DNA of 64,000 nucleotides from an uncultured Pseudohongiella sp. Lineage in GTDB: Bacteria; Pseudomonadota; Gammaproteobacteria; Pseudomonadales; Pseudohongiellaceae. The notes under the pieces were generated by a model, which did not search any database, was not told the origin of the DNA, and saw only the letters and a program-made list of their open reading frames with translations. The stretch is from the NCBI GenBank assembly GCA_902531515.1, contig CACAEJ010000002.1, forward strand, positions 1 through 64,000, written 5' to 3'. Below are positions 1 to 64,000 of the stretch, piece after piece (position 1 is the first letter of the stretch; the number at the start of each line of letters is the position of its first letter). Made by a program: the position numbers and the translations under genes.

Positions 1-1
1 T

Positions 2-598
2 TCCAACGATACATTGGTTATTTTTACTGCAGATAACGGTTGTGCGCCTTACATAGGTGTTGAGGAAATGAATGAGAAGGGTCATTTTCCTAGTTATGTC
101 TTTCGTGGCTACAAGTCTGATATTTTTGAGGGAGGCCACAGAATACCATTCCTTGCGCGCTGGCCTAACCGAATCGAAGCGGGTAGCAGTTCCAACGAGA
201 CTATTTGTCTAACTGATCTTTTGAAAACTTGTGCTGCTATGAATAATGTGAACGTGCCTAGCTTGGCTGGGGAAGACAGTTATAATATTCTGCCCGCACT
301 CGTCGGTAGCGACTTAAACTCACCAATTCGAGAAGCCACAATATCTACTGCTGGGAATGGAGCTTTTTCAGTTCGTCAAGGTAGATGGAAATTAGAACTA
401 ACTGGAAGCACAGGTGGGTATGGCAATATTTCTCAAGAGGAGGTTGCTGCTCAAGGCTTACCTCCTGTCCAATTGTATGACCTAGAAAATGATATTGGTG
501 AAACCAATAATGTATATGCTGAGTACCCCGACGTAGTAAGTCGGTTGACTTCGCTTTTAGAATCGTACAGGGGAAATGATCGGAGTACCCCGATATAG
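2..598 (+). CDS. Sulfatase (arylsulfatase-like), C-terminal part; gene truncated by left window edge
   Basis: Frame is open from base 2 (SNDTLVIFTADNG...); TADNG, GGHRIPFLARWP and YDLENDIGE motifs are typical of sulfatase C-terminal halves. The listed start at 14 is an internal TTG. Confidence 0.9.
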   Translation, partial: SNDTLVIFTADNGCAPYIGVEEMNEKGHFPSYVFRGYKSDIFEGGHRIPFLARWPNRIEAGSSSNETICLTDLLKTCAAMNNVNVPSLAGEDSYNILPALVGSDLNSPIREATISTAGNGAFSVRQGRWKLELTGSTGGYGNISQEEVAAQGLPPVQLYDLENDIGETNNVYAEYPDVVSRLTSLLESYRGNDRSTPI

Positions 599-647
599 AG
601 TGCTTATTGAAACGCATTAACGGATTTAGAGACGGATAATTACGGTT

Positions 648-1133
648 ATGAAAAATTTGCTTACTATAGAATCAAATTTTAGAGGGATGCTTTTAATTAC
701 AGTGTTAATTATCACTCTTTATTTAAGCATTAGTATGGATGGACCTTCGGCTCAACAAGTTACTCAACCATTGGCCGTAAATTTGGACGAGCTAGATTGG
801 GGACCGCCTGGTGGCGGTAACGGATCACCCGCTGGCTTGAGGACTGCCCGACAAGGGGTAGACCCTAAAACTGGTGGACAAACCTATTACGCGATGTTTC
901 CAGCCGGTTCACATTTTGATTTGCACTGGCACACTTATGATGAGCATGTTGTGGTTGTAAAAGGAGAGTTGACAATAGAACTTGGTGACGAGGTTTATGA
1001 ATTGAGCACAGGGAGTTATATAGTCATTCCCGGAAAGCTGAATCACTCGTGGGATGTGCCTGAGGGCGGAGATGAGGCAGTCATTTTAGTCAGGCGAGCA
1101 GGGCCGGCTGATTTTCACTACGTCACTGACTGA
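648..1133 (+). CDS. Exported cupin-domain protein
   Basis: Hydrophobic N-terminus; HWHTYDEHVVVVKGELTIELGDEVYELSTGSYIVIPGKLNHSW is a cupin signature. Confidence 0.8.
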   Translation: MKNLLTIESNFRGMLLITVLIITLYLSISMDGPSAQQVTQPLAVNLDELDWGPPGGGNGSPAGLRTARQGVDPKTGGQTYYAMFPAGSHFDLHWHTYDEHVVVVKGELTIELGDEVYELSTGSYIVIPGKLNHSWDVPEGGDEAVILVRRAGPADFHYVTD

Positions 1134-1300
1134 TTTTGCTCTCATTATGGCACACAACAGCAATTACAATTTGTTGCAATTAATCAATGGTTTACGATGC
1201 TTTTGGTGTATGCTGCCGGGAATTGCGGTAGACTTTCATAGGAAGGACTTTTATGATTTTAGTTTGCAAAATACGACCACTTTTTCCGGGGTTTCGAGTG

Positions 1301-2452
1301 ATGAAGACCACTATTAAAACGAATACAAAATTTACGTTAGGGGTATCCCTCAGCATATTGATGGCAGGATATGCCCAAAGTCAGTCAGGAGGCTTAAGCG
1401 CTGATTACCCTGAGTTGGAGCACTTATATAACGCCTTTGATGTCACTCAGGCTGGGATTTATGATGCTATCGCAGAAATTGGTGCGGACCCGGCTTCTGA
1501 GGGCGGAAGAATGGAGCTAAAAATGCACCTCGACATGATGGCTGACATGGATCATGGCGGTCATGGTGGGCATGGCGGCGGCATGATGATGGATATGGAC
1601 GGCCACTTTGGTCAGCTCGAAACCGAAGCTAGGATAGCCCTTGGTGAGTTGGTGCGAGGGAACCATTCAAAGGCGCAGGCAGAGGAGGCTTTTGGAAGTT
1701 CATCTGCTCTGACTCAAAACGCTGCGAGAGTTTTGGCGGAGGGTCGTTCTTTTGAGCGTGTTGTTTGGGATATTTTTTCAGATAATTCAACGAGCATTTA
1801 CCAAAAACAGATGGCGATCAATGAAGCTGTTCAGGAATATCAAAATAGTGAACCAAGAGCTGCTGTGTCTCTCTCACCCAAGACTGCAGACTTATACCTT
1901 GGACATATCTATGCTGATGCGTTTCGCATGGGGTATCCGAAATTAAGTGGTCTGTTGTACTCTAATCAGTGGCTGCAATTAGCGTCTCTTGAAGCAATTA
2001 TAATCGGGCAAGTTGATCCTCAATTTGGAGGACGAGTACCTCTGACGATGGAAAGGTATTGGAATAAAGTTGGTTCTGACACTGGGATGACTATGTTTCC
2101 AGCACCAACCGAAATGCCGAGTGCTCCGGCGATTTCTCCCCAGCTCTATAGTCAGGCGCCACAGGCCGCGATCATAATAGATAATCTAAACATGTTGGAG
2201 TCGGCACTAGCAGATGTTATCGCTTATCCGAACCTTCAGGATCGTGAATCTGTTATTGACCAGGTAGTAGCCCAATACACATCAGACGATATGTATTTGG
2301 CGGAAACAATGGAATATCTGCTGAATGCTTTACGTGGTGGTATTTTTAACCAGGGCGGGCCTGCAATTGGGGATTTATCTAGATCAGAGAGAAATCGATC
2401 GAGAGATGCCATGGGCATGAATCATACGATGATAATGTCTTCTCCAAATTAG
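1301..2452 (+). CDS. Exported hypothetical protein with His/Gly/Met-rich segment (DMDHGGHGGHGGGMMMDMDGHFG)
   Basis: ORF 1253-2452; the internal ATG at 1301 gives a signal-peptide-like start (MKTTIKTNTKFTLGVSLSILMAGYAQSQ). No family recognised. Confidence 0.65.
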   Translation: MKTTIKTNTKFTLGVSLSILMAGYAQSQSGGLSADYPELEHLYNAFDVTQAGIYDAIAEIGADPASEGGRMELKMHLDMMADMDHGGHGGHGGGMMMDMDGHFGQLETEARIALGELVRGNHSKAQAEEAFGSSSALTQNAARVLAEGRSFERVVWDIFSDNSTSIYQKQMAINEAVQEYQNSEPRAAVSLSPKTADLYLGHIYADAFRMGYPKLSGLLYSNQWLQLASLEAIIIGQVDPQFGGRVPLTMERYWNKVGSDTGMTMFPAPTEMPSAPAISPQLYSQAPQAAIIIDNLNMLESALADVIAYPNLQDRESVIDQVVAQYTSDDMYLAETMEYLLNALRGGIFNQGGPAIGDLSRSERNRSRDAMGMNHTMIMSSPN

Positions 2453-2472
2453 GGCCTATTTCTCTATTAAAG

Positions 2473-2506
2473 AAAACCCGATGTTCAAGGAGAGCATCGG
2501 GTTTTT
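2473..2506. terminator. Rho-independent terminator between convergent genes (probably bidirectional)
   Basis: AAAACCCGATG-ttcaaggagag-CATCGGGTTTTT stem-loop with A-tract on the left and T-tract on the right. Confidence 0.85.
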
Positions 2507-2539
2507 ATCTCCGATTTATTCGCTAAATCAGCTCGGGCA

Positions 2540-4237
2540 TTAAATCACTTTCTCTTGCATCAGTTTGACTGCGTGGTCGCATGCTCGGGCAGTGAAGGCC
2601 ATATATGAAATAGATGGATTCTGGCAGGCTGCGGAGGTCATAAAGGCACCGTCTGTCACGAAAAGGTTTGGAACATCGTGCGTCTGACACCACTTGTTTA
2701 ACACTGAATCTGACGGGTTATCGCCCATTCTGGCAGAACCCATTTCATGGATTCTGTTTCCGGGAACAGTCAAATTAACCGGATTTGAATTTATATTTGT
2801 GCATCCTGCTGCTTCTAGCATTGCAACAGCATCCTTTCTAGCTTCTTCAAGCATAATGTGTTCGTTTTCACCATAGCTTACATTGAATAAAGCAACTGGA
2901 TTACCCCACTTGTCGGTTTTAGAGGGATGCAAAGTTACGCGATTGTTTGGATTGGGCAGCTGTTCTCCAAACGCGCCTATGGATATTCGCCATGGCCCGG
3001 GTGACCGGTGAGCCTCCTTAAACTCTCGACCTATTCCTGCCATCTGACCACCAGCATTTCCCATGGGTGATGCGCTGCCTTGATAGCCAAAGCCTCGTGT
3101 ATAAGGTTTACCTTTTTCCGTAATGTTTGCATATCGAGGTATATAGATTCCGCCTGGACGACGACCAAAAACCTTTTGGGTCTCGAAGCCATGAATTATG
3201 CCGTTTGCACCTGCTCCACTGACATGGTCCATTAAGTTGCGACCGACTTGATCGGAGGTATTGGCTAGGCCGTTAGGGAATGCCTCAGATTTAGATTGAA
3301 GTAAAATCATTGCGGAGGCGATTGCTGATGCATTAAGGAAAACTAGTTGAGCAGAATAAAACCGGGGTTCCTTTGTTAGGGCATCAATTATGCGAACGCC
3401 GGTTACCCTCTTTGCCTCAGAATCGTACTCTACCGTTTGCACTATTGCATTGTGAACAATGGTCATATTGCCCGTTCGCTTTGCAGCTGGCAAGGTCGCG
3501 TGTAAGGAAGAAAAATAGGCCTTAAATGCGCATCCGAAGTGGCAGCGGTTTCGTGCTTGGCAGTTGGTTCTACCAAGGTCCCTTTGTTCGTCTGTAGCAT
3601 CCGTGAGGTGTGCGACCCTCGCTTGAATTACATTTCTTCCAGAAAACGTCGATTCTACTTTTGATTTAAATAACTTTTCTGCGTCTGTAAGTTCAAAGCC
3701 AGGCTGATAGATTCCGTCTGGTAATTGCTCTAAGCCGTCGCGATTGCCAGCCACTCCGACAAATTCTTCTACATAGTCATACCAAGGTTTTATCTCTTCG
3801 TAGCGCACAGGCCAGTCAATCGCTATTCCCTCGTCTTTGTTTGCGGTGAAATCCTGAGGACCCATTCTATACGATTGTCGGCTCCACATGATCGATCGCC
3901 CAGCTGTATGATAGCCTCGCAGCCAATCATATTTTGTGCCCTCAACGGTCTCATAGGGGTGCTCATCATCTTTCACCCAAAAATGTTTATTTGACTCTTT
4001 TACGGCGTAAGCTACACCAGGATATTGTTTGAAATAGTGCTTCTCGATTTCATCTTGAGAGATACGGTCTAAGTTCTTTTGCTCCCAGGGAGGCAGTTGA
4101 TCTACATAGTCACGCTCGGGCTTTATCTCTGGGCCCCTCTCTAATACAAGTACTTTGAGACCTCGCTCACACAATTCCTTTGCGCTCCATCCTCCACTCA
4201 TACCAGAGCCTACTACTATTGCATCAAAATCAGTCAA
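2540..4237 (-). CDS. GMC family oxidoreductase (gluconate 2-dehydrogenase large-subunit-like flavoprotein)
   Basis: N-terminal FAD motif VVGSGMSGGWSAKELCERGLKVLVLERG; C-terminal region IHEMGSARMG...VTDGAFMTSAACQNPSISYMAFTARA. Confidence 0.92.
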   Translation of the reverse strand: MTDFDAIVVGSGMSGGWSAKELCERGLKVLVLERGPEIKPERDYVDQLPPWEQKNLDRISQDEIEKHYFKQYPGVAYAVKESNKHFWVKDDEHPYETVEGTKYDWLRGYHTAGRSIMWSRQSYRMGPQDFTANKDEGIAIDWPVRYEEIKPWYDYVEEFVGVAGNRDGLEQLPDGIYQPGFELTDAEKLFKSKVESTFSGRNVIQARVAHLTDATDEQRDLGRTNCQARNRCHFGCAFKAYFSSLHATLPAAKRTGNMTIVHNAIVQTVEYDSEAKRVTGVRIIDALTKEPRFYSAQLVFLNASAIASAMILLQSKSEAFPNGLANTSDQVGRNLMDHVSGAGANGIIHGFETQKVFGRRPGGIYIPRYANITEKGKPYTRGFGYQGSASPMGNAGGQMAGIGREFKEAHRSPGPWRISIGAFGEQLPNPNNRVTLHPSKTDKWGNPVALFNVSYGENEHIMLEEARKDAVAMLEAAGCTNINSNPVNLTVPGNRIHEMGSARMGDNPSDSVLNKWCQTHDVPNLFVTDGAFMTSAACQNPSISYMAFTARACDHAVKLMQEKVI

Positions 4238-4275
4238 ACTAAATTCTCCCCGTCCCTATCTCAAAAAGTTTTTCT

Positions 4276-4794
4276 CTAGATTTCTACCCGAGGATCCCAT
4301 TTTCCGGGAACAGCCATCCACTTTTGCTCAAGCAGTGCACCGTCTTCGGAGGCGAAATAAGCTTGGGTTATTAAGCCTTTCAGAGATCTATATTCGGTAT
4401 ATTCACGGGGGCGGCCTTTGAATGCTTTGGCGTCTAGTTCAGCCAAGCGGCTAATTGCATTACCCTCGTCAAGTATTAAGTAATCAGCACCAAGCTGACT
4501 CTGGATTTTTTCTACTCCGCGGTGATGATTTTCTTTCGTTTCAGCGTTGGCCCATTCAGCCATCAAACCGTCAAGGAAACCTGGAACATTGACATCGATG
4601 GCCCCGGGCGTCTCAGTTCGGGGGATAAGTAAATCGCTAATTTTTGAAATCCAGGCACTTTCTTTTTCACTATAGAATTTTGTTATGCCATTGACGGAAT
4701 TATCTACTCTCGCAATATCACCACAGGAACTAAGTAAAGAGCCGCCTCCTATAGATACGATTAGGCCTTTCAGGACTTCACGACGCGTTTTCAT
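4276..4794 (-). CDS. Gluconate 2-dehydrogenase subunit 3 family protein
   Basis: Export-signal-like N-terminus (MKTRREVLKGLIVSIGGGSLLSSCGD) and ISDLLIPRTETPGAIDVNVPGFLDGLMAEW, typical of the family; directly upstream of the GMC partner. Confidence 0.88.
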   Translation of the reverse strand: MKTRREVLKGLIVSIGGGSLLSSCGDIARVDNSVNGITKFYSEKESAWISKISDLLIPRTETPGAIDVNVPGFLDGLMAEWANAETKENHHRGVEKIQSQLGADYLILDEGNAISRLAELDAKAFKGRPREYTEYRSLKGLITQAYFASEDGALLEQKWMAVPGKWDPRVEI

Positions 4795-4881
4795 AAGTTT
4801 TCTCTTTCCGTGTTTTCTCTATTGTTAAGAATAAAAAAAAATTGGGCAGAATAATAGATTGAAATCCAAAAACTTGAACAT

Positions 4882-4917
4882 AAAAAAGGCCAACTGGTAA
4901 ATCCAGTCGGCCCGTTT
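4882..4917 (-). terminator. Probable intrinsic terminator/attenuator downstream of the 4978 gene
   Basis: AAAAAAGGCCAACTGG-taaat-CCAGTCGGCC hairpin with one mismatch; T-tract in the minus-strand reading. Confidence 0.65.
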
Positions 4918-4977
4918 TACGGCTTGTTTATTAGCTACGTGCTTACTATATAGTGCTACATATGCTCGGCCAGATAT

Positions 4978-6333
4978 TTAGTCCTGTCCAGCTAATGATC
5001 GCGACTCTCTCTCCTTTCTATCGGCGACAAGCTTCTCATACCCCTCGTCATCGAGATGGGTAATCGCAAGCCATGCATGAGTCATTTCATCACCTGTTCT
5101 ACTCCCTCCAACGACCCACTGGTCGGGGTCTGGATTGTTGGGATTATCTGCAGTGTTGTCATACCATTGTTTAAGGACTAAGACAGCGCCTGCTGGAATC
5201 AACGGTGCTACATCTGGGTCATAGATGTGGCTATGGTGCCATGTGGCACTCCATTTAGAAATTTGGCTGATTTGCTCGGTACGACCAGTCTCAGGATAAA
5301 ATATCTCAAGGGATGCCGCGTTCATTCTTAGGTGTCCATGAGGCTGAAAGCTATCCAAACGAATCGGATGGTCAAAAGAGTGAAAACCTTGAGTCATCTG
5401 ATAACCGTTGGGTGGTATCACTAGATCGTCTTGCTCTTCAATTCTATAAAGAGCTAAATCTTGTTTGTAGATGTTCTCATTGCTTTCATACCCTTCCTCG
5501 TGAAACCAAAGGCCTATTTCAACAACATTATCCTTTATCACTTCACCTTGGGCTGTCGCACCGACGCCCCCAGGGTACATGTGAATACTCCATGCGATTT
5601 GCGCGCCGGCGGGGATTGTTCGACAAACTCCTTCGGGAACCATTTCGCCCCACTTACCCATGGCGTATTCAGTGAGCATACCTTGTCGATCAAGCTCACC
5701 TTCCTCATTTTCGAGGAGTACAGACGAGTTAGCGTGATGAACTACTGCTGCAGCATCGCCCCGAGGTTTCACTTGTACAGCCTTTATACAGCGATCGGAA
5801 GTAATTCCAGGATCAACGATTTCGTTGCTCCATAGATCGTTACCGCTTGCTGGTATGTCGTAAGAGTTTGACGGCACGATTAAATCTGGCTGACCTAACT
5901 GAGCCGCGAAATTCCACTCAGTTGGATCTCTTAGCTGGTAGGGGGGTGGGGAAGAGTCTGGGTCACCCAGAGGAGCTCCTTGCTCTACCCATGCGACAAT
6001 CTGCTCGATTTCCTCTTGCTCCAAGCGCCAATCACCTATTAGGTGTTGAATACCAATACCTTGATCATAAGCGTATGGAGGCATCTCTCTGTTAGCGACT
6101 TTGTAAGAAATTAAAGGTGCCCAAGGTCTAACTTGGTCATAGGTCTCAAATTGCATTGGACCGATACCACCATCTTGATGGCAGACGACGCAGTTTTCGT
6201 TGATTATCTGCCCTATTTGGCCGTTGTAGGTCAACTCATGTTCGCCGTCTTGGGCATATAAACTTGTTTGTAATCCGCAGGTTACAAAAGCTGCAACCAA
6301 AATACGTGTGCTGACTCTCCAAGTGCTTTTCAT
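4978..6333 (-). CDS. Exported c-type cytochrome fused to PHM-like (copper type II monooxygenase-like) domains; paralogue 1
   Basis: CVVCH heme motif; ordered HH (VVHHAN), H (SIHMYPGG), HxH (QPHGHLRM), M (GDEMTHAW) matching the ligand order of peptidylglycine alpha-hydroxylating monooxygenase. ORF extends to 6462, but the ATG at 6333 (MKSTWRVSTRILVAAF) gives a signal peptide. Confidence 0.82.
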   Translation of the reverse strand: MKSTWRVSTRILVAAFVTCGLQTSLYAQDGEHELTYNGQIGQIINENCVVCHQDGGIGPMQFETYDQVRPWAPLISYKVANREMPPYAYDQGIGIQHLIGDWRLEQEEIEQIVAWVEQGAPLGDPDSSPPPYQLRDPTEWNFAAQLGQPDLIVPSNSYDIPASGNDLWSNEIVDPGITSDRCIKAVQVKPRGDAAAVVHHANSSVLLENEEGELDRQGMLTEYAMGKWGEMVPEGVCRTIPAGAQIAWSIHMYPGGVGATAQGEVIKDNVVEIGLWFHEEGYESNENIYKQDLALYRIEEQDDLVIPPNGYQMTQGFHSFDHPIRLDSFQPHGHLRMNAASLEIFYPETGRTEQISQISKWSATWHHSHIYDPDVAPLIPAGAVLVLKQWYDNTADNPNNPDPDQWVVGGSRTGDEMTHAWLAITHLDDEGYEKLVADRKERESRSLAGQD

Positions 6334-6542
6334 CAATGTCTCCTTTATTTCAAGGTTATCCTGTTTCGTATCAAAATCTTTTTCGCCGGACCTTGGTTTT
6401 AAGCACATGAGTCTACCTTTTTTCACTTGTCTGAAAAAGACATATCTTCTAAAAAATTGCATTTTCGTAGATTAGTTAATCCTAAGAGATCATGCGATTA
6501 GACAGTCGTTAGAGGCTCTGGCTTGCAATTGGGACAGATACA

Positions 6543-6580
6543 AAAAAGCCGGATGATTTTGTTATCACCCGGCTTTTCTT
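6543..6580 (-). terminator. Intrinsic terminator downstream of the 6624 gene
   Basis: AAAAAAGCCGGATGA...TATCACCCGGCTTTTCTT hairpin. Confidence 0.75.
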
Positions 6581-6623
6581 ACTTACTATTTAGTTGCTTC
6601 TTTTGGACAAGTGACCGTAATTT

Positions 6624-7973
6624 CTAATCCTGTCCTGCAAGAGATCGTTGTTCTGCTTCCTTACGCTCAGCAGCTAATTTCTCATAGCCTTCATCATCCA
6701 AGTGAGTCACAGCAATCCAAGCATGAGACATTTCGTCGCCGGTTCGGCTACCACCATAAACCCATTGGTCTGGATCAGGGTTATTGGGGTTGTCTGCAGT
6801 GTTGTCATACCATTGCTTTATGACCAACACCGCTCCGACCGGCAGCAATGGTGCTACATCTGGGTCGTAAATATGGCTATGATGCCAAGTCGCACTCCAG
6901 TTAGAAATTTGACTCAACTGCTCGGTTCTTCCAGTTTCAGGGTAGAAAACCTCTAAAGAGGCAGCATTCATCCTAAGATGTCCATGTGGTTGGAAGCTAT
7001 CTATCCGAACAGGGTGATCCCAAGAATGGAAACCTTGAGTCATCGCGTAGCCATTTGGAGGCACAATCAAATTACCGTTCTCATAGCCTTCGCGTAATTG
7101 ATAGGCTTTAAGATCTTGTCGGTATGGGTTCGAAGTTTCTTCAAAGTCGTCTTCGTGAAACCAAATCCCGAGCTCGACAACATTATCCTTAACGGCTTCC
7201 CCCTGCGCAGTAGCACCAACTCCGCCCGGATACATGTGGATATCCCAGAATATACGGGAGTCGCCAGGCATTTCACGGCATACGCCTTCTGGCATTAACT
7301 CGCCCCACTTACCCATAGCGTATTCTGTAAGCTGGCTAAAATCTTCATAGTCGCCATCTTCATTCATTACTTCAATTGAAGGATTTGAGTGGTGTACAAC
7401 GGCTCTTGCATCGCCCCTTGGCTTAACTTGCATCGCCTTAATGCAGCGCTGATCGCTCAATCCCGTGTCTACGTAATGCTTGTGCCACAGGTCGTTACCG
7501 CCGGCGGGGATATCTATAGGAATGGAAGCAATAACAAGGTCTGGTTCGCCGAATTGCGGCTCAAAATTCCAAGCGTCTGATGCTGGAAGCTCTGGGGCTG
7601 TGGGGACTATATCTGCCGGCCCCATCGGTGATCCGCTGTTGACCCAAGCAACAACCGTATCGATTTCGTCTTGAGAAAGCCTCCAGTCCCCTTCTAAGTC
7701 TTGGATGCCAATACCATGATCGTAGGCGTAAGGAGGCATTTCTCTGCTTGCGACCTTAAGCTGAATCAGTGGCGCCCATGGGCGGACCTGATCATAGTTT
7801 TCAAATTGCATTGGCCCAATGCCACCTTCTCTGTGACACACGACGCAATTTTCATTGATTATCTGCGCTACATGAGTGTTGTAGGTGATTTCAGATTCTT
7901 GTGCGTTAGCAACACTAAAACCCAAAAGTGAAGCACAAGATAATAAGCCTATGATTTCCTTGATTTTTTTCAT
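6624..7973 (-). CDS. Exported c-type cytochrome / PHM-like protein; paralogue 2
   Basis: CVVCH; AVVHHSN, DIHMYPGG, QPHGHLRM, GDEMSHAW; very close paralogue of 8164-9510. Confidence 0.85.
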   Translation of the reverse strand: MKKIKEIIGLLSCASLLGFSVANAQESEITYNTHVAQIINENCVVCHREGGIGPMQFENYDQVRPWAPLIQLKVASREMPPYAYDHGIGIQDLEGDWRLSQDEIDTVVAWVNSGSPMGPADIVPTAPELPASDAWNFEPQFGEPDLVIASIPIDIPAGGNDLWHKHYVDTGLSDQRCIKAMQVKPRGDARAVVHHSNPSIEVMNEDGDYEDFSQLTEYAMGKWGELMPEGVCREMPGDSRIFWDIHMYPGGVGATAQGEAVKDNVVELGIWFHEDDFEETSNPYRQDLKAYQLREGYENGNLIVPPNGYAMTQGFHSWDHPVRIDSFQPHGHLRMNAASLEVFYPETGRTEQLSQISNWSATWHHSHIYDPDVAPLLPVGAVLVIKQWYDNTADNPNNPDPDQWVYGGSRTGDEMSHAWIAVTHLDDEGYEKLAAERKEAEQRSLAGQD

Positions 7974-8100
7974 TTCGTTAATCCTCTTAACAAGAAAAGG
8001 GGGATTTTTACAATAGTCCCTAGTCTACACCTTTCTGAGGTTGCGAAGAAGTACTGATGGGATTCAAACGCAATAATTTGTAATTTTATTACGCACAAAT

Positions 8101-8134
8101 AAAAAGGCCCACCAGCTTTAGCTGATAGGCCTTA
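8101..8134 (-). terminator. Intrinsic terminator downstream of the 8164 gene
   Basis: AAAAAGGCCCACCAGC-ttta-GCTGATAGGCCTT hairpin. Confidence 0.72.
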
Positions 8135-8163
8135 CTTATACAAAAAGTGCTTTACGCGACTGA

Positions 8164-9510
8164 CTAGTCTTGCCCAGCCAAGGATCGCTCCTCTCTTTCT
8201 TTGCGCTCAGCAGCTAACTTCTCATAGCCTTCATCATCCAAGTGAGTCACAGCAATCCAAGCATGAGACATTTCGTCGCCAGTTCGGCTACCGCCATAAA
8301 CCCATTGGTCTGGATCAGGGTTATTGGGGTTATCTGCAGTGTTGTCATACCATTGCTTGACGACCAAAACTGCCCCAACTGGGAGCAATGGTGCTAAGTC
8401 TGGGTCATAAATATGGCTATGATGCCAAGTCGCACTCCAGTTAGAAATCTGACTTATCTGCTCGGTTCTTCCAGTTTCCGGATAGAAAACCTCTAAAGAG
8501 GCAGCATTCATCCTAAGATGGCCATGCGGCTGGAAGCTATCTATCCGAACTGGGTGATCCCAAGAATGGAAACCTTGAGTCATTGCATAGCCATTTGGAG
8601 GCACAATCAAATTACCGTTCTCATAGCCTTCTCTCAAAGGGTAAAGCTTGAGATCTTGCCTATATGGGCTTTCCGCCACTTCAAATTCCTCGTCGTGGAA
8701 CCAAATACCCATTTCGACAACGTTATCTTTAACCGCTTCACCTTGCGCAGTAGCACCAACTCCGCCGGGATACATGTGGATATCCCAATATATACGGGAG
8801 TCGCCAGGCATTTCACGGCATACGCCTTCTGGCATTAACTCACCCCACTTACCCATAGCGTATTCTGTAAGCTGGCTAAACCGCTCATAGTCGCCAGTTT
8901 CCGGGTTCATGACGTCTAAAGATGGATTTGAGTGGTGTACAACGGCTCTTGCATCGCCCCTTGGCTTAACTTGCATCGCCTTAATACAGCGCTTTTCAGT
9001 CAACCCTGTATCCACATAGTGTTTGTGCCATAGGTCGTTACCGCCGGCGGGGATATCTATAGGAATGGAAGCAATAACAAGGTCTGGTTCGCCTAACTCT
9101 GGCTCAAAATTCCAAGCTTCAAGGCTTGGTAGCACAGGCTCAGGAGGCACTATATCTGCGGGTCCCATCGGTGATCCGCTGTTGACCCACGCAACAACCG
9201 TATCAATTTCGTCTTGAGAAAGTCTCCAATCCCCTTCTAATTCTTGGATACCAATACCATGATCGTAGGCGTAAGGAGGCATTTCTCTATTTGCAACCTT
9301 AAGCTGAATCAATGGCGCCCAAGGGCGGACCTGATCATAGTTTTCAAATTGCATTGGCCCAATGCCACCTTCTCTGTGGCACACGACACAGTTTTCATTT
9401 ATGATCCGCGCAACATGAGTGTTGTAGGTAACCTCGTCGCTCTGCGCCAGAACTAGGCCTGCTGAGGCCAGAGCAGCAAGGGCTGCCAAAAAACGTTGCA
9501 TTAATTTCAT
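8164..9510 (-). CDS. Exported c-type cytochrome / PHM-like protein; paralogue 3
   Basis: Same motifs as 6624-7973; signal peptide MKLMQRFLAALAALASAGLVLAQ. Confidence 0.85.
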   Translation of the reverse strand: MKLMQRFLAALAALASAGLVLAQSDEVTYNTHVARIINENCVVCHREGGIGPMQFENYDQVRPWAPLIQLKVANREMPPYAYDHGIGIQELEGDWRLSQDEIDTVVAWVNSGSPMGPADIVPPEPVLPSLEAWNFEPELGEPDLVIASIPIDIPAGGNDLWHKHYVDTGLTEKRCIKAMQVKPRGDARAVVHHSNPSLDVMNPETGDYERFSQLTEYAMGKWGELMPEGVCREMPGDSRIYWDIHMYPGGVGATAQGEAVKDNVVEMGIWFHDEEFEVAESPYRQDLKLYPLREGYENGNLIVPPNGYAMTQGFHSWDHPVRIDSFQPHGHLRMNAASLEVFYPETGRTEQISQISNWSATWHHSHIYDPDLAPLLPVGAVLVVKQWYDNTADNPNNPDPDQWVYGGSRTGDEMSHAWIAVTHLDDEGYEKLAAERKEREERSLAGQD

Positions 9511-9729
9511 GCTTTTCTCCCAAATTACAGATTTGTGGAATTCACCGAATAATACTAATTCTGGTTGGCTAAAAAGTCCATAGAATGTGTTGATTTCGTT
9601 ACGGTTTATGCAACAAATTGAAACTACACTTCACGAGTCTTAGCTAGGGTAATATTTATTTGTTTCGCTTCTGCAAGATATTGGCGGGAATATACCCGGG
9701 CAATTGCCATGATGCCGGGATTTGTCGTA

Positions 9730-10677
9730 TTACTCGACCATTACCCTTTGCCAAACGTTCGTCCAGCAGCATTGATCTCCGTTTGAACTGTCTGGGCCGC
9801 GATGAACATCTACTTTGGTCCTTATAATATATTCTCCGGGCTCAGAGAAGGTTGCATAAACTCTTCCAAGTCCTGCCGAGCCTTCGATCCTCAACTCGTT
9901 AGGATCTGGTTCCCGGAAAAAGCGGAACCTTGGATTATCCTCATCGTACGGGTTTTCCTCGACTTCAGTATCTGGGTGGCGAGTGAATTCTACGCTACCG
10001 GGGCCTTGATGTTTTTCAAAGGAGACACCCATAGGAATAGCTTCCTCAAAACGAGGATCTTCCGGGTCTCGTTCTGCTGGGTCAGTTGCATTAATAATCA
10101 GCTCCACAGGAATACCAACTTGAGCGGGGTTTCGAGGATAATCTTCCACATCGCCCACCAAGCCATAAGGGGGCCCCCGTTGTGCTCCATTCTCTCCAAT
10201 ACCAACCATCGGCTGCATTCCGCCTTGAGGACGCGGTAAAATAAAGTCTAATTCGTAAGCAGACGAACCCCTGCGTCCAGGGACTTTTAAAGTTTCACTT
10301 TCACCGGTGGTCAAATACCACCAGACATCATTGTCTTGTTGCGACTCTGGAACAGTTACCGCGAATGCGCCTACAGTTCTCCCCGCAGGGAAATATGTCG
10401 GCTGTTCGCCATCGAACTCTGCCGGCTCTATATAGTTTTCTTCGCCTAGCGGAATTTCCACAGCTTCGTCGTTACGGTTTATGATTCCAAATGAGAAACT
10501 GGTTGTGCCATCTGGGTTGGCAATCCATCCCTCTAAAACAGGAATTATTGGCATACCGCCAGGAGGTGCCAAACTTAAAAATCGGGCATTATCAGCCGAT
10601 TGCCCGTTTACGGTTAAAACCGCTGAAGAAAAAATACCTAGTATTGTTGTTGCTATGAATTTTTTATGAAGTAGCAT
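9730..10677 (-). CDS. Exported protein of unknown function ending in CCWTN motif; paralogue of 41408-42280
   Basis: Signal peptide; shared blocks NYIEPAEFDGEQPTYF and C-terminal CCWTNVWQRVMVE with the 41408 protein (NFIEPAEFDGVQPTHF, CCWTNGFLRVDVSE). Confidence 0.78.
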   Translation of the reverse strand: MLLHKKFIATTILGIFSSAVLTVNGQSADNARFLSLAPPGGMPIIPVLEGWIANPDGTTSFSFGIINRNDEAVEIPLGEENYIEPAEFDGEQPTYFPAGRTVGAFAVTVPESQQDNDVWWYLTTGESETLKVPGRRGSSAYELDFILPRPQGGMQPMVGIGENGAQRGPPYGLVGDVEDYPRNPAQVGIPVELIINATDPAERDPEDPRFEEAIPMGVSFEKHQGPGSVEFTRHPDTEVEENPYDEDNPRFRFFREPDPNELRIEGSAGLGRVYATFSEPGEYIIRTKVDVHRGPDSSNGDQCCWTNVWQRVMVE

Positions 10678-10904
10678 TCAATGTCTCTCCCCAAAAATCG
10701 GTAAGGCTATGCCATAATTCCGATGGTAAACCACGCGAATTTTTAGTCCACGATGTAAAATTTTTATTTATCTATTGAAACCCATTAATTAGGGGCGCTA
10801 GCATAGCGACCAAATCAACTCACGTCCAGTTGCAGCACCTCGAAAATGATGGCCTTATGACTTTGTTTTTTACAAATTGTTACAGCCTGACTCTGAGAAA
10901 ACAG

Positions 10905-12581
10905 ATGATGAAATTATTAATAGCCAGCTCTATCGTTTTAGGCTCGATGTTTTCAACAGCGGTTTATTCGGCACTGGATCGGGTTATCGATTTTGCGCTC
11001 CTGGATGAAGTCGGAGTGTTCCATCAGTTAAGCAGATATGAGCATAAAGAGGCTGTCGCGCTGATGTCATTTGATCAAGCATGTGAATCGATGCCCATGA
11101 TGCTTGCCGAATATAGTTCTTTAGTGAAAGAATTTTCCAATCTTGACATTGAATTTCTTCTAATTGACTCCGCTGATTTAGGAAGGGAAGCTTTAATTAG
11201 TCTAGGTTTGAATATACCCATTTTAGAGGATGACGGGCAGCTGGTGTCTGAGTCTTTGGGAATTGAAAACGCTGGCGAAGTTTTCATACTGAACCCAGAC
11301 AGGTTATCTCTGTATTTTCGAGGGCCCGTATCGTTGGAACTGAAAGACTCGTTAAGCTCTTTGAAAACTCTCCAAGATACTCTTGAGTTAGAGTCAGGGG
11401 ACTGCAGCATCGAGTACCCTGTTAAGATGGCGCATGAGCTTAAAGCACCCGATTATGCTTCGGAGATTGCCCCTATCATTATTGAGAATTGCGTTGCTTG
11501 CCACAGTCAAGACGGTGTGGGCCCTTTCGCATTTGATAGTTACATAATGGTGCTTGGTTGGTCTCCGATGATTCGCGAGGTGCTCTTGAATAAGCGAATG
11601 CCTCCCATGCAAGTTGATCCCTATGTTGGATACTCTCATAACGCACGATATCTTGATACTAATCAGCTGCAGGCTCTTATTCACTGGATTGATGCAGGCG
11701 CACCTCAGGGAACTTCAGCAGTCGATCCTTTGGAGAGTTTTAGCCCAGAAGGAGAAAACCACTGGGCGTTGGGTGAACCAGATTACATTGTATTTACTAA
11801 GAGTCATGATGTGCCTCCTACAGGAGTTCTCGACTACATTTATGATGAGGTTGATCTGCCCTTCGAAGAGGACAAATGGCTGCGTGCGGTTGAGTTCAAA
11901 GCCGGAAACTCAGCTGTTCTTCATCATTTAATGACCTTTGTCACAGAGCCAAGTGAAGATTTTTGGGGTAAAGAAAGAAGCCAAACTTCGGCAACAAGAA
12001 GATTTGTCGAAAGCTATTCTCCTGGGAAAAGCAATGTAAAGATATTCAATAAAGGAACAGGTGTCTTTATACCAAAAGGGAATGGTTTATCAATGCAATT
12101 TCATTACGTCACAAACGGGCAGCGTACAACTGATATCTCTAGATTGGGGTTGTATTTTAGTGAGGAAAAAGACCTGCGTGAGCGACTGGTTCAGGCGGTT
12201 TCTACACGGTTTGTCTTGCCGCCAAACGAGCCGAACTTTGAATTGCGCACTGATTTTGTGTTTGAATCCCAGGTGGTGCTTACCGGTGTACGCGCAAGAA
12301 TGAACTATCGTGGGAAAAGGATGAAATTCTCAATTGAAGAACCTAGCGGAGTAGTTAAAGATATTTTCAGCATTCCTGCTTATAACTATGGCTGGCAACC
12401 TCATTACGTTTTGGATGAACCTATAACTCTTGAATCGGGTACAAAAGTGCACGTAACAGGCGCTTTAGATAATTCAATTTCCAACCCAACAAATCCAGAC
12501 CCAGAAAAAGAAGTAACTTTTGGTTTGAATAGTTGGGATGAGATGTTCACCGGGTACTTCACATTTTATAAGACACGTTAA
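10905..12581 (+). CDS. Redoxin-like domain + c-type cytochrome + PHM-like domain protein (divergent copper site)
   Basis: N-terminal thioredoxin/redoxin-like region (SFDQACESMPMML), CVACH heme motif, HH (AVLHHLM), H (MQFHY), M (WDEMF). The second HxH is replaced by RMN. ORF track start 10830; ATG at 10905/10908 gives a signal peptide. Confidence 0.75.
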   Translation: MMKLLIASSIVLGSMFSTAVYSALDRVIDFALLDEVGVFHQLSRYEHKEAVALMSFDQACESMPMMLAEYSSLVKEFSNLDIEFLLIDSADLGREALISLGLNIPILEDDGQLVSESLGIENAGEVFILNPDRLSLYFRGPVSLELKDSLSSLKTLQDTLELESGDCSIEYPVKMAHELKAPDYASEIAPIIIENCVACHSQDGVGPFAFDSYIMVLGWSPMIREVLLNKRMPPMQVDPYVGYSHNARYLDTNQLQALIHWIDAGAPQGTSAVDPLESFSPEGENHWALGEPDYIVFTKSHDVPPTGVLDYIYDEVDLPFEEDKWLRAVEFKAGNSAVLHHLMTFVTEPSEDFWGKERSQTSATRRFVESYSPGKSNVKIFNKGTGVFIPKGNGLSMQFHYVTNGQRTTDISRLGLYFSEEKDLRERLVQAVSTRFVLPPNEPNFELRTDFVFESQVVLTGVRARMNYRGKRMKFSIEEPSGVVKDIFSIPAYNYGWQPHYVLDEPITLESGTKVHVTGALDNSISNPTNPDPEKEVTFGLNSWDEMFTGYFTFYKTR

Positions 12582-12610
12582 TTTAAGACTTTACTTAATC
12601 GATAAAATCA

Positions 12611-13864
12611 ATGCGGCGAGATACGGATAGTCAAATTTATTATGGATGGAAAATTGTTGCTGCGATATTTGTGTTGCTGACTTTCACCAGTGGTTTAAGT
12701 TTTTATAACCATGCGATTTATCTAAATGCTTTAGCGGCCCAACCTGCATTTACGGTCGGTATAGCTTCGACGTCGGTTTCAATTTTTTTTCTAACAGGAG
12801 GTGTGACCGGATTATTCGTAGCGCGTTGGGTAGAAGATTATGACCCTCGAATCTCAATAACAGCGGGAGCGGTGATGTCATTCGTATCGCTCAGTCTAAT
12901 AGCTTACGTGGAGACGACTCTTCAACTATTTTTAGTTTATGGGTTATTCGGAGCTGGTTTTTCAGCTTCATCTTTGATTCCCGCGACGACTCTAGTAACT
13001 CGATGGTTCAAAAAAAGGAGAGCGATGGCGCTTTCGATTGCGTCAACCGGACTTTCTTTGGGTGGAGTGATACTGACCCCACTTTCAATATTGATGGTTG
13101 ATTCCCTTGGCTTTAAAATTGCCGCCCCTCTGATCGGAGTAATTTATTTGCTGGGAGTTATTCCAGTCTCTTGGATATTCTTGCGGACCAGCCCCGAATC
13201 CCTTGGATTACTCCCGGACGGAGAGAAAGCAGAACCGTATTCTCAAGATAATCATTCAATTGGTATTGACTCAAAAAGTGACGGTCTAAGTTTTCGAGAA
13301 GCCTTGACGGGTCGTTTCTTCTGGGCGCTCAGCCTTGCGTATATTTTTCTTATGGCCGCGCAAGTTGGGGGGATAGCTCATCAGTATGGTCTTGTCAGGG
13401 AGCAACTGTCTGAGGCAGAAACTGCTATTGCTGTCGCGATCTTACCTGTATTCAGCATAATTGGCAGACTGATCGGAGGATGGATCGTTGAACAAATATC
13501 GATTAGAAAATTTGCGATTGTAATGATGTTCTTGCAGGCATTTTCATTAAGCCTGCTATCGATGGGTTACACCGTAGCCACTCTCTGTATTGGTTTAGCT
13601 ATTTTCGGTGCTTCGGTTGGCAATCTTTTAATGTTGCAACCACTCCTGATCGCAGAGGCTTATGGTGTAAAAGACTACGCAAAGATCTTTTCTATAAGCA
13701 ACCTAATGTCTTCGTGTGGAACTGCAATGGGGCCCGCCGTACTAGGAGTAATATATGCAGCAAGTTCAAATTTTTATCAACTACCTTATGCAGCAGCCGC
13801 TATGTCGGGCGCTATAGGTTTGAGCCTATTTATATTTGGTGGCAAAATTATTAAACAAAATTAA
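12611..13864 (+). CDS. MFS transporter
   Basis: About 12 hydrophobic segments; GLFVARWVEDYDPR and TRWFKKRRAMALSIASTGLSLGG typical of MFS (monocarboxylate/oxalate-formate-like). Confidence 0.88.
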   Translation: MRRDTDSQIYYGWKIVAAIFVLLTFTSGLSFYNHAIYLNALAAQPAFTVGIASTSVSIFFLTGGVTGLFVARWVEDYDPRISITAGAVMSFVSLSLIAYVETTLQLFLVYGLFGAGFSASSLIPATTLVTRWFKKRRAMALSIASTGLSLGGVILTPLSILMVDSLGFKIAAPLIGVIYLLGVIPVSWIFLRTSPESLGLLPDGEKAEPYSQDNHSIGIDSKSDGLSFREALTGRFFWALSLAYIFLMAAQVGGIAHQYGLVREQLSEAETAIAVAILPVFSIIGRLIGGWIVEQISIRKFAIVMMFLQAFSLSLLSMGYTVATLCIGLAIFGASVGNLLMLQPLLIAEAYGVKDYAKIFSISNLMSSCGTAMGPAVLGVIYAASSNFYQLPYAAAAMSGAIGLSLFIFGGKIIKQN

Positions 13865-14000
13865 AGTGTTTAGTGTTTTATCATTTGGTATTGGAAAAAG
13901 CTGAAGAATTAGCGTTTTATTTTATAGCTTTATTTGAATTTCATCCGGTGTTTGCACAAAATTTGGTTGACGCTTTGGTTTCAATAATACGTTGTAAGCA

Positions 14001-14876
14001 GTGTGGATCATTATGAGTTTGGCCCATTTAGACCCTCAGTTTCGCAGCTACCTCAGAGAACCGCCACGCATTTCCTACACGAACCCTGACGATACTTGGC
14101 TGGTAAGAAATTTTGTTTCTTCACTCGAAATTTTGTTGGGAAGAAGTCGAATTGAGGCAGTTTATAATCGTTTGAAGGGACGAGAATTCAGTATTTCAAC
14201 ATTTTTTTCAAGTGCACTTAAAGAAACTGGGATCACCGCAGAATACGAAGAAAAAAAACTTGATGCGATTCCAAAAGCTGGGCCTTTGATGTTCGTGGCA
14301 AATCATCCTTTTGGCGTTGTTGATGGAATCGTATTATGTGATATGGCTCTGAGGGTGCGCGGTGATCTGCGAATAATGCTTCACTCACTTCTTTGTCAGG
14401 ACAAAGAGCTCGCGCCATTTTTTCTCCCCATCGATTTTCATGAAACAAAGCATGCGTTAAAAACTAACATACGATCAAAACAGTTGGCGTTAGAGTTTTT
14501 GTCACAAGACGTGCCAGTTTTAATTTTTCCGTCTGGGACCGTGTCTACCGCGGATAAATTTGGCTTTGGTTCTGTCCAAGATGCTCCTTGGACTACTTTC
14601 GCCGCAAAGATAATCCGAGAGGCTCGCGCGACCGTCGTCCCAATTTTCTTCCATGGACAAAATAGCCGCAAATTCCACATCGCATCGCATATCGCAGAGC
14701 CGTTACGTATGGCAATGCTGGTCCACGAGGCTCTCAACAAGTTCGGCAAAACGGTGAAGATTGAAATAGGAGACCCTCTTTCGTGGGACCAGTTGTCAGA
14801 TAAAGGCGGTCGTCAACAACTAACAGCTTATCTGTATCGGAAAGTGCAGGCTCTGCGAGACTTGTCGAGAAATTAG
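14001..14876 (+). CDS. Lysophospholipid acyltransferase (PlsC-like) family protein
   Basis: VANHPFGVVDGIVL acyltransferase motif I and VLIFPSGTVSTADKFGFG motif III-like. Confidence 0.82.
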   Translation: MWIIMSLAHLDPQFRSYLREPPRISYTNPDDTWLVRNFVSSLEILLGRSRIEAVYNRLKGREFSISTFFSSALKETGITAEYEEKKLDAIPKAGPLMFVANHPFGVVDGIVLCDMALRVRGDLRIMLHSLLCQDKELAPFFLPIDFHETKHALKTNIRSKQLALEFLSQDVPVLIFPSGTVSTADKFGFGSVQDAPWTTFAAKIIREARATVVPIFFHGQNSRKFHIASHIAEPLRMAMLVHEALNKFGKTVKIEIGDPLSWDQLSDKGGRQQLTAYLYRKVQALRDLSRN

Positions 14877-15011
14877 AATAATTCGTATTGGGTTTCGGTT
14901 AAATAGAACTCTGAATTTGCGTCAGTAATAAAATCCCTGCACACTAACCCCTGTTAGCTGAGGTTTTGGAATATAGAAGCAGAGGAAAAAGAGGCAGGAG
15001 AGAGTTTTCGA

Positions 15012-16733
15012 ATGAGCAAATCCATTTCACTGCGCCTTTTGGCATCGATTTTAGTTGTCGCATCCAGTTGTTCTCCCAAAAAAGAGTTCCAGGAATCGGC
15101 TGAAGAGCAGTTGCATCCAGCAGACTTAATTTTTGTCGGCGAAAACATTATTACGATGGAAAGCGATAATGTTGAGGCGGTTGCAGTAATTGGAGATCGC
15201 ATAGCTGCGGTTGGCGATAGGCAGCATATTATGGAAATGAAGGATGATCATACTCGGCTTATCGAGTTGGGAGACCATGCCCTTTTGCCAGGATTTATCG
15301 ACGCCCACGGCCACTTCGGAGCTGTAGCAACTTATTCAGCACTTTTAGATCTATCATCTCCCCCTGTAGGTGAGATGGGAAAAATAGATGATATCGTCGA
15401 TGCTATTGGCCAATGGATTTTGATTAATGACCTCCCCGAAGGCACTGTGGTTTACGGTGTAGGATACGACGACTCTCTCCTTTTGGAGAAACGACATCCT
15501 AACAGAGACGATTTGGATCTAGCATCCACATCTCACCCGATTGTCATTAGACATGTGTCAGGACATTTGGCTTCCGCCAACTCGCTTGCGCTTAAGACCA
15601 ACAATATCGATTCCAAAACCCCTAACCCGCCAGGGGGTGTAATCCGCAGGAGAACTGAGAGTCAGGAGCCTGATGGGGTTATGGAAGAGACGGCAATGTC
15701 ACTGTTGCCCGGCAGAGACACTTTAATCGAAGAGGAAATGGGTTGGGAGTTGCGCAGGAAAGCGGTAGAGATATACGCAAGTTACGGCATTACAACCATT
15801 CAAGAAAGTAACGTAAGCACCTCTTATATTCGGGAACTAAAACAGCAAGCGCTCAAGGAACCCTTTGCTGCAGATATTGTGACGTACGTAATGGGAAATC
15901 CACTCTCGGAAACCCAACTTTCTGCTGTAGAAGTTGATTCTGAGTATTTAGGTGGAGTTCGAAATGGCGGCGTTAAGTTCGTACTTGACGGGAGTCCTCA
16001 GGGGAGAACAGCTTGGATGTCAAACCCTTATCATCAAGGACCTCCCGATGCGAAGGCAAGTTACTCTGGCTATCCAAGTTACTTACCAGATTCATATAAG
16101 AGAAACGCGGCGAGCATGTTGCGGAACGGAATACCAATCTTAGTGCATGCAAATGGTGATGCTGCCATAGAGTTAATGATTGATGGTATTGATGAAGCTA
16201 TCTCTGATCGAGCAATTGTTGATCATAGGTCTGTAATTATTCATGCGCAATTGATCCGAGAGGATCAACTCGATAGAGTCAAAGAGCTTGGCATAGTTCC
16301 ATCTTTCTATGCAGCTCACCCATATTTTTGGGGTGATTGGCATCGACAAAGTTTTGGGGATGCTCGCGCGAGTTTCATCAGCCCGTTAAAAGCTACGATC
16401 AACAGGCAGATTCCTTTTACAATCCACAATGACTCTCCGATAGTTCCGCCGGATATAATGAGATTGGTATCTATCTCTGTTAATCGGCTAACTCGAAGTG
16501 GTCATATTTTAGGTCCGGAGCAAAGAGCATCAGTGGAGGAGGCGCTCTACGCAGTTACGCAGGGTGCTTCATATCAGTATTTTGAAGAGAATGAGAAAGG
16601 AAGTATAGCTATTGGAAAGCGAGCGGATTTTGTGGTGCTTGAAAAGAATCCAATGAAAGTAGATCCTCTTGTCCTCGCTGATGTCGCCGTTATTGAGACA
16701 TTTTCGCGTGGCAAATCAATTTATAAAAAATAG
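15012..16733 (+). CDS. Amidohydrolase family (YtcJ-like), exported/lipoprotein
   Basis: DHALLPGFIDAHGHFG, QESNVSTSYIREL, IHNDSPIVPPDI, GSIAIGKRADFVVLEKNP; lipobox-like ASSCS. Confidence 0.88.
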   Translation: MSKSISLRLLASILVVASSCSPKKEFQESAEEQLHPADLIFVGENIITMESDNVEAVAVIGDRIAAVGDRQHIMEMKDDHTRLIELGDHALLPGFIDAHGHFGAVATYSALLDLSSPPVGEMGKIDDIVDAIGQWILINDLPEGTVVYGVGYDDSLLLEKRHPNRDDLDLASTSHPIVIRHVSGHLASANSLALKTNNIDSKTPNPPGGVIRRRTESQEPDGVMEETAMSLLPGRDTLIEEEMGWELRRKAVEIYASYGITTIQESNVSTSYIRELKQQALKEPFAADIVTYVMGNPLSETQLSAVEVDSEYLGGVRNGGVKFVLDGSPQGRTAWMSNPYHQGPPDAKASYSGYPSYLPDSYKRNAASMLRNGIPILVHANGDAAIELMIDGIDEAISDRAIVDHRSVIIHAQLIREDQLDRVKELGIVPSFYAAHPYFWGDWHRQSFGDARASFISPLKATINRQIPFTIHNDSPIVPPDIMRLVSISVNRLTRSGHILGPEQRASVEEALYAVTQGASYQYFEENEKGSIAIGKRADFVVLEKNPMKVDPLVLADVAVIETFSRGKSIYKK

Positions 16734-16760
16734 TAACTTAACCAAAAATTGGAGTATTAG

Positions 16761-17627
16761 ATGAGAGTCGCATTTATAGGTTTAGGAGTTATGGGATATC
16801 CCATGGCAGGGCATGTTCAAAAGTCCGGAACAAGCGTATGCGTCTATAATAGGACCACAAAAAAAGCAGAAGAATGGTGTAAGGAATTCGGGGGGGAAAT
16901 GGCTGATACCCCTTCTCTTGCTGCAAAAGATTGTGATGTTGTTCTAGTCTGCGTGGGAAATGACGATGATGTGCGTCAGGTAGTCACCGGAGCCGAGGGT
17001 GCCTTGAAAGGTATGAAAGACAACGCGATATTAGTTGATCATACAACTGCCTCTGCTTCTCTTGCCCGCGAATTGCAATCAGAGTCAGCTAGTCAAGGTA
17101 AAAGATTTCTTGATGCCCCCGTATCTGGTGGGCAGGCCGGTGCTGAGAACGGAGCACTGACAGTCATGATTGGTGGGAATGAGGAAACTTATAATGCAGC
17201 AAAGCCGATTATCGATACTTATTCTAAATTCAATAAGCTTTTAGGTCCTGCAGGAAACGGTCAATTAGCAAAAGCTGCAAACCAGATCTGTATTGCGGGT
17301 GTGGTCGAGGGGCTCGCAGAGGCACTGCATTTTGCAATGAAGGCAGGCTTGAACGGAGAAGATTTGATAGAGACCATTTCAAAGGGGGCAGCAGGTTCCT
17401 GGCAGATGGAGAATCGATATCAAACAATGCTAAGTGATGAGTATGAATTTGGTTTTGCTGTTGATTGGATGAGGAAGGACCTTGGTATTGCACTCAAAGA
17501 AGCCCGAAGAAATGGTGTAGAAATGCCTCTAGTTGAAATGGTCGATGAGTTCTACTCTGAGGTGCAGAAGAGTGGAGGTGGTCGCTGGGATACCTCCAGT
17601 TTGTTGACACGTTATACTAGAGAATAA
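16761..17627 (+). CDS. NAD(P)-dependent beta-hydroxyacid dehydrogenase (3-hydroxyisobutyrate dehydrogenase-like)
   Basis: MRVAFIGLGVMGYPMAGHV Rossmann motif; FLDAPVSGGQAGAENGALTVMIGG; GNGQLAKAANQI. Confidence 0.92.
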   Translation: MRVAFIGLGVMGYPMAGHVQKSGTSVCVYNRTTKKAEEWCKEFGGEMADTPSLAAKDCDVVLVCVGNDDDVRQVVTGAEGALKGMKDNAILVDHTTASASLARELQSESASQGKRFLDAPVSGGQAGAENGALTVMIGGNEETYNAAKPIIDTYSKFNKLLGPAGNGQLAKAANQICIAGVVEGLAEALHFAMKAGLNGEDLIETISKGAAGSWQMENRYQTMLSDEYEFGFAVDWMRKDLGIALKEARRNGVEMPLVEMVDEFYSEVQKSGGGRWDTSSLLTRYTRE

Positions 17628-17832
17628 TTATCCTAAAAAAGATTTTTCAAAGAGCCTCCTAATTAGGGGGCTTGGCGGTTACGATTTGTTGAAATTGTCG
17701 CCTCTATCCCAGAGACAATAATTCAATTCAACCTGAATTCAATTCATCCTGCGTCATAATTTGTCGGCAAGCTCGCTGTTTCTATTGATTATTATGGTCT
17801 AAAGATCTAAGTTACGGGCTCTGTGTGAACAA

Positions 17833-18891
17833 TTGTTGGGGGCTGTAATGAAAATCAACAAACTAATCTTAATAACATTGTTTTCGAGCCTGAGTGGTTT
17901 GGTGGCTAGCCAGTCTAATGGCGACTACGAGGTCCCCCGGACCGAATGGGGCCAGCCAGATTTGCAGGGGGTATGGAATTTCTCATCCGACATCCCAATG
18001 CAAAGACCGCAGCGTTTTGGAACTCAGGAATTTCTGACCCAAGAGGAAATTCAAGAGCGAAGGGACGCGATAATGGCGGGAAGGGCAGCTGCAGATGAGG
18101 CGGCGGCAAGATTGAATGTTCCCGATGTTCCAGACGAAGGCTCCAATCCCGGCGGATATAATGATTTCTGGTTTGAAACCGCGGGTCTTGGAGATGTAGT
18201 AAGGACATCCCATATCGTTTATCCGGAAGATGGACGTCAGCCAGACTATGTCGAAGGTGCTAACATTCAGTTTGGCGGGCTTGGTCCGGATGTTCCAGGT
18301 AATCGTCCTGTTAGATATGTAGTAGGGGGAATCGACAAGACAGGTCCTGAGGATCGGGGACTCTCTGAGCGATGCATAGTGGGCTTCAACTCTGGCCCGC
18401 CGTTTACGCCCAGTTTGTATAATAACAATCTGCAGATCATTCAAAATAAAGATACAGCAGTAATCATGACTGAGATGATACATGATGCACGAATTGTTCC
18501 TTTGACAGAGAAGCCAGCATTAGATGATGACATTCGACTGTGGTCGGGTGATTCAAGAGGTTATTGGGATGGAGATACCTTAGTTGTAGAAACTAAGAAT
18601 TTTAACGGTAGTCGCCAATCCTTTGGTGCTGCGGGTCAAAATTACGATGCTGTGCTAACGGAAAAGTTTACAAGAGTTGCTTACGATACGGTGGATTATG
18701 AATTTACCGTCGATGACCCAGGCACTTTTACCGATAAAATTACTGCCGTTGTGCCAATGATCAAGATGGCTGGGCAGATTTACGAGTATGCTTGTCATGA
18801 AGGCAACTATGGAATGATAAACACTTTAAGAGGTGCTCGGGTTGAAGAGCGACTTATCTCTGAAGGCGTTGAAATTGGTGAGCGTGATTAA
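17833..18891 (+). CDS. Exported protein of unknown function ('TEWGQPDLQGVW' family); paralogue of 40355-41308
   Basis: Signal peptide; RTEWGQPDLQGVWNFSSDIPMQRP and DIRLWSGDSRGYWDGDTLVVETKNF shared with the 40355 protein. Confidence 0.8.
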   Translation: MLGAVMKINKLILITLFSSLSGLVASQSNGDYEVPRTEWGQPDLQGVWNFSSDIPMQRPQRFGTQEFLTQEEIQERRDAIMAGRAAADEAAARLNVPDVPDEGSNPGGYNDFWFETAGLGDVVRTSHIVYPEDGRQPDYVEGANIQFGGLGPDVPGNRPVRYVVGGIDKTGPEDRGLSERCIVGFNSGPPFTPSLYNNNLQIIQNKDTAVIMTEMIHDARIVPLTEKPALDDDIRLWSGDSRGYWDGDTLVVETKNFNGSRQSFGAAGQNYDAVLTEKFTRVAYDTVDYEFTVDDPGTFTDKITAVVPMIKMAGQIYEYACHEGNYGMINTLRGARVEERLISEGVEIGERD

Positions 18892-18978
18892 TTAGCCCTA
18901 GGTTCATAAGAAAGATTGCTGAAGACTAATCGATCGAAAGCTTAAAAAAGAAAATTTTGATTATCAAATTAAGGTTTA

Positions 18979-19806
18979 TTGATGAAAATAATAGTTAAAA
19001 CTGTAATGATCCTACTAGCTTCTTTATTCATCGCTGGAACGTCTGGCGCTCAAGTATTGGATGAATTTCCGCGCACACCAGATGGAAAGCCTGACTTTAG
19101 CGGCATCTGGCAGTCAATGACCACAGCTCATTACGATGTGGAGCCTCATGCGGCAGCCTATGGACCTTATCCTCGTGAGATGGGAGCACTGTCAGCAAAA
19201 CCAGCTAGTCTCGGAATTGTCGAGGGAGGACGTATTCCCTATAACGAGGTTAGTAGAAGACAGCGAGAAGAGAATGCTCGGGATGCGATAACGAAGGATC
19301 CTCTTGCGAAGTGTTTCATGCCTGGTGTTCCTCGGGCCAACTATTTGCCGTTTCCATTTCAAATAGTGCAGTCCAGAGACGTTGTTTTGTTGGCATATGA
19401 GTTCGCAGAGTCGAATCGAATTGTGTATGTTGACCAACCCGAAATTGTTTCTCAAGTAGATGCTTGGATGGGTCACTCAAATGCTACATGGGAAGGAGAT
19501 ACGCTAGTAATAACAGTTACTGGTCAGATGGAGGATACCTGGTTTGATCGGGTTGGTAATTTCCACAGCTTTGAGATGGTAGTTGAGGAGAGGTGGACCC
19601 CGGGAGGGGCAAACCATATTAATTACTCAGCAACTATAACGGATCCTAATACTTTTACGGAGCCGTGGACCGTGAGCTTTCCTCTGTATAGACATGTTCA
19701 AGAAGATATGCAACTGCTTGAGTTCAAGTGTGTTGAGTTTGCCGAGGAGTATATGTACGGTGAGTGGCGTAAGGAGGGAACGCCTATTGGTAATCCTAAC
19801 CAATAG
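18979..19806 (+). CDS. Exported protein of unknown function, related ('TPDGKPDFSGIW') family
   Basis: Signal peptide; PRTPDGKPDFSGIWQS, WMGHSNATWEGDTLVITVTG; C-terminal FKCVE. Confidence 0.78.
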   Translation: MMKIIVKTVMILLASLFIAGTSGAQVLDEFPRTPDGKPDFSGIWQSMTTAHYDVEPHAAAYGPYPREMGALSAKPASLGIVEGGRIPYNEVSRRQREENARDAITKDPLAKCFMPGVPRANYLPFPFQIVQSRDVVLLAYEFAESNRIVYVDQPEIVSQVDAWMGHSNATWEGDTLVITVTGQMEDTWFDRVGNFHSFEMVVEERWTPGGANHINYSATITDPNTFTEPWTVSFPLYRHVQEDMQLLEFKCVEFAEEYMYGEWRKEGTPIGNPNQ

Positions 19807-19826
19807 AAAATTTACTGCCAGGATAG

Positions 19827-19861
19827 AAACTGGGTGCGTAGTTAGCGCTCCCAGTTTTTTT
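19827..19861 (+). terminator. Rho-independent terminator
   Basis: AAACTGGG-TGCGtagttAGCGCT-CCCAGTTTTTTT hairpin with T-tract after the 19806 stop. Confidence 0.85.
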
Positions 19862-19905
19862 CGCTAAAAATAAAACGGCTGTTTCAAGATAAATAAATCT
19901 AAAAG

Positions 19906-20640
19906 TTACCAAGCGATTGGCTCCCCTTTCCAATCGGCAAACTTTATTTCTCCGTCATAAGCAAGATTGTCTAAAATTTTTATTAATTGTTTTGCAACAA
20001 AGTCAGGTTGAAAAATCGCAGTGCTAGCCACCATTTTATGAAAAGGTTGAGATAAGTAGGTGTCGGTAGTTCCGGGATGAAAAAGGAGGAAAGAGATTTC
20101 CGCAGGTTCTCTTCGAAATTCAATTGAAGCTGTTTTCATAAACATATTAAGAGCTGCTTTTGATGCGCGATAGGCGTACCATCCGCCTTTTCCGTTGTCC
20201 TGGATACTTCCTATGCGAGCACTAAAAACGGTGATGGAACATCTGCTGCTTTTTCGCAGCAAGGGTTTAAGATTTTTGACCCACACCATTGGGATGAAAG
20301 CATTAATTTTCATTATGTCTTCGAGGTTTTTAAGTTTAATGTCGTCAACTCTCTTTTCTGGTGAAAAAAAAGAACTGTGCAGTGCGCCGTTACATATGAT
20401 GACCTTATCGATAACCAATTCGCGTATCTTCAAAGAAGTAACGATTCCTTCTATTGAAGCTTCAGTGTAATCAGAGAGCAACCATTCAATTCTATCTTTG
20501 TTACTGAAAGACTGACTTTTAGGCAAAGAGCGGCTGATCGCAATAATTTTTGCTACCGTCTTTCTATCAAGGAAGTTTTGAATTAATGATCCCGCTATAG
20601 CGCTGTTTGCACCAATGATCAGAATTGATTCTTCGGGCAT
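19906..20640 (-). CDS. SDR family oxidoreductase
   Basis: ILIIGANSAIAGSLIQNF nucleotide-binding motif and YAYRASKAALNMFMKTAS (YxxxK). Confidence 0.9.
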   Translation of the reverse strand: MPEESILIIGANSAIAGSLIQNFLDRKTVAKIIAISRSLPKSQSFSNKDRIEWLLSDYTEASIEGIVTSLKIRELVIDKVIICNGALHSSFFSPEKRVDDIKLKNLEDIMKINAFIPMVWVKNLKPLLRKSSRCSITVFSARIGSIQDNGKGGWYAYRASKAALNMFMKTASIEFRREPAEISFLLFHPGTTDTYLSQPFHKMVASTAIFQPDFVAKQLIKILDNLAYDGEIKFADWKGEPIAW

Positions 20641-20645
20641 GAGCT

Positions 20646-21080
20646 CTAAGGCACTCTTTGTTTAGGATTATCAAGAGGGGAATTCTTCAACTCACAACTA
20701 TCGCAGTATCGCTTTCCTGTGAGGAGCAGTGAAATAAGAGAGCGATGTCGCGCAAAGAATCGATAGGCAGCATCAGACACAATTCGAAAACCCGGTGCCC
20801 TCAAGATTCGCAACCATTTATTTTTGCCAACGATACTCCATGCTTGCACAGAAACATCAAGGCCGAAAATCATGTCTCCATTATCATAACGGCCATGAAA
20901 AGTATTTGCTGCTTTACGTTGGCTAATATCCGGGAAGCGCTCGCAAAAATCACCACTGTAGATATTCTCAAAAATCAATCGGTTCGATAAGTCTAGAGAT
21001 TCCAAGGAACGCATCTCTGATACACATAATGGGCAAGTGCTATCAAAAAAAAGGGTCAGCTTTTCATGAGATTCAGACAT
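20646..21080 (-). CDS. DCC family (DUF393) thiol-disulfide oxidoreductase-like protein
   Basis: LFFDSTCPLCVSEMRSL with C-x-x-C; C-terminal RYCDSCELK. Confidence 0.88.
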   Translation of the reverse strand: MSESHEKLTLFFDSTCPLCVSEMRSLESLDLSNRLIFENIYSGDFCERFPDISQRKAANTFHGRYDNGDMIFGLDVSVQAWSIVGKNKWLRILRAPGFRIVSDAAYRFFARHRSLISLLLTGKRYCDSCELKNSPLDNPKQRVP

Positions 21081-21549
21081 GAATTATTACCATTCCAGCG
21101 TGGGCCGTGATTACAAGGTTAGTTAAAACAAATCTCAGGCGTGCATAGGCTCCATCTTGAAGCACCGCGGAATGCTTAAATAGCTTAACTTCCAAGCAAG
21201 CAATTCCCGCAAAAATTAATCCAAGAACTATTATGCTGGGGACGAGAAATTTAGCAGATGCTAGAGAGGCCGCCCAGCCAATGACAACCAAGATGTTGGT
21301 GGCTATCAATATCTTCTGGTTATTAGATGAAAATGGGATCTTCAGAACCTGACCCCACAGAGATCCCGCAAGAAAACAGAGGATTGCAAGGGAGTAGGTG
21401 GTAAAAATGGCCACGCCAGATACACCATAGATTTCATATTGATGCAGTGAGAGTGCTACCCCGATGATAAAGGGTGTCAGACCGACTATTCCGAGGCTGT
21501 ATGTGATTTTGGTGTAAGTCATATAAAAGGCTTTTAGAGTGTTCCTCAT
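21073..21549 (-). CDS. DUF3429 family membrane protein
   Basis: Five hydrophobic segments; LGIVGLTPFIIGV and FLAGSLWG typical of DUF3429. Confidence 0.75.
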   Translation of the reverse strand: MRNTLKAFYMTYTKITYSLGIVGLTPFIIGVALSLHQYEIYGVSGVAIFTTYSLAILCFLAGSLWGQVLKIPFSSNNQKILIATNILVVIGWAASLASAKFLVPSIIVLGLIFAGIACLEVKLFKHSAVLQDGAYARLRFVLTNLVITAHAGMVIIHV

Positions 21550-21621
21550 GAAACGTAAAACCTTAGTTTTTAGATCTTATAAGTCCGACGTACTTTACAT
21601 AGCGTATCAGCAAGTTACTAA

Positions 21622-23196
21622 ATGAGGAGGAAGCCCTTTGTGGAAAGATCTTATGGTTCAATATGCTGGATTTTTGGAGATCAGTTAAATAGCGATCATT
21701 CGTGGTTCGAAATAACTGACAAGTCAAGACTCTTTGTTATTGCTGAATTGGAGCAAGAGGCGTCCTATTGCAAGCACCACGTGCAAAAAGTCGCAGCGTT
21801 TTTTGCAGCCATGGAAAACTTTGCCACTACACTGAGAGAGTCGGGACATGACGTTCTGCATTTAACCTTAGATGAGACTGCTGACTTTAAAGACCTCCAA
21901 AACCTAATTGAATACACACTTGAAAGGTTCTCGGCTACTCGCTTCTGGTATCAGCGTCCAGATGAGTATCGGCTATTAAAAGATATTAGGTCTCTTTCTT
22001 CTCAAATTAATGTAGAGATAGAGGAATTCGATACAGAACATTTTCTCTTGCCTTATGATCAAATTACAAAAGAATTCGTCGCTGGAAGATCCCATCGTAT
22101 GGAGAGCTTTTATCGGAAAATGCGCAGAAATTTTGATATTTTAATGGAGGGTGAAGAGCCAGCGGGGGGTTCTTGGAATTATGACAAGGAAAACCGAGAG
22201 AAACTTAAAAAAGATGACCTTGATTGCATACCTGCTCCAAAGATTTTCGAAAACGATGTCTCTCAGATTCTTGATCGGATTAAAAAGCACAAAATTCCTG
22301 TAATCGGTCAAGAAATGAATTCTCTAATATGGCCTGTCGGTCGAGACCAAGCCCAAGAAATTCTGGATTTTTTCTGTGAATACTGCCTGCCCTCATTCGG
22401 ACGTTTCCAAGACGCGATGACCTGCGAAACACAGCATGGGTGGAGTTTGTATCACTCGCGACTCAGCTTCGCCCTCAATGTTAAAATGCTATCTCCATTG
22501 GAAGTTATTACAAAAGCACTAAAGTGTTTTGAGAGTCGCCGGAGTGAAATTTCGCTATCCCAGATAGAGGGTTTTGTTAGACAAATACTTGGTTGGCGTG
22601 AGTTCATTAGGGCAATATATTGGGTAAACATGCCAGGCTATTCCGATAAGAATTATTTTTCCGCTGACACAAAACTACCTGACTATTTTTGGACGGGTGA
22701 TACCAAAATGAGGTGTATGCAAAATGCGATCAAGCATTCCCTAGAATACAGCTACTCTCACCATATCCATCGATTAATGGTGACAGGTAATTTTTGTATG
22801 CTGACCGGTATTGATCCCGGAGAAGTCGACGATTGGTACTTAGGTATCTATATCGATGCAGTCCAGTGGGTTGAGCTCCCTAACACGCGAGGGATGTCGC
22901 AATATGCCGATGGAGGTATAGTGGCGTCTAAGCCTTATGCGGCGAGCGGCAACTATATTTCAAAAATGAGCGATTATTGCTCTAGTTGTCACTATAAAGT
23001 TAGGGAAGTGACATCCAAGAGAGCATGTCCTTTCAACAGTCTGTATTGGTATTTCATGCATAAACACGCGGATGCACTCCGACAAAATCCTCGCACCAAT
23101 CTCGTGTTTAAGGGTTGGGATAGGAAAACAGAAAATGAACGCCGCTTGGTGCTGCAAAAGGCAAAAGAAGTGGTTGATGCTCGTGAATCACTCTGA
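21622..23196 (+). CDS. Cryptochrome/photolyase-related protein (FeS-BCP / PhrB-like)
   Basis: WIFGDQLNSDHSWF N-terminus; LVTGNFCMLTGIDPGEVDDWYLGIYIDAVQWVELPNTRGMSQYADGG; C-terminal Fe-S cysteines CSSCHYKVREVTSKRACPFNSLYWYF. Confidence 0.93.
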   Translation: MRRKPFVERSYGSICWIFGDQLNSDHSWFEITDKSRLFVIAELEQEASYCKHHVQKVAAFFAAMENFATTLRESGHDVLHLTLDETADFKDLQNLIEYTLERFSATRFWYQRPDEYRLLKDIRSLSSQINVEIEEFDTEHFLLPYDQITKEFVAGRSHRMESFYRKMRRNFDILMEGEEPAGGSWNYDKENREKLKKDDLDCIPAPKIFENDVSQILDRIKKHKIPVIGQEMNSLIWPVGRDQAQEILDFFCEYCLPSFGRFQDAMTCETQHGWSLYHSRLSFALNVKMLSPLEVITKALKCFESRRSEISLSQIEGFVRQILGWREFIRAIYWVNMPGYSDKNYFSADTKLPDYFWTGDTKMRCMQNAIKHSLEYSYSHHIHRLMVTGNFCMLTGIDPGEVDDWYLGIYIDAVQWVELPNTRGMSQYADGGIVASKPYAASGNYISKMSDYCSSCHYKVREVTSKRACPFNSLYWYFMHKHADALRQNPRTNLVFKGWDRKTENERRLVLQKAKEVVDARESL

Positions 23197-23201
23197 GACC
23201 T

Positions 23202-24494
23202 TTAATTAAAAGTCCCAGCTATTCTTTGTACTTCATCCAGAACCCTCAATAAGTTGCCACTCCATAGATTACTTATTTCCGCTTCCGTATATCCTCGTCT
23301 TACAAGTTCTAGAGTTATGTTGAATGTTTCCGACGCATCGTTCCAACCGCGAATGCCACCTCCTCCATCGAAATCGGAACTAATACCCACATGCTCGAGG
23401 CCAATCAGATTAATCATATATTCGATGTGATCCACAAAATCTGCAACTGTTGCCGGGGGAGCAAGATCGAACATTGCAGAATTTACTCGAGAGCGCAATC
23501 TTGTATTAAATTCTGCGATGTTAGAGTCATAAGTTTGTTTTGCCGCTATGGAAAGCGTTTCTATTTCAGAGTCAGATAAGATCTTAAAGCCAATTTCGTT
23601 TGAAATTTCTGCGTCCAAATCAGAGCGGCTTTCAATTAAAAATGCTCTTCTCTGTTCATTCACATAAGTACTAAAAGCTGTTGTTTGAACTACGCCCCCG
23701 TTTGCTTTAACGGCTTGAAGCATTTCATCGTCAAGATTGCGGCTATGGTTAGTTAGTTTTCTGGCGGAGGAATGTGAAGCAATAATTGGTGCAACGCTGA
23801 GTTTAAGAGTTTGCATAATGGAGTCTTTGGAGGGATGCGAAATGTCGATCATTATTCCCAGCCGATTCATTTCGCTGATGGCCTTCCTACCCATCTCACT
23901 CAAGCCGCCGTGAACGTAATCGTTGTTTTCCTCTCCCGTGTGTGAATCTGAAAGTTGATTGTGTCCATTATGAGCGAGCGACATATACCTTCCGCCCCTA
24001 TCATAGAACTCTTCTATCCTAGATAGGTCGTTTCCAAGTGGATAGGCGTTTTCTATGCCAATCATGGCGACTTTTTTCCCCGAGTTTACCACTCGTCGAA
24101 CATCTTCTGATGTGTAGGCAAGCTCGATTTGATCAGGTGCGATTTCCTCAGCCAGTCTATGAATGGCATCGAATTTATCAATCGCATTGGCGTAGGCAGC
24201 GGCATAGCCTTCATCATCAAGACGAGCCTGCCCGGTGTAGACAATAAACCAAGCTACATCAAGACCGCCCTCTTCCATTTTTGGTAGATTCACTTGAGTG
24301 TCAAGATCCTGAGTGTAGTTTCTCGATGCAGTGAAATTTCGTGTGTTTATATCAGCGTGAGTGTCTAAGGTAATTACTCTATCGTGAATACCTTGGGCTT
24401 TTGCGAATATTTCCTCTTCACTTTCCCTGCAGCCCCACAATTGGAGGGAGATTAGAACAGCCAAAATTGTTTTAGCAAGACCAATTTGATTCAT
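23202..24494 (-). CDS. Dipeptidase, peptidase M19 family (lipoprotein)
   Basis: LDTHADINTR, YMSLAHNGHNQLSDS, MIDISHPSKDSIMQT, GISSDFDGGGGIRGW; lipobox LQLWGC. Confidence 0.92.
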   Translation of the reverse strand: MNQIGLAKTILAVLISLQLWGCRESEEEIFAKAQGIHDRVITLDTHADINTRNFTASRNYTQDLDTQVNLPKMEEGGLDVAWFIVYTGQARLDDEGYAAAYANAIDKFDAIHRLAEEIAPDQIELAYTSEDVRRVVNSGKKVAMIGIENAYPLGNDLSRIEEFYDRGGRYMSLAHNGHNQLSDSHTGEENNDYVHGGLSEMGRKAISEMNRLGIMIDISHPSKDSIMQTLKLSVAPIIASHSSARKLTNHSRNLDDEMLQAVKANGGVVQTTAFSTYVNEQRRAFLIESRSDLDAEISNEIGFKILSDSEIETLSIAAKQTYDSNIAEFNTRLRSRVNSAMFDLAPPATVADFVDHIEYMINLIGLEHVGISSDFDGGGGIRGWNDASETFNITLELVRRGYTEAEISNLWSGNLLRVLDEVQRIAGTFN

Positions 24495-24776
24495 AAATAA
24501 AGCCTTTAAATTATCAGTCGACTCTTTAACGCTAGTGTCGTTATGCTTTTGCTATCGATTAACTTATCACTTGGATTTTGCGATTGATAGGAATTATTGG
24601 GACGAGCCCAACCGTTTTTGACTTATAGGAAGTTCTTTTCATAGACCGTGACATTGCCATATCAGAACCAACACAAGATTTGCTAACATTGTTCAGCATA
24701 GAATACTATTCGTTCTAAGGAATTATTACCTTTCGGTAAACAGAGTGCCCAGTCATTGGGACAGAGGTGAGTCGCA

Positions 24777-26510
24777 TTGAAAAGTAATTTAGGTCGTAAC
24801 CAATTTTATAGAGGGTCACTGATAAGGGCTCTATGTCTTATTTTAAGTATTTTTCTTTTTGCAGCTGCGTACTCAGAGGGTGGTCGTACTCCCATTCGTG
24901 CAAAAAATGGGATAGTTTCCAGTGCTTCAAGACTCGCATCAGAAACTGGCGTACAAATTTTGAAGCAGGGAGGCAATGCCGTGGACGCGGCTGTTGCAAC
25001 TGCTTTTGCGCTAGCAGTCACATGGCCAAGCGCAGGAAATATCGGGGGAGGTGGTTTCCTTGTTTATCATGGCGAGAATGGACAGGCGACCACGTTTGAC
25101 TTTCGTGAAAAAGCAGCAATCGCTGCGACGGAAGACATGTACCTCGGGCTAAATGGGCGAGTTCAAAATAATTCAAACCATATTGGGATGCTGGCAGTAG
25201 GAGTGCCGGGCACTGTAGCGGGTCTCTTTAAGGCCCATCAAGAGTTGGGCTCGCTGCCTTGGGCAGAACTTGTGGCTCCTGCCGTGGAGATGGCAAGAGA
25301 TGGAATTCCAATCAACTACTCTCTTCAAACCGGATTTGAAAGAAGTGCGAACAGGTTTAGGCAATACCCCTCGTCCGCAAAAAAGTTTTTTAAAAGTGAT
25401 GGTTCATTTTATCAGTTGGGAGAAACATGGGTTCAACCTGACCTTGCTCATACGCTCGAACTTATTCAAAGAAACGGTAGAGACGGATTTTATCTGGGGG
25501 AGAATGCGGAAAGGTTAGCAGACTTCATGGCAAATAATGGAGGGTTAATTACCGAAGAAGATTTGGCCAAGTATGAGGCGATTGAGCGTGAGCCGATTAA
25601 AGGTTCTTACAGGGGTTTTGACATTGTTAGCATGCCGCCACCGAGCTCCGGCGGCGTTGCTTTGGTCGAGATGTTAAACATACTGGAAGATTATGATCTT
25701 TCCGAAATGGGGCACAATTCCGCTGATTACTTGCATGTTTTGACAGAAACAATGAGAAGAGCTTACGCGGACCGAGCAGAGCATCTTGGAGACCCAGATT
25801 TCAATGAAGATATACCTATCTCGCGTTTGTTGGACAAAGAATATGCTGCGAAACTACGATCGACTATCAATCTGAACAAAAAGTCTGAAAGTAGTCCCTC
25901 TCAATTTGCACAAGCTTATGAAAGTGAGGAAACCACGCATTTTTCAGTGGTGGACAAAGACGGAAATATGGTGAGCCTGACTTATACTCTCGAATTCGGC
26001 TATGGCTCTGCGATAGTCGTGGAGGGAGGAGGTTACTTGTTGAACAATGAGTTGGGAGACTTCAATGCAGTGCCCGGTTTGACAGATGAGCGTGGCAATA
26101 TTGGTACGGCCCCAAACCTTGTTGCTCCCCAAAAGAGGCCTTTGTCATCCATGACCCCAACTATAGTCGCCAAAAATGGAAAACCTGTTTTTGCAACGGG
26201 TAGTCCCGGTGGTAAGACTATAATCAATACGACAATGCAGACGATTCTTAACGTAATTGACCATGGTTTTAATATAGCCGAGGCAATCGAAGCAGGGCGT
26301 ATCCACCACCAATGGTTCCCTGATATTACCAGCGTTGAAACGAACTCAATTTCAGCAGATACAATTCGACTTTATGAGGCAAAGGGACACAGAATTCGGG
26401 AAAGGAGTTCTCAGGGGGCTGCTATGGGCGTTTATCACAATCGTGATGAAGGCCTGTTTGAGGGAGCTTCAGACTCGCGTCGCGGTGATGGCGCCGCTGT
26501 CGGTTATTAA
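24777..26510 (+). CDS. ggt: Gamma-glutamyltransferase
   Basis: GGNAVDAAVATAFAL, GGGGFLVY, ETTHFSVVDKDGNMVSLTYTLEFGYGS (nucleophile Thr), SPGGKTIINTTMQ. TTG start preceded by AGAGGTGAG. Confidence 0.95.
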   Translation: MKSNLGRNQFYRGSLIRALCLILSIFLFAAAYSEGGRTPIRAKNGIVSSASRLASETGVQILKQGGNAVDAAVATAFALAVTWPSAGNIGGGGFLVYHGENGQATTFDFREKAAIAATEDMYLGLNGRVQNNSNHIGMLAVGVPGTVAGLFKAHQELGSLPWAELVAPAVEMARDGIPINYSLQTGFERSANRFRQYPSSAKKFFKSDGSFYQLGETWVQPDLAHTLELIQRNGRDGFYLGENAERLADFMANNGGLITEEDLAKYEAIEREPIKGSYRGFDIVSMPPPSSGGVALVEMLNILEDYDLSEMGHNSADYLHVLTETMRRAYADRAEHLGDPDFNEDIPISRLLDKEYAAKLRSTINLNKKSESSPSQFAQAYESEETTHFSVVDKDGNMVSLTYTLEFGYGSAIVVEGGGYLLNNELGDFNAVPGLTDERGNIGTAPNLVAPQKRPLSSMTPTIVAKNGKPVFATGSPGGKTIINTTMQTILNVIDHGFNIAEAIEAGRIHHQWFPDITSVETNSISADTIRLYEAKGHRIRERSSQGAAMGVYHNRDEGLFEGASDSRRGDGAAVGY

Positions 26511-26533
26511 CCTTTAGATCTAGGGAGAGTATT

Positions 26534-26995
26534 ATGAAATCAACACTATTAGGTTTTATTTTTCTTTCGAGTTTCTCGTTTGCAGCCCAAGATCTCGAAT
26601 CGATAAAGCAACAATTTATAGGTGACTACGAATTGGTGAGCTACGTGACTTTCTCTGAAGATGGCGCGGAGCGAGACATGGATTACATCGGGAGACTAAG
26701 TTACGACCGCTTTGGTAACATGTCCGGCCTTGGAATGCCCATAGACCTACCATCTCGGGCGGAGGAATCCTCGGAGCGAACAATAGGTGGATTTGGGTAC
26801 TGGGGAAAGGTCTCATGGGACCTCGATGTTGGGACCGTAACACATCATGTCGTCGGTTCACCCATGGTCCCTCGATGGGTGGGTGGCGATAATGTTCGCT
26901 ACTTTGAGTTTATAGAAGATGATCTTCTTGCCCTATCGATAAAGGATACGCAAGGAAGGATCACCGGAACTCTCACTTGGAGACGGCTCAAGTAA
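26534..26995 (+). CDS. Exported lipocalin-like domain protein
   Basis: Signal peptide; FIGDYELVSYVTFSEDGAERDMDYIGRLSYDRFGNMSG and C-terminal GTLTWRR, typical of lipocalin-like proteins. Confidence 0.7.
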   Translation: MKSTLLGFIFLSSFSFAAQDLESIKQQFIGDYELVSYVTFSEDGAERDMDYIGRLSYDRFGNMSGLGMPIDLPSRAEESSERTIGGFGYWGKVSWDLDVGTVTHHVVGSPMVPRWVGGDNVRYFEFIEDDLLALSIKDTQGRITGTLTWRRLK

Positions 26996-27021
26996 GATTG
27001 ATTCAGTCTCTGAATGTACTG

Positions 27022-28635
27022 TTAATCTAATATGTTAACGAAGTCTTCCCAAGTTGTTGGTTCTCCGTGGATTGGCACAATCGTCTCAACATCAAGGCCA
27101 AGGCGTTGAACGTGGTTGTAGAGGCTTCTGTTCGAATCGGAGGCATTGCCAAGATTCGGCTCAAACGAATCGAATAAATCGGCTTCGATAAGCATTTTTT
27201 GATCTGGTAGGTACGCGACTAGCATGCCTTCGACATGTGAAAGCGGGTGAACGTATGAAATCTGCATCATACGCTCGCCGTCAGTCAGCACATAGTTTTC
27301 CCGAACAACTTCGTATTGGTATCCCTCCGCGAGTTCGGTGGGTGGCCAAAGGCTAATCATATCTGGATCCAAAGTTCGTGGTGAATAGTTTAAAACGTCA
27401 CGGGTGTAAAACTCATAATTTTTCCAATGCGTGATGATTGTAGCCCCAATGTGCATATAGGTTCTGAGGCCTCCAATAGAATCGTGGTGCTGATGCGTGT
27501 TAATCAAAAATCGAATCGGTTTGTCAGGAATGCGCTTGACGATTTCATCAATAACGGCGAGATTACGATTTTCATTAAGAGGGGCTTCGATCACTGCGAT
27601 GTAGTCTTTAAATTCCACTACAACACTGTTGTGGGATCCGCCGCCGTATAAAAAGGTTCCATTACCTAGATCCTGAACTTCTACATTTTCAGAGAATTCC
27701 GCATTTGCAACGACTGAAGGCACTTCAACTTCTCCCGGGCAAACATTCGCCACTATGTTATCTTGCCTTCCCCCAAAGGCATTATGTCCGGCGTTAATGC
27801 TTTGGGCCTGATAATTATCGTCCCACCCAGTGTGGTGATGCCAAACGGTTGGAAATCTGATTCCATTGCCGATGTCGATATAGTCAGAGTTGGAAAACTC
27901 ATGCTCATAATTTGCATCGCCCAGAACCGGATCCGGCACCCAGGTGTGTATCCTCTGCAACAGATTTTGAGAATTAATTGTGGCATCGACCCGATACTTA
28001 CCCATGAGAGTTATAGACACAATTGTGACTTTCTCTGGCTTGACTGTAGCGCCGTCACGCCCCATCTCTCCCAACTCCCAACGCCAAGTAGCTACGGGGT
28101 TAGCGCCAGGTAGGCGGGCTGCCTTCAGAAACCCGTGAGGAGTAAGCCACATATCAAGCTGCCATCGTTCGGCATCGACTGGTTGGGCAGCAAGAGGGTC
28201 TCCTTCGGCGCCGTCTTGATGCCATGCGTATCTGCCGTTTAGGCTAAAAATTTGGCGCTCATTCTTTTGAACGGGTGTTCCGCTGTACCAACCCAGCCCG
28301 TACTTCCAGGACGCCGGGTTTTGTCCCGGTTCGCGATCGAATGTTTCGATCATTCGGACATTCTCCCAGTCTATTAAGCGATTATAGTTTCTCAGGGGTT
28401 TTCCTCGAGGCCAGTCGACTTCATAAGCATTTATGTATTGCTGTCCCACCATTCCTGTATAAGCGGAACCAGAGATAGAAACACAAGAGAGCCGGTCCTC
28501 TCCTATCGCGGCTGACGCTGCTAGCAGAACGGGTTTTGGGTCAATGTAGCCGGGTTCGAATTCCTGGGCTACGACAAGAAAGGGGAGTGTAATGGAAAAA
28601 ACGGTTGCGCTCGTTCGAAAAGTCATCAATGTCAC
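27022..28635 (-). CDS. Exported MBL-fold metallo-hydrolase-like protein
   Basis: FLINTHQHHDSIGGLRTY, EADLFDSFEPN, IVPIHGEPTTW; signal peptide. Confidence 0.82.
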   Translation of the reverse strand: MTLMTFRTSATVFSITLPFLVVAQEFEPGYIDPKPVLLAASAAIGEDRLSCVSISGSAYTGMVGQQYINAYEVDWPRGKPLRNYNRLIDWENVRMIETFDREPGQNPASWKYGLGWYSGTPVQKNERQIFSLNGRYAWHQDGAEGDPLAAQPVDAERWQLDMWLTPHGFLKAARLPGANPVATWRWELGEMGRDGATVKPEKVTIVSITLMGKYRVDATINSQNLLQRIHTWVPDPVLGDANYEHEFSNSDYIDIGNGIRFPTVWHHHTGWDDNYQAQSINAGHNAFGGRQDNIVANVCPGEVEVPSVVANAEFSENVEVQDLGNGTFLYGGGSHNSVVVEFKDYIAVIEAPLNENRNLAVIDEIVKRIPDKPIRFLINTHQHHDSIGGLRTYMHIGATIITHWKNYEFYTRDVLNYSPRTLDPDMISLWPPTELAEGYQYEVVRENYVLTDGERMMQISYVHPLSHVEGMLVAYLPDQKMLIEADLFDSFEPNLGNASDSNRSLYNHVQRLGLDVETIVPIHGEPTTWEDFVNILD

Positions 28636-28809
28636 GTGATCTCCTCGTTATTGTTATTTTTGGCTAAACAGCGGTTAGATTAAAGGAGCGGGGGTACTAA
28701 TTCAATTGGGAACTCATCTTTGTGGATGTCTGAGAAGCCCATAATGAGAGTGAGACTAGTTTCTGTGGTATAAATCCCATCTTACTAGCCTAAATCAAGG
28801 CATGAGGAC

Positions 28810-31689
28810 ATGGTAAGTAACTTAACCAAACGAATTCGGAATGAAATCCAAGGGGAATATCTCTCCGATGACTTCAGTCGCGGGCGCTACAGTACAGATG
28901 CTTCGATTTATCAGCTTATGCCTGTTGGGGTAGTTGTACCAAAGAGCATTGATGACGTAGAGGCAATTATAAAGATCGCTAAAGAGGAAGGGTTACCTGT
29001 CTTACCAAGGGGGAGCGGTACCTCGCAAAACGGTCAGGCAATCGGTGAGGCGTTGCTCATCGATACCACGCGTCATTTAAATGAAGTGATAGATTTCGAT
29101 GCGGAAGCTAAAACGGTCTGCGTCCAACCCGGGCTAGTTCTTGACCAGTTGAATCGTTTCTTAAAGCCACATGGGTTGTTTTATCCCGTTGATGTTTCTA
29201 CTGCTAACCGAGCGACGCTAGGAGGAATGACGGGAAATAATAGTTGTGGGGCTCGTTCCATCCGCTACGGAAACATGGTGCATAACGTTCTTTCGGTTGA
29301 AGCAATTCTGGCGGACGGTAGCAAAGCCCACTTTAGAAGACTTGATGAGGGTGACGGTAGTATTTCGGAGGATTTGATAAGTCATCTCTTAAACCTCGGT
29401 AGGCGTGAAGCTGATGAAATCAACAAGCGTTTTCCAAAGCTTCTCCGGCGAGTAGGTGGTTACAATATTGATGAACTTACAAAAGGATCGCCGAACCTTG
29501 GAAGCTTATTGGTAGGATCAGAAGGTACATTAGGCTTCTTTCAGAAAATTCATTTAAAACTTCAAACAATTCCTAAGGAGAAGGTGTTGGGAGTCTGCCA
29601 CTTCCCAACATTTTATGAGGCAATGGAGAGCACTCAACACATTGTTAAACTTGACCCGGCGGCAGTTGAGCTGGTTGATAGGACTATGATAGATCTTGCC
29701 AGAGAAATACCGCTGTTTGCACCAACCGTTAATCGATTTGTGCAAGGTGAACCTGACGCACTGCTTCTGGTGGAATTTGCTGGAGAAGATAGGGTAGAGC
29801 AGCTTAGTAAGCTAGCAAATCTTGTTGAACTGATGGCGGATATGGGGTTTCCTGACTCAGTGGTAGAGGCCACAGATGATGAGTTTCAGCCAGCAATCTG
29901 GGAAGTTAGGAAGCAGGGATTGAATATCATGATGTCGATGAAAGGTGACGGTAAGCCTGTTTCGTTTATCGAGGATTGTGCGGTTGACCTAAAAGATTTA
30001 GCAGAATATACGCGAAGATTGACCGAAATCTTTAAAAAAAATGGGACAGCCGGCACGTTTTATGCGCATGCTTCTGTTGGAACTTTGCATGTTAGGCCAA
30101 TTTTGAACATGAAGGAGGAATCCGGCTCAACAAGAATGCGCGCTATTGTTGAGGAATGTCTGGAGATAGTTCGAGAGTATAAGGGATCTCATTCTGGAGA
30201 GCATGGTGATGGTATTTCCCGCTCAGAGTTTCATGAACCAATGTTTGGCAGAAGAATGGTTGAAAATTTTGAGGAAGTAAAGAAAGCTTTTGATCCGGGG
30301 AATTTATTCAATCCCGGTAAAATCGTGAATCCTCACAAGATGGATGATCGAAGCATCATGCGATTTGCGCCTGGTTACGAGCCGATCAAACTCGATACAA
30401 GGCTGGATTGGTCGGAGTGGAACGGATTTAACCGTGCTGTTGAAATGTGTAATAACAATGGAGCGTGTCGAAAGGCCAATGTTGGCACGATGTGTCCGTC
30501 TTATCGCATAACAAAAGACGAAAGGCACTTAACGCGAGGGCGGGCGAACACCCTAAGATTAGCCATCACCGGACAGTTAGGAGCGGACGCTTTTACATCA
30601 GAGAAGATGTACGAGACCATGGATTTTTGCGTCAGTTGTAAAGGCTGTAAACGGGAATGCCCTACTGGCGTAGATATGGCCCGGATGAAAATAGAGTTCC
30701 TGGAGAAATATCACCAACGCCATGGTGTTGGTCTCCGAGAGAAACTCTTTGCCTACCTCCCTCGTTATGCGGGTATGCTAAAAAGACTTTATTTCCTGCT
30801 TAACCTTCGTGATCAGATACCCGGCTTTGCTAAAATTTCTGAGTGGCTTTTAGGTCTGACTAGCCAGAGACCGCTACCAAAATGGCGCAGAGATCACTTT
30901 AGACGGACAGTCGATGAGGATTTCGAATTGGATTGTTCGAGGGATGTCGTTCTTCTTGTCGATACATTTAACGGATGTTTTGAAAGCGAGAATGCTTATG
31001 CAGCGCTGGATGTGCTTAAAGCAGCCGGTTATCGTGCACACCTTCCCCAAGCAAAGGATGGTGGCCGAGCACTTTGTTGTGGTCGAACTTTTCTGAGTAA
31101 CGGATTAGTTAATGAGGCTAAGCTCGAAGCTGAGAGGATGATGAAGGCGCTGAGACCGTTTGTCCAGGAAGGAATCCCCATTGTGGGTCTAGAGCCTTCC
31201 TGTTTACTAACCCTCCGAGATGAATATTTGGTTCTGTTTCCTGGGCAGGAGTCTGAGCAGCTTGCTCAGAACAGCTTTATGCTGGAAGAGTTTCTTTCTA
31301 ATGAGCTGGAAGCGGGAAAGCTGAACATAAAGTTGCGTGCCCTAGAGACGAAGAGAGCTTTGCTTCACGGACATTGCCATCAAAAAGCTTTTGCAGTGCT
31401 TTCTCCTGTTCAGAGGATCCTTGGGCTAATTCCTGATTTAGAGGTAGAGACTATCGATTCCAGTTGCTGCGGTATGGCCGGCTCTTTTGGTTATGAAAAA
31501 GAGCACTATGACGCCTCGATGTCTATGGGTTCTTTAAGTTTATTTCCGACGATAATCAATGAAGGTTCAGACTCTCTGATAATTGCTGACGGCACGAGCT
31601 GTCGGGGTCAAATTGAACATGGGACCGGACGAACTCCCCTCCATGTCGCGCGGGTACTTCAGATGGCTCTGGCGGACAGAGAGTCTTAG
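28810..31689 (+). CDS. FAD-binding and Fe-S domain fusion dehydrogenase (D-lactate/glycolate dehydrogenase-like, GlcD+CCG type)
   Basis: LPRGSGTSQNGQAIG, NRATLGGMTGNNSCGARS, 4Fe-4S motifs CNNNGACRKANVGTMCPSY and CVSCKGCKRECPTG, CCG-like GHCHQKAF...SSCCGMAGSFGYEKEHYD. Confidence 0.93.
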   Translation: MVSNLTKRIRNEIQGEYLSDDFSRGRYSTDASIYQLMPVGVVVPKSIDDVEAIIKIAKEEGLPVLPRGSGTSQNGQAIGEALLIDTTRHLNEVIDFDAEAKTVCVQPGLVLDQLNRFLKPHGLFYPVDVSTANRATLGGMTGNNSCGARSIRYGNMVHNVLSVEAILADGSKAHFRRLDEGDGSISEDLISHLLNLGRREADEINKRFPKLLRRVGGYNIDELTKGSPNLGSLLVGSEGTLGFFQKIHLKLQTIPKEKVLGVCHFPTFYEAMESTQHIVKLDPAAVELVDRTMIDLAREIPLFAPTVNRFVQGEPDALLLVEFAGEDRVEQLSKLANLVELMADMGFPDSVVEATDDEFQPAIWEVRKQGLNIMMSMKGDGKPVSFIEDCAVDLKDLAEYTRRLTEIFKKNGTAGTFYAHASVGTLHVRPILNMKEESGSTRMRAIVEECLEIVREYKGSHSGEHGDGISRSEFHEPMFGRRMVENFEEVKKAFDPGNLFNPGKIVNPHKMDDRSIMRFAPGYEPIKLDTRLDWSEWNGFNRAVEMCNNNGACRKANVGTMCPSYRITKDERHLTRGRANTLRLAITGQLGADAFTSEKMYETMDFCVSCKGCKRECPTGVDMARMKIEFLEKYHQRHGVGLREKLFAYLPRYAGMLKRLYFLLNLRDQIPGFAKISEWLLGLTSQRPLPKWRRDHFRRTVDEDFELDCSRDVVLLVDTFNGCFESENAYAALDVLKAAGYRAHLPQAKDGGRALCCGRTFLSNGLVNEAKLEAERMMKALRPFVQEGIPIVGLEPSCLLTLRDEYLVLFPGQESEQLAQNSFMLEEFLSNELEAGKLNIKLRALETKRALLHGHCHQKAFAVLSPVQRILGLIPDLEVETIDSSCCGMAGSFGYEKEHYDASMSMGSLSLFPTIINEGSDSLIIADGTSCRGQIEHGTGRTPLHVARVLQMALADRES

Positions 31690-31857
31690 AGGCTTTCTTT
31701 CAGTCTTTTTGTCAAGAAAACTGACAGTAAAATGGGAAGTTTGGCCGATTTTAGTACCTTGAATTTCTTGAAAAAATTTGCTTTCAGAGGTATTGTTTTA
31801 ATCTACACGAAAAGTGTGTTCGGGACTAAGAATAAATTGCCCACTTCGGAGGCGAAA

Positions 31858-34488
31858 ATGCACGTAAAATCCCCGTCAGTTCGAGCATTGTTTGAAACTT
31901 TTTTTTGTTCGATGATCCTCTTTGCCGCAGTTTGCTCGCCGGCTCAACTCTGGGGGCAGTCAGATGCGGAATTCTTTTCCCACGAAATCAGACCGATAAT
32001 GGAGCGCACCTGCTGGAATTGCCATGGGGAGGCGGTTAAAAGTTCTGGTCTGGATCTGAGTACACGCGAGGCGGCGATTGAGGGCGGGAATCGAGGCCCT
32101 GCAATAGTCCCCGGCAATGCCGAGGAAAGCAGACTGTTCCGTCAGTTAGCTGGTTTGGAGGGACCTCAGATGCCTCTTGGAGTTCCGTTGGCAGAGGAAG
32201 AGATAGAGAAGTTTCGAACCTGGATCAACAATGGAGCCGTTTGGGATGCTGGCCCAGCAACCACAGTCGCTGCCAGTGAGTTTTCAGCATTTGCCACGGA
32301 GGTGCCCGCTTCAGCCCGAAGTTACTGGGCTTTTCAGTTACCTGAGAAATCTGAGATTCCTCAATTTGAAAAATTCGAGCATCCGATAGATTCTTTTCTG
32401 GAGGAAAAACGTAGAGAAGAAGGTTTAAAATTTGCGCCTCAGGCGGATAGGTTGACGCTACTTAGGAGGGCGTATTTAGATTTGGTCGGATTGCCACCGA
32501 CCGTTGAGGAAACTGAGGAATTTTTGAATGACACCAGGCCAGAGGCTTGGGAAAAACTAATCGATAAGTTACTGGCATCTTCACATTACGGTGAGCGTTG
32601 GGGTCGACACTGGCTTGATGTCGCAAGGTACGCGGATTCGGATGGCTACGAGCAGGATGTGGATAGATCAAATGCCTGGCGCTATCGAGATTACGTTGTG
32701 AACGCGTTTAACAATGATAAGCCTCATGATCAGTTCATCACAGAGCAGATTGCTGGCGATGAGCTAGATACAATAACTCATGAGTCCCGGGTTGCAACTG
32801 GATTTTTGAGAGCGGGTCCTAGAGTGAACTTCCGGGAAAAAGATAACCCGGAGCGCCGATGGGACTATCTGGATGATGTGGTTGCAACGGTTGGCCGCGG
32901 TGTCCTAGGTATGACCATACAGTGCGCACGATGTCATGACCATAAATTTGATCCTATCCTACAGAAAGATTATTACAGCATGACCTCCTCGATATTTGGT
33001 TATGTCGAGACGGACTGGCCAATGTTGCCAGATGAGCAGGCCTTGGAATATCTGTCAAAAACGGCTGAGTTTGACGATCGAGTTTCATCTGTTAGAGAGC
33101 AGATACGCGAGATCGAGCAGCCCTATTTAACAGAATTGAAACTTGATCGAATTCGAAATGAATTTCCAGCTGACATACTCGAAGCGGTGCTAATTCCAGA
33201 GGATGATCGAACCGACGGTCAGAAGTTGCTGGCAGCGCAGGTGCTAACTCTCGGTGTGCCAAGAGACAAGGTAGATGCCGCAATGTCCGCAGAAGCAAAG
33301 GCGCAACGGGAAAGTTTGCGAGAACTAATCGCCGAGGTCGAGGCGCAGAGGCCTGAAGAGCCACCTATGATTGAGGTAGTCACAGATGGTGACTACAGAT
33401 ACACGCCGGACAGAGCAGGAGATAATGTTCTCGGTTGTCCGGAATGTCGAATTAAGATGGACCAACCCGGCAGTTTTTTGCATGACGGCAAGGGCGATTA
33501 TGAAGTTCCACCTGCCCCCTTTCTAATTCGCGGAGACCCTTTTAGTGAAGGGCCTGAGCTTGAGCCAGATTTCCTAACGGTGGCCAAATACGGTAATCCG
33601 CCTGTGGAAATTCCTAGATCCAACGGTAGAACCTCTGGGCGTCGTCTTGCATTAGCGCAGTGGCTCACTTCAGAAGATAATCCGCTTACCGCACGTGTTT
33701 GGGTAAATCGGGTTTGGCATCACCATTTTGGCAGAGGTATCGTTTCTAGTTTGGACAATTTTGGTGTTGTAGGGGAGAGGCCGACTCATCCCAAATTATT
33801 GGATTGGCTTGCGGTTGAATTCATGGAGAGCGGTTGGAGCACCAAGGAGTTACACCGAACAATCATGACATCGGAGGCCTATAAGATGGCTTCAGCCTAC
33901 GAAAACGATGAAAATTCGTTGGCTGATTTGGAGAACCATCTGCTTTGGAAGTACAGACCCCAAAGACTTGAGGCTGAGGCGATCCGAGACGTAATTATGG
34001 CGACAAGTGGTGGTATTGATTTATCGGTTGGCGGTAAGCCGATATTTCCTTACATTCCCCAGGAAATTCTGGATACAGCAGTTTTGTTTGGTCGTTGGGA
34101 CAATGAGGCAGATGGTCCCGATGTATGGAGACGCAGTCTGTATGTTTATCGAAGGCGTACACTGAGTTTTCCTTTCTTTGAGACGTTTGATCTGCCAGAT
34201 CAGAATCAGACCATCAACATTCGAAACACCTCAACTGTGGCCCCCCAGGCTCTGACCCTGATGAATAACCCCTTCATATTAAACCAGGCTGAATTATTTT
34301 CAGACACTATTGAAGAAAAGGTGCCCTATGACATAGATCAGCAGGTGGCAATGGTCTACCAAACAGCGTTAACTCGACCGCCCACGCAAGAGGAAGCTGA
34401 AGTGGGGCGGCAGCTAGTTGAGCTGGGCTCCCTCGATGATCTTACTCACGTAGTGTTCAATTTGAGCGAATTCCTATACAGGAGATAG
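31858..34488 (+). CDS. PSD1-type protein: planctomycete cytochrome c + DUF1549 + DUF1553
   Basis: CWNCHGEAVKSSGLDLSTREAAIEGG; RAYLDLVGLPPTVEE; GERWGRHWLDVARYADSDGYE; TARVWVNRVWHHHFGRGIV. Track start 31732; ATG at 31858 is closer to the signal sequence. Confidence 0.92.
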   Translation: MHVKSPSVRALFETFFCSMILFAAVCSPAQLWGQSDAEFFSHEIRPIMERTCWNCHGEAVKSSGLDLSTREAAIEGGNRGPAIVPGNAEESRLFRQLAGLEGPQMPLGVPLAEEEIEKFRTWINNGAVWDAGPATTVAASEFSAFATEVPASARSYWAFQLPEKSEIPQFEKFEHPIDSFLEEKRREEGLKFAPQADRLTLLRRAYLDLVGLPPTVEETEEFLNDTRPEAWEKLIDKLLASSHYGERWGRHWLDVARYADSDGYEQDVDRSNAWRYRDYVVNAFNNDKPHDQFITEQIAGDELDTITHESRVATGFLRAGPRVNFREKDNPERRWDYLDDVVATVGRGVLGMTIQCARCHDHKFDPILQKDYYSMTSSIFGYVETDWPMLPDEQALEYLSKTAEFDDRVSSVREQIREIEQPYLTELKLDRIRNEFPADILEAVLIPEDDRTDGQKLLAAQVLTLGVPRDKVDAAMSAEAKAQRESLRELIAEVEAQRPEEPPMIEVVTDGDYRYTPDRAGDNVLGCPECRIKMDQPGSFLHDGKGDYEVPPAPFLIRGDPFSEGPELEPDFLTVAKYGNPPVEIPRSNGRTSGRRLALAQWLTSEDNPLTARVWVNRVWHHHFGRGIVSSLDNFGVVGERPTHPKLLDWLAVEFMESGWSTKELHRTIMTSEAYKMASAYENDENSLADLENHLLWKYRPQRLEAEAIRDVIMATSGGIDLSVGGKPIFPYIPQEILDTAVLFGRWDNEADGPDVWRRSLYVYRRRTLSFPFFETFDLPDQNQTINIRNTSTVAPQALTLMNNPFILNQAELFSDTIEEKVPYDIDQQVAMVYQTALTRPPTQEEAEVGRQLVELGSLDDLTHVVFNLSEFLYRR

Positions 34489-34494
34489 CGAAAC

Positions 34495-35967
34495 ATGACT
34501 CATAAGCCCAAGAAAAAGATATGGTCACGCCGTGATTTCCTGATGCAATCTGGTGGAGGGATGGCCGGTTTGGCGCTAGCTACCTTGATGAATGATGACA
34601 AAGTGTTTGCCCAGGATGCCATCTTGAGTGGTGATCAATGCAGTGCTGTCTTCCCGGGAGCGTTCGAGCCAAAGTCGCCGCATTTCAAGCCGCGAGCAAA
34701 AAGCGTAATTTCCTTATTTATGAGCGGTGGTCCAAGTCAGGTGGATACCTTCGACTACAAACCTGCCCTTACGAAATACGCTGGAGTCCCGCTCGAAGAT
34801 TTAATCGGTGAAAAATTTGCCGTACGCCAGGGTATGCCGGGTCCACTAATGCCGAGTCCGTTCGAGTTTAAGCAGCACGGTGAGAGTGGTATGTGGGTGT
34901 CAGAACTTTTCCCGCACCTGGCCAAACAGGCGGATGACATTGCCTTTATCAAGTCCTTATACGGGCGTTCCAATGACCACATCCAGTCTACCTATGAAAT
35001 GCAGACCGGACAGATTAGGGTTGGTTTCCCCAGCGTTGGCTGCTGGGTGACCTACGGGCTGGGTTCCGAGAGTTCAAGTCTGCCAGGTTTTGTTGTGATG
35101 AACGACTATCGTGGAGGGCCCCTTGGTGGTCCCGCTGACTGGGGATCAGGTTTCATGCCGGCGAGTTACCAGGGAACCCTTTTTAGATCTTCAGGCGACC
35201 CGATTGTTGATCTTGAGGCTCCAGGGAATCTAACTACTGACCAACAACGAGCTAGACTTGAAGTGCTGGCTAAGCTTAATCAGATGGATATGGAAAAGTA
35301 TCCGGGTAACTCTGAGCTGGCCGCGCGGATTTCTTCCTACGAGCTTGCGTATCGTATGCAGGGATGTGCGCCTGAAGCGATAGACATCCGCTCCGAATCT
35401 GACGCAACAAAGAAGCTTTACGGAATTGATGAGGGAATTACCGAGCCGTTTGGTAAACAGTGCCTCATGGCACGCCGTCTGGTCGAGCGTGGAGTGCGTT
35501 TCGTTCAATTGTTTATGGGTGGCGTTGGCGTTCAGAACACCGATACCTGGGACGCCCACTCCAATCTTGTTGAAAATCATACACTTCATGCAAAGGAGTC
35601 AGACAAGCCGATAGCCGGTTTGATACAGGACCTTAAGGCCAGGGGATTACTCGAGGACACCTTAATTGTCTGGCACGGTGAATTTGGAAGAATGCCTATA
35701 TCCCAGCGTGGAATAGGGCGCGATCATAATCCGGGCACACAGACCGCGTTGATGATTGGCGCCGGCATTCAGGGTGGGCAGGAAATCGGCGCCTCAGACG
35801 AGTGGGGCTATAAGGCTTTCGATCAACCCATCTCCGCGCACGACATGCACGCAACGATCCTTCATCTCCTTGGGCTGGATCATGAGAAGCTGACTTACCG
35901 CTACAGTGGGCGGGACTATCGTTTGTCGGACATATCTGGCAAGCCAATCCCGCAGATCATTGCATAG
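34495..35967 (+). CDS. DUF1501 domain protein (sulfatase-fold), exported
   Basis: SRRDFLMQSGGGMAGLALA Tat-like signal; FMSGGPSQVDTFDYKP; LIVWHGEFGRMPISQRGIGRDHNPGTQTALMIGAGI. Confidence 0.93.
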   Translation: MTHKPKKKIWSRRDFLMQSGGGMAGLALATLMNDDKVFAQDAILSGDQCSAVFPGAFEPKSPHFKPRAKSVISLFMSGGPSQVDTFDYKPALTKYAGVPLEDLIGEKFAVRQGMPGPLMPSPFEFKQHGESGMWVSELFPHLAKQADDIAFIKSLYGRSNDHIQSTYEMQTGQIRVGFPSVGCWVTYGLGSESSSLPGFVVMNDYRGGPLGGPADWGSGFMPASYQGTLFRSSGDPIVDLEAPGNLTTDQQRARLEVLAKLNQMDMEKYPGNSELAARISSYELAYRMQGCAPEAIDIRSESDATKKLYGIDEGITEPFGKQCLMARRLVERGVRFVQLFMGGVGVQNTDTWDAHSNLVENHTLHAKESDKPIAGLIQDLKARGLLEDTLIVWHGEFGRMPISQRGIGRDHNPGTQTALMIGAGIQGGQEIGASDEWGYKAFDQPISAHDMHATILHLLGLDHEKLTYRYSGRDYRLSDISGKPIPQIIA

Positions 35968-35991
35968 CCCTCAGAAGCGAGGTGCAGTAAC

Positions 35992-36030
35992 AAGGGGTAG
36001 ATATTGATTTCTAATGTCTGCCCCTTTTTA
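35992..36030 (+). terminator. Rho-independent terminator
   Basis: AAGGGGTAGA...TGTCTGCCCCTTTTT hairpin after the 35967 stop. Confidence 0.82.
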
Positions 36031-36047
36031 GTATTGAGAGAAAGATT

Positions 36048-38150
36048 ATGATGGGTAAAAAGTTTAGAGTTGTGACAAGAGTTTTCTGGGCGATCGGTGG
36101 TTTTCTCATCTCCAGTATTATTTATTCACAGGAAAACGTTTTCTATACGGAGTCGCAGGCATCAGCCGGGCAGCTGACATATGAGGAGCGCTGTGCGACC
36201 TGTCATGGTTATAATCTTGAGGGCTTTGAGCTGGCACCCAGCCTTGGTGGTAACCTGTTCAGTCGAAGGTTCGGTGACCGCTCTGCTGACTACCTTGCGC
36301 GCAACGTGCAGCGCATGCCTCCGAATGAAGCTGGTTTGTCTCGGGAGGAGACGGCGAACGTGCTTGCCTATCTCTTTAGCAGAAACGGGGTTGAGGCGGG
36401 CACGCAAGCATTGTCTGCCGATATTGATTTGCTCGCCGCTTATATGATACCGGCGCAGGAACTTGTGGACTCACGTTTCACTCCCAGGCTGCCAAGCTAT
36501 GCCACCAACGGCCCCTTGCAGCCGAACAGCCGGCTCAATGATCTTACTCCTGTCACTAACGATATGCTCCTTAACCCGCCAGCTAGCGACTGGCTTGTCT
36601 GGAGACGCACGCACGCAAACCTGGGACACAGCCCACTGTCCGACATCAGTAAAGAAAACGTTGATGATTTAAGGCTCGCGTGGACCTGGTCGCTGCCCCC
36701 GGGTGCAAACATGATGACCCCGATTGTTCATGACGATGTCATGTTCACGCTGAGCTCCGGAGATGTCGTTCAGGCAATTGATGCGACGACCGGTGACCTA
36801 CTCTGGGCCTATCAGCATGAGATTGACGGCGACAAGCCGTCTGAGTCAAAGAAGGGCGTAGCAATCTGGGAGGACAAAATTATTGTTGGCACCTCCGATA
36901 TCAAATTAATTGCCATCGAGGCGAAGACCGGCAGGCTTGCTTGGGAGCATGAGATCGAGACCCACGGTGAGACTGATCACCGGTTCAAGTCGGCTCCGAT
37001 GATAGTAAACGATAAGGCTATATTTGGTCTTGTCGGGCAGATGGCCGTTGAGGGCGGTAACTTTATTGTTGCCATCGACCTGAACACCCATGAAGAGGCC
37101 TGGCGCTTTTATACCATTGCACGGCCAGACGAGGCTTTTGGTAACAGCTGGAACGGACTAAGCCTAGAGGAGAGGACCGGCGGATCTGTCTGGACGCCTG
37201 GCAGCTATGACCCCGAAACCAATCTGGTTTACTTCGGGCCCGCACCGACATATGACACGGTCACCATGAGGGAATTTAGGAACGTGCCAGGTACCACTTC
37301 TGACGCGCTGTATACCAATTCGACTATAGCCCTTGATGCTGATACCGGAGAGCTGGCCTGGCATTTTCAGCACGTCAGGAATGATCTGCTTGACCTAGAC
37401 TGGGCATTTGAGCGTCAGATTATGGAGCTGCCATTTAATGGTGAGATGCGCCGGGCCGTGGTTACGGGCGGAAAGGCCGCAATCTTTGAGGCGATGGACG
37501 CGGTGACCGGTGAGTACCTGTTCTCGATTGATCTTGATATGCAGAATGTGTTCAGTGAGATTGATCCGCGCACGGGAGACAAGACCATGTTTCCCGAAGC
37601 CGTGCTGCAACCTGGGGAAGATACGCCGGGTCTTGCCAAGAATGGTGTTTGTCCGGATGCGCTTGGCGCGAGGAACATGCAGACCACTTCCTATAACCCG
37701 GATACCGGGATGCTCTACGTGCCGCTGCAGGATACCTGCATCAATAATCTGACCGGCCGGCGCTGGCAGAAATATCCGACCGTTGAGTATGAGGGGAAGT
37801 GGGGTCTGGTGAAGGCCGTGAACTTAAAAACTCGAGAGGTTGAGTGGACTACTCGTCAGTTTGCGCCGCCCGCAAGTGGCCACCTGACGACAGATTCCGG
37901 TTTGCTCTTTCGCGGGACCATAGACAGAATGTTTCAAGTCGTCGACCAGGAAAACGGTGAGGTTTTATGGGAGCAGCGGCTGGACAATGCGCCAACATCC
38001 TACCCGATCACTTACATGGCAGATGGGAGGCAGTATGTTGCGGTGGCAACCAACTCGGGTAGTTATTTTGCCAATGGCATGGAGAGAACCACCGGCATAA
38101 CCAACTCTCCTACAGGGGCATCATTATGGGTATTTGCAACTCCTAAATAA
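36048..38150 (+). CDS. PQQ-dependent dehydrogenase with N-terminal cytochrome c domain
   Basis: CATCHGYNLEGFEL heme motif; repeated PQQ-propeller motifs ATTGDLLWAYQHE, KTGRLAWEHEIE, DTGELAWHFQHVRNDLLDLDWAFE. Confidence 0.92.
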   Translation: MMGKKFRVVTRVFWAIGGFLISSIIYSQENVFYTESQASAGQLTYEERCATCHGYNLEGFELAPSLGGNLFSRRFGDRSADYLARNVQRMPPNEAGLSREETANVLAYLFSRNGVEAGTQALSADIDLLAAYMIPAQELVDSRFTPRLPSYATNGPLQPNSRLNDLTPVTNDMLLNPPASDWLVWRRTHANLGHSPLSDISKENVDDLRLAWTWSLPPGANMMTPIVHDDVMFTLSSGDVVQAIDATTGDLLWAYQHEIDGDKPSESKKGVAIWEDKIIVGTSDIKLIAIEAKTGRLAWEHEIETHGETDHRFKSAPMIVNDKAIFGLVGQMAVEGGNFIVAIDLNTHEEAWRFYTIARPDEAFGNSWNGLSLEERTGGSVWTPGSYDPETNLVYFGPAPTYDTVTMREFRNVPGTTSDALYTNSTIALDADTGELAWHFQHVRNDLLDLDWAFERQIMELPFNGEMRRAVVTGGKAAIFEAMDAVTGEYLFSIDLDMQNVFSEIDPRTGDKTMFPEAVLQPGEDTPGLAKNGVCPDALGARNMQTTSYNPDTGMLYVPLQDTCINNLTGRRWQKYPTVEYEGKWGLVKAVNLKTREVEWTTRQFAPPASGHLTTDSGLLFRGTIDRMFQVVDQENGEVLWEQRLDNAPTSYPITYMADGRQYVAVATNSGSYFANGMERTTGITNSPTGASLWVFATPK

Positions 38151-38188
38151 TTTCAACATGGAAGTTAGTAAAAAGATGAAAGGCTTTC

Positions 38189-38653
38189 GTGGGCTCGGAG
38201 GATCTTGAGGTTCTTGTGGATTTGGCGGTTGAGAAAGTGACATGGTTTTTTCACTGCCTTTGGGATGTCTCATACGATCCAGAGGGTATTGATCCGGCAA
38301 GATTTGATGCTGAAACAAAGGGAGTTTCAGACACCTTAACTAAGGTCGGGGAGGTCGACGATGACCTCATTACAGACCATTGCCGCGGAATAACTGAGAT
38401 GTTGTTTCTATCCCGGCAAGGAGGCCGATCGGGCACCCAGCTTACCGGCAAATTGACACCTTACCTTCGTTTGGTCTACAGAATCTTGCAGATCCAAAAC
38501 ATTTATCTGGGAGAAACCAAACGCCTTTTTCTTCGTACGGGAAACCCAAATAATTGGCCGGGCAAAGAGACTCTTGCACGTGAGAGTGATGGTCGGATTG
38601 GTGCTGCCTTGCGAGACTACTACAAAATTCTTGTTGATGAAATTCAAGCTTAA
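38189..38653 (+). CDS. Hypothetical protein (GTG start)
   Basis: 154-codon ORF starting at GTG with AAAGG upstream; in-frame TGA at 38177 fixes the start. No family recognised. Confidence 0.5.
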   Translation: MGSEDLEVLVDLAVEKVTWFFHCLWDVSYDPEGIDPARFDAETKGVSDTLTKVGEVDDDLITDHCRGITEMLFLSRQGGRSGTQLTGKLTPYLRLVYRILQIQNIYLGETKRLFLRTGNPNNWPGKETLARESDGRIGAALRDYYKILVDEIQA

Positions 38654-38711
38654 AATGTCAAAGGAATACAGTGACTTCGTAACTGAGCCTTTAAGGAGCG
38701 CGTTGTCTGTA

Positions 38712-39215
38712 TTACTGGTATCGGATAGGTGCGGTTGTAACTCGCACTCTCGATTCCACGTAGGTTATCGAGTCTCCGTCAATACTGCTGAACCAATGCG
38801 GCGTACCCGGTTGCAAAACCAGTATGTCACCCTCGCTTACCTCCCTGGCGAGGCCACCCTGAATCCCGTGAAGCGTTCTAATAACATCATCGCTGGTCTG
38901 CTCGGCTAGCGGAGTGATCAAAAGTCCGCCTGTTACCAATGTGCCGCTGCCTTCTAGGATTCTATAGATTTCTACACTGTAGGGGTGCATGACGGAGTAC
39001 TGCGGTAAGCCACTCATTCGGCGTCTAACTGAAATTCCGGGTGAAATACTGACTGACACGCCGGCGGCAGAGGTCGAATTGCGAGCTGCCTCGTCAAGCT
39101 CGGCGAGTATCTCCGGCCCTGGTTTATAAATTGCGGGAGGTGCACCTGATTGTTGAGCGAAGCTGTTGATAAAGAAAAAGGCAGCGGCTAATCCGAGTGC
39201 GGCTCTAATTTTCAT
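38712..39215 (-). CDS. Exported cupin-like protein
   Basis: Signal peptide MKIRAALGLAAAFFFINSFAQQ; VEIYRILEGSGTLVTGGLL...VSEGDILVLQPGTPHWFSSIDG. Confidence 0.8.
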   Translation of the reverse strand: MKIRAALGLAAAFFFINSFAQQSGAPPAIYKPGPEILAELDEAARNSTSAAGVSVSISPGISVRRRMSGLPQYSVMHPYSVEIYRILEGSGTLVTGGLLITPLAEQTSDDVIRTLHGIQGGLAREVSEGDILVLQPGTPHWFSSIDGDSITYVESRVRVTTAPIRYQ

Positions 39216-39223
39216 CTGAAATG

Positions 39224-39361
39224 TTAGGCTCTTGCGTTGACCATGAGGAATCCCAGCAGGGCCGTCTCGATGGCATCCGCAAACCCCGGTATAAAAATTA
39301 AACTAAACACGATTACGGCGGAAAGGATTCCGCAGAGCTTTAAATATTTTTTGTTATCCAT
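39224..39361 (-). CDS. Small membrane-peptide paralogue 1 (45 aa): MDNKKYLKLCGILSAVIVFSLIFIPGFADAIETALLGFLMVNARA
   Basis: Manual reverse-strand translation; gapless alignment with the two neighbouring ORFs; GGAGAG 9 nt before ATG. Not in the supplied ORF track (below its length cut-off). Confidence 0.8.
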   Translation of the reverse strand: MDNKKYLKLCGILSAVIVFSLIFIPGFADAIETALLGFLMVNARA

Positions 39362-39395
39362 TCGTTTTAACTCTCCGCTTGGTTTGAAAATGCTA

Positions 39396-39545
39396 CTAAT
39401 ACGGTCTCTCAGCCCTGGCGTTATTCCCCAGCCAGGAAAGCATTCTTGTTTCGACAGTGTCTGACAATCCAGGTATAAAAAGAATACTCATAGACGTAGC
39501 TAGCACCACAGCAGCGCAAAGCATCAGGTAATTTTTAGTTTTCAA
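39396..39545 (-). CDS. Small membrane-peptide paralogue 2 (49 aa): (TTG)MKTKNYLMLCAAVVLATSMSILFIPGLSDTVETRMLSWLGNNARAERPY
   Basis: Manual reverse-strand translation; GAGAGG upstream of TTG; shares [KN]YL.LC / IPGL.D..ET / ML.WLG.NA with its neighbours. Confidence 0.8.
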   Translation of the reverse strand: MKTKNYLMLCAAVVLATSMSILFIPGLSDTVETRMLSWLGNNARAERPY

Positions 39546-39607
39546 ATGAAGACCTCTCTATTACTAATATCTGTAAGACTATCTTTTTCTTATCTAAGCG
39601 AAACCTT

Positions 39608-39757
39608 TTAGGTTGACATCAACTCTCCCGCATTGCTCCCCAGCCATATGAGCATTCCAGTCTCTATTGATTCAGATAGCCCGGGTATTAAAAGAATACC
39701 CATTACTGTCATAAGCGCAATAGCGGCACAAAGTTTAAGATACTTTTTAGTTTCCAA
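39608..39757 (-). CDS. Small membrane-peptide paralogue 3 (49 aa): (TTG)METKKYLKLCAAIALMTVMGILLIPGLSESIETGMLIWLGSNAGELMST
   Basis: Manual reverse-strand translation; GAGGAA Shine-Dalgarno overlapping the stop of the upstream gene; close similarity to paralogue 2. Confidence 0.82.
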   Translation of the reverse strand: METKKYLKLCAAIALMTVMGILLIPGLSESIETGMLIWLGSNAGELMST

Positions 39758-39768
39758 TTTCGAGTTCC

Positions 39769-40317
39769 TCAGTTAACTTCCCTGGGGACAAGCTCGAATA
39801 CCCAAGATTGTCCGGCCTCAATGCCGGCCCGTGTTCCGGCAATGGCCTGAGCGCTGGCGCTGGGGGCGCCCCCGTATTTCGTGATGAGCTTTGCAGCAAC
39901 GCCGTCAAGTATGTCTCCTTCTTTGATTCGCACTAAAGTTCTGGGATATCTGACCCCATCTACTCGCAATACTCCCTGATTGTTGCCTTCGTCGGCCTCA
40001 AACGCCCACTCCTTCCAGAGCTTTCCTAGCATCGTTGTCATGTAGCCCGAAATGATAAAGAGCCTGCCATCACTTTCTAACACGTATATTAGTCGTGAGG
40101 CCATTGGGTCATTCAACTGAAGTTCTACCAGGCGAATGTCATCGGTAAAGCTCCAGTCCGGTTCGGGTCCTGTATGCAGCCGTCCGGTGGTCATCTCCCC
40201 ACCAGGGAATAATATCGACGGACCGTCAGCGTTTCTGTTTTCGACTCTCAAGGTTGCCATACCCACTGCCGGTATTAGTATTAGTATTCCAAGTACCTGA
40301 AGGACTATCTTTTTCAT
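39769..40317 (-). CDS. Exported hypothetical protein
   Basis: Signal peptide MKKIVLQVLGILILIPAVGMA; ORF sits in the same-strand block between the 40355 gene and the small peptides. Confidence 0.7.
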   Translation of the reverse strand: MKKIVLQVLGILILIPAVGMATLRVENRNADGPSILFPGGEMTTGRLHTGPEPDWSFTDDIRLVELQLNDPMASRLIYVLESDGRLFIISGYMTTMLGKLWKEWAFEADEGNNQGVLRVDGVRYPRTLVRIKEGDILDGVAAKLITKYGGAPSASAQAIAGTRAGIEAGQSWVFELVPREVN

Positions 40318-40354
40318 AATGTCATATCCGTGCTAAAAATTTTAAGTTTGTAAA

Positions 40355-41308
40355 TCAGTTCTCTGATGAGTTCTGCTCGAGTGCTCTCGCTTCTTCAGCG
40401 CGAGCTCCCCTTAGAATGTACGTCATTGCATAGTTCCCCTCGTGACAGGCGTACTCATACTGCTTGTAGTCGGCCAATCGAGGCATCGGCCTTATTGCAG
40501 TCCAGGGCTGCGTGTAAACAGTTGGGTCCTCAACAGTGAATGAGTAGTCGATCATGTCCTCACCGACCCGCCTGAATCTCTCGACCGCAACGGTGTTCCG
40601 GGAGGAAGGGAAACGGTGACGTGTCTTTTCGCTGAAATTAGCAGTCCGGACTACTAATGTATCTCCGTCCCAGTACCCTCGAGAATCGCCGTTCCACTGC
40701 CGAATGTTGTCGTGGAGTTGGGGTCGATCATCAATCGGAATAATCCGCACGTCATGAATCATCTCTACATGGATCGCGACAAAATTTTCATTCTGTACGA
40801 TGTGGTAGGAATTGTTGTAGCCAGACGAAACTGGCGGGACGCCATGGTAGGATATGCACCTATCCCAGTTCGTTCGATCCAGCCATGAGTCTGCATCATG
40901 ATCGCGCAAATATTCTGCCCGCTCGCGCTGGCTGGCTATAGCCGCTTCAGTAATTGGCAGGCGCCCGTTGGGTGGATCGACAATGAGAGAGGTTCTAAAA
41001 TCTGCGGAAATCTCGCCTCTGTCAAACCACTGATAGTTATAGCTCCCAACATCACCCGGCCTATCGGGAGAATCCTGTTGGGTGTTGGCGAAAATTTGGG
41101 CTGCTTCCTCGGGAGTATAGAACTCCTTATCCCCAAGACGCTCAGGTCTTTGCAAAGGGGTCAAACTAGCATATGACCACATGCCTGAAATGTCTGGATC
41201 TCCCCAGGGAGTGCGTTCGCTGTAAGAGCTGTCCGTTTGGGCAACAACGTTGCCTGCAAGTAAAATGGTTGTAACAACAACTAGCAGAGTGATTGACTTT
41301 GCTTTCAT
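40355..41308 (-). CDS. Exported protein of unknown function ('TPWGDPDISGMW' family); paralogue of 17833-18891
   Basis: SERTPWGDPDISGMWSYASLTPLQRPERLGDKEF and DNIRQWNGDSRGYWDGDTLVVRTANF. Confidence 0.8.
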   Translation of the reverse strand: MKAKSITLLVVVTTILLAGNVVAQTDSSYSERTPWGDPDISGMWSYASLTPLQRPERLGDKEFYTPEEAAQIFANTQQDSPDRPGDVGSYNYQWFDRGEISADFRTSLIVDPPNGRLPITEAAIASQRERAEYLRDHDADSWLDRTNWDRCISYHGVPPVSSGYNNSYHIVQNENFVAIHVEMIHDVRIIPIDDRPQLHDNIRQWNGDSRGYWDGDTLVVRTANFSEKTRHRFPSSRNTVAVERFRRVGEDMIDYSFTVEDPTVYTQPWTAIRPMPRLADYKQYEYACHEGNYAMTYILRGARAEEARALEQNSSEN

Positions 41309-41407
41309 TTTTATTCTCCGTCAATAGTTAGACAGGTGAGCTAAGCGTATCACAGCAGAAGGGTGTGCAAGAAGTCAGTTTCAAGGAATTTGTAACTGCT
41401 GTGGTTT

Positions 41408-42280
41408 TTACTCTGAAACGTCAACGCGAAGGAACCCGTTGGTCCAGCAGCAGTGAAATTCAAATCCATATGTAGGTTCCCTCCGTCGCTCGGTATCGTT
41501 TATTGCCTGGATTCGAAGTAGGTAACTTCCGGGCTGACTAAAGGTCGCTGTTGATTCTATAACCCCCTCAGAGACTTCAAGTCTTGCCTCAGATTCCGAG
41601 AATACGACTGCATTGGGGCCCTGATGCAGGGTCCAGTTAACCCATGTGCCAGGCTCACTATGTCGAATTCGAGCAATAAGATTGACTGGTTCTCCCACTC
41701 GGGTTCGTCTCGGACCCTCGAAGAGACCGCGTCTTCCCCGGAAACTGGGGGGGTTGTCATTCAGGCTAAGGTAGGGCGCTGAAGTATCTCTACCCGAGGT
41801 TTCTTCTTCGTCTAGCACATAAGAGGGGATTAGAGTTCCCGGAACAGACAACTTTGTGCCTTGGGTTTGTAAAGTCCATATCACGTCATTCATACCGAAA
41901 TTCTCGCTGACGATTACTGAAAAAGCGCACCAGTGTCGTCTGAATTCACGAGTTAGTTCAGGGTCAGGGATCGTGTCAAAGTGAGTTGGTTGGACGCCAT
42001 CAAATTCAGCGGGTTCTATAAAGTTTTTTGCGCCAAGGGGTACGTCAATTTCTTGTTCGAAATTCATATTGAAATATCCGAAGCAGAGAGTGAAAGAACC
42101 GTCGTCGTTGGGGAACCAGCCGTCAAAAAGAGGTACTACGTTTTGCCCGTCCGCACGGAGCGGTTCTTCGTAAATGGGGCTAAATACGTTTGAAGTCTGA
42201 GCAGTGCTCAAAGAGATGCCGCTCACAAGGACACAAAGCAGGAATCCTCTGCTTCCAACTAATCGCATCAAGATGTTCAT
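41408..42280 (-). CDS. Exported protein of unknown function ending in CCWTN motif; paralogue of 9730-10677
   Basis: Signal peptide; PLGAKNFIEPAEFDGVQPTHF; C-terminal HCCWTNGFLRVDVSE; 4-bp ATGA overlap with the upstream cytochrome/PHM-like gene. Confidence 0.8.
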   Translation of the reverse strand: MNILMRLVGSRGFLLCVLVSGISLSTAQTSNVFSPIYEEPLRADGQNVVPLFDGWFPNDDGSFTLCFGYFNMNFEQEIDVPLGAKNFIEPAEFDGVQPTHFDTIPDPELTREFRRHWCAFSVIVSENFGMNDVIWTLQTQGTKLSVPGTLIPSYVLDEEETSGRDTSAPYLSLNDNPPSFRGRRGLFEGPRRTRVGEPVNLIARIRHSEPGTWVNWTLHQGPNAVVFSESEARLEVSEGVIESTATFSQPGSYLLRIQAINDTERRREPTYGFEFHCCWTNGFLRVDVSE

Positions 42281-43611
42281 TGATCTCGCGACGCAGTCAT
42301 CCTCGCCTGACGTTTTGAGATTAGTTCTTCGTACTGTTCATCCGAGAGATAGGTAACACCAAGCCAAAGGTGCGACATTTCATCCACACCCCGTTGACCA
42401 AAAACTACCCATTGTCGCGGATCAGGATTGTGCGGATTTTGTGAGGTATTGTCCCAGGTCGAGGTAATTTTCAACATAGTGCCAGCTGGTAACAGCGGGG
42501 CCGAGTCTTCGGTAAATTCGTAATTTATTTGCCAGGAATGATCATACTTATCAACTCTCGCCAGCATTTCGCGACGACCGTCTGGGTATATAGCTTCAAG
42601 CGATTGCGCCCGACCTCGCATATGCATGTGGGGACGGAAACTGGTAATCAAAGCAGGTCGCTTCAGAACTCGGAATCCTTGTTGAGACTTCACAGAGTTT
42701 GGCGGTAGCAACAGGTCGTTTGCCCATAAACCACCGGGGCCAGAATCGGCAGCAAAGAACTGTTCACCCCGTGTTTGAAATTCAGGCTTATAACCTTTGG
42801 GATATAACCAAACAGCGGCCTCTGCCTGCTCGTTAGGCACTACTTCGCTGATGGGGAAATAGTGTAGATTCCAGTTAATAGTTCCCTCTGGGTAGATCAG
42901 CATACCCGTCCCTTCAGGGAATCGATCACCACCTTTTCCAACTCCCTGTCTGCCCACGGGGCCTGATGCTCTATTTCCGTTACCATCGTTTGATCTTAGT
43001 TGAGCGTGACCATGGTGGAGAACCTTGACGCCCAAAGGATAGGAACCTTTAAGTTCCGTCGCTCTAACATAGCGAGGTTCGTCAATCAGTCCTGCGAAAG
43101 ACGTATTACGAACCCACCATTGGTCCTGGGCATTGGCAGTAACGGTATAGGGTGGTGATTTGACTACGAAATCGGGCTCCCCCAATTCAGAGGCGAGTTG
43201 CCATTCGGACGCATCTGGCAGTTTTGGTTGAGCTGGCGTAAGTGCTGGGTCACCTTGGGGAGCCCCAGATTTAGCCCACTGAACTATTAATGAAACTTGT
43301 TCTTCTGATAGAGAGACATCGTTGTTATAGGTCTGAATTCCAACGGCTTTATCTAGATGCCAGGGCGGCATCTCTCGACGCTCTACCTTATAACTAATCA
43401 GAGGTGCCCAAGGTTGCGTTTCCTCAAAGGTAAGCAGAGACATAGGCCCAATCCCATCGGGATTATGGCAACTCACACACTTATCAAAAATTATTGTCGC
43501 AACATCCTTGCTATAGGTTACCTTCTCATCACTCGCCAAGGTGCCCTGACTTAATATCAGAGATGAAAAAAAACAATAAAAAAATGTTTTTAGCCATGTA
43601 GAGTTATTCAT
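42277..43611 (-). CDS. Exported c-type cytochrome / PHM-like protein; paralogue 5
   Basis: CVSCH heme motif; VLHHGHA, NLHYFP, RPHMHMRG, VDEMSHLW. Track ORF extends to 43749; ATG at 43611 (MNNSTWLKTFFYCFF) starts the signal peptide. Confidence 0.83.
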   Translation of the reverse strand: MNNSTWLKTFFYCFFSSLILSQGTLASDEKVTYSKDVATIIFDKCVSCHNPDGIGPMSLLTFEETQPWAPLISYKVERREMPPWHLDKAVGIQTYNNDVSLSEEQVSLIVQWAKSGAPQGDPALTPAQPKLPDASEWQLASELGEPDFVVKSPPYTVTANAQDQWWVRNTSFAGLIDEPRYVRATELKGSYPLGVKVLHHGHAQLRSNDGNGNRASGPVGRQGVGKGGDRFPEGTGMLIYPEGTINWNLHYFPISEVVPNEQAEAAVWLYPKGYKPEFQTRGEQFFAADSGPGGLWANDLLLPPNSVKSQQGFRVLKRPALITSFRPHMHMRGRAQSLEAIYPDGRREMLARVDKYDHSWQINYEFTEDSAPLLPAGTMLKITSTWDNTSQNPHNPDPRQWVVFGQRGVDEMSHLWLGVTYLSDEQYEELISKRQARMTASRDQ

Positions 43612-43794
43612 TATTGCCAGCCTCCGAATCAATAGATATACAGAACTGCATCCCCCAAAAACAATGGCTTTAGCATAATTGTGCTTTTTTAAAAAGTCTA
43701 CGTTAATCATTGAATTCTGGTAATTTAGATAAGCGCTTCGATGCCTCAACGCGATAGTTGTGGAAATCCCAAAATAACGTGGTAGGATTACGCT

Positions 43795-44934
43795 ATGCTA
43801 TCTAACATTTATAAAGTCTTTCCGGTTTTGGTCATCACCATTCTCGCCGCTACCAATGTAGCGTTGGGTGCTGAGCGTGAGGCAATCGTTGTGGCGAATT
43901 TGGGGCCGCAGGTCGGGGAACAGGTGCCAGATTTTCAGCTCTCTGATCAATTCGGTGAGATTCACAATCTTGAATCGGTCATGGGGCCGAACGGAGCAAT
44001 GCTTCTCTTTCATCGATCAGCAGATTGGTGACCTTACTGTAAAGCGCAGCTCGTGGAGCTGCAAAGCCAACTAGAGACTCTCCAAGAGCAAGGCATAGGC
44101 GTAGCTGCGATAAGCTATGACTCCGTCGAGGTTGTTGCTGACTTTGCGGAAAGGCGAGGCATAACCTTTCCTTTGCTGGCTGATAGTGATTCATCTGTTA
44201 TATCGGATTTCGGCATTCTTAACACAGTCGCAGCTGAGGGAGTCGGCGATAATGCGGACGATCCTAGCGTAAAAGCAGATGTGGCAAGATATGTTTCGGC
44301 TTTTGGCGCTAACCAAATGATAGTTGGCACGCCTTATCCCGGAACGTTCATGGTAGATGGTGAGGGGAGAGTAACCTCGCGTTTTTTTGAAGAGTTCTAC
44401 CGAGAAAGGAACACAACTACAAACGTGATGCTGAAATTGGGGATGGGCCTGTCTCCAATAGCTGCCGTCGAGGGTGAAACGGCGCATCTAAAGTTTACGG
44501 CTTATCCGTCTAATACTACCGTGACTGTCGGAACTCGATTCTCCTTGGCTTTAGATGTCACACCTGGCCCTGATATGCATGTGTATGCTCCGGGCGCCGA
44601 GGAAAAAGGATATCGCGTGATCGGTTTTAATCTGGATAAACCAGAATTAGCGCGTGTTGAGCCTGTCAACTATCCCGAGTCTGAAATATATTACTTTGAA
44701 CCGCTGGACGAGCATGTTCCAGTCTACCAGGAAAAATTTACCATTCTTCAGGAAGTGGTTATGAACGGGGATGCAGAGACTGAGGAAATTATGTCGACGT
44801 TGGATGCTTTAACTTTGACGGGAACGTTGGATTACCAAGCCTGCGATGATGCAATTTGTTTCCTGCCACAATCTATTCCTGTTTCTTTCACTGTTGATCT
44901 GGAGATGCCTGATAGGCAGCGCGCCAACCGATAA
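43795..44934 (+). CDS. Probable selenocysteine-containing redoxin (SADW-U-PYCKAQL) fused to DsbD-alpha-like C-terminal domain; TGA at 44029-44031 read as Sec
   Basis: The two listed ORFs (43795-44031, 44053-44934) are in the same frame, separated only by TGA at the position of the first Cys of W-C-P-Y-C. Downstream sequence PYCKAQLVELQSQLETLQEQGIGVAAISYDS is canonical redoxin. SECIS-like hairpin at 44046-44062. Confidence 0.85.
44046..44062 (+). promoter_or_regulatory. Candidate bacterial SECIS element
   Basis: GCAGCTC-GTG-GAGCTGC perfect 7-bp stem, 3-nt loop beginning with G; loop starts 21 nt after the TGA. Confidence 0.7.
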
Positions 44935-45024
44935 TAGAAATCAGTAAGTGGTTTCGTATTACCTAACATCTCATCTCATAGCAATTCATTTGTGCACTTA
45001 AAATCTGTTTAAGGAGAATTCACC

Positions 45025-45909
45025 TTGAGACTGTTCTTAGCCCCCTTGTATTTATTCCTAGTAGCACTAAACCAAACAGCATTTTCACAAGGTTCGTTTA
45101 ATCAGGAGTTTGCGCCTGACTTGCCTGCCCCTGAGGGATTTAAAAAAAATCGGACTTCATACTCCGCAATAATGGATGTACTGGAATCGACAAGATCGGA
45201 AGTTACCGACGGACAGTTAGAGAGACTAAAAGAAGTACCTCTAGAGGTAATTTTTAGCGCTCTGGGGGAGTATCAACTGAACTATGCAACAGGCTTTGAG
45301 AATACGCAGCCGGGTTCGCGACTTGTGGGTCGGGCTCTAACGATGCGCTTCCTTCCACCGCGACCAGATTTAACAGAGGCCGCACTGAGTCTTGCTGAAG
45401 ATGCTAATTGGGATCGTCGCTATTACGCAAGAGCAGCTGAAGAGGCAAGACCAGGAGATGTAGTGGTAGCAGAGTTGGGAGGCATTGATGGGCACAATTT
45501 GTTTGGAGATATGGGAGCCACGGGCATTCTGCAGCGAGGAGCAGCGGGAGTCATTATAGATGGCGGAACGCGAGACTACTCGGGATTACGAGATGAACGG
45601 TTTCAAGAATTTCCAGTTTTTCACAAGTTTACCGATCCGCACACAACTTCTTGGCTTGGCGTAGAATACAACTCACCGGTGCGAATTGGTGGTGTTACTG
45701 TATTGCCCGGAGACGTTGTGGTTGGCGACAATGGGGGAGTATTTTTTTTTCCACCTTCTCTAGTTGAAAAGGTCCTCGACTACTCTGAATTGGTCGAGGA
45801 GCGGGAGAAATTTCAATTGCAGTTGCTGGAGGACAAGGAGTTTCGTTTCCGAGACATTTACCCCCTGTCCCCCGAGTTGCAGCAAGAATTTGAAAATTTG
45901 CGAAATTAA
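45025..45909 (+). CDS. RraA-family (demethylmenaquinone methyltransferase/aldolase-like) protein with apparent signal peptide
   Basis: DGHNLFGDMGATGILQRGAAGVIIDGGTRDYSGL and GDVVVGDNGGVFFFPPSLVEKV; N-terminus MRLFLAPLYLFLVALNQTAFSQ. Annotated start is TTG at 45025. Confidence 0.85.
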   Translation: MRLFLAPLYLFLVALNQTAFSQGSFNQEFAPDLPAPEGFKKNRTSYSAIMDVLESTRSEVTDGQLERLKEVPLEVIFSALGEYQLNYATGFENTQPGSRLVGRALTMRFLPPRPDLTEAALSLAEDANWDRRYYARAAEEARPGDVVVAELGGIDGHNLFGDMGATGILQRGAAGVIIDGGTRDYSGLRDERFQEFPVFHKFTDPHTTSWLGVEYNSPVRIGGVTVLPGDVVVGDNGGVFFFPPSLVEKVLDYSELVEEREKFQLQLLEDKEFRFRDIYPLSPELQQEFENLRN

Positions 45910-45938
45910 CTGTTTGCTTTGCGCCTTTCCGTTTTATA

Positions 45939-47738
45939 TTAGTCGGGAAGAGCAAAAACGTACAAATTAGTTCCTCGACTTGGTCGTAACTCTGGAGTCA
46001 TATTGGATCCGCCACCGCCGGTGTTTACCGCAATGTATTGCTTTCCCTGGCTTGAAAAACTAATGGGGTAGCCGCTGACCGGTGATCCCAGATTAATTTC
46101 CCATAAAACTTCTCCGGTTTCATGATCAAATGCACGAAACCTACCGTTGGCATCACCTCCGAAAATCAATCCGCCTCCGGTTGCGACCACTGACATAGTC
46201 CCAGCTCGTGTTTCGAATAACCACTCGGTTCTGCCGGTTTCTGCGGAGACAGCTCTGACCGTTCCCAGGTTATCTGTGCCCGGAGTTATTTCATGTCGGG
46301 CTGCGAGTTGATAAATGGCCAGTCCTCCCTGGCCTCCCTCACCCTCGGTTAAGGCTCTCGCAGTATCACTATCAAAGTTCCCTGTGGTGAGCATATTTGC
46401 ACAAGAGTTCCTCAGAGGATAATACATAGTGTTTGTCAGCGGGCTGTATGCACCAGCCTCCCAGTCCTTACCTCCTAACCAAGTCGGGCAAACGTAGACG
46501 ATTTGCTCCGTTTCGCGAAAGATAATTTCCGGATTCTCTGTGACTTCCCCTGTTGCACCATCTATGTCCACGATAACGTTTTGTTCAACCGTGGGTGTTG
46601 CCCAAAGAAACTCGCCAGTTTCTCGATCTAGCGTATAAACGATGCCGGTCTTTCCTGGAACTCCCGTTATTACTTTTCGAGTTTCACCCGGTATAAGATT
46701 TGGATTAATCCACGTTACTTCATCGGGATCTGGGCTAACTTCTGTCTCGACAAGCAGTCTTTCAAAAGGATGGTCTAAATCCCAATGATCGTTCATATGC
46801 TGGTAGTACCAGCGAATCTCTCCGGTACCAATTTCTAAAGCAAGTGTTGAATTGTGATAGAGGTGCTTGTTTTCGGTACCACCTAAATAAAATTTTGGAG
46901 CGGGAGAGGTAACGGAGGTACCCATAATAATTAGCTCTAGCTCAGGATCATAACTAGGAACCATCCATGATCCGACGTGGTGGCGGGACTCAAACGGAAC
47001 ATCCCCCCATGTTTCATCGCCAGGTTCACCGGGAGCTGGTATGAGTCGCCTGCGCCAAACCTCCGCACCAGTACTCGCATCATGGGCTGCGATTATACAA
47101 GCATTTGGGCCACCCCACGGGCGACAGCTTCTTCCAGAGATAGCAAGCCCGTCAGCAATGATTGGCCCAGAGCTATGCGTTGCGGAATTCTCCTGGTAGT
47201 CGAGAATTTCGGTTTCCCAGACTTCTTCGCCAGTTAGTGCGTTTAGAGCAAAAATATGATTGTCATCCGATGTGTTAATGATTTTGTCTTCATAAATTGC
47301 TAGGTTGCGATTGTTACGGGCGTTACCACCGACCATTTCATATAGGTCTTCAGGAATATCTCTTCGGTATCCCCAAATGAGGTCACCCGTGACAGCATCA
47401 ACGGCTTCAATGACATCGTTTGCTTGAGGTACAAATAGCATCCCGTTGTAAGCGAGAGGTGTTATCTCCCCGGTACCAACGGCTAAGTTTCTGGTCCATA
47501 CTAGTCGGAGGTCACCGACATTTTCTTTCGAGATTTGATCGAGCGGGCTGTACCCCCAACTGTCGAGGGTTCGCCTCCACATCAGCCAGTCGCCATCAGC
47601 AGGGTTCTGCAACATTTCGTCGGTCACTGGAGGGAAATTAGTCTGCTGGGCTGAAATGTTGAATTGAAAAAGACTTACTAATGCCAGAGCACTTATTAGA
47701 ATTATTCTTGTTATTTGAGTTCCTAGCTGGAATCGCAT
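45939..47738 (-). CDS. PQQ-binding beta-propeller dehydrogenase
   Basis: AVTGDLIWGYRRDIPED, GTGEIRWYYQHMNDHWDLDHPFERLLVE, ETGEVLWEINLGSPVSGYPISFSSQGKQYIAVNTGGG. Confidence 0.9.
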   Translation of the reverse strand: MRFQLGTQITRIILISALALVSLFQFNISAQQTNFPPVTDEMLQNPADGDWLMWRRTLDSWGYSPLDQISKENVGDLRLVWTRNLAVGTGEITPLAYNGMLFVPQANDVIEAVDAVTGDLIWGYRRDIPEDLYEMVGGNARNNRNLAIYEDKIINTSDDNHIFALNALTGEEVWETEILDYQENSATHSSGPIIADGLAISGRSCRPWGGPNACIIAAHDASTGAEVWRRRLIPAPGEPGDETWGDVPFESRHHVGSWMVPSYDPELELIIMGTSVTSPAPKFYLGGTENKHLYHNSTLALEIGTGEIRWYYQHMNDHWDLDHPFERLLVETEVSPDPDEVTWINPNLIPGETRKVITGVPGKTGIVYTLDRETGEFLWATPTVEQNVIVDIDGATGEVTENPEIIFRETEQIVYVCPTWLGGKDWEAGAYSPLTNTMYYPLRNSCANMLTTGNFDSDTARALTEGEGGQGGLAIYQLAARHEITPGTDNLGTVRAVSAETGRTEWLFETRAGTMSVVATGGGLIFGGDANGRFRAFDHETGEVLWEINLGSPVSGYPISFSSQGKQYIAVNTGGGGSNMTPELRPSRGTNLYVFALPD

Positions 47739-47909
47739 GATGCCGCTCCTTTATAAAATAAGATCACAGATATTAGCCTGACAGAGTGTAGGATAAAACC
47801 TAAGGATACGGCAAAAGAAAAATCCGTTGCATTAACTCATTATGTAAAAACCTATTACCGAGTATTAGGTAACCGGCTTTTTGGGAAAAAGCGTTTGCGT
47901 CTAATTTTT

Positions 47910-49214
47910 CTAAATAGACAGACGACCGGTGGAGTCGCCCAAGGATTCGATAGGAGTTCCCAATTTGTCTAGCAGGCTAAGGTGCAGATTGGTCAGCGGC
48001 GTCCCTTCTGGGTATTGCAAATGATAACCCGGGTGGGCGACATCTCCAGCTAGTAGAATGGGTAAATTCCTCGAGTAGTGGGAATTGCTGTCAGCCATAC
48101 CCGCTCCATAGACTATTGTTGATGAGTCTAACAGCGATCCATTTTCATCTTCAGCGTTTTTTAAGCGCTCTAAAAATTCTGCAAAGAAAGTCACATGATA
48201 TTCGTTAATTTTGAGTAACTTTTCTAGTTTGACCGGGTCCCTTTGGTGATGTGAAATTGGATGATGCGCATCTGGGACTCCAATCTCTGCATAGGTTCGA
48301 CCGGTGATCTCTCGGCCCATCATGAAAGTGGCAACCCTAGTCATATCGGTTTCCCAAGCCAGAGCCATCATGTCGAACATCAATCGAGCATGCTCTTTAA
48401 AAGTATCTGGTATACCTGCGGGTTGCTCGACAACAGGTAACTCTCGATCGCTTTGCGCTTCCGCCATTTGAACGCGTCTTTCCACATCACGGACAGCTTC
48501 GAGATACTGAGACAACTTAGTTTTGTCGCCAGCACCCAGCTTTTTAGACATTTCGCTGGCCCTTTCGGTAACAGAATCTAGAAGGCTGGCGTCTTTGCCG
48601 AGCCGAGTTTTCCTGATAGCAGGATCTGTGCTTCCGGTGTCGCCGAACAGACGCTCGAAAATAGCCCTCGGATTATTCTCCATTGGCAGTGGTGTGGTTT
48701 CGTTTGCCCAAGAAATAGTATTTGTGTACGCGCAGCTGAAGCCCTCATCACAGGAGCCTGCAAAGTCTCGCCCATCAATTGCAAGTTCCAAGGTTGCCAG
48801 CTGTGTCTCATTGGCCAAGATTCGACCGGCGATTTGGTCCATAGAAATACCCGCTCTGAGATTCGAGCCGTTGTCTCTTGTGGATGCAACTCCGGTTAGG
48901 AATCGAGTCGATGCTCTTGCGTGGGGTCCTTCACCATCAACACCCCAGAGTCCGCTTAGGATCTGGACTTGATCTCTAAATGGCTCCATTGGTTTGAGAA
49001 TCGATGGGAACTCAAAACCGCTTCCTACCGTTGAGGGTGTCCAATGGTCCATTCTCATCCCATTTGGAACATATACAATTCCCAATCGGTGAATAGGCTT
49101 ACCGGCGGCATTGGCAAGTGCAGGGATCATGGCATCAAGTGTAGGCAAAGCCAAGGCGGCTCCTATCCCTCGCAATAGGGTACGGCGTGGTATCGCTTTC
49201 TTAGTAATTATCAT
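47910..49214 (-). CDS. DUF1552 domain protein, exported
   Basis: RRTLLRGIGAALALPTLDAMIPA; RLGIVYVPNGMRMDHWTP; SGLWGVDGEGPHARASTRFLTG. Confidence 0.92.
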   Translation of the reverse strand: MIITKKAIPRRTLLRGIGAALALPTLDAMIPALANAAGKPIHRLGIVYVPNGMRMDHWTPSTVGSGFEFPSILKPMEPFRDQVQILSGLWGVDGEGPHARASTRFLTGVASTRDNGSNLRAGISMDQIAGRILANETQLATLELAIDGRDFAGSCDEGFSCAYTNTISWANETTPLPMENNPRAIFERLFGDTGSTDPAIRKTRLGKDASLLDSVTERASEMSKKLGAGDKTKLSQYLEAVRDVERRVQMAEAQSDRELPVVEQPAGIPDTFKEHARLMFDMMALAWETDMTRVATFMMGREITGRTYAEIGVPDAHHPISHHQRDPVKLEKLLKINEYHVTFFAEFLERLKNAEDENGSLLDSSTIVYGAGMADSNSHYSRNLPILLAGDVAHPGYHLQYPEGTPLTNLHLSLLDKLGTPIESLGDSTGRLSI

Positions 49215-51670
49215 GATTCAGTCCTCCGCGTGCGGAAAGGGGCACTTTTCACTATTTCTGTAATAATAGACGACCAGCGGTAGTTATCCAATGCTGCTGT
49301 TCGAGTAATTTCACGAATTGTTGGCTTATCAAAGTACTCTGGAGGGCGACCGATCGCGTAGGCGAACATTTTCTCTGTAATCGTGCCCACAAATTCATTA
49401 CTGCGATCTAGGAGTATTTCTCTGAGTCCATCTAAACCGTAGAACTGAGTGCCGTTGGGTAGTTGGCCGGAGGCATCGATAGGTAAATCGGCCTCGCCAG
49501 AATCCCGCCACCGACCAATTGCGTCGAAGTTTTCCAGCGCTAAGCCGAGCGGGTCCATTGGGAGATGGCAGACAGCACAATTTGGATCTTTGCGATGCTG
49601 GATCATTCGGTCTCGGATGGTAGCAGGTTGCCCATCCTCTCCTGCTTCTGGAAGATCAGGAACATCAGCTGGTGGAGGCGGTGGTGGTGTGCCCAAGATA
49701 TTCGTTAGGACCCACTTACCCCTTAGAACCGGTGATGTTCGGTTGGCGTAAGAAGTTGCCGTAAGTAGGCTGCCTTGTCCCAGAATTCCTCCACGCTGCT
49801 TCGCAGATATTCCTTCCAACTTAACTTTTCGGAAGTGACTGCCATAAATTCCGTCGATCCCATAATGGGAGGCAAGACGTTCATTCAGGAAAGTGTATCC
49901 GGCCCCTAGAAGGTCAAGCACTGACCTATCTTCTTTTATTAAGCTCTCAAAATAAAGCTCGCTCTCCTCTCTAAAAGCTGTTCGAAGATTTTCGTCGAAT
50001 TCCGGGAATTCAACGGCATCGGGCACAAGGCTAGGCAGGTTTCTAAGGTACAACCATTGTCCCGCAAAGTTTTCAACTAGTGCTTTCGACCTGGGGTCTT
50101 TGAGCATTCGGAGTGTTTGCTGCTCTAGAATTTGACTATCTTTTAACTGTCCTTGTTCTGCGAGGGTGAGTAGCTCTTCATCTGGAATGCTACTCCAAAG
50201 GAAGAAAGCCAATCTTGAGGCAAGCTCCAAGTCAGTAAGTTCATAATCTGACCCAGATTCTATATCCAGTGGATCCTGCTCCACCCGAAAAAGGAAGTCG
50301 GGAGATATCAGTATTCGCTCAATCGCTAGCTGAATGCCTGCGTCAAACTCGAATCTCCCATCGTTCCTGCCCATATGGTAGAAATTTAAAAGGGTATCTA
50401 AATCCAACTGCTGAAGTGGGCGACGATAAGCTTTATGTGCAAGGTTAGATAGAATCTCAATAGCACAAGCTTCTTCTGAACTTCCATCATTGCTGTTGGG
50501 GCTGCATACGAATATAGCGTCTCTGCTTGGAGTCGATCCGGGACCCAAGGTTTCAAAGGGTCCAGTGATTTGGGCAACTTCAATTGCTGCATCACCGTCT
50601 CGCATCTCGTTGACAGCGGCAGCAAAAACTGATTGGGGCGGTTGGAGCACTCCCTCCGGTTCAGTGAACCGTCGCACAAATGAAACTCCTAAAACGTGAG
50701 GACCAGCTTCGGCATCAAATCGAAGTCTTAGATTGGAATCGGCAAATAACATGTATTCTTCCCACTCTCGGTCGCCAAATTGATTGCCACCGTAGCTCGC
50801 CGGGGCCTGCAGAACGTCTGGTTCCTCACCGCCGACTCGAAAGGTTTCGATGAGTCTGCCGTCGAATCTAACCTCGATTTCGTGACGGGAGCCCATGCCG
50901 CGAATATAATTTACATAGTTTCTGTGGAGCCTAAGAGAGAGGTCATATTTTCCAGCCACTGGAAAGTAATGCTTCATTGCAACACCTCCCCGAGAGCCGA
51001 AAGGTAAATCATCGCTCATTCTGTCGGCCTGATTCAGCAGTATGGGCACCTCGTAAGTTTGCGATGCTGGACCGAGTGGGTTTTCTCCCACCGCCAATCT
51101 TGCTGTTTTTCTAGCAGCGGATAGGTATCTTTCCATCAGAGCCGGAGAAACTGTCAGAACATCTGCCATATTGTCGAAACCATAGGCATCTATGTCGTCC
51201 GCGGGTAGCAGCTCCTCGACATCGACCTCGATCGACAATAAATCCCTCACGGCATTGGCGTACTCTGCTCTGTTGAGACGATGAAAAGTATCTGTTCGAC
51301 CCGGGTTGGGATTGTTTGATGCTAGTGTATCTATCTCTCTTTCGAGCCATCCAACCAATTCGTCGTATGTATCTTCGGTTGGTTTAGGCATCTCCATAGG
51401 TGGCATACGCCTATTCCTCAATTGGGATAAAACCTTCTCAGGCAGGGCCCCGTGGGTGCTCACGTCCGATAGGTCGATATTCTGGAACGATACATTGGCT
51501 GTGCTTAGGGTATCGTTATGACAAGCCAAGCAGTACTGGTTTAAGGTTGCATTAAGCAACTCAGCACCTGATTGTGCGATGGATAAGCTTGATACAAGTG
51601 TTATCGTCGCAAAAGTTGAAGCGATAGTGACACTTCGGGTTGCTTTGACTTTAATTTCATTCATAATCAT
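49211..51670 (-). CDS. DUF1592/DUF1588/DUF1585/DUF1587/DUF1595-type planctomycete cytochrome c protein
   Basis: CLACHNDTLSTANVSFQNIDL, FHRLNRAEYANAVRDLLSIEVDVEELLPADDIDAYGFDNMADVLTVSP, CAVCHLPMDPLGLALENFDAIGRWRD; 4-bp overlap with the DUF1552 gene. Confidence 0.93.
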   Translation of the reverse strand: MIMNEIKVKATRSVTIASTFATITLVSSLSIAQSGAELLNATLNQYCLACHNDTLSTANVSFQNIDLSDVSTHGALPEKVLSQLRNRRMPPMEMPKPTEDTYDELVGWLEREIDTLASNNPNPGRTDTFHRLNRAEYANAVRDLLSIEVDVEELLPADDIDAYGFDNMADVLTVSPALMERYLSAARKTARLAVGENPLGPASQTYEVPILLNQADRMSDDLPFGSRGGVAMKHYFPVAGKYDLSLRLHRNYVNYIRGMGSRHEIEVRFDGRLIETFRVGGEEPDVLQAPASYGGNQFGDREWEEYMLFADSNLRLRFDAEAGPHVLGVSFVRRFTEPEGVLQPPQSVFAAAVNEMRDGDAAIEVAQITGPFETLGPGSTPSRDAIFVCSPNSNDGSSEEACAIEILSNLAHKAYRRPLQQLDLDTLLNFYHMGRNDGRFEFDAGIQLAIERILISPDFLFRVEQDPLDIESGSDYELTDLELASRLAFFLWSSIPDEELLTLAEQGQLKDSQILEQQTLRMLKDPRSKALVENFAGQWLYLRNLPSLVPDAVEFPEFDENLRTAFREESELYFESLIKEDRSVLDLLGAGYTFLNERLASHYGIDGIYGSHFRKVKLEGISAKQRGGILGQGSLLTATSYANRTSPVLRGKWVLTNILGTPPPPPPADVPDLPEAGEDGQPATIRDRMIQHRKDPNCAVCHLPMDPLGLALENFDAIGRWRDSGEADLPIDASGQLPNGTQFYGLDGLREILLDRSNEFVGTITEKMFAYAIGRPPEYFDKPTIREITRTAALDNYRWSSIITEIVKSAPFRTRRTES

Positions 51671-51849
51671 TAGGTTAGCACTTATAACTGAGTTTATTAA
51701 GTGATTGTTTTTACTTTTAATTTTACAATTTTAGTAAGTCAACAATTATAACCTACGGCGTAGAGTTTTATTCTTATTTTCAGTCATGGAACTTGCCATG
51801 ACCGAAACGGGCTGTCAATTACCCTTTGTATGACTTAGGATTCATTAGT

Positions 51850-53328
51850 ATGAATAAATCAAAAAATTACTTGGTTTCTAAATCACTGTTCTTAGCGTAT
51901 CTATTTACGCTAGTTCTCGAGTCTTTCGCTCAAGAGCCTGCGTTAATTAGTGCGATCCGAAATAACGAGCACAGCCTTGTCTCCAGTCTCTTATCGTCAG
52001 GTGCAGATCCGAATGCTAGGCAAGGTGATGGTTCAACAGCGCTGCATTGGGCGGCACATAGGAACAGTGAAGAGGTAGTCCAGTCGCTTTTGGACGCTGG
52101 AGCGAACGTCGATGCGTCCAATGAACTTGGAGCAACACCGCTTTGGTTGGCGGCATCGAATGGAAGCGAGGTCCTAGTAGAAAAGCTACTCTCGGCTGGA
52201 GCTAATCCTAATGTAAGACTGAAGATGGGAGAAACTCCTATAATGAGCGCTTCGCGTGCGGGTAATGTGAGGACAGTGGCTCTTTTATTGAACGCTGGTG
52301 GGGATGTTAATGCGTCAGAAGATGAGAGAGGTCAGACAGCGCTTATGTGGGCTGTTGCCCAAAGTCACACTCCTGTCGTCGCTTTACTATTGGAAAATGG
52401 AGCAAACCTTAATACGCATTCAAAAGTCTGGTATCAGTTGGAAAATACCGCAGGTAACACTAACCCTAGTGGAAACTTTAAGATGGCGCACGGAGGTTCC
52501 TCAGCGATAATGTTCGCGGCTCGAGTTGGTGATATCGATACTACTAGGGTTCTACTTGAAGCAGGGGCTGATGTGAATGACACAGCTGCGTCAGGGTTGA
52601 GTGTCCTCACTCAGGCCGCGCACAGTGGACACGAAGAGTTGGCAATTTACTTGTTGGAGCAAGGAGCTGACCCCAATGCTATGGCGGCTGGTTATACCCC
52701 CTTACATGCGGCGGTACTCAGAAGCGAAGTTGCTCTAGTTAGGAGTCTACTTAATCATGGAGCAATCATTGAAACTTCTGTGGAGCATGGGACGCCTGGA
52801 AGAAGGTTCAGTGCTGATTATTCTATTCGATCACAACTAATTGGTAGAGATGCTTTTTGGATGGCTGCGAAATACGGTGAGGTTGAAATACTTCAGATTC
52901 TTCTTGATGCGGGCGCCGACCCTTTAGTCGTTGATGAAAATGGAGTGACAGCATTGCAAGTGGCCATGGGTAATTCAGGTTCGTCTCTAGACTGGCGTCG
53001 AGATCGCATAGGTAACGAGGAACTTGATTCTGAGGATGAGGAGCGCAGGACTTTAGAACTTGCGAAAATCCTCATCGGTGAGGGTGTTGACGTCAATGCC
53101 GCGGATAATCGTGGTAGAAATGCTATACACCATGCGGTTTTAAAAGACTTTCCATCCGTTGTAGAATTTCTCGTTTCTGAAGGCGCTCATATTGATGTAC
53201 GCAATGATAGAGACTTGACGCCCTTGCAATTAGCAGAGACTGTTCAGGGTATTCCGGGCACTAATGGATTAAGGGGTACGCGACCCCAAGTCGCGGAGTT
53301 ATTGCGCAGACTTGGAGCAGATGAGTAA
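51850..53328 (+). CDS. Exported ankyrin-repeat protein
   Basis: Multiple ANK repeats (GSTALHWAAHRNSEEVVQSLLDAGANVDASNELGATPLWLAASNG...); signal-like N-terminus from the 51850 ATG. Confidence 0.92.
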   Translation: MNKSKNYLVSKSLFLAYLFTLVLESFAQEPALISAIRNNEHSLVSSLLSSGADPNARQGDGSTALHWAAHRNSEEVVQSLLDAGANVDASNELGATPLWLAASNGSEVLVEKLLSAGANPNVRLKMGETPIMSASRAGNVRTVALLLNAGGDVNASEDERGQTALMWAVAQSHTPVVALLLENGANLNTHSKVWYQLENTAGNTNPSGNFKMAHGGSSAIMFAARVGDIDTTRVLLEAGADVNDTAASGLSVLTQAAHSGHEELAIYLLEQGADPNAMAAGYTPLHAAVLRSEVALVRSLLNHGAIIETSVEHGTPGRRFSADYSIRSQLIGRDAFWMAAKYGEVEILQILLDAGADPLVVDENGVTALQVAMGNSGSSLDWRRDRIGNEELDSEDEERRTLELAKILIGEGVDVNAADNRGRNAIHHAVLKDFPSVVEFLVSEGAHIDVRNDRDLTPLQLAETVQGIPGTNGLRGTRPQVAELLRRLGADE

Positions 53329-53339
53329 AACGGCATCAG

Positions 53340-54713
53340 TCAGATCAAACCCACCGACCACATAGCACAAACGGTGATAAACGATACAATTCCGCCGACG
53401 AGAGTTGCGCCGCCATAACTAAATACTGCATCTGGGACACTGAGTTTGGATAGTGAAGTACAGACCCAAAAATAGCTGCTGTTTACGTATTTGATTATAA
53501 CTGAGCCGCTGGCACCGGCTAGCATGGCGGCCTCAGGAGATAAACTAAGGCTGCCCAGCATGGGTGCAACCAAGGAAGCTGCCGTTATTACACCCACGGT
53601 GGTTGAACCCGTTATCATATTTCCAATTATGCCGATCACGAACGGTAACAAGATAGTAGGCAATCCGTAATCGGTGAAAATCATGGCGATAAAGTCCACA
53701 GCCGGAGTTCCCCTCAATATTGCACTTAGTGATCCCCCTAAACCCGTGACAACCAAAATCATGGCGGAAGTTCTAAGTGCGGCCTCAACCCATGCGTCTT
53801 TTGATTTTTCACGATCTTCTGGGTTTTTAATATTTCGATAAGCCAGCCAAACGCCGATAGAAAGTGCTACCACTGGCCAACCCAGGTATGAAAAAACCGC
53901 TCTGAGCATGTGGCCCTCCGGCGCCATGAGAGAGATTACGCTTTGTGCACCGATTAACAGAATTGGTATAACAATCGGCGCATAGGAACTCAGATTACTA
54001 GGTAATTCTTTGGGGCCCTCACCGTCCAAGTCATCAATTGAAACGCCTTCAAACTCCTCACTTGCCATGGTCTTTATTTTGGGGCCTGCAAAATAAACAC
54101 CCCAAGCCCAGCACGCCAGGGAACCAAATAGACAGGCAATTCCGCCGAAGATTATTGTTCGACCGATGTCCGCGCCAACAATTGCTGCAGCTGCCAGGGG
54201 GCCGGGAGTCGGCGGTACAATTGCGTGCGTGAGCTGGAGTGCTCCAACCAATCCAGTAGACATCACCGCGATTCCTACGTTCATGGTTTTTGCCGCCGAG
54301 TGCACCAGCGGATTGAGAATTACATAAGCGACGTCCGAAAAGATTGCCACTCCAATTATGAATCCAGTGAGGGTTAGGGCAAGTGGCATACGATGGGTGC
54401 CGACGAGATTTACCATTGATTTTGTAATTACCTGAATTGCACCAGTGTGTTTCAAAGCTTCAGCTATAATTGAGCCGAGAACGATGACGACACCAATCGA
54501 ACCCAAAGTATTACCAAATCCGCTTTCGAAGGCATCAATAAAATTGTTTTGTTGAATGCCCGGTAATATGCCAAAAAAGATTATTGGAATGAGGAGTGCA
54601 AAAAATACATGCCATTTCCACTTTGCAATCAGAAACAAAAGTAAAAATATAACAATACCGAATCCGATGAGAGATATTGCTGCACTTGTGTTAACTGCTG
54701 TATTTGGATCCAT
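53340..54713 (-). CDS. GntP-family permease
   Basis: Many TM segments; GFGNTLGSIGVVIVLGSIIAEALKHTGA; THAIVPPTPGPLAAAAIVGADIGR; GSVIIKYVNSSYFWV. Confidence 0.9.
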   Translation of the reverse strand: MDPNTAVNTSAAISLIGFGIVIFLLLFLIAKWKWHVFFALLIPIIFFGILPGIQQNNFIDAFESGFGNTLGSIGVVIVLGSIIAEALKHTGAIQVITKSMVNLVGTHRMPLALTLTGFIIGVAIFSDVAYVILNPLVHSAAKTMNVGIAVMSTGLVGALQLTHAIVPPTPGPLAAAAIVGADIGRTIIFGGIACLFGSLACWAWGVYFAGPKIKTMASEEFEGVSIDDLDGEGPKELPSNLSSYAPIVIPILLIGAQSVISLMAPEGHMLRAVFSYLGWPVVALSIGVWLAYRNIKNPEDREKSKDAWVEAALRTSAMILVVTGLGGSLSAILRGTPAVDFIAMIFTDYGLPTILLPFVIGIIGNMITGSTTVGVITAASLVAPMLGSLSLSPEAAMLAGASGSVIIKYVNSSYFWVCTSLSKLSVPDAVFSYGGATLVGGIVSFITVCAMWSVGLI

Positions 54714-54734
54714 TCTGCATCTCTTTTTCTTATT

Positions 54735-55913
54735 TTAGACAGATAAAAATTCTAAGGCTGCGTTAATTCCACCTTTCTCATGAGGAACTTCAGCAATCCG
54801 TAATCCCATTTCCACTCCGCTCAGTGTTCCGGCGAGAGATAATTCATTGAAGTCGCCGAGATGACCGATGCGAAAAATTTTCCCCTTCCCTTTGCCTAAG
54901 CCTGTGCCCAGCGACATGTTGAATTTTTCTAAAATAATTTTACGCAAGTGATCAGCATCAAAACCTTCGGGCATTAAAACTGCTGTGCAAGAATTACTAT
55001 ATTCTTTAGGATTGAGACATAAATTTTCAAGACCCCACGCGTCAACTGCTATCCTTGTGGCTTTTGCGAGTCTTGCGTGACGAGAAAAAACATTTTTTAA
55101 ACCCTCACTGTGGAGAAGTCTAAGTGCTTCTTTAAGCCCATATAGTAGATTAGTAGCAGGTGTGTAGGGGAAGAACCCATTTTCATTATTTTTGATCATC
55201 TCCTGCCACGACCAGTAATAGACTCGCGAAGAAGAAGATTTTGACGCGTCCAATGCTTTTTGACTAACCGCATTAAATCCAAGTCCAGGCGGTAACATTA
55301 AGCCTTTTTGTGAACCACCAACGGTTACGTCTACCTTCCATTCATCATGCTCATACTCACAACATGCCAGCGATGAAATAGTGTCAACCATGAGCAAAGC
55401 GGGGTGTTGAGTTTCATCAATTGCTTGTCGAATTTCTCGCACGCGGCTGGTTGTACCGGTTGATGTTTCATTGTGCACAACGCAAACAGCTTTTATAGAA
55501 TTCTTCGTATCATCGCTTAATTTTTCTTTGACTACTAAGGGGTCAACCCCCGATCGCCAGTCGCCAGTAACCCATTCGACTTCTAATCCGAGTTTTTCCG
55601 CCATCTGTTTCCACAGTGTTGCAAACCATCCTGTTTCAAAGGCTAATATTTTGTCTCCGGGTGAAAGCGCGTTAACTAAAGCTGCCTCCCAAGCTCCTGT
55701 GCCCGAGGATGGGAATATTACTATTGGGTCCTGCGTATTGAAAATGGGTTTGAGTTGCATAAGAATTTCATGAGTCAATTCAGGGAAATCTGGTCCCCTG
55801 TGGTCGATGACCGCATCTGCCATCGCTCTGAGTACGCTATCGGGTACATTTGATGGACCTGGAATTTGCAGGAAGTGTCTTCCGGCAGAATGGTTTACTT
55901 TGCTCATCTTCAC
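54735..55913 (-). CDS. Class V aminotransferase (serine-glyoxylate aminotransferase-like)
   Basis: LQIPGPSNVPDSVLRAMADAVIDHRGPDF; VVHNETSTGTTSRV; VDVTVGGSQKGLMLPPGLGFNAVS. Confidence 0.93.
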   Translation of the reverse strand: MKMSKVNHSAGRHFLQIPGPSNVPDSVLRAMADAVIDHRGPDFPELTHEILMQLKPIFNTQDPIVIFPSSGTGAWEAALVNALSPGDKILAFETGWFATLWKQMAEKLGLEVEWVTGDWRSGVDPLVVKEKLSDDTKNSIKAVCVVHNETSTGTTSRVREIRQAIDETQHPALLMVDTISSLACCEYEHDEWKVDVTVGGSQKGLMLPPGLGFNAVSQKALDASKSSSSRVYYWSWQEMIKNNENGFFPYTPATNLLYGLKEALRLLHSEGLKNVFSRHARLAKATRIAVDAWGLENLCLNPKEYSNSCTAVLMPEGFDADHLRKIILEKFNMSLGTGLGKGKGKIFRIGHLGDFNELSLAGTLSGVEMGLRIAEVPHEKGGINAALEFLSV

Positions 55914-56010
55914 CTTCTTGATTTTGTGAAAGCCAACCAGCAGTTATTAAGGGTTTCTGGTCGGGCGATTGGGGATAGATTATAAGCGGTCTTGTCGATC
56001 GGTTCGATAC

Positions 56011-57657
56011 TTATTCAGAGACCTTGATACCATTAACCCAAGTTTCTGTTGCTTGGGTTTTCCAAATTTCGCCTTCAGGAATCGTAAAAATATCTCTATC
56101 GAGGAAGATAAAGTCAGCTTTTTTCCCGGCTTCTAAAGAACCAATGAGGTCTTCTTGATGACCAGCATATGCGGCGTCTATCGTAAAACTAGCAAAAGCT
56201 TCTGTTACGGTCATTCGTTCCTCGGGAAACCAGCCACCAGTCGGTTCTCCGTCGCGATCTTGTCGAGTCACTGCTGCATGAAGACCCCAGAAAGGATTTG
56301 GAGATTCAACGGGAAAATCTGAGCCGTTTGCGATACGTGCTCCGGCATCAATCAATTTTCGCCAAGCGTAAGCTCCTTGAATACGTATCTCGCCGAGTCT
56401 GTTCTGTGCCATATTTTTATCGCTAGTAGCGTGGATTGCTTGCATCGAAGGTAAAATACCCAATTCACTGAATCTTTTGATGTCTTCATAACGAAGTATC
56501 TGGGCATGTTCGATGCGATGTCGTCGCAGCCTTGAACCAGTCTCATTAATAAGTCGTTCGTAATTGTCGAGGACTTTCAAATTCGCATTATCGCCGATGG
56601 CATGCGTATTTACCTGGAAATTCGAGTTCATGGCTACCCGCATTAAGAATTCGAGTCTTTCGTCGTTATAACGAAGAAGTCCTCTATTTCCTGGCTCGTC
56701 GGTATAGTCTTCAATCAGTGCGGCTCCTCTGCTACCGAGCGCGCCGTCACTGACTATCTTGACGCTATTAATTACCAATGTGTCGTCCAAACTTCTGTAA
56801 AGACCTTCATCCAGTCTATCTTGGTAAAGAGGGTCTGATGCTGAAAGCATCGCATTTATTCGAATCTGTAAATAAGATTCGGTTACTAGCTCTTTGTAGG
56901 CTCTCACTGTCTGACTATTAACTCCGGCATCATGAACACTTGTTAAGCCATATTCAGCAAGGGCCTTCATTGCTGCAGTGAGAGCTATTTTCTCATCTTC
57001 TAAGGTTGGTCGAGGAACTTGTAAACTGACGAAGTTCATTGCCGTATCTACGAGGACCCCTGTGGGAGCACCATCTTCATCGCGTATGATTTGTCCTCCT
57101 ACAGGATCGTTAGTACTTTGATCTATTCCGGCTAGTTGGAGGGCTGCTGAATTGGCCCAACCTGCATGACCATCTATTCGGGTCAGCCAGACAGGTCTGT
57201 TACTTATCAATCTATCAAGGGAGCTGGCAGCGGGAAAGTCTGTATTTTCCCAAAGGACTTGGTTCCATCCTCTACCTAATATCCAGTTGAGATCTGGATT
57301 GGCATCCGCAAATGCCTTAACTCTGAAAGCCGCTTCTTCCTCTGACATTGCCCCAACGAGATTGATGCGAAGGAGACTGAAGCCATAGCTACCGACATGG
57401 CCATGAGCATCGATCAGTCCGGGGATCAGGGTTCTGCCTTCACCATCGATAATGTCGTCTACGTCTGACAAAGAGTCCGGGTTAGATAAATACACGGCAT
57501 CTATGCGGTCGTTTGTGAACTTCAAAGCCTCGAAATTAACTAATTCACCGTCGCTGTTTAGGGTATACCCATTGATATTTCTTATTAATGTTGTATCAGC
57601 TAGGCTAGGGCTCGAAAGTACCAGGAGAACAAAAATGAAAGTGAAGGTTCTCATCAT
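56011..57657 (-). CDS. Exported amidohydrolase family (YtcJ-like)
   Basis: GRTLIPGLIDAHGHVGSYG, VNTHAIGDNANLKVLDNYE, ANGSDFPVESPNPFWGLHAAVTRQD, GSLEAGKKADFIFLDRD. Track ORF to 57708; start chosen at MMRTFTFIFVLL. Confidence 0.9.
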   Translation of the reverse strand: MMRTFTFIFVLLVLSSPSLADTTLIRNINGYTLNSDGELVNFEALKFTNDRIDAVYLSNPDSLSDVDDIIDGEGRTLIPGLIDAHGHVGSYGFSLLRINLVGAMSEEEAAFRVKAFADANPDLNWILGRGWNQVLWENTDFPAASSLDRLISNRPVWLTRIDGHAGWANSAALQLAGIDQSTNDPVGGQIIRDEDGAPTGVLVDTAMNFVSLQVPRPTLEDEKIALTAAMKALAEYGLTSVHDAGVNSQTVRAYKELVTESYLQIRINAMLSASDPLYQDRLDEGLYRSLDDTLVINSVKIVSDGALGSRGAALIEDYTDEPGNRGLLRYNDERLEFLMRVAMNSNFQVNTHAIGDNANLKVLDNYERLINETGSRLRRHRIEHAQILRYEDIKRFSELGILPSMQAIHATSDKNMAQNRLGEIRIQGAYAWRKLIDAGARIANGSDFPVESPNPFWGLHAAVTRQDRDGEPTGGWFPEERMTVTEAFASFTIDAAYAGHQEDLIGSLEAGKKADFIFLDRDIFTIPEGEIWKTQATETWVNGIKVSE

Positions 57658-57745
57658 CGGTTTGTCCGTGCTTCTTGGGTAGATAATGAGTTTATCACAG
57701 ATGTCCAAAAACGTTTGTTAAGCTGAAAAACGGGTGATTCGATGA

Positions 57746-57782
57746 GCAAAAAAAAGCCCGACCGCAGAGGCGGACGGGCTTA
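57746..57782 (-). terminator. Strong intrinsic terminator on minus strand with no obvious upstream minus-strand gene
   Basis: Minus reading AAGCCCGTCCGCCTCTGCGGTCGGGCTTTTTTTT: nested stem plus T8. Confidence 0.85.
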
Positions 57783-58163
57783 GAACAACGTTCGGCTTGG
57801 CCCTATCATGATTGCGAGAACAATCATAACCAGAACCTTTATTTTGCCAACTTTGTTCCCCCTAGGTGTTAGTACTTTTCAAACGTAGGCCTATCTTATG
57901 GGAATGGCCTTATTAAAACTTCCTAATTATTCAAATTTGAAAAATTTAAGTTAGTAACTAATACTTAAAAGAACGTTGAAATTTATAATCCAGATCACGG
58001 AAGATACTGCTCTTCAAATAAATTATCGGGAACTAAATAGACGGACCACTTGGCTAGGCTAACGATTTGGTTTTAAAATCTTGTTCTCTAGTTCATTTTT
58101 ATCAATATTCAGATAGAGTCACGATACAGGCAGAACAGATGTTTTGCTGATCATAGGGTAATA

Positions 58164-58928
58164 TTGATGCGTATTGTTTTGAAAATTTATTTCGCTGTTT
58201 TGATCTTAACGCTTAACAATATTGCTTATGCGCAGGCATATAAGATCGGGCACTGCTACAACGGTTGTCCTGAGGGCGCAGACGACTCAAATCACTTAAT
58301 CGTGCGTCCAATTTACGCGCTTTCGTACAACACTACAACCAAATCAGCAGATTGGGTTGCCTACAAGGTTTCTGGAACCTCGATTGGAATAGCCTCGAGC
58401 TTATCTCGCGATGCAGTTCAGGATAATTATGTGAAAGATACTCTAACCGCTAAGGATTTTTTGGATTCGGAGAGAGTCGACTTGATTCGTTCGCAGTACG
58501 TATCTCTGATTGATTTTGCCGGGACCCCATTCTGGAGTGACGTGAATTATTTAACAAACAATGTCGCCAGGACTTTATCTCTTAGTCAAGGTGCTTGGTA
58601 TGGTCTTGATTGGTCAATCAGAAACTTAGTTAATCGGCAAGATGAAGTCTATGTGGTCACAGGTCCGATATTTGATATCGAGGAAAACTCTTTGGTTTTA
58701 CCAACTGATACGCCGCACCGAGTTCCTGATAGGTTCTTTAAGGTAATTGTAAATAACTTAGGACATAGTGCAGCATTTATATTAGCTCAATCTGCCGCTG
58801 TGCATGTTCATCATTGTGAGATGATTGCGACCATAGATGAGATAGAAGGCCTTACTGGTTTAGATTTATTTCCATCCCTAAACCCAAAATCAGGAGATTC
58901 TGTTTACTTAGGCCTAGGTTGCTTATAA
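58164..58928 (+). CDS. Exported hypothetical protein
   Basis: Signal peptide MMRIVLKIYFAVLILTLNNIAYAQ; 254 aa ORF; no family recognised with certainty. Confidence 0.65.
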   Translation: MMRIVLKIYFAVLILTLNNIAYAQAYKIGHCYNGCPEGADDSNHLIVRPIYALSYNTTTKSADWVAYKVSGTSIGIASSLSRDAVQDNYVKDTLTAKDFLDSERVDLIRSQYVSLIDFAGTPFWSDVNYLTNNVARTLSLSQGAWYGLDWSIRNLVNRQDEVYVVTGPIFDIEENSLVLPTDTPHRVPDRFFKVIVNNLGHSAAFILAQSAAVHVHHCEMIATIDEIEGLTGLDLFPSLNPKSGDSVYLGLGCL

Positions 58929-58938
58929 GCGCTTACCC

Positions 58939-59478
58939 TTACTGAAGCTCGATAATAAAATAGTCATCATTTACTAACTCTCGAACCATTCTATCTAGTG
59001 ATCCGACTACTGCTGCACCGACCCCTTCTTGTGCAGGTACTGTTCCCCTGCCAAAAAGTGTGGTTTCCCAAATGGTCCTCCCTCTACCTTGCAAAGCTAC
59101 GTGAGTCCGGATCGTTAATTGAAGAGACTCTACACCAGCTCTATCGACGGTGCGAAGTTCTGAGCTAACGATCCGACCCTGGATTTGCATATCTTGATCT
59201 GACACCACCAACTCTGCGCCGCCGTGCTCTAGGCCTTGCACTAGGGCAATATGAATCATTTCACTCAGTGGAATTTCGGCTAAATATTCATCAGCTATCT
59301 GCCTCGGTTCACCGTCTCGGTCATCCAACACGTCTTCAATTTTTAAAGAAACGCTGATGTTACTAAAATCAGTGTTATGACTCCCATTATAGGAATAATT
59401 GACTACTAGCTCTTCGGCTGAGATCGGCGAAAAGCAACCAAGGCTAAATACTGTTATTAATAAATATCGGAGTTTCAT
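58939..59478 (-). CDS. Exported hypothetical protein
   Basis: Signal peptide MKLRYLLITVFSLGCFSPISAEE; 179 aa ORF convergent with 58164-58928. Confidence 0.65.
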   Translation of the reverse strand: MKLRYLLITVFSLGCFSPISAEELVVNYSYNGSHNTDFSNISVSLKIEDVLDDRDGEPRQIADEYLAEIPLSEMIHIALVQGLEHGGAELVVSDQDMQIQGRIVSSELRTVDRAGVESLQLTIRTHVALQGRGRTIWETTLFGRGTVPAQEGVGAAVVGSLDRMVRELVNDDYFIIELQ

Positions 59479-59612
59479 ACTTCAGACTCTCTTTAATTGT
59501 GTCAATTGAATTTAAGGTAGAATAATAAACGGCCAGTGTAGAAACAAGCCCGATCGTAATTGAGCATGTCTCTTTGCAAAAAAGTGCAGACGATTTCTAA
59601 AATTTAGAATTG

Positions 59613-60803
59613 TTAGTGTAGTTCCGAGTCAGGCCACGGGGCACCTGTCCTATGCTCACTGAGTGGTTTAAGTCCCTGGAAAAGAAACTTTTGAGCACGT
59701 TTACCCTCGTAAGTTTCAGTTGTGTATACATTACCCTCGGAATCCGTAACAATGCTGTGTGTTCCAAAAAATAACCCCGGCTGTCTCCCGCCGTCACCGA
59801 ACTCGGCAAGTACCTCTAGTGATTCTCGCTCCAGAATGTGCACTTTAAAATTTGCGCCATCTGCTACGTAAATAAACTCTTGATCTTCATCATGGGAAAA
59901 GGAAATATCCCAAGTAGACCCTGCTAACGTCAAAGGAGCCACTTGACCTTCCTTAACAAATGTTCCATCAGGTCGAAAGACTTGGATGCGATCTGCCCCG
60001 CGGTCACAAACATAAATCAAGCCGTCATTTGAGGGCTCCGCACAATGGACGGGACCCACGAATTGTTGTGGAAGCGGGGCATTGGGATCGTAGACTACTC
60101 TTTCGTCGATAGGTTCATTGCCATAAGCACCCCAAAAACGTTTAAAGGCCCCCGTTGCTACATCGACCACTGCTACGCGCTTATTTCCATAACCGTCAGC
60201 AAAGTATGCCTCGTTAGCAGAGTGATCGATTGCGATCTCGGCAACTCGCCCGAAGGACACTGTGCTCAGGCTATCAATAGGCTCCCCCGGGAGACCAATT
60301 TCCCGAACAAACTGACCGTCTCGCGTAAAAACCAGCACATGAGAGTCACCACTTCCATTGCCTCCAATCCAAACATTTCCGTCAGTGCCAACTTCGATGC
60401 CGTGATTGGATTCTGGCCATGTGTATCCCTCTCCTGGCCCACCCCATGCGTTGATTAGATTGCCTGCACTGTCAAACTCCAAGATCGGCGGCGCCGCCGT
60501 GCAGCACTCCGCGCGACCTAGATCTAAGCCTAGTTCTTGACTCATGAACATCGAGTCTTGATCTCGATGAACTACGAAAAGATGATCTCGCTCGTCTATA
60601 GCGATTCCAATAGTTCTGCCCATAATCCACTTGTTGGGTAATGGCTGCGGCCAATAGGGGTCCACTACAAACTTGGGCGCTAAACGATCGTTATTAATGG
60701 CTTCGGCTGTCTTCTGCAAAGCTTGTTGGCTAATACCGAGAATGGTGAAAACTGAAATTAGTAAACAAGAGCACAACAGAGCATTTCTTTTTCTTTTGTT
60801 CAT
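59613..60803 (-). CDS. NHL-repeat beta-propeller, peptidyl-alpha-hydroxyglycine alpha-amidating lyase (PAL)-like; paralogue A
   Basis: WPESNHGIEVGTDGNVWIGG, YFADGYGNKRVAVVD, GPVHCAEPSNDGLIYVCDRGADRIQVF, FGTHSIVTDSEGNVYTTET. Track ORF to 60827; ATG at 60803 preferred (signal peptide, GGGAAAG upstream). Confidence 0.85.
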   Translation of the reverse strand: MNKRKRNALLCSCLLISVFTILGISQQALQKTAEAINNDRLAPKFVVDPYWPQPLPNKWIMGRTIGIAIDERDHLFVVHRDQDSMFMSQELGLDLGRAECCTAAPPILEFDSAGNLINAWGGPGEGYTWPESNHGIEVGTDGNVWIGGNGSGDSHVLVFTRDGQFVREIGLPGEPIDSLSTVSFGRVAEIAIDHSANEAYFADGYGNKRVAVVDVATGAFKRFWGAYGNEPIDERVVYDPNAPLPQQFVGPVHCAEPSNDGLIYVCDRGADRIQVFRPDGTFVKEGQVAPLTLAGSTWDISFSHDEDQEFIYVADGANFKVHILERESLEVLAEFGDGGRQPGLFFGTHSIVTDSEGNVYTTETYEGKRAQKFLFQGLKPLSEHRTGAPWPDSELH

Positions 60804-60961
60804 CGTTACTTTCCCATGGCAGAACAAGGCTACTTAGTGCGATAAACAGTAACACCATTTCTTGAATAGAGAAACTTTAATTGAATTAGTGATGCTTTTC
60901 GCACGTAAAATTCCCGCGGTCCAAATCTTGGTTTGGTTTTGCGTCGGAAGATCCAGATAAA

Positions 60962-61000
60962 TAAAAAGCCCAACTACCAAAGAAGCAGTTGGGCTCTTGT
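60962..61000 (-). terminator. Intrinsic terminator downstream of the 61021 gene
   Basis: AAAAAGCCCAACT-accaaagaagc-AGTTGGGCTCTT hairpin. Confidence 0.8.
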
Positions 61001-61020
61001 TTCAGCTCTATGAGGAGTTT

Positions 61021-62214
61021 TTACAGCTCTTCAGCTGGCCATGTTGGTGCTCTGTCACGCACTGTAACTGGCTGCATACCTTGGTACAGGAATTTTTGTA
61101 TTCGCTTGCCTTCATAGGTCTCAGTTGTGTAAATGTTACCCTGAGAGTCAGTTGCTATACTATGAGGTGCGAAAAACAATCCTGGCTGTCTACCACCATC
61201 ACCAAATGTATAAAGTACTTCTAAAGATTCGCGATCTATTATATAGATTTTGAAGTTTTGACCATCTGCTAGATAAAGAAACTCTTGATCTTCATCAGGA
61301 GAGAAGTCGATATCCCATGTAGAACCTTGCGCTAAGGTAGCAGGAGAGATAATTACTTCACGAACATAGGTACCATCGGTACGGAACACCTGAATCCTGT
61401 CGGCTCCTCTGTCACAGACATACACTAGCCCATCGTTTGATGGAATAGCGCAGTGTACTGGACCACGGAATTGCTGTGGTCCGGGCTCGCCGGGCGTATA
61501 AGTTACGTCAGCATCGTCGTCTGGTCGGTTCCCGTATGCGCCCCAGTACCTTTTGAAGGCTCCGGTCGCAAGGTCAACTACAGCGACTCGTTTATTACGA
61601 TAACCGTCAGCAAAATAGACCTCGTTATTAGCAGCATCGATTGCTATTTCAGCGACTCTACCGTAGGACGTTGTGCTGTTGCTGTCCATCTCGGCTTCGG
61701 GGACTCCGACAGTTCGAACGTATTCACCGTCTCGTGTAAAAACAAGCACGTGAGAATCTGGACCACCGTTTCCGCCGATCCAAATGTCTCCATTTGGAGC
61801 TACATCGATACCATGGTTAGACTCTGGCCAAGTGTATGGAGCTCCTTCTTCTGGTCCACCCCATGCGTTGATGAGGTTTCCTTCCAAATCGAACTCTAAA
61901 ATTGGTGGTGCTGGTGTGCAGCACTCAGATACTCCGGAATACAGCCCGATCTCTTGAATTCTCATGAACTGCGATTCCGTATTTCTGTGAACCGCGAAAA
62001 TGTGATCTCTCTCGTCTACATCTACTCCAATAGTATTTCCCTGAACCCAATGATTTGGAAGTGGCTTTGGCCACAAAGGATCCACTAGGAAATGTGGTGC
62101 CATGACGTCGTTATTAGCCGCGACGACAGGCTCTTGCAGTTGGGATTGGCCAATCTGTAGAGCCGCCAAAGCAACTAATAGACCTGCTCCTATCAACACC
62201 TTGATCTTTGTCAT
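61021..62214 (-). CDS. NHL-repeat beta-propeller, PAL-like; paralogue B
   Basis: WPESNHGIDVAPNGDIWIGG, YFADGYRNKRVAVVD, GPVHCAIPSNDGLVYVCDRGADRIQVF, FAPHSIATDSQGNIYTTET. Confidence 0.87.
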   Translation of the reverse strand: MTKIKVLIGAGLLVALAALQIGQSQLQEPVVAANNDVMAPHFLVDPLWPKPLPNHWVQGNTIGVDVDERDHIFAVHRNTESQFMRIQEIGLYSGVSECCTPAPPILEFDLEGNLINAWGGPEEGAPYTWPESNHGIDVAPNGDIWIGGNGGPDSHVLVFTRDGEYVRTVGVPEAEMDSNSTTSYGRVAEIAIDAANNEVYFADGYRNKRVAVVDLATGAFKRYWGAYGNRPDDDADVTYTPGEPGPQQFRGPVHCAIPSNDGLVYVCDRGADRIQVFRTDGTYVREVIISPATLAQGSTWDIDFSPDEDQEFLYLADGQNFKIYIIDRESLEVLYTFGDGGRQPGLFFAPHSIATDSQGNIYTTETYEGKRIQKFLYQGMQPVTVRDRAPTWPAEEL

Positions 62215-62484
62215 TTTTTTTCTCCTCTACATGCCCGCAAAATGGCGAGCTTACTAACTTTCAGAGCGAGCTCCGAGTATACTGACTTATGCAGAGACAG
62301 TATACTCACTTCGAAAATTTTCGGATAAGCCTTTGTAAGAATTTGTAACAAGAAAGACGATTACTATCCATATTTGCATTACGCTACGGTTTGGTTTTTT
62401 GAGTGAGTAGTACTAACTGTTTGTATTTCATGTAAAAATATAAAAATTAAGAAATTTTTTCGGACTAAATAGACTATATCTCTT

Positions 62485-63834
62485 ATGAAAAATTCGGTAA
62501 AAACATTCTGTCTAATTCAATTAATTTGCCTTGCCGGACTTGTTCAAGCTCATGATATTCCTTCTCGTGTCACTGTAAACGCATTCGTCAAACCTGAAGG
62601 TAATGAGCTGACTGCACTAATTCGAGTCCCAATGGAGGCTCTCGGAGAAGTTAGTTTTCCTTTGCGCGGGCCGGGGTTTTTGCAATTCTCTGAAGCGCAG
62701 TTTGCTCTCGATGATGCAGCAAGAATTTACATAACCGAATCTCTTAAGTTCTATGAAAATGGTGAGGAGTTGACGGAGAAACAGCTTCGTCGAACAAGAG
62801 TGTCTTTACCTTCAAACCGGTCTTTTTCGAGTTTTGAAGTTGCTCTAGACAATATAATGAGCCCTCCGTTGGATGATAGTACAGATTTGTTTTGGAGGCA
62901 GGGAGTGCTCGATGTGCTGGTGACTTATCCAATCCAGTCGGACGAATCTGATTTTTCGGTTAACCCCGAACTTGCCACTTTATCTGATCAAACGACTACG
63001 GTGCTGCGATTTTTAGTGCCTAACGGTGCTGAAAGAGTGTTTAATTATTTAGGCAACCCAGGTGTTGTAGAGTTGGATCCGCGATGGCATCAGGCAGCGC
63101 TTAGATTTGTGACTATGGGTTTCGAGCACATTTTAGAAGGGATTGATCATCTTCTGTTTTTGTTCTGTCTAGTGATTCCCTTGCGTTCCATGCGAGGGTT
63201 AATTCCCGTAATTACCTCTTTCACTGTTGCGCATTCAATCACTCTAATAAGCGCATCTTTTGGAGTCGCGCCGAGCGCTTTATGGTTTCCCCCTCTTATC
63301 GAAACTTTGATTGCTTTATCAATTGTGTATATGGCATTTGAAAATATTGTAGGCGTTAAATTAGAGCACCGCTGGATGATAACCTTTGGCTTCGGCCTTA
63401 TTCACGGTTTTGGTTTCTCGTTTCTGTTTAGTGAAACCCTACAATTTGCGGGTGGACACTTATTTTCCTCACTTTTGGCATTTAACATCGGCGTCGAAAT
63501 TGGGCAGATATTTATTCTAATCTTGGTGATACCAGTGATAAACCTTTTGTTCAAATACTTGGTTGATGAACGGATTGGGACGATACTTTTGTCAGCTCTG
63601 TTGGCCCATAGCGCCTGGCATTGGATGATAGAGCGGGGAATCACGCTAAATTTATATCAGTTCCAAATGCCAGTGTTCGATTCTCTTTTCTGGGCTGCAT
63701 TGATGCGTTGGGGAATGATGTTCATCGTTATAATCGCTGTGCTGTGGGGTATGTATGAATTATTCCGAAAGTTTTCTCTGATCGAAGCTATTCCAGGATT
63801 CGGTAAACAAGAGAAAATTGGGTCAGATGGTTAG
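62485..63834 (+). CDS. HupE/UreJ-family membrane protein
   Basis: GFEHILEGIDHLLFLFCLVIPLRSMRGLIPVITSFTVAHSITLISAS...FGFGLIHGFGFSFLF...ALLAHSAWHWMIERG. Confidence 0.88.
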   Translation: MKNSVKTFCLIQLICLAGLVQAHDIPSRVTVNAFVKPEGNELTALIRVPMEALGEVSFPLRGPGFLQFSEAQFALDDAARIYITESLKFYENGEELTEKQLRRTRVSLPSNRSFSSFEVALDNIMSPPLDDSTDLFWRQGVLDVLVTYPIQSDESDFSVNPELATLSDQTTTVLRFLVPNGAERVFNYLGNPGVVELDPRWHQAALRFVTMGFEHILEGIDHLLFLFCLVIPLRSMRGLIPVITSFTVAHSITLISASFGVAPSALWFPPLIETLIALSIVYMAFENIVGVKLEHRWMITFGFGLIHGFGFSFLFSETLQFAGGHLFSSLLAFNIGVEIGQIFILILVIPVINLLFKYLVDERIGTILLSALLAHSAWHWMIERGITLNLYQFQMPVFDSLFWAALMRWGMMFIVIIAVLWGMYELFRKFSLIEAIPGFGKQEKIGSDG

Positions 63835-63925
63835 CAACTGGGGACACACTCTTACTTGGTATCAAAGGTCACAAGCAACTATCGTATGTCGCGCTAAGAG
63901 AAATATCTTAAGGGAGTCAGCGGGG

Positions 63926-64000
63926 TTGAAAATGTTAGGTTGCCGCTTTTTTTGGATCGTTGCGATAGTTTCGACTGCGGCTTTGGCTGATGATACAGCA
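63926..64000 (+). CDS. Start of an exported protein, truncated by right window edge
   Basis: AAGGGAG then TTG(63926)/ATG(63932): MKMLGCRFFWIVAIVSTAALADDTA..., signal-peptide-like. Confidence 0.55.
   Translation, partial: MKMLGCRFFWIVAIVSTAALADDTA

Follow-up and report, generated by a model that had tools for sequence, protein, structure and literature searches.

A mosaic gene cluster in a marine Pseudohongiella contains an undescribed pair of a predicted split-barrel protein and a single-helix membrane micropeptide

Small membrane proteins that act as subunits or regulators of enzymes, such as the CydX-like and KdpF-like peptides, are a known class; they have 40-50 residues and a single transmembrane (TM) segment, and their genes lie directly behind that of a large partner. 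A gene cluster with this kind of arrangement was analyzed in a 64,000-nt stretch of DNA (the window) from an uncultured Pseudohongiella sp. (contig CACAEJ010000002.1), whose 1.92 Mb assembly is 67% complete. Behind a gene for a 182-residue protein, h182, the cluster encodes peptides of the same size class, and other parts of it recall the copper type II ascorbate-dependent monooxygenases (PHM/DBM), the calycins and the split beta-barrel proteins.

The cluster consists of eight consecutive minus-strand open reading frames (ORFs) encoding, in order of transcription, a PHM-like cytochrome, the CCWTN protein, the PWGDPD protein, h182, three mini-peptides and a cupin. The preliminary description had the frames, their coordinates and their spacings right, including the 4-nt ATGA overlap of the PHM-like and CCWTN genes (42277-42280), the 11 nt from h182 to the next peptide and the 8 nt ahead of the cupin. 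It was also correct in finding signal peptides or TM segments in nearly all of them, as most of the proteins are exported or membrane-bound, and in calling the system undescribed, in that no Pfam or NCBIfam family accounts for h182, PWGDPD or the peptides. Scans of all eight proteins against both collections gave these no name, and 28 members of the peptide family gave no match, with scattered E values of at least 0.012 (Pfam) and at least 0.03 (NCBIfam). The cupin (38712..39215, minus strand), a small exported protein whose gene closes the cluster in this orthologue group, matches Cupin_2 with E 1.4e-5, slightly below the curated Pfam cut-off. The 99-nt gap between the CCWTN and PWGDPD genes, a possible transcript break, was absent from the preliminary description. 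Promoter and terminator scans of the cluster gave results at chance level, neither supporting nor opposing a single eight-gene transcript. In abstracts on PHM-like bacterial cytochromes, DUF2255, the OM182 clade and small membrane proteins, no description of such a cluster was recognized.

For comparison, h182 sites were taken from related genomes (OM182/Pseudohongiella-like marine Gammaproteobacteria, most of them assembled from marine metagenomes or single cells), and the other cluster genes were located there by tblastn. In this gene-neighborhood check, which had been proposed beforehand, the order PHM-CCWTN-PWGDPD-h182-peptide(s, one to three)-cupin recurred in other species at ~63-95% protein identity, in full at L047, L048/L049, L050 and L052 and for the most part at L055. 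Several of these species (L047-L050, L052) have a convergent PQQ dehydrogenase gene behind the cluster and a divergent redoxin gene with an RraA-like gene in front. Because gene order is conserved in related species, the cluster is not a chance arrangement. In the closest relatives (L044, L046, L051), and likewise in L056-L058, it is present without PHM-CCWTN, so that it stands above chance yet is no fixed unit. Conversely, two loci (L195, L196) read PHM-CCWTN-PWGDPD-peptide-peptide-cupin, with h182 cleanly missing, and the other cluster genes are missing from most of 80 loci with the h182-peptide pair, where neighbors are oriented oppositely in about half; the next larger gene upstream faces away in 32 and the one downstream converges in 31. 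Three units make up this mosaic cluster: PHM-CCWTN, PWGDPD, and h182 with its micropeptides. One dedicated exported pathway, in which the PHM-like cytochrome would oxidize a substrate, the CCWTN, PWGDPD, h182 and cupin proteins would act next and the peptides would be membrane anchors, is in keeping with the loci that retain all or most of the order, with the short gaps, and with peptides that stay beside PWGDPD and the cupin even after loss of h182. It is distinctly unlikely, however, given close relatives without PHM-CCWTN and the occurrence of both PHM-CCWTN and h182-peptide elsewhere without the rest. Of the one exported system first described, the co-travel of the genes in close relatives therefore stands, but not its fixed, single nature.

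The divergent redoxin gene of the window (43795-44934, plus strand) reads as a single frame through an internal TGA (DW-U-PYCKAQL); it probably encodes a selenoprotein, which standard ORF callers break into two frames. TGA occupies this codon in 14/14 distinct sequences among the matches listed (13 clear orthologues), and a tRNA-Sec scored above the cut-off in six of nine genomes of the genus. Another redoxin-like frame (L076, 8598, plus strand) has a TGA within the motif LFYRGHW-U-PFCRR.

The PHM-like protein (42277..43611, minus strand) has a signal peptide, a c-type heme motif (CVSCH) and, after it, a region of two domains carrying HH, H, HxH and M residues. It shares with PHM/DBM the conserved series HH...H...HxH...M, with a weak match to the C-terminal Pfam model, and differs from them by its N-terminal c-type heme domain and its pairing with the CCWTN protein. 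In the alignment of PHM-like sequences (A3), H199, H200, H250 and M412 are invariant and H328 and H330 nearly so. These residues, which we take to be the equivalents of the PHM ligands on the strength of homology to Pfam-positive paralogues, make up the copper-ligand set of three His at one site and two His plus Met at the other. The gene itself scores 13.1 bits against Pfam Cu2_monoox_C, below the cut-off of 23; two paralogues just outside the window score 24.5 and 23.5 bits, and the match to the first of these (E 2e-39) makes it a clear homologue. A PDB sequence-profile search with the PHM set gave no useful match and did not reach solved PHM, which does not argue against membership. The original CxxCH/PHM-like reading was thus right in kind, combining a c-type heme motif with a PHM-like ligand set, and the protein is predicted to be PHM-type copper-monooxygenase-like, with putative hydroxylase activity.

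The partner of this gene encodes the exported CCWTN protein (41408..42280, minus strand), with a weak PKD-like domain (Pfam PKD, E 4e-4). The PHM-CCWTN pair recurs in either gene order, at 8164-10677 of the window and at L064 in this genome, and at L095, L112, L113 and L116 in relatives, standing there without the remaining cluster genes. The CCWTN protein, first presented as novel, is not unique: it has paralogues at 9730-10677 and on contig C7, and some paralogues lack the motif. On the minus strand at 4978-10677, three tandem PHM-like cytochrome genes (4978-6462, 6624-7973, 8164-9510) adjoin the CCWTN paralogue (9730-10677). A PHM-like gene at 10830-12581 (plus strand) is fused to a redoxin-like N-terminus and has lost the HxH motif. 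Shortly past the window end, on contig C2 (L188, 127-3535), two redoxin-cytochrome-PHM fusions score above the Cu2_monoox_C cut-off. Two adjacent, similar NHL-repeat-like genes at 59613-62214 (minus strand) are reminiscent of peptidyl-amidoglycolate lyase.

The PWGDPD protein (40355..41308, minus strand) is exported and belongs to a large family, with ~20 paralogues in the source genome (23 matching stretches), strikingly many for an assembly of 1.9 Mb; two more family genes lie side by side at 17833-19806 (plus strand). It is predicted, with modest confidence (pLDDT 72.5), to be a calycin-like barrel of FABP/lipocalin type: Foldseek gave E 3.2e-3, and in VIA FABP5 reached Z 10.6 while many FABP/CRBP rows were tied at about 10. 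Unlike calycins, it has ~317 residues, is exported and is without a sequence match. Ahead of the gene lies a conserved block (41309..41360, minus strand) that reads TGCTGTGATAC..., followed by a ribosome-binding block of the GTGACGGAGAATA type; the latter is conserved with or without PHM-CCWTN. At sites without PHM-CCWTN, the cluster begins with PWGDPD, beside a divergent gene, and PWGDPD there requires a promoter of its own. The conserved block is compatible with such a promoter and was not reported by the consensus promoter scan.

The fold of h182 (39769..40317, minus strand) was modeled with AlphaFold2 from 31 sequences (pLDDT 83), giving a single hydrophobic N-terminal helix followed by a barrel. 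The best Foldseek match was 8d4w (E 1.6e-4), all top rows being F420, FMN or heme split barrels, and VIA gave Z 10.4 to 2fur (rmsd 3.3 over 120 residues), 10.3 to 1rfe, 9.8 to Ddn, and 9-10 to HutZ and similar proteins; these are matches of a predicted structure at 8-15% identity. Pfam returned weak matches to DUF2255 (best E 0.0014, in 3/31 members) and to PNPOx_N (0.014, in one), and the h182 set found no useful counterpart in a PDB sequence-profile search. The protein is therefore a predicted membrane-anchored split beta-barrel with an FMN/heme/F420-binder fold. The anchor region itself is poorly modeled (pLDDT <50 at residues 22-28), and the helix looks uncleaved, since by eye no signal-peptidase motif is common to all members; the barrel would, we infer, lie at the outer, periplasmic face of the membrane. 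Compared with the split beta-barrel superfamily (PNPOx-like, FDOR/Ddn, HugZ/HutZ, DUF2255), which it resembles in predicted fold, h182 has the N-terminal membrane helix, a probable exported location, a dedicated downstream micropeptide and no clear sequence-family match. F420 was considered as a cofactor and is unlikely: a search of nine genomes of the genus, eight with a completeness of 97-100%, found no CofD (PF01933), which also speaks against placing h182 among the F420-dependent reductases (FDOR/Ddn). A flavin or heme is accordingly the likelier cofactor, if there is any.

The three mini-peptides lie on the minus strand at 39608..39757 (49 residues, TTG start), 39396..39545 (49 residues, TTG start) and 39224..39361 (45 residues, ATG start, adjoining the cupin), each with a single TM segment. 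Peptides behind h182 have 42-49 residues and are real genes: median dN/dS is 0.11 over 448 pairs, some of which are the same contig twice, and a Shine-Dalgarno-like motif precedes 95% of first peptides. In these peptides, a charge of +1.4 precedes and -1.2 follows a hydrophobic helix, after which comes a shorter, moderately amphipathic segment. All three tandem peptides first described are present, but that wording hides that each belongs to a family linked to h182. In a tree of multi-peptide loci, of low support at 45 residues, the pre-cupin copy occupies its own branch across species, and peptides 1 and 2 of the window group with the first peptides of the nearest species; the orthologue of peptide 2 is the first peptide of L080/L081, and peptide 1 branches with peptide 2 and its orthologues. 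The grouping of these two peptides suggests a recent duplication, with the same low support. The peptides differ from CydX-like and KdpF-like proteins in belonging to another sequence family and in having as partner a single-helix split barrel rather than a polytopic complex.

A peptide lies downstream of h182 in 80/84 distinct loci (within 700 nt; median gap 10 nt, usually <20 nt), so that four close h182 copies are without a recognizable one. A profile built from 28 peptides found no free peptides in the flanks of these 84 loci, and when six genomes were searched whole, with coordinate lists matched, 15/15 peptides with E <= 1e-3 abutted h182 on the same strand. Distant h182 paralogues (L171, L176, L181, L206, L208) had no recognizable peptide on the coding strand. 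Ten peptides whose h182 was missing among the matches listed were fetched: three had an intact h182, one an h182 in two pieces (frame break) and three an h182 cut by a contig end; one peptide was itself at a contig end, and two (L195, L196) followed PWGDPD with h182 truly missing. The peptide thus needs no h182 in cis; a strictly obligate pairing is ruled out by these two loci, and the pairing is claimed as 'nearly always'. The two proteins also co-evolve, their distance matrices correlating at r = 0.79 against a maximum of 0.15 in 1000 permutations. Within the genus, h182 was found in 83/84 genomes (one to nine copies each) and the peptide in 75/84; h182 was found in 3/62 other genomes sampled from the same order and was absent from 368/368 others drawn from the class. 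The module hardly occurs outside this genus, and h182 with its 45-residue membrane peptide is an undescribed pair, present in several copies per genome in one marine group.

A toxin-antitoxin-like or selfish pair spreading by self-copying might be suspected from a hydrophobic, single-TM peptide of toxin-like size and from the occurrence of several pairs per genome, often stand-alone and in differing contexts. It is very improbable because of the selection and duplication pattern: purifying selection is strong, the trees match over divergent species, and the peptide reaches three copies without duplication of its partner and is kept where h182 is lost. Moreover, no mobile-gene context was noted, and h182 is present in 83/84 species of the genus. 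It is also conceivable, though unlikely, that the peptide acts as a regulator instead of a subunit: translated from the mRNA it shares with h182, this small single-pass protein would tune h182, or else a membrane protease or transporter. Its duplication without h182 suggests variation in dosage or target, and it persists without h182 in cis; regulators are common among known small membrane proteins of similar size, according to the abstracts of two articles (PMC11539335, PMC2789325). A near-constant partner and tight co-evolution, however, favor a structural role.

The reading of the locus that we prefer, at slightly less than even confidence, is a mosaic operon whose genes encode exported accessory proteins of oxidative metabolism and whose core is a portable redox module of h182 and a one-helix peptide subunit. 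In this module, the split barrel would be held at the outer face of the inner membrane by its N-terminal helix, and the peptide would be the dedicated small membrane subunit of this periplasm-facing redox protein. Being single-pass, with its N-terminus inside and a short C-terminal helix outside, it would pack its TM helix against that of h182, and its outer helix, lying on the membrane, would position or stabilize the barrel. The barrel may bind flavin or heme, and h182 might catalyze, or give electrons to, a reductive step whose substrate is handled by neighboring oxidases, namely the PHM-type copper monooxygenase and the PQQ dehydrogenases. More tentatively, h182 and its micropeptide may represent a new kind of split-barrel redox enzyme, bound to the membrane and equipped with a dedicated one-helix subunit, that has been multiplied and exchanged among oxidative operons in a single marine gammaproteobacterial genus; duplicated peptides would then tune or diversify the same enzyme.

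Micropeptides are difficult to detect, and it is harder still to identify their partners. In this case, near-constant pairing, selection and agreement between trees point to the likely partner of a new family of 45-residue membrane peptides in more than 80 species, which makes the role of the peptide directly testable. To our knowledge, the periplasmic oxidative metabolism of this marine group, with its copper monooxygenases and quinoproteins, is largely unexplained. If the proposal is true, it would place a split-barrel redox protein at the outer face of the membrane in an abundant and mostly uncultured marine group.

Follow-up and report, generated by a model that had tools for sequence, protein, structure and literature searches.

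A conserved family of small putative membrane peptides encoded directly behind the gene of a predicted split-barrel protein in Pseudohongiella and related marine gammaproteobacteria

The window analyzed here, a stretch of 64,000 nucleotides of DNA from an uncultured Pseudohongiella sp., contains three consecutive mini-ORFs on its minus strand, which lie between the gene of a 182-aa protein, in the following referred to as the partner, and the gene of a cupin-like protein. Listed in the direction of transcription, and with "sub-lineage" denoting the relatives that carry arrays of several peptide copies, the genes of the locus are:

42277..43749, minus strand: 490-aa PHM-like protein with weak cytochrome c similarity; local neighbor in the array-bearing sub-lineage
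41408..42280, minus strand: 290-aa "CCWTN" protein with weak PKD similarity; local neighbor in the array-bearing sub-lineage
40355..41308, minus strand: exported protein of 317 aa belonging to an unnamed family; immediately upstream of the partner, as a frequent but not constant neighbor
39769..40317, minus strand: partner gene, 182 aa, with a predicted split beta-barrel and a putative export/anchor helix at the N-terminus; 11 nt separate its end from peptide copy 1
39608..39757, minus strand: peptide copy 1, 49 aa, TTG start; immediately follows the partner; member of the family profile
39396..39545, minus strand: peptide copy 2, 49 aa, TTG start; member of the family profile
39224..39361, minus strand: peptide copy 3, 45 aa, ATG start; member of the family profile and of the "last copy" orthologue group
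38712..39215, minus strand: cupin-like 167-aa protein, 8 nt after copy 3; Cupin_2 similarity below the cut-off

The three mini-ORFs were found just as described in the first-pass annotation of this DNA, including the two TTG starts, the alignment of their products without gaps and the Shine-Dalgarno-like motif ahead of each copy. Over the 45 gap-free columns of this alignment, copies 2 and 3 are 57% and 42% identical to copy 1, respectively, and the purine-rich stretches preceding the starts of copies 1, 2 and 3 read GAGGA (8 nt from the start), GAGAGG (7 nt) and GGAGAG (9 nt). The annotation had also pointed out that all three are missing from the ORF track; the ORFs are real, but their absence is an effect of length, since they fall below the cut-off of that track and appear once a lower one is applied. 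A search of the own genome with one peptide sequence yielded E-values of 8.9e-27, 1.1e-13, and 2.0e-7, and a profile search (E ≤ 1e-5) detected the family in 75 of 84 genomes of the same genus (Pseudohongiella/OM182-like marine gammaproteobacteria), the genomes compared being mostly incomplete MAGs. Both results imply that the ORFs are not a product of chance, and the second one answers the initial concern that homologues might be confined to this locus. The three ORFs of the window are thereby confirmed as conserved genes encoding related peptides.

A search with one peptide sequence revealed relatives in 69 of 148 related genomes, and the profile also identified members in two other families of the order (f42 and f44), with peptide conservation spanning at least three families of the order. 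Named records with relatives belong to Pseudohongiella, the OM182 clade and other Pseudomonadales-type marine MAGs. Among 112 collected family members, which range from 41 to 49 aa in length, the start codon is ATG in 103 and a suitably placed Shine-Dalgarno-like tetramer is present in 101, and these two counts support the reading register of the ORFs. Five weak profile matches (G332, G227, G123, G308, and G127; E 0.003–0.008) were rejected as chance; for four of them (G332, G227, G308, and G127) neither a partner nor a matching small ORF was present and only unrelated frames were hit. The peptides of the window gave no match above noise to Pfam or NCBIfam, and sequence searches against PHROGs, PADLOC, and solved chains (PDB) yielded no match for the peptides either. 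They may stand as unnamed clusters in smORF catalogues such as GMSC (PMC11364881), and a literature search for OM182 together with small proteins returned nothing.

That the peptides are under selection at the protein level had originally been deduced from a comparison of the three copies with each other. This copy-to-copy argument could not decide the matter because synonymous sites between the copies are saturated or nearly so; the claim itself, however, is upheld by synonymous and non-synonymous counts between orthologues. Copy 1 differs from its orthologue in L163 by seven synonymous and two non-synonymous changes, copy 2 from its nearest relative, the orthologue in L131, by 18 and three, and copy 3 from that in L127 by about 24 and six. 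Over 39 independent pairs, 640 of 1366 synonymous and 695 of 3665 non-synonymous sites differ, corresponding to a pN/pS of 0.40 rather than the ratio near 1 that had been named as evidence against the proposal, and dN/dS lies between 0.02 and 0.5 for most of these pairs, with two outliers above 1. Purifying selection on the peptides is therefore strong.

The family comprises two subfamilies. Subfamily A, with the consensus M..KNYLILC......ILFVPG.SD.IE..LL.FLSTNAR, contains all three copies of the window, and subfamily B has the consensus MK.FY....A..LTVLAVLFVPGVDDFVEQTFQRYLGRAAR. Pro25, Glu32, and Leu39 are invariant in both (alignment A2). The conserved Cys10 reported initially is a property of one subfamily (64 of 67 rows of alignment A4) and is absent from subfamily B (...FVPGVDDFVEQTFQRYLGRAAR) and from a few other members. 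A lipoprotein reading of the "LKLC" motif as a lipobox was rejected: Leu, Ile, or Val instead of a small residue precedes the Cys, which stands too early (position 10) and is missing in subfamily B. A member of subfamily B is also found elsewhere in the same genome (contig C45, 5576–6237, minus strand; L053), where it forms a second partner-peptide pair beside a glyoxalase-type gene.

Regarding topology, the mean charge is +1.4 for the N-terminal flank and -1.2 for the C-terminal part, with the N-terminus being the more positive one in 111 of 112 members. This bias agrees with the earlier classification as single-TM or signal-anchor peptides, supports an inside position of the N-terminus and, together with the positive-inside rule, suggests that the C-terminal part lies outside. 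An AlphaFold2 model of the peptide (pLDDT 87.7) predicts a helix from residue 3 to 23, a break and a second helix from residue 25 to 43; the amphipathicity of the second helix was not significant when compared to shuffled sequences.

Arrays of two or three peptide copies occur in eleven loci. Between species, last copies share 68% identity on average, whereas first and last copy within one array are 42% identical, which indicates that the duplications are older than these species and that the copies have been kept distinct. Copy 3 of the window is 89% and 87% identical to the last copies of L127 and L128, respectively. First copies are more mixed, with 42% identity among themselves, so that some of them have been replaced.

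The constant neighbor of the peptides, not named as such in the first-pass annotation, is the partner gene directly upstream. Of 80 GTDB loci retrieved by searching for the partner only, 77 have a peptide -11 to +76 nt after the partner stop, and several pairs overlap by 1 or 4 nt, as is typical of translational coupling. A close partner (E below 1e-60) is present in 74 of the 84 genomes of the genus, all of which also contain the peptide, and the nine genus genomes without a peptide are likewise without a close partner. Only G033 showed a peptide without a partner in this set; the peptide is situated at base 259 of its contig, so that the partner would fall off the contig end. In an order-wide sample of genomes, every significant peptide match (E < 1e-3) adjoins a partner match. 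On the partner tree, the peptide label requires four changes compared to a mean of 19.5 after shuffling, one of the four being an artefact of the cut-off, as L084 does carry a peptide. Distances between partners and between peptides correlate with a rho of 0.80 (permuted maximum 0.21), which is partly a reflection of shared vertical inheritance. No single ORF was found in which peptide and partner are fused (Rosetta stone).

A few loci depart from this arrangement. L190, L195, and L197 possess a close partner without a peptide, and a gene reading as a metallo-beta-lactamase-type protein follows the partner in its place; as all three belong to one closely related lineage, this looks like a single loss of the peptide. 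Conversely, in G004 (L035) and G070 (L045) two peptide copies are located directly behind the 317-aa gene while the partner gene is missing there, and G004 carries a partner-peptide pair on another contig (L006), the two copies having been left at the old place. It follows from these cases that neither gene is strictly needed at every locus. Distant partner paralogues (below about 185 bits) in the same or related genomes are without a peptide, and the same applies to L207 (222 bits), a paralogue from the own genome that is closer to the partner.

The partner proteins, with lengths of about 172–190 aa across loci (alignment A3), start with a positively charged and then hydrophobic stretch followed by Pro and an A-x-A-like motif, which reads as a signal peptide or signal anchor. 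The AlphaFold2 model of the partner (pLDDT 84.8) consists of an N-terminal helix (residues 2–28) and a small beta-barrel. Foldseek matched this model to the split-barrel proteins MSMEG_2850 (E 2.3e-4) and Rv2991, and further to F420 reductases including Ddn as well as to the haem proteins HutZ and HugZ, with TM-scores (by target) of up to 0.67, to Ddn. As far as a predicted model can tell, the partner would thus have the split beta-barrel fold of FDORs, its top matches being FDOR-type and related proteins. Weak similarity to DUF2255 (PF10012) was detected in 12 of 34 partner proteins (best E 3.2e-6), and the best score of 27.8 bits lies below the Pfam gathering cut-off of 29.8, which makes the partner by sequence a distant relative of DUF2255 and not a member by that cut-off. 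Sequence searches for a solved homologue of the partner gave chance-level matches only, and a literature search for DUF2255 returned nothing.

With respect to a cofactor, the F420 biosynthesis marker cofD (TIGR01819) was found in none of 61 genus genomes while control genomes were positive, so that the use of F420 by the partner is unlikely; FMN or haem may serve in its place, and the partner alignment contains no invariant His or Cys. No relative of the partner was detected in 368 other genomes sampled from the class, which indicates that, within the genomes sampled, the pair does not extend beyond this order; titles naming other classes stand on a few GTDB records but are nominal MAG labels. 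The own genome encodes four further partner paralogues (L207–L210, 40–222 bits), none of them with a peptide, which amounts to several split-barrel paralogues per genome.

The genes flanking the pair vary freely. Among 38 pair loci, the preceding genes group into 19 clusters and the following genes into 25, and in five loci (L048, L054, L055, L058, and L060) both neighbors are on the opposite strand, leaving a bare two-gene unit. Partner and peptide are thus shown to form a movable two-gene unit. Genes upstream of it include those of an EamA transporter, a kelch protein, a PQQ dehydrogenase, a glyoxalase-type protein, a TonB receptor, a metallo-beta-lactamase/rhodanese protein, and an acetyltransferase. 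The link to the CCWTN and PHM-like genes suggested earlier did not hold, as these genes adjoin the peptides in one sub-lineage only, and the cupin-like gene is part of the same operon only in the array-bearing sub-lineage. Given the free variation of the flanking genes and the five loci in which the pair stands alone, the CCWTN, PHM-like and cupin-like neighbors are incidental. The family of the 317-aa protein, for which no significant Pfam or NCBIfam match was found, recurs ahead of the pair in roughly one third of the loci and looks like a large uncharacterized family. On the plus strand of the window, the genes at 31732–38150 are convergent with the peptide operon and occupy the same position in most array-bearing relatives (c4, c2, c1); judged from sequence, they would encode a DUF1549/DUF1553-type cytochrome-domain protein, a DUF1501-type protein, and a PQQ dehydrogenase.

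Because they are nearly always encoded directly behind the gene of the barrel protein, the peptides are probably small helper subunits of it. Most likely, though with no more than moderate confidence on our part, the role of the peptide is that of a small helical subunit in the membrane by which the barrel protein is anchored, assembled or tuned. It would insert with its positive N-terminus in the cytoplasm and span the membrane with one helix (about residues 6–24), and after a kink at the invariant Pro the modeled second helix may bring the invariant residues Glu32 and Leu39 to the outward-facing side of the membrane. The partner would be exported and tethered through its N-terminal helix, and the peptide could bind it by means of the membrane helix, the outer helix, or both, and thereby anchor, oligomerize or tune it. 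In the OM182-like sub-lineage, the two or three old and divergent copies may form alternative or mixed complexes with one partner. A bolder version, according to which the barrel works only when complexed with its helix-Pro-helix subunit and the interchangeable copies of one marine lineage serve subunit switching, is speculative and in our judgment rather improbable. Of the functions initially offered for the peptides, that of a complex subunit fits best with the linkage in the GTDB loci and the genome-by-genome agreement with the partner, whereas a secreted signaling peptide found no support, since no peptidase, exporter or receptor gene was seen to be shared across the loci.

The linkage and co-occurrence data would fit equally well with a peptide that acts as a transient assembly, insertion or stability factor for the partner, be it chaperone-like or as a protease adaptor, and the lineage of L190, L195, and L197, which does without the peptide, would be in agreement with such a role. 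Strong conservation over the whole length of 44 residues including the invariant Pro, Glu, and Leu and the retention of up to three copies are more natural for a structural subunit without being decisive, and we regard the transient factor as a less probable alternative. It is also conceivable, but unlikely, that peptide and barrel act in one process, for example the response to membrane stress, without touching each other and are linked only as an operon. Linkage by itself is no proof of contact and vertical inheritance can explain much of the distance correlation; nevertheless, the pair stayed together while its flanking genes were exchanged many times, and presence and absence of the two genes agree genome by genome.

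Size, a single hydrophobic helix and tandem copies are features that the peptides share with small hydrophobic toxins of type I toxin-antitoxin systems and with arrays of membrane-active antimicrobial peptides. However, they invariably share the direction of one larger gene to which they are fixed, they are near-universal in the genus and limited to one order, they are absent from viral contigs as judged by the partner, and the searches of PADLOC for the peptides and of Rfam for an RNA at the locus gave no match, all of which renders this explanation very unlikely. A phage or defense origin was likewise rejected, based on the lack of PHROGs and PADLOC matches and of viral relatives of the partner, none of which was found. 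Even less probable are upstream-type regulatory or leader ORFs whose translation rather than product matters. The presence of short ORFs with Shine-Dalgarno motifs between operon genes speaks for this reading, but residues are kept while synonymous sites are near saturation, and the peptides often come last in the unit, at its 3′ end, and are followed by a gene on the opposite strand, in which case there is no downstream gene to be regulated. Chance ORFs or decaying duplicates, for which size alone speaks, are refuted by the conservation across families of the order and by the pN/pS over the independent pairs, and their probability is negligible.

These results add an undescribed small-protein family with an unusually firm genetic partner; the family is near-universal across a marine genus rich in species and has no entry in the domain libraries searched. 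An unstudied split-barrel family related to DUF2255 thereby gains a testable membrane complex. The conserved pair represents a simple natural system for asking how a helix of about 45 residues supports an exported protein, the tandem copies offer a way to ask why one cell keeps several versions of a subunit, and the lineage of L190, L195, and L197 provides a natural case of peptide loss for comparison.

Small subunits of this kind have precedents. TorE binds its partner (reported as 4:4), strengthens its membrane anchoring and raises its efficiency (PMC6134056). Like TorE/NapE, the peptides have about 50 aa and one hydrophobic helix, and their gene stands beside that of a membrane-anchored partner with an exported domain. 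In contrast to TorE/NapE, the partner described here is a predicted split-barrel protein and not a NapC/NirT c-type cytochrome, the peptide loci share no common molybdoenzyme, and the peptides are distinguished by their helix-Pro-helix architecture with invariant Pro, Glu, and Leu as well as by tandem differentiated copies in one sub-lineage; a search of 31 peptides yielded no match to NapE-type Pfam profiles at E ≤ 1. CydX, a 37-aa single-helix subunit of cytochrome bd oxidase, is commonly left unannotated (PMC4325964) and is, similar to the peptides, encoded directly after its partner genes. The peptides gave no Pfam match to CydX (PF08173), Trp and Gly do not occur at the spacings of the CydX motif YxxWxxGx15E/D in alignment A2, and cydAB was absent from the peptide neighborhoods examined. 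As the tests by family profile, motif and synteny fail, TorE/NapE and CydX are best regarded as working precedents by analogy and not as relatives. The partner, in turn, resembles FDOR/Ddn, HutZ/HugZ, and DUF2255 proteins in its predicted split beta-barrel fold, and it would differ from these flavin-, deazaflavin- and haem-binding split-barrel proteins by its putative N-terminal export/anchor helix and by the membrane peptide linked to it.
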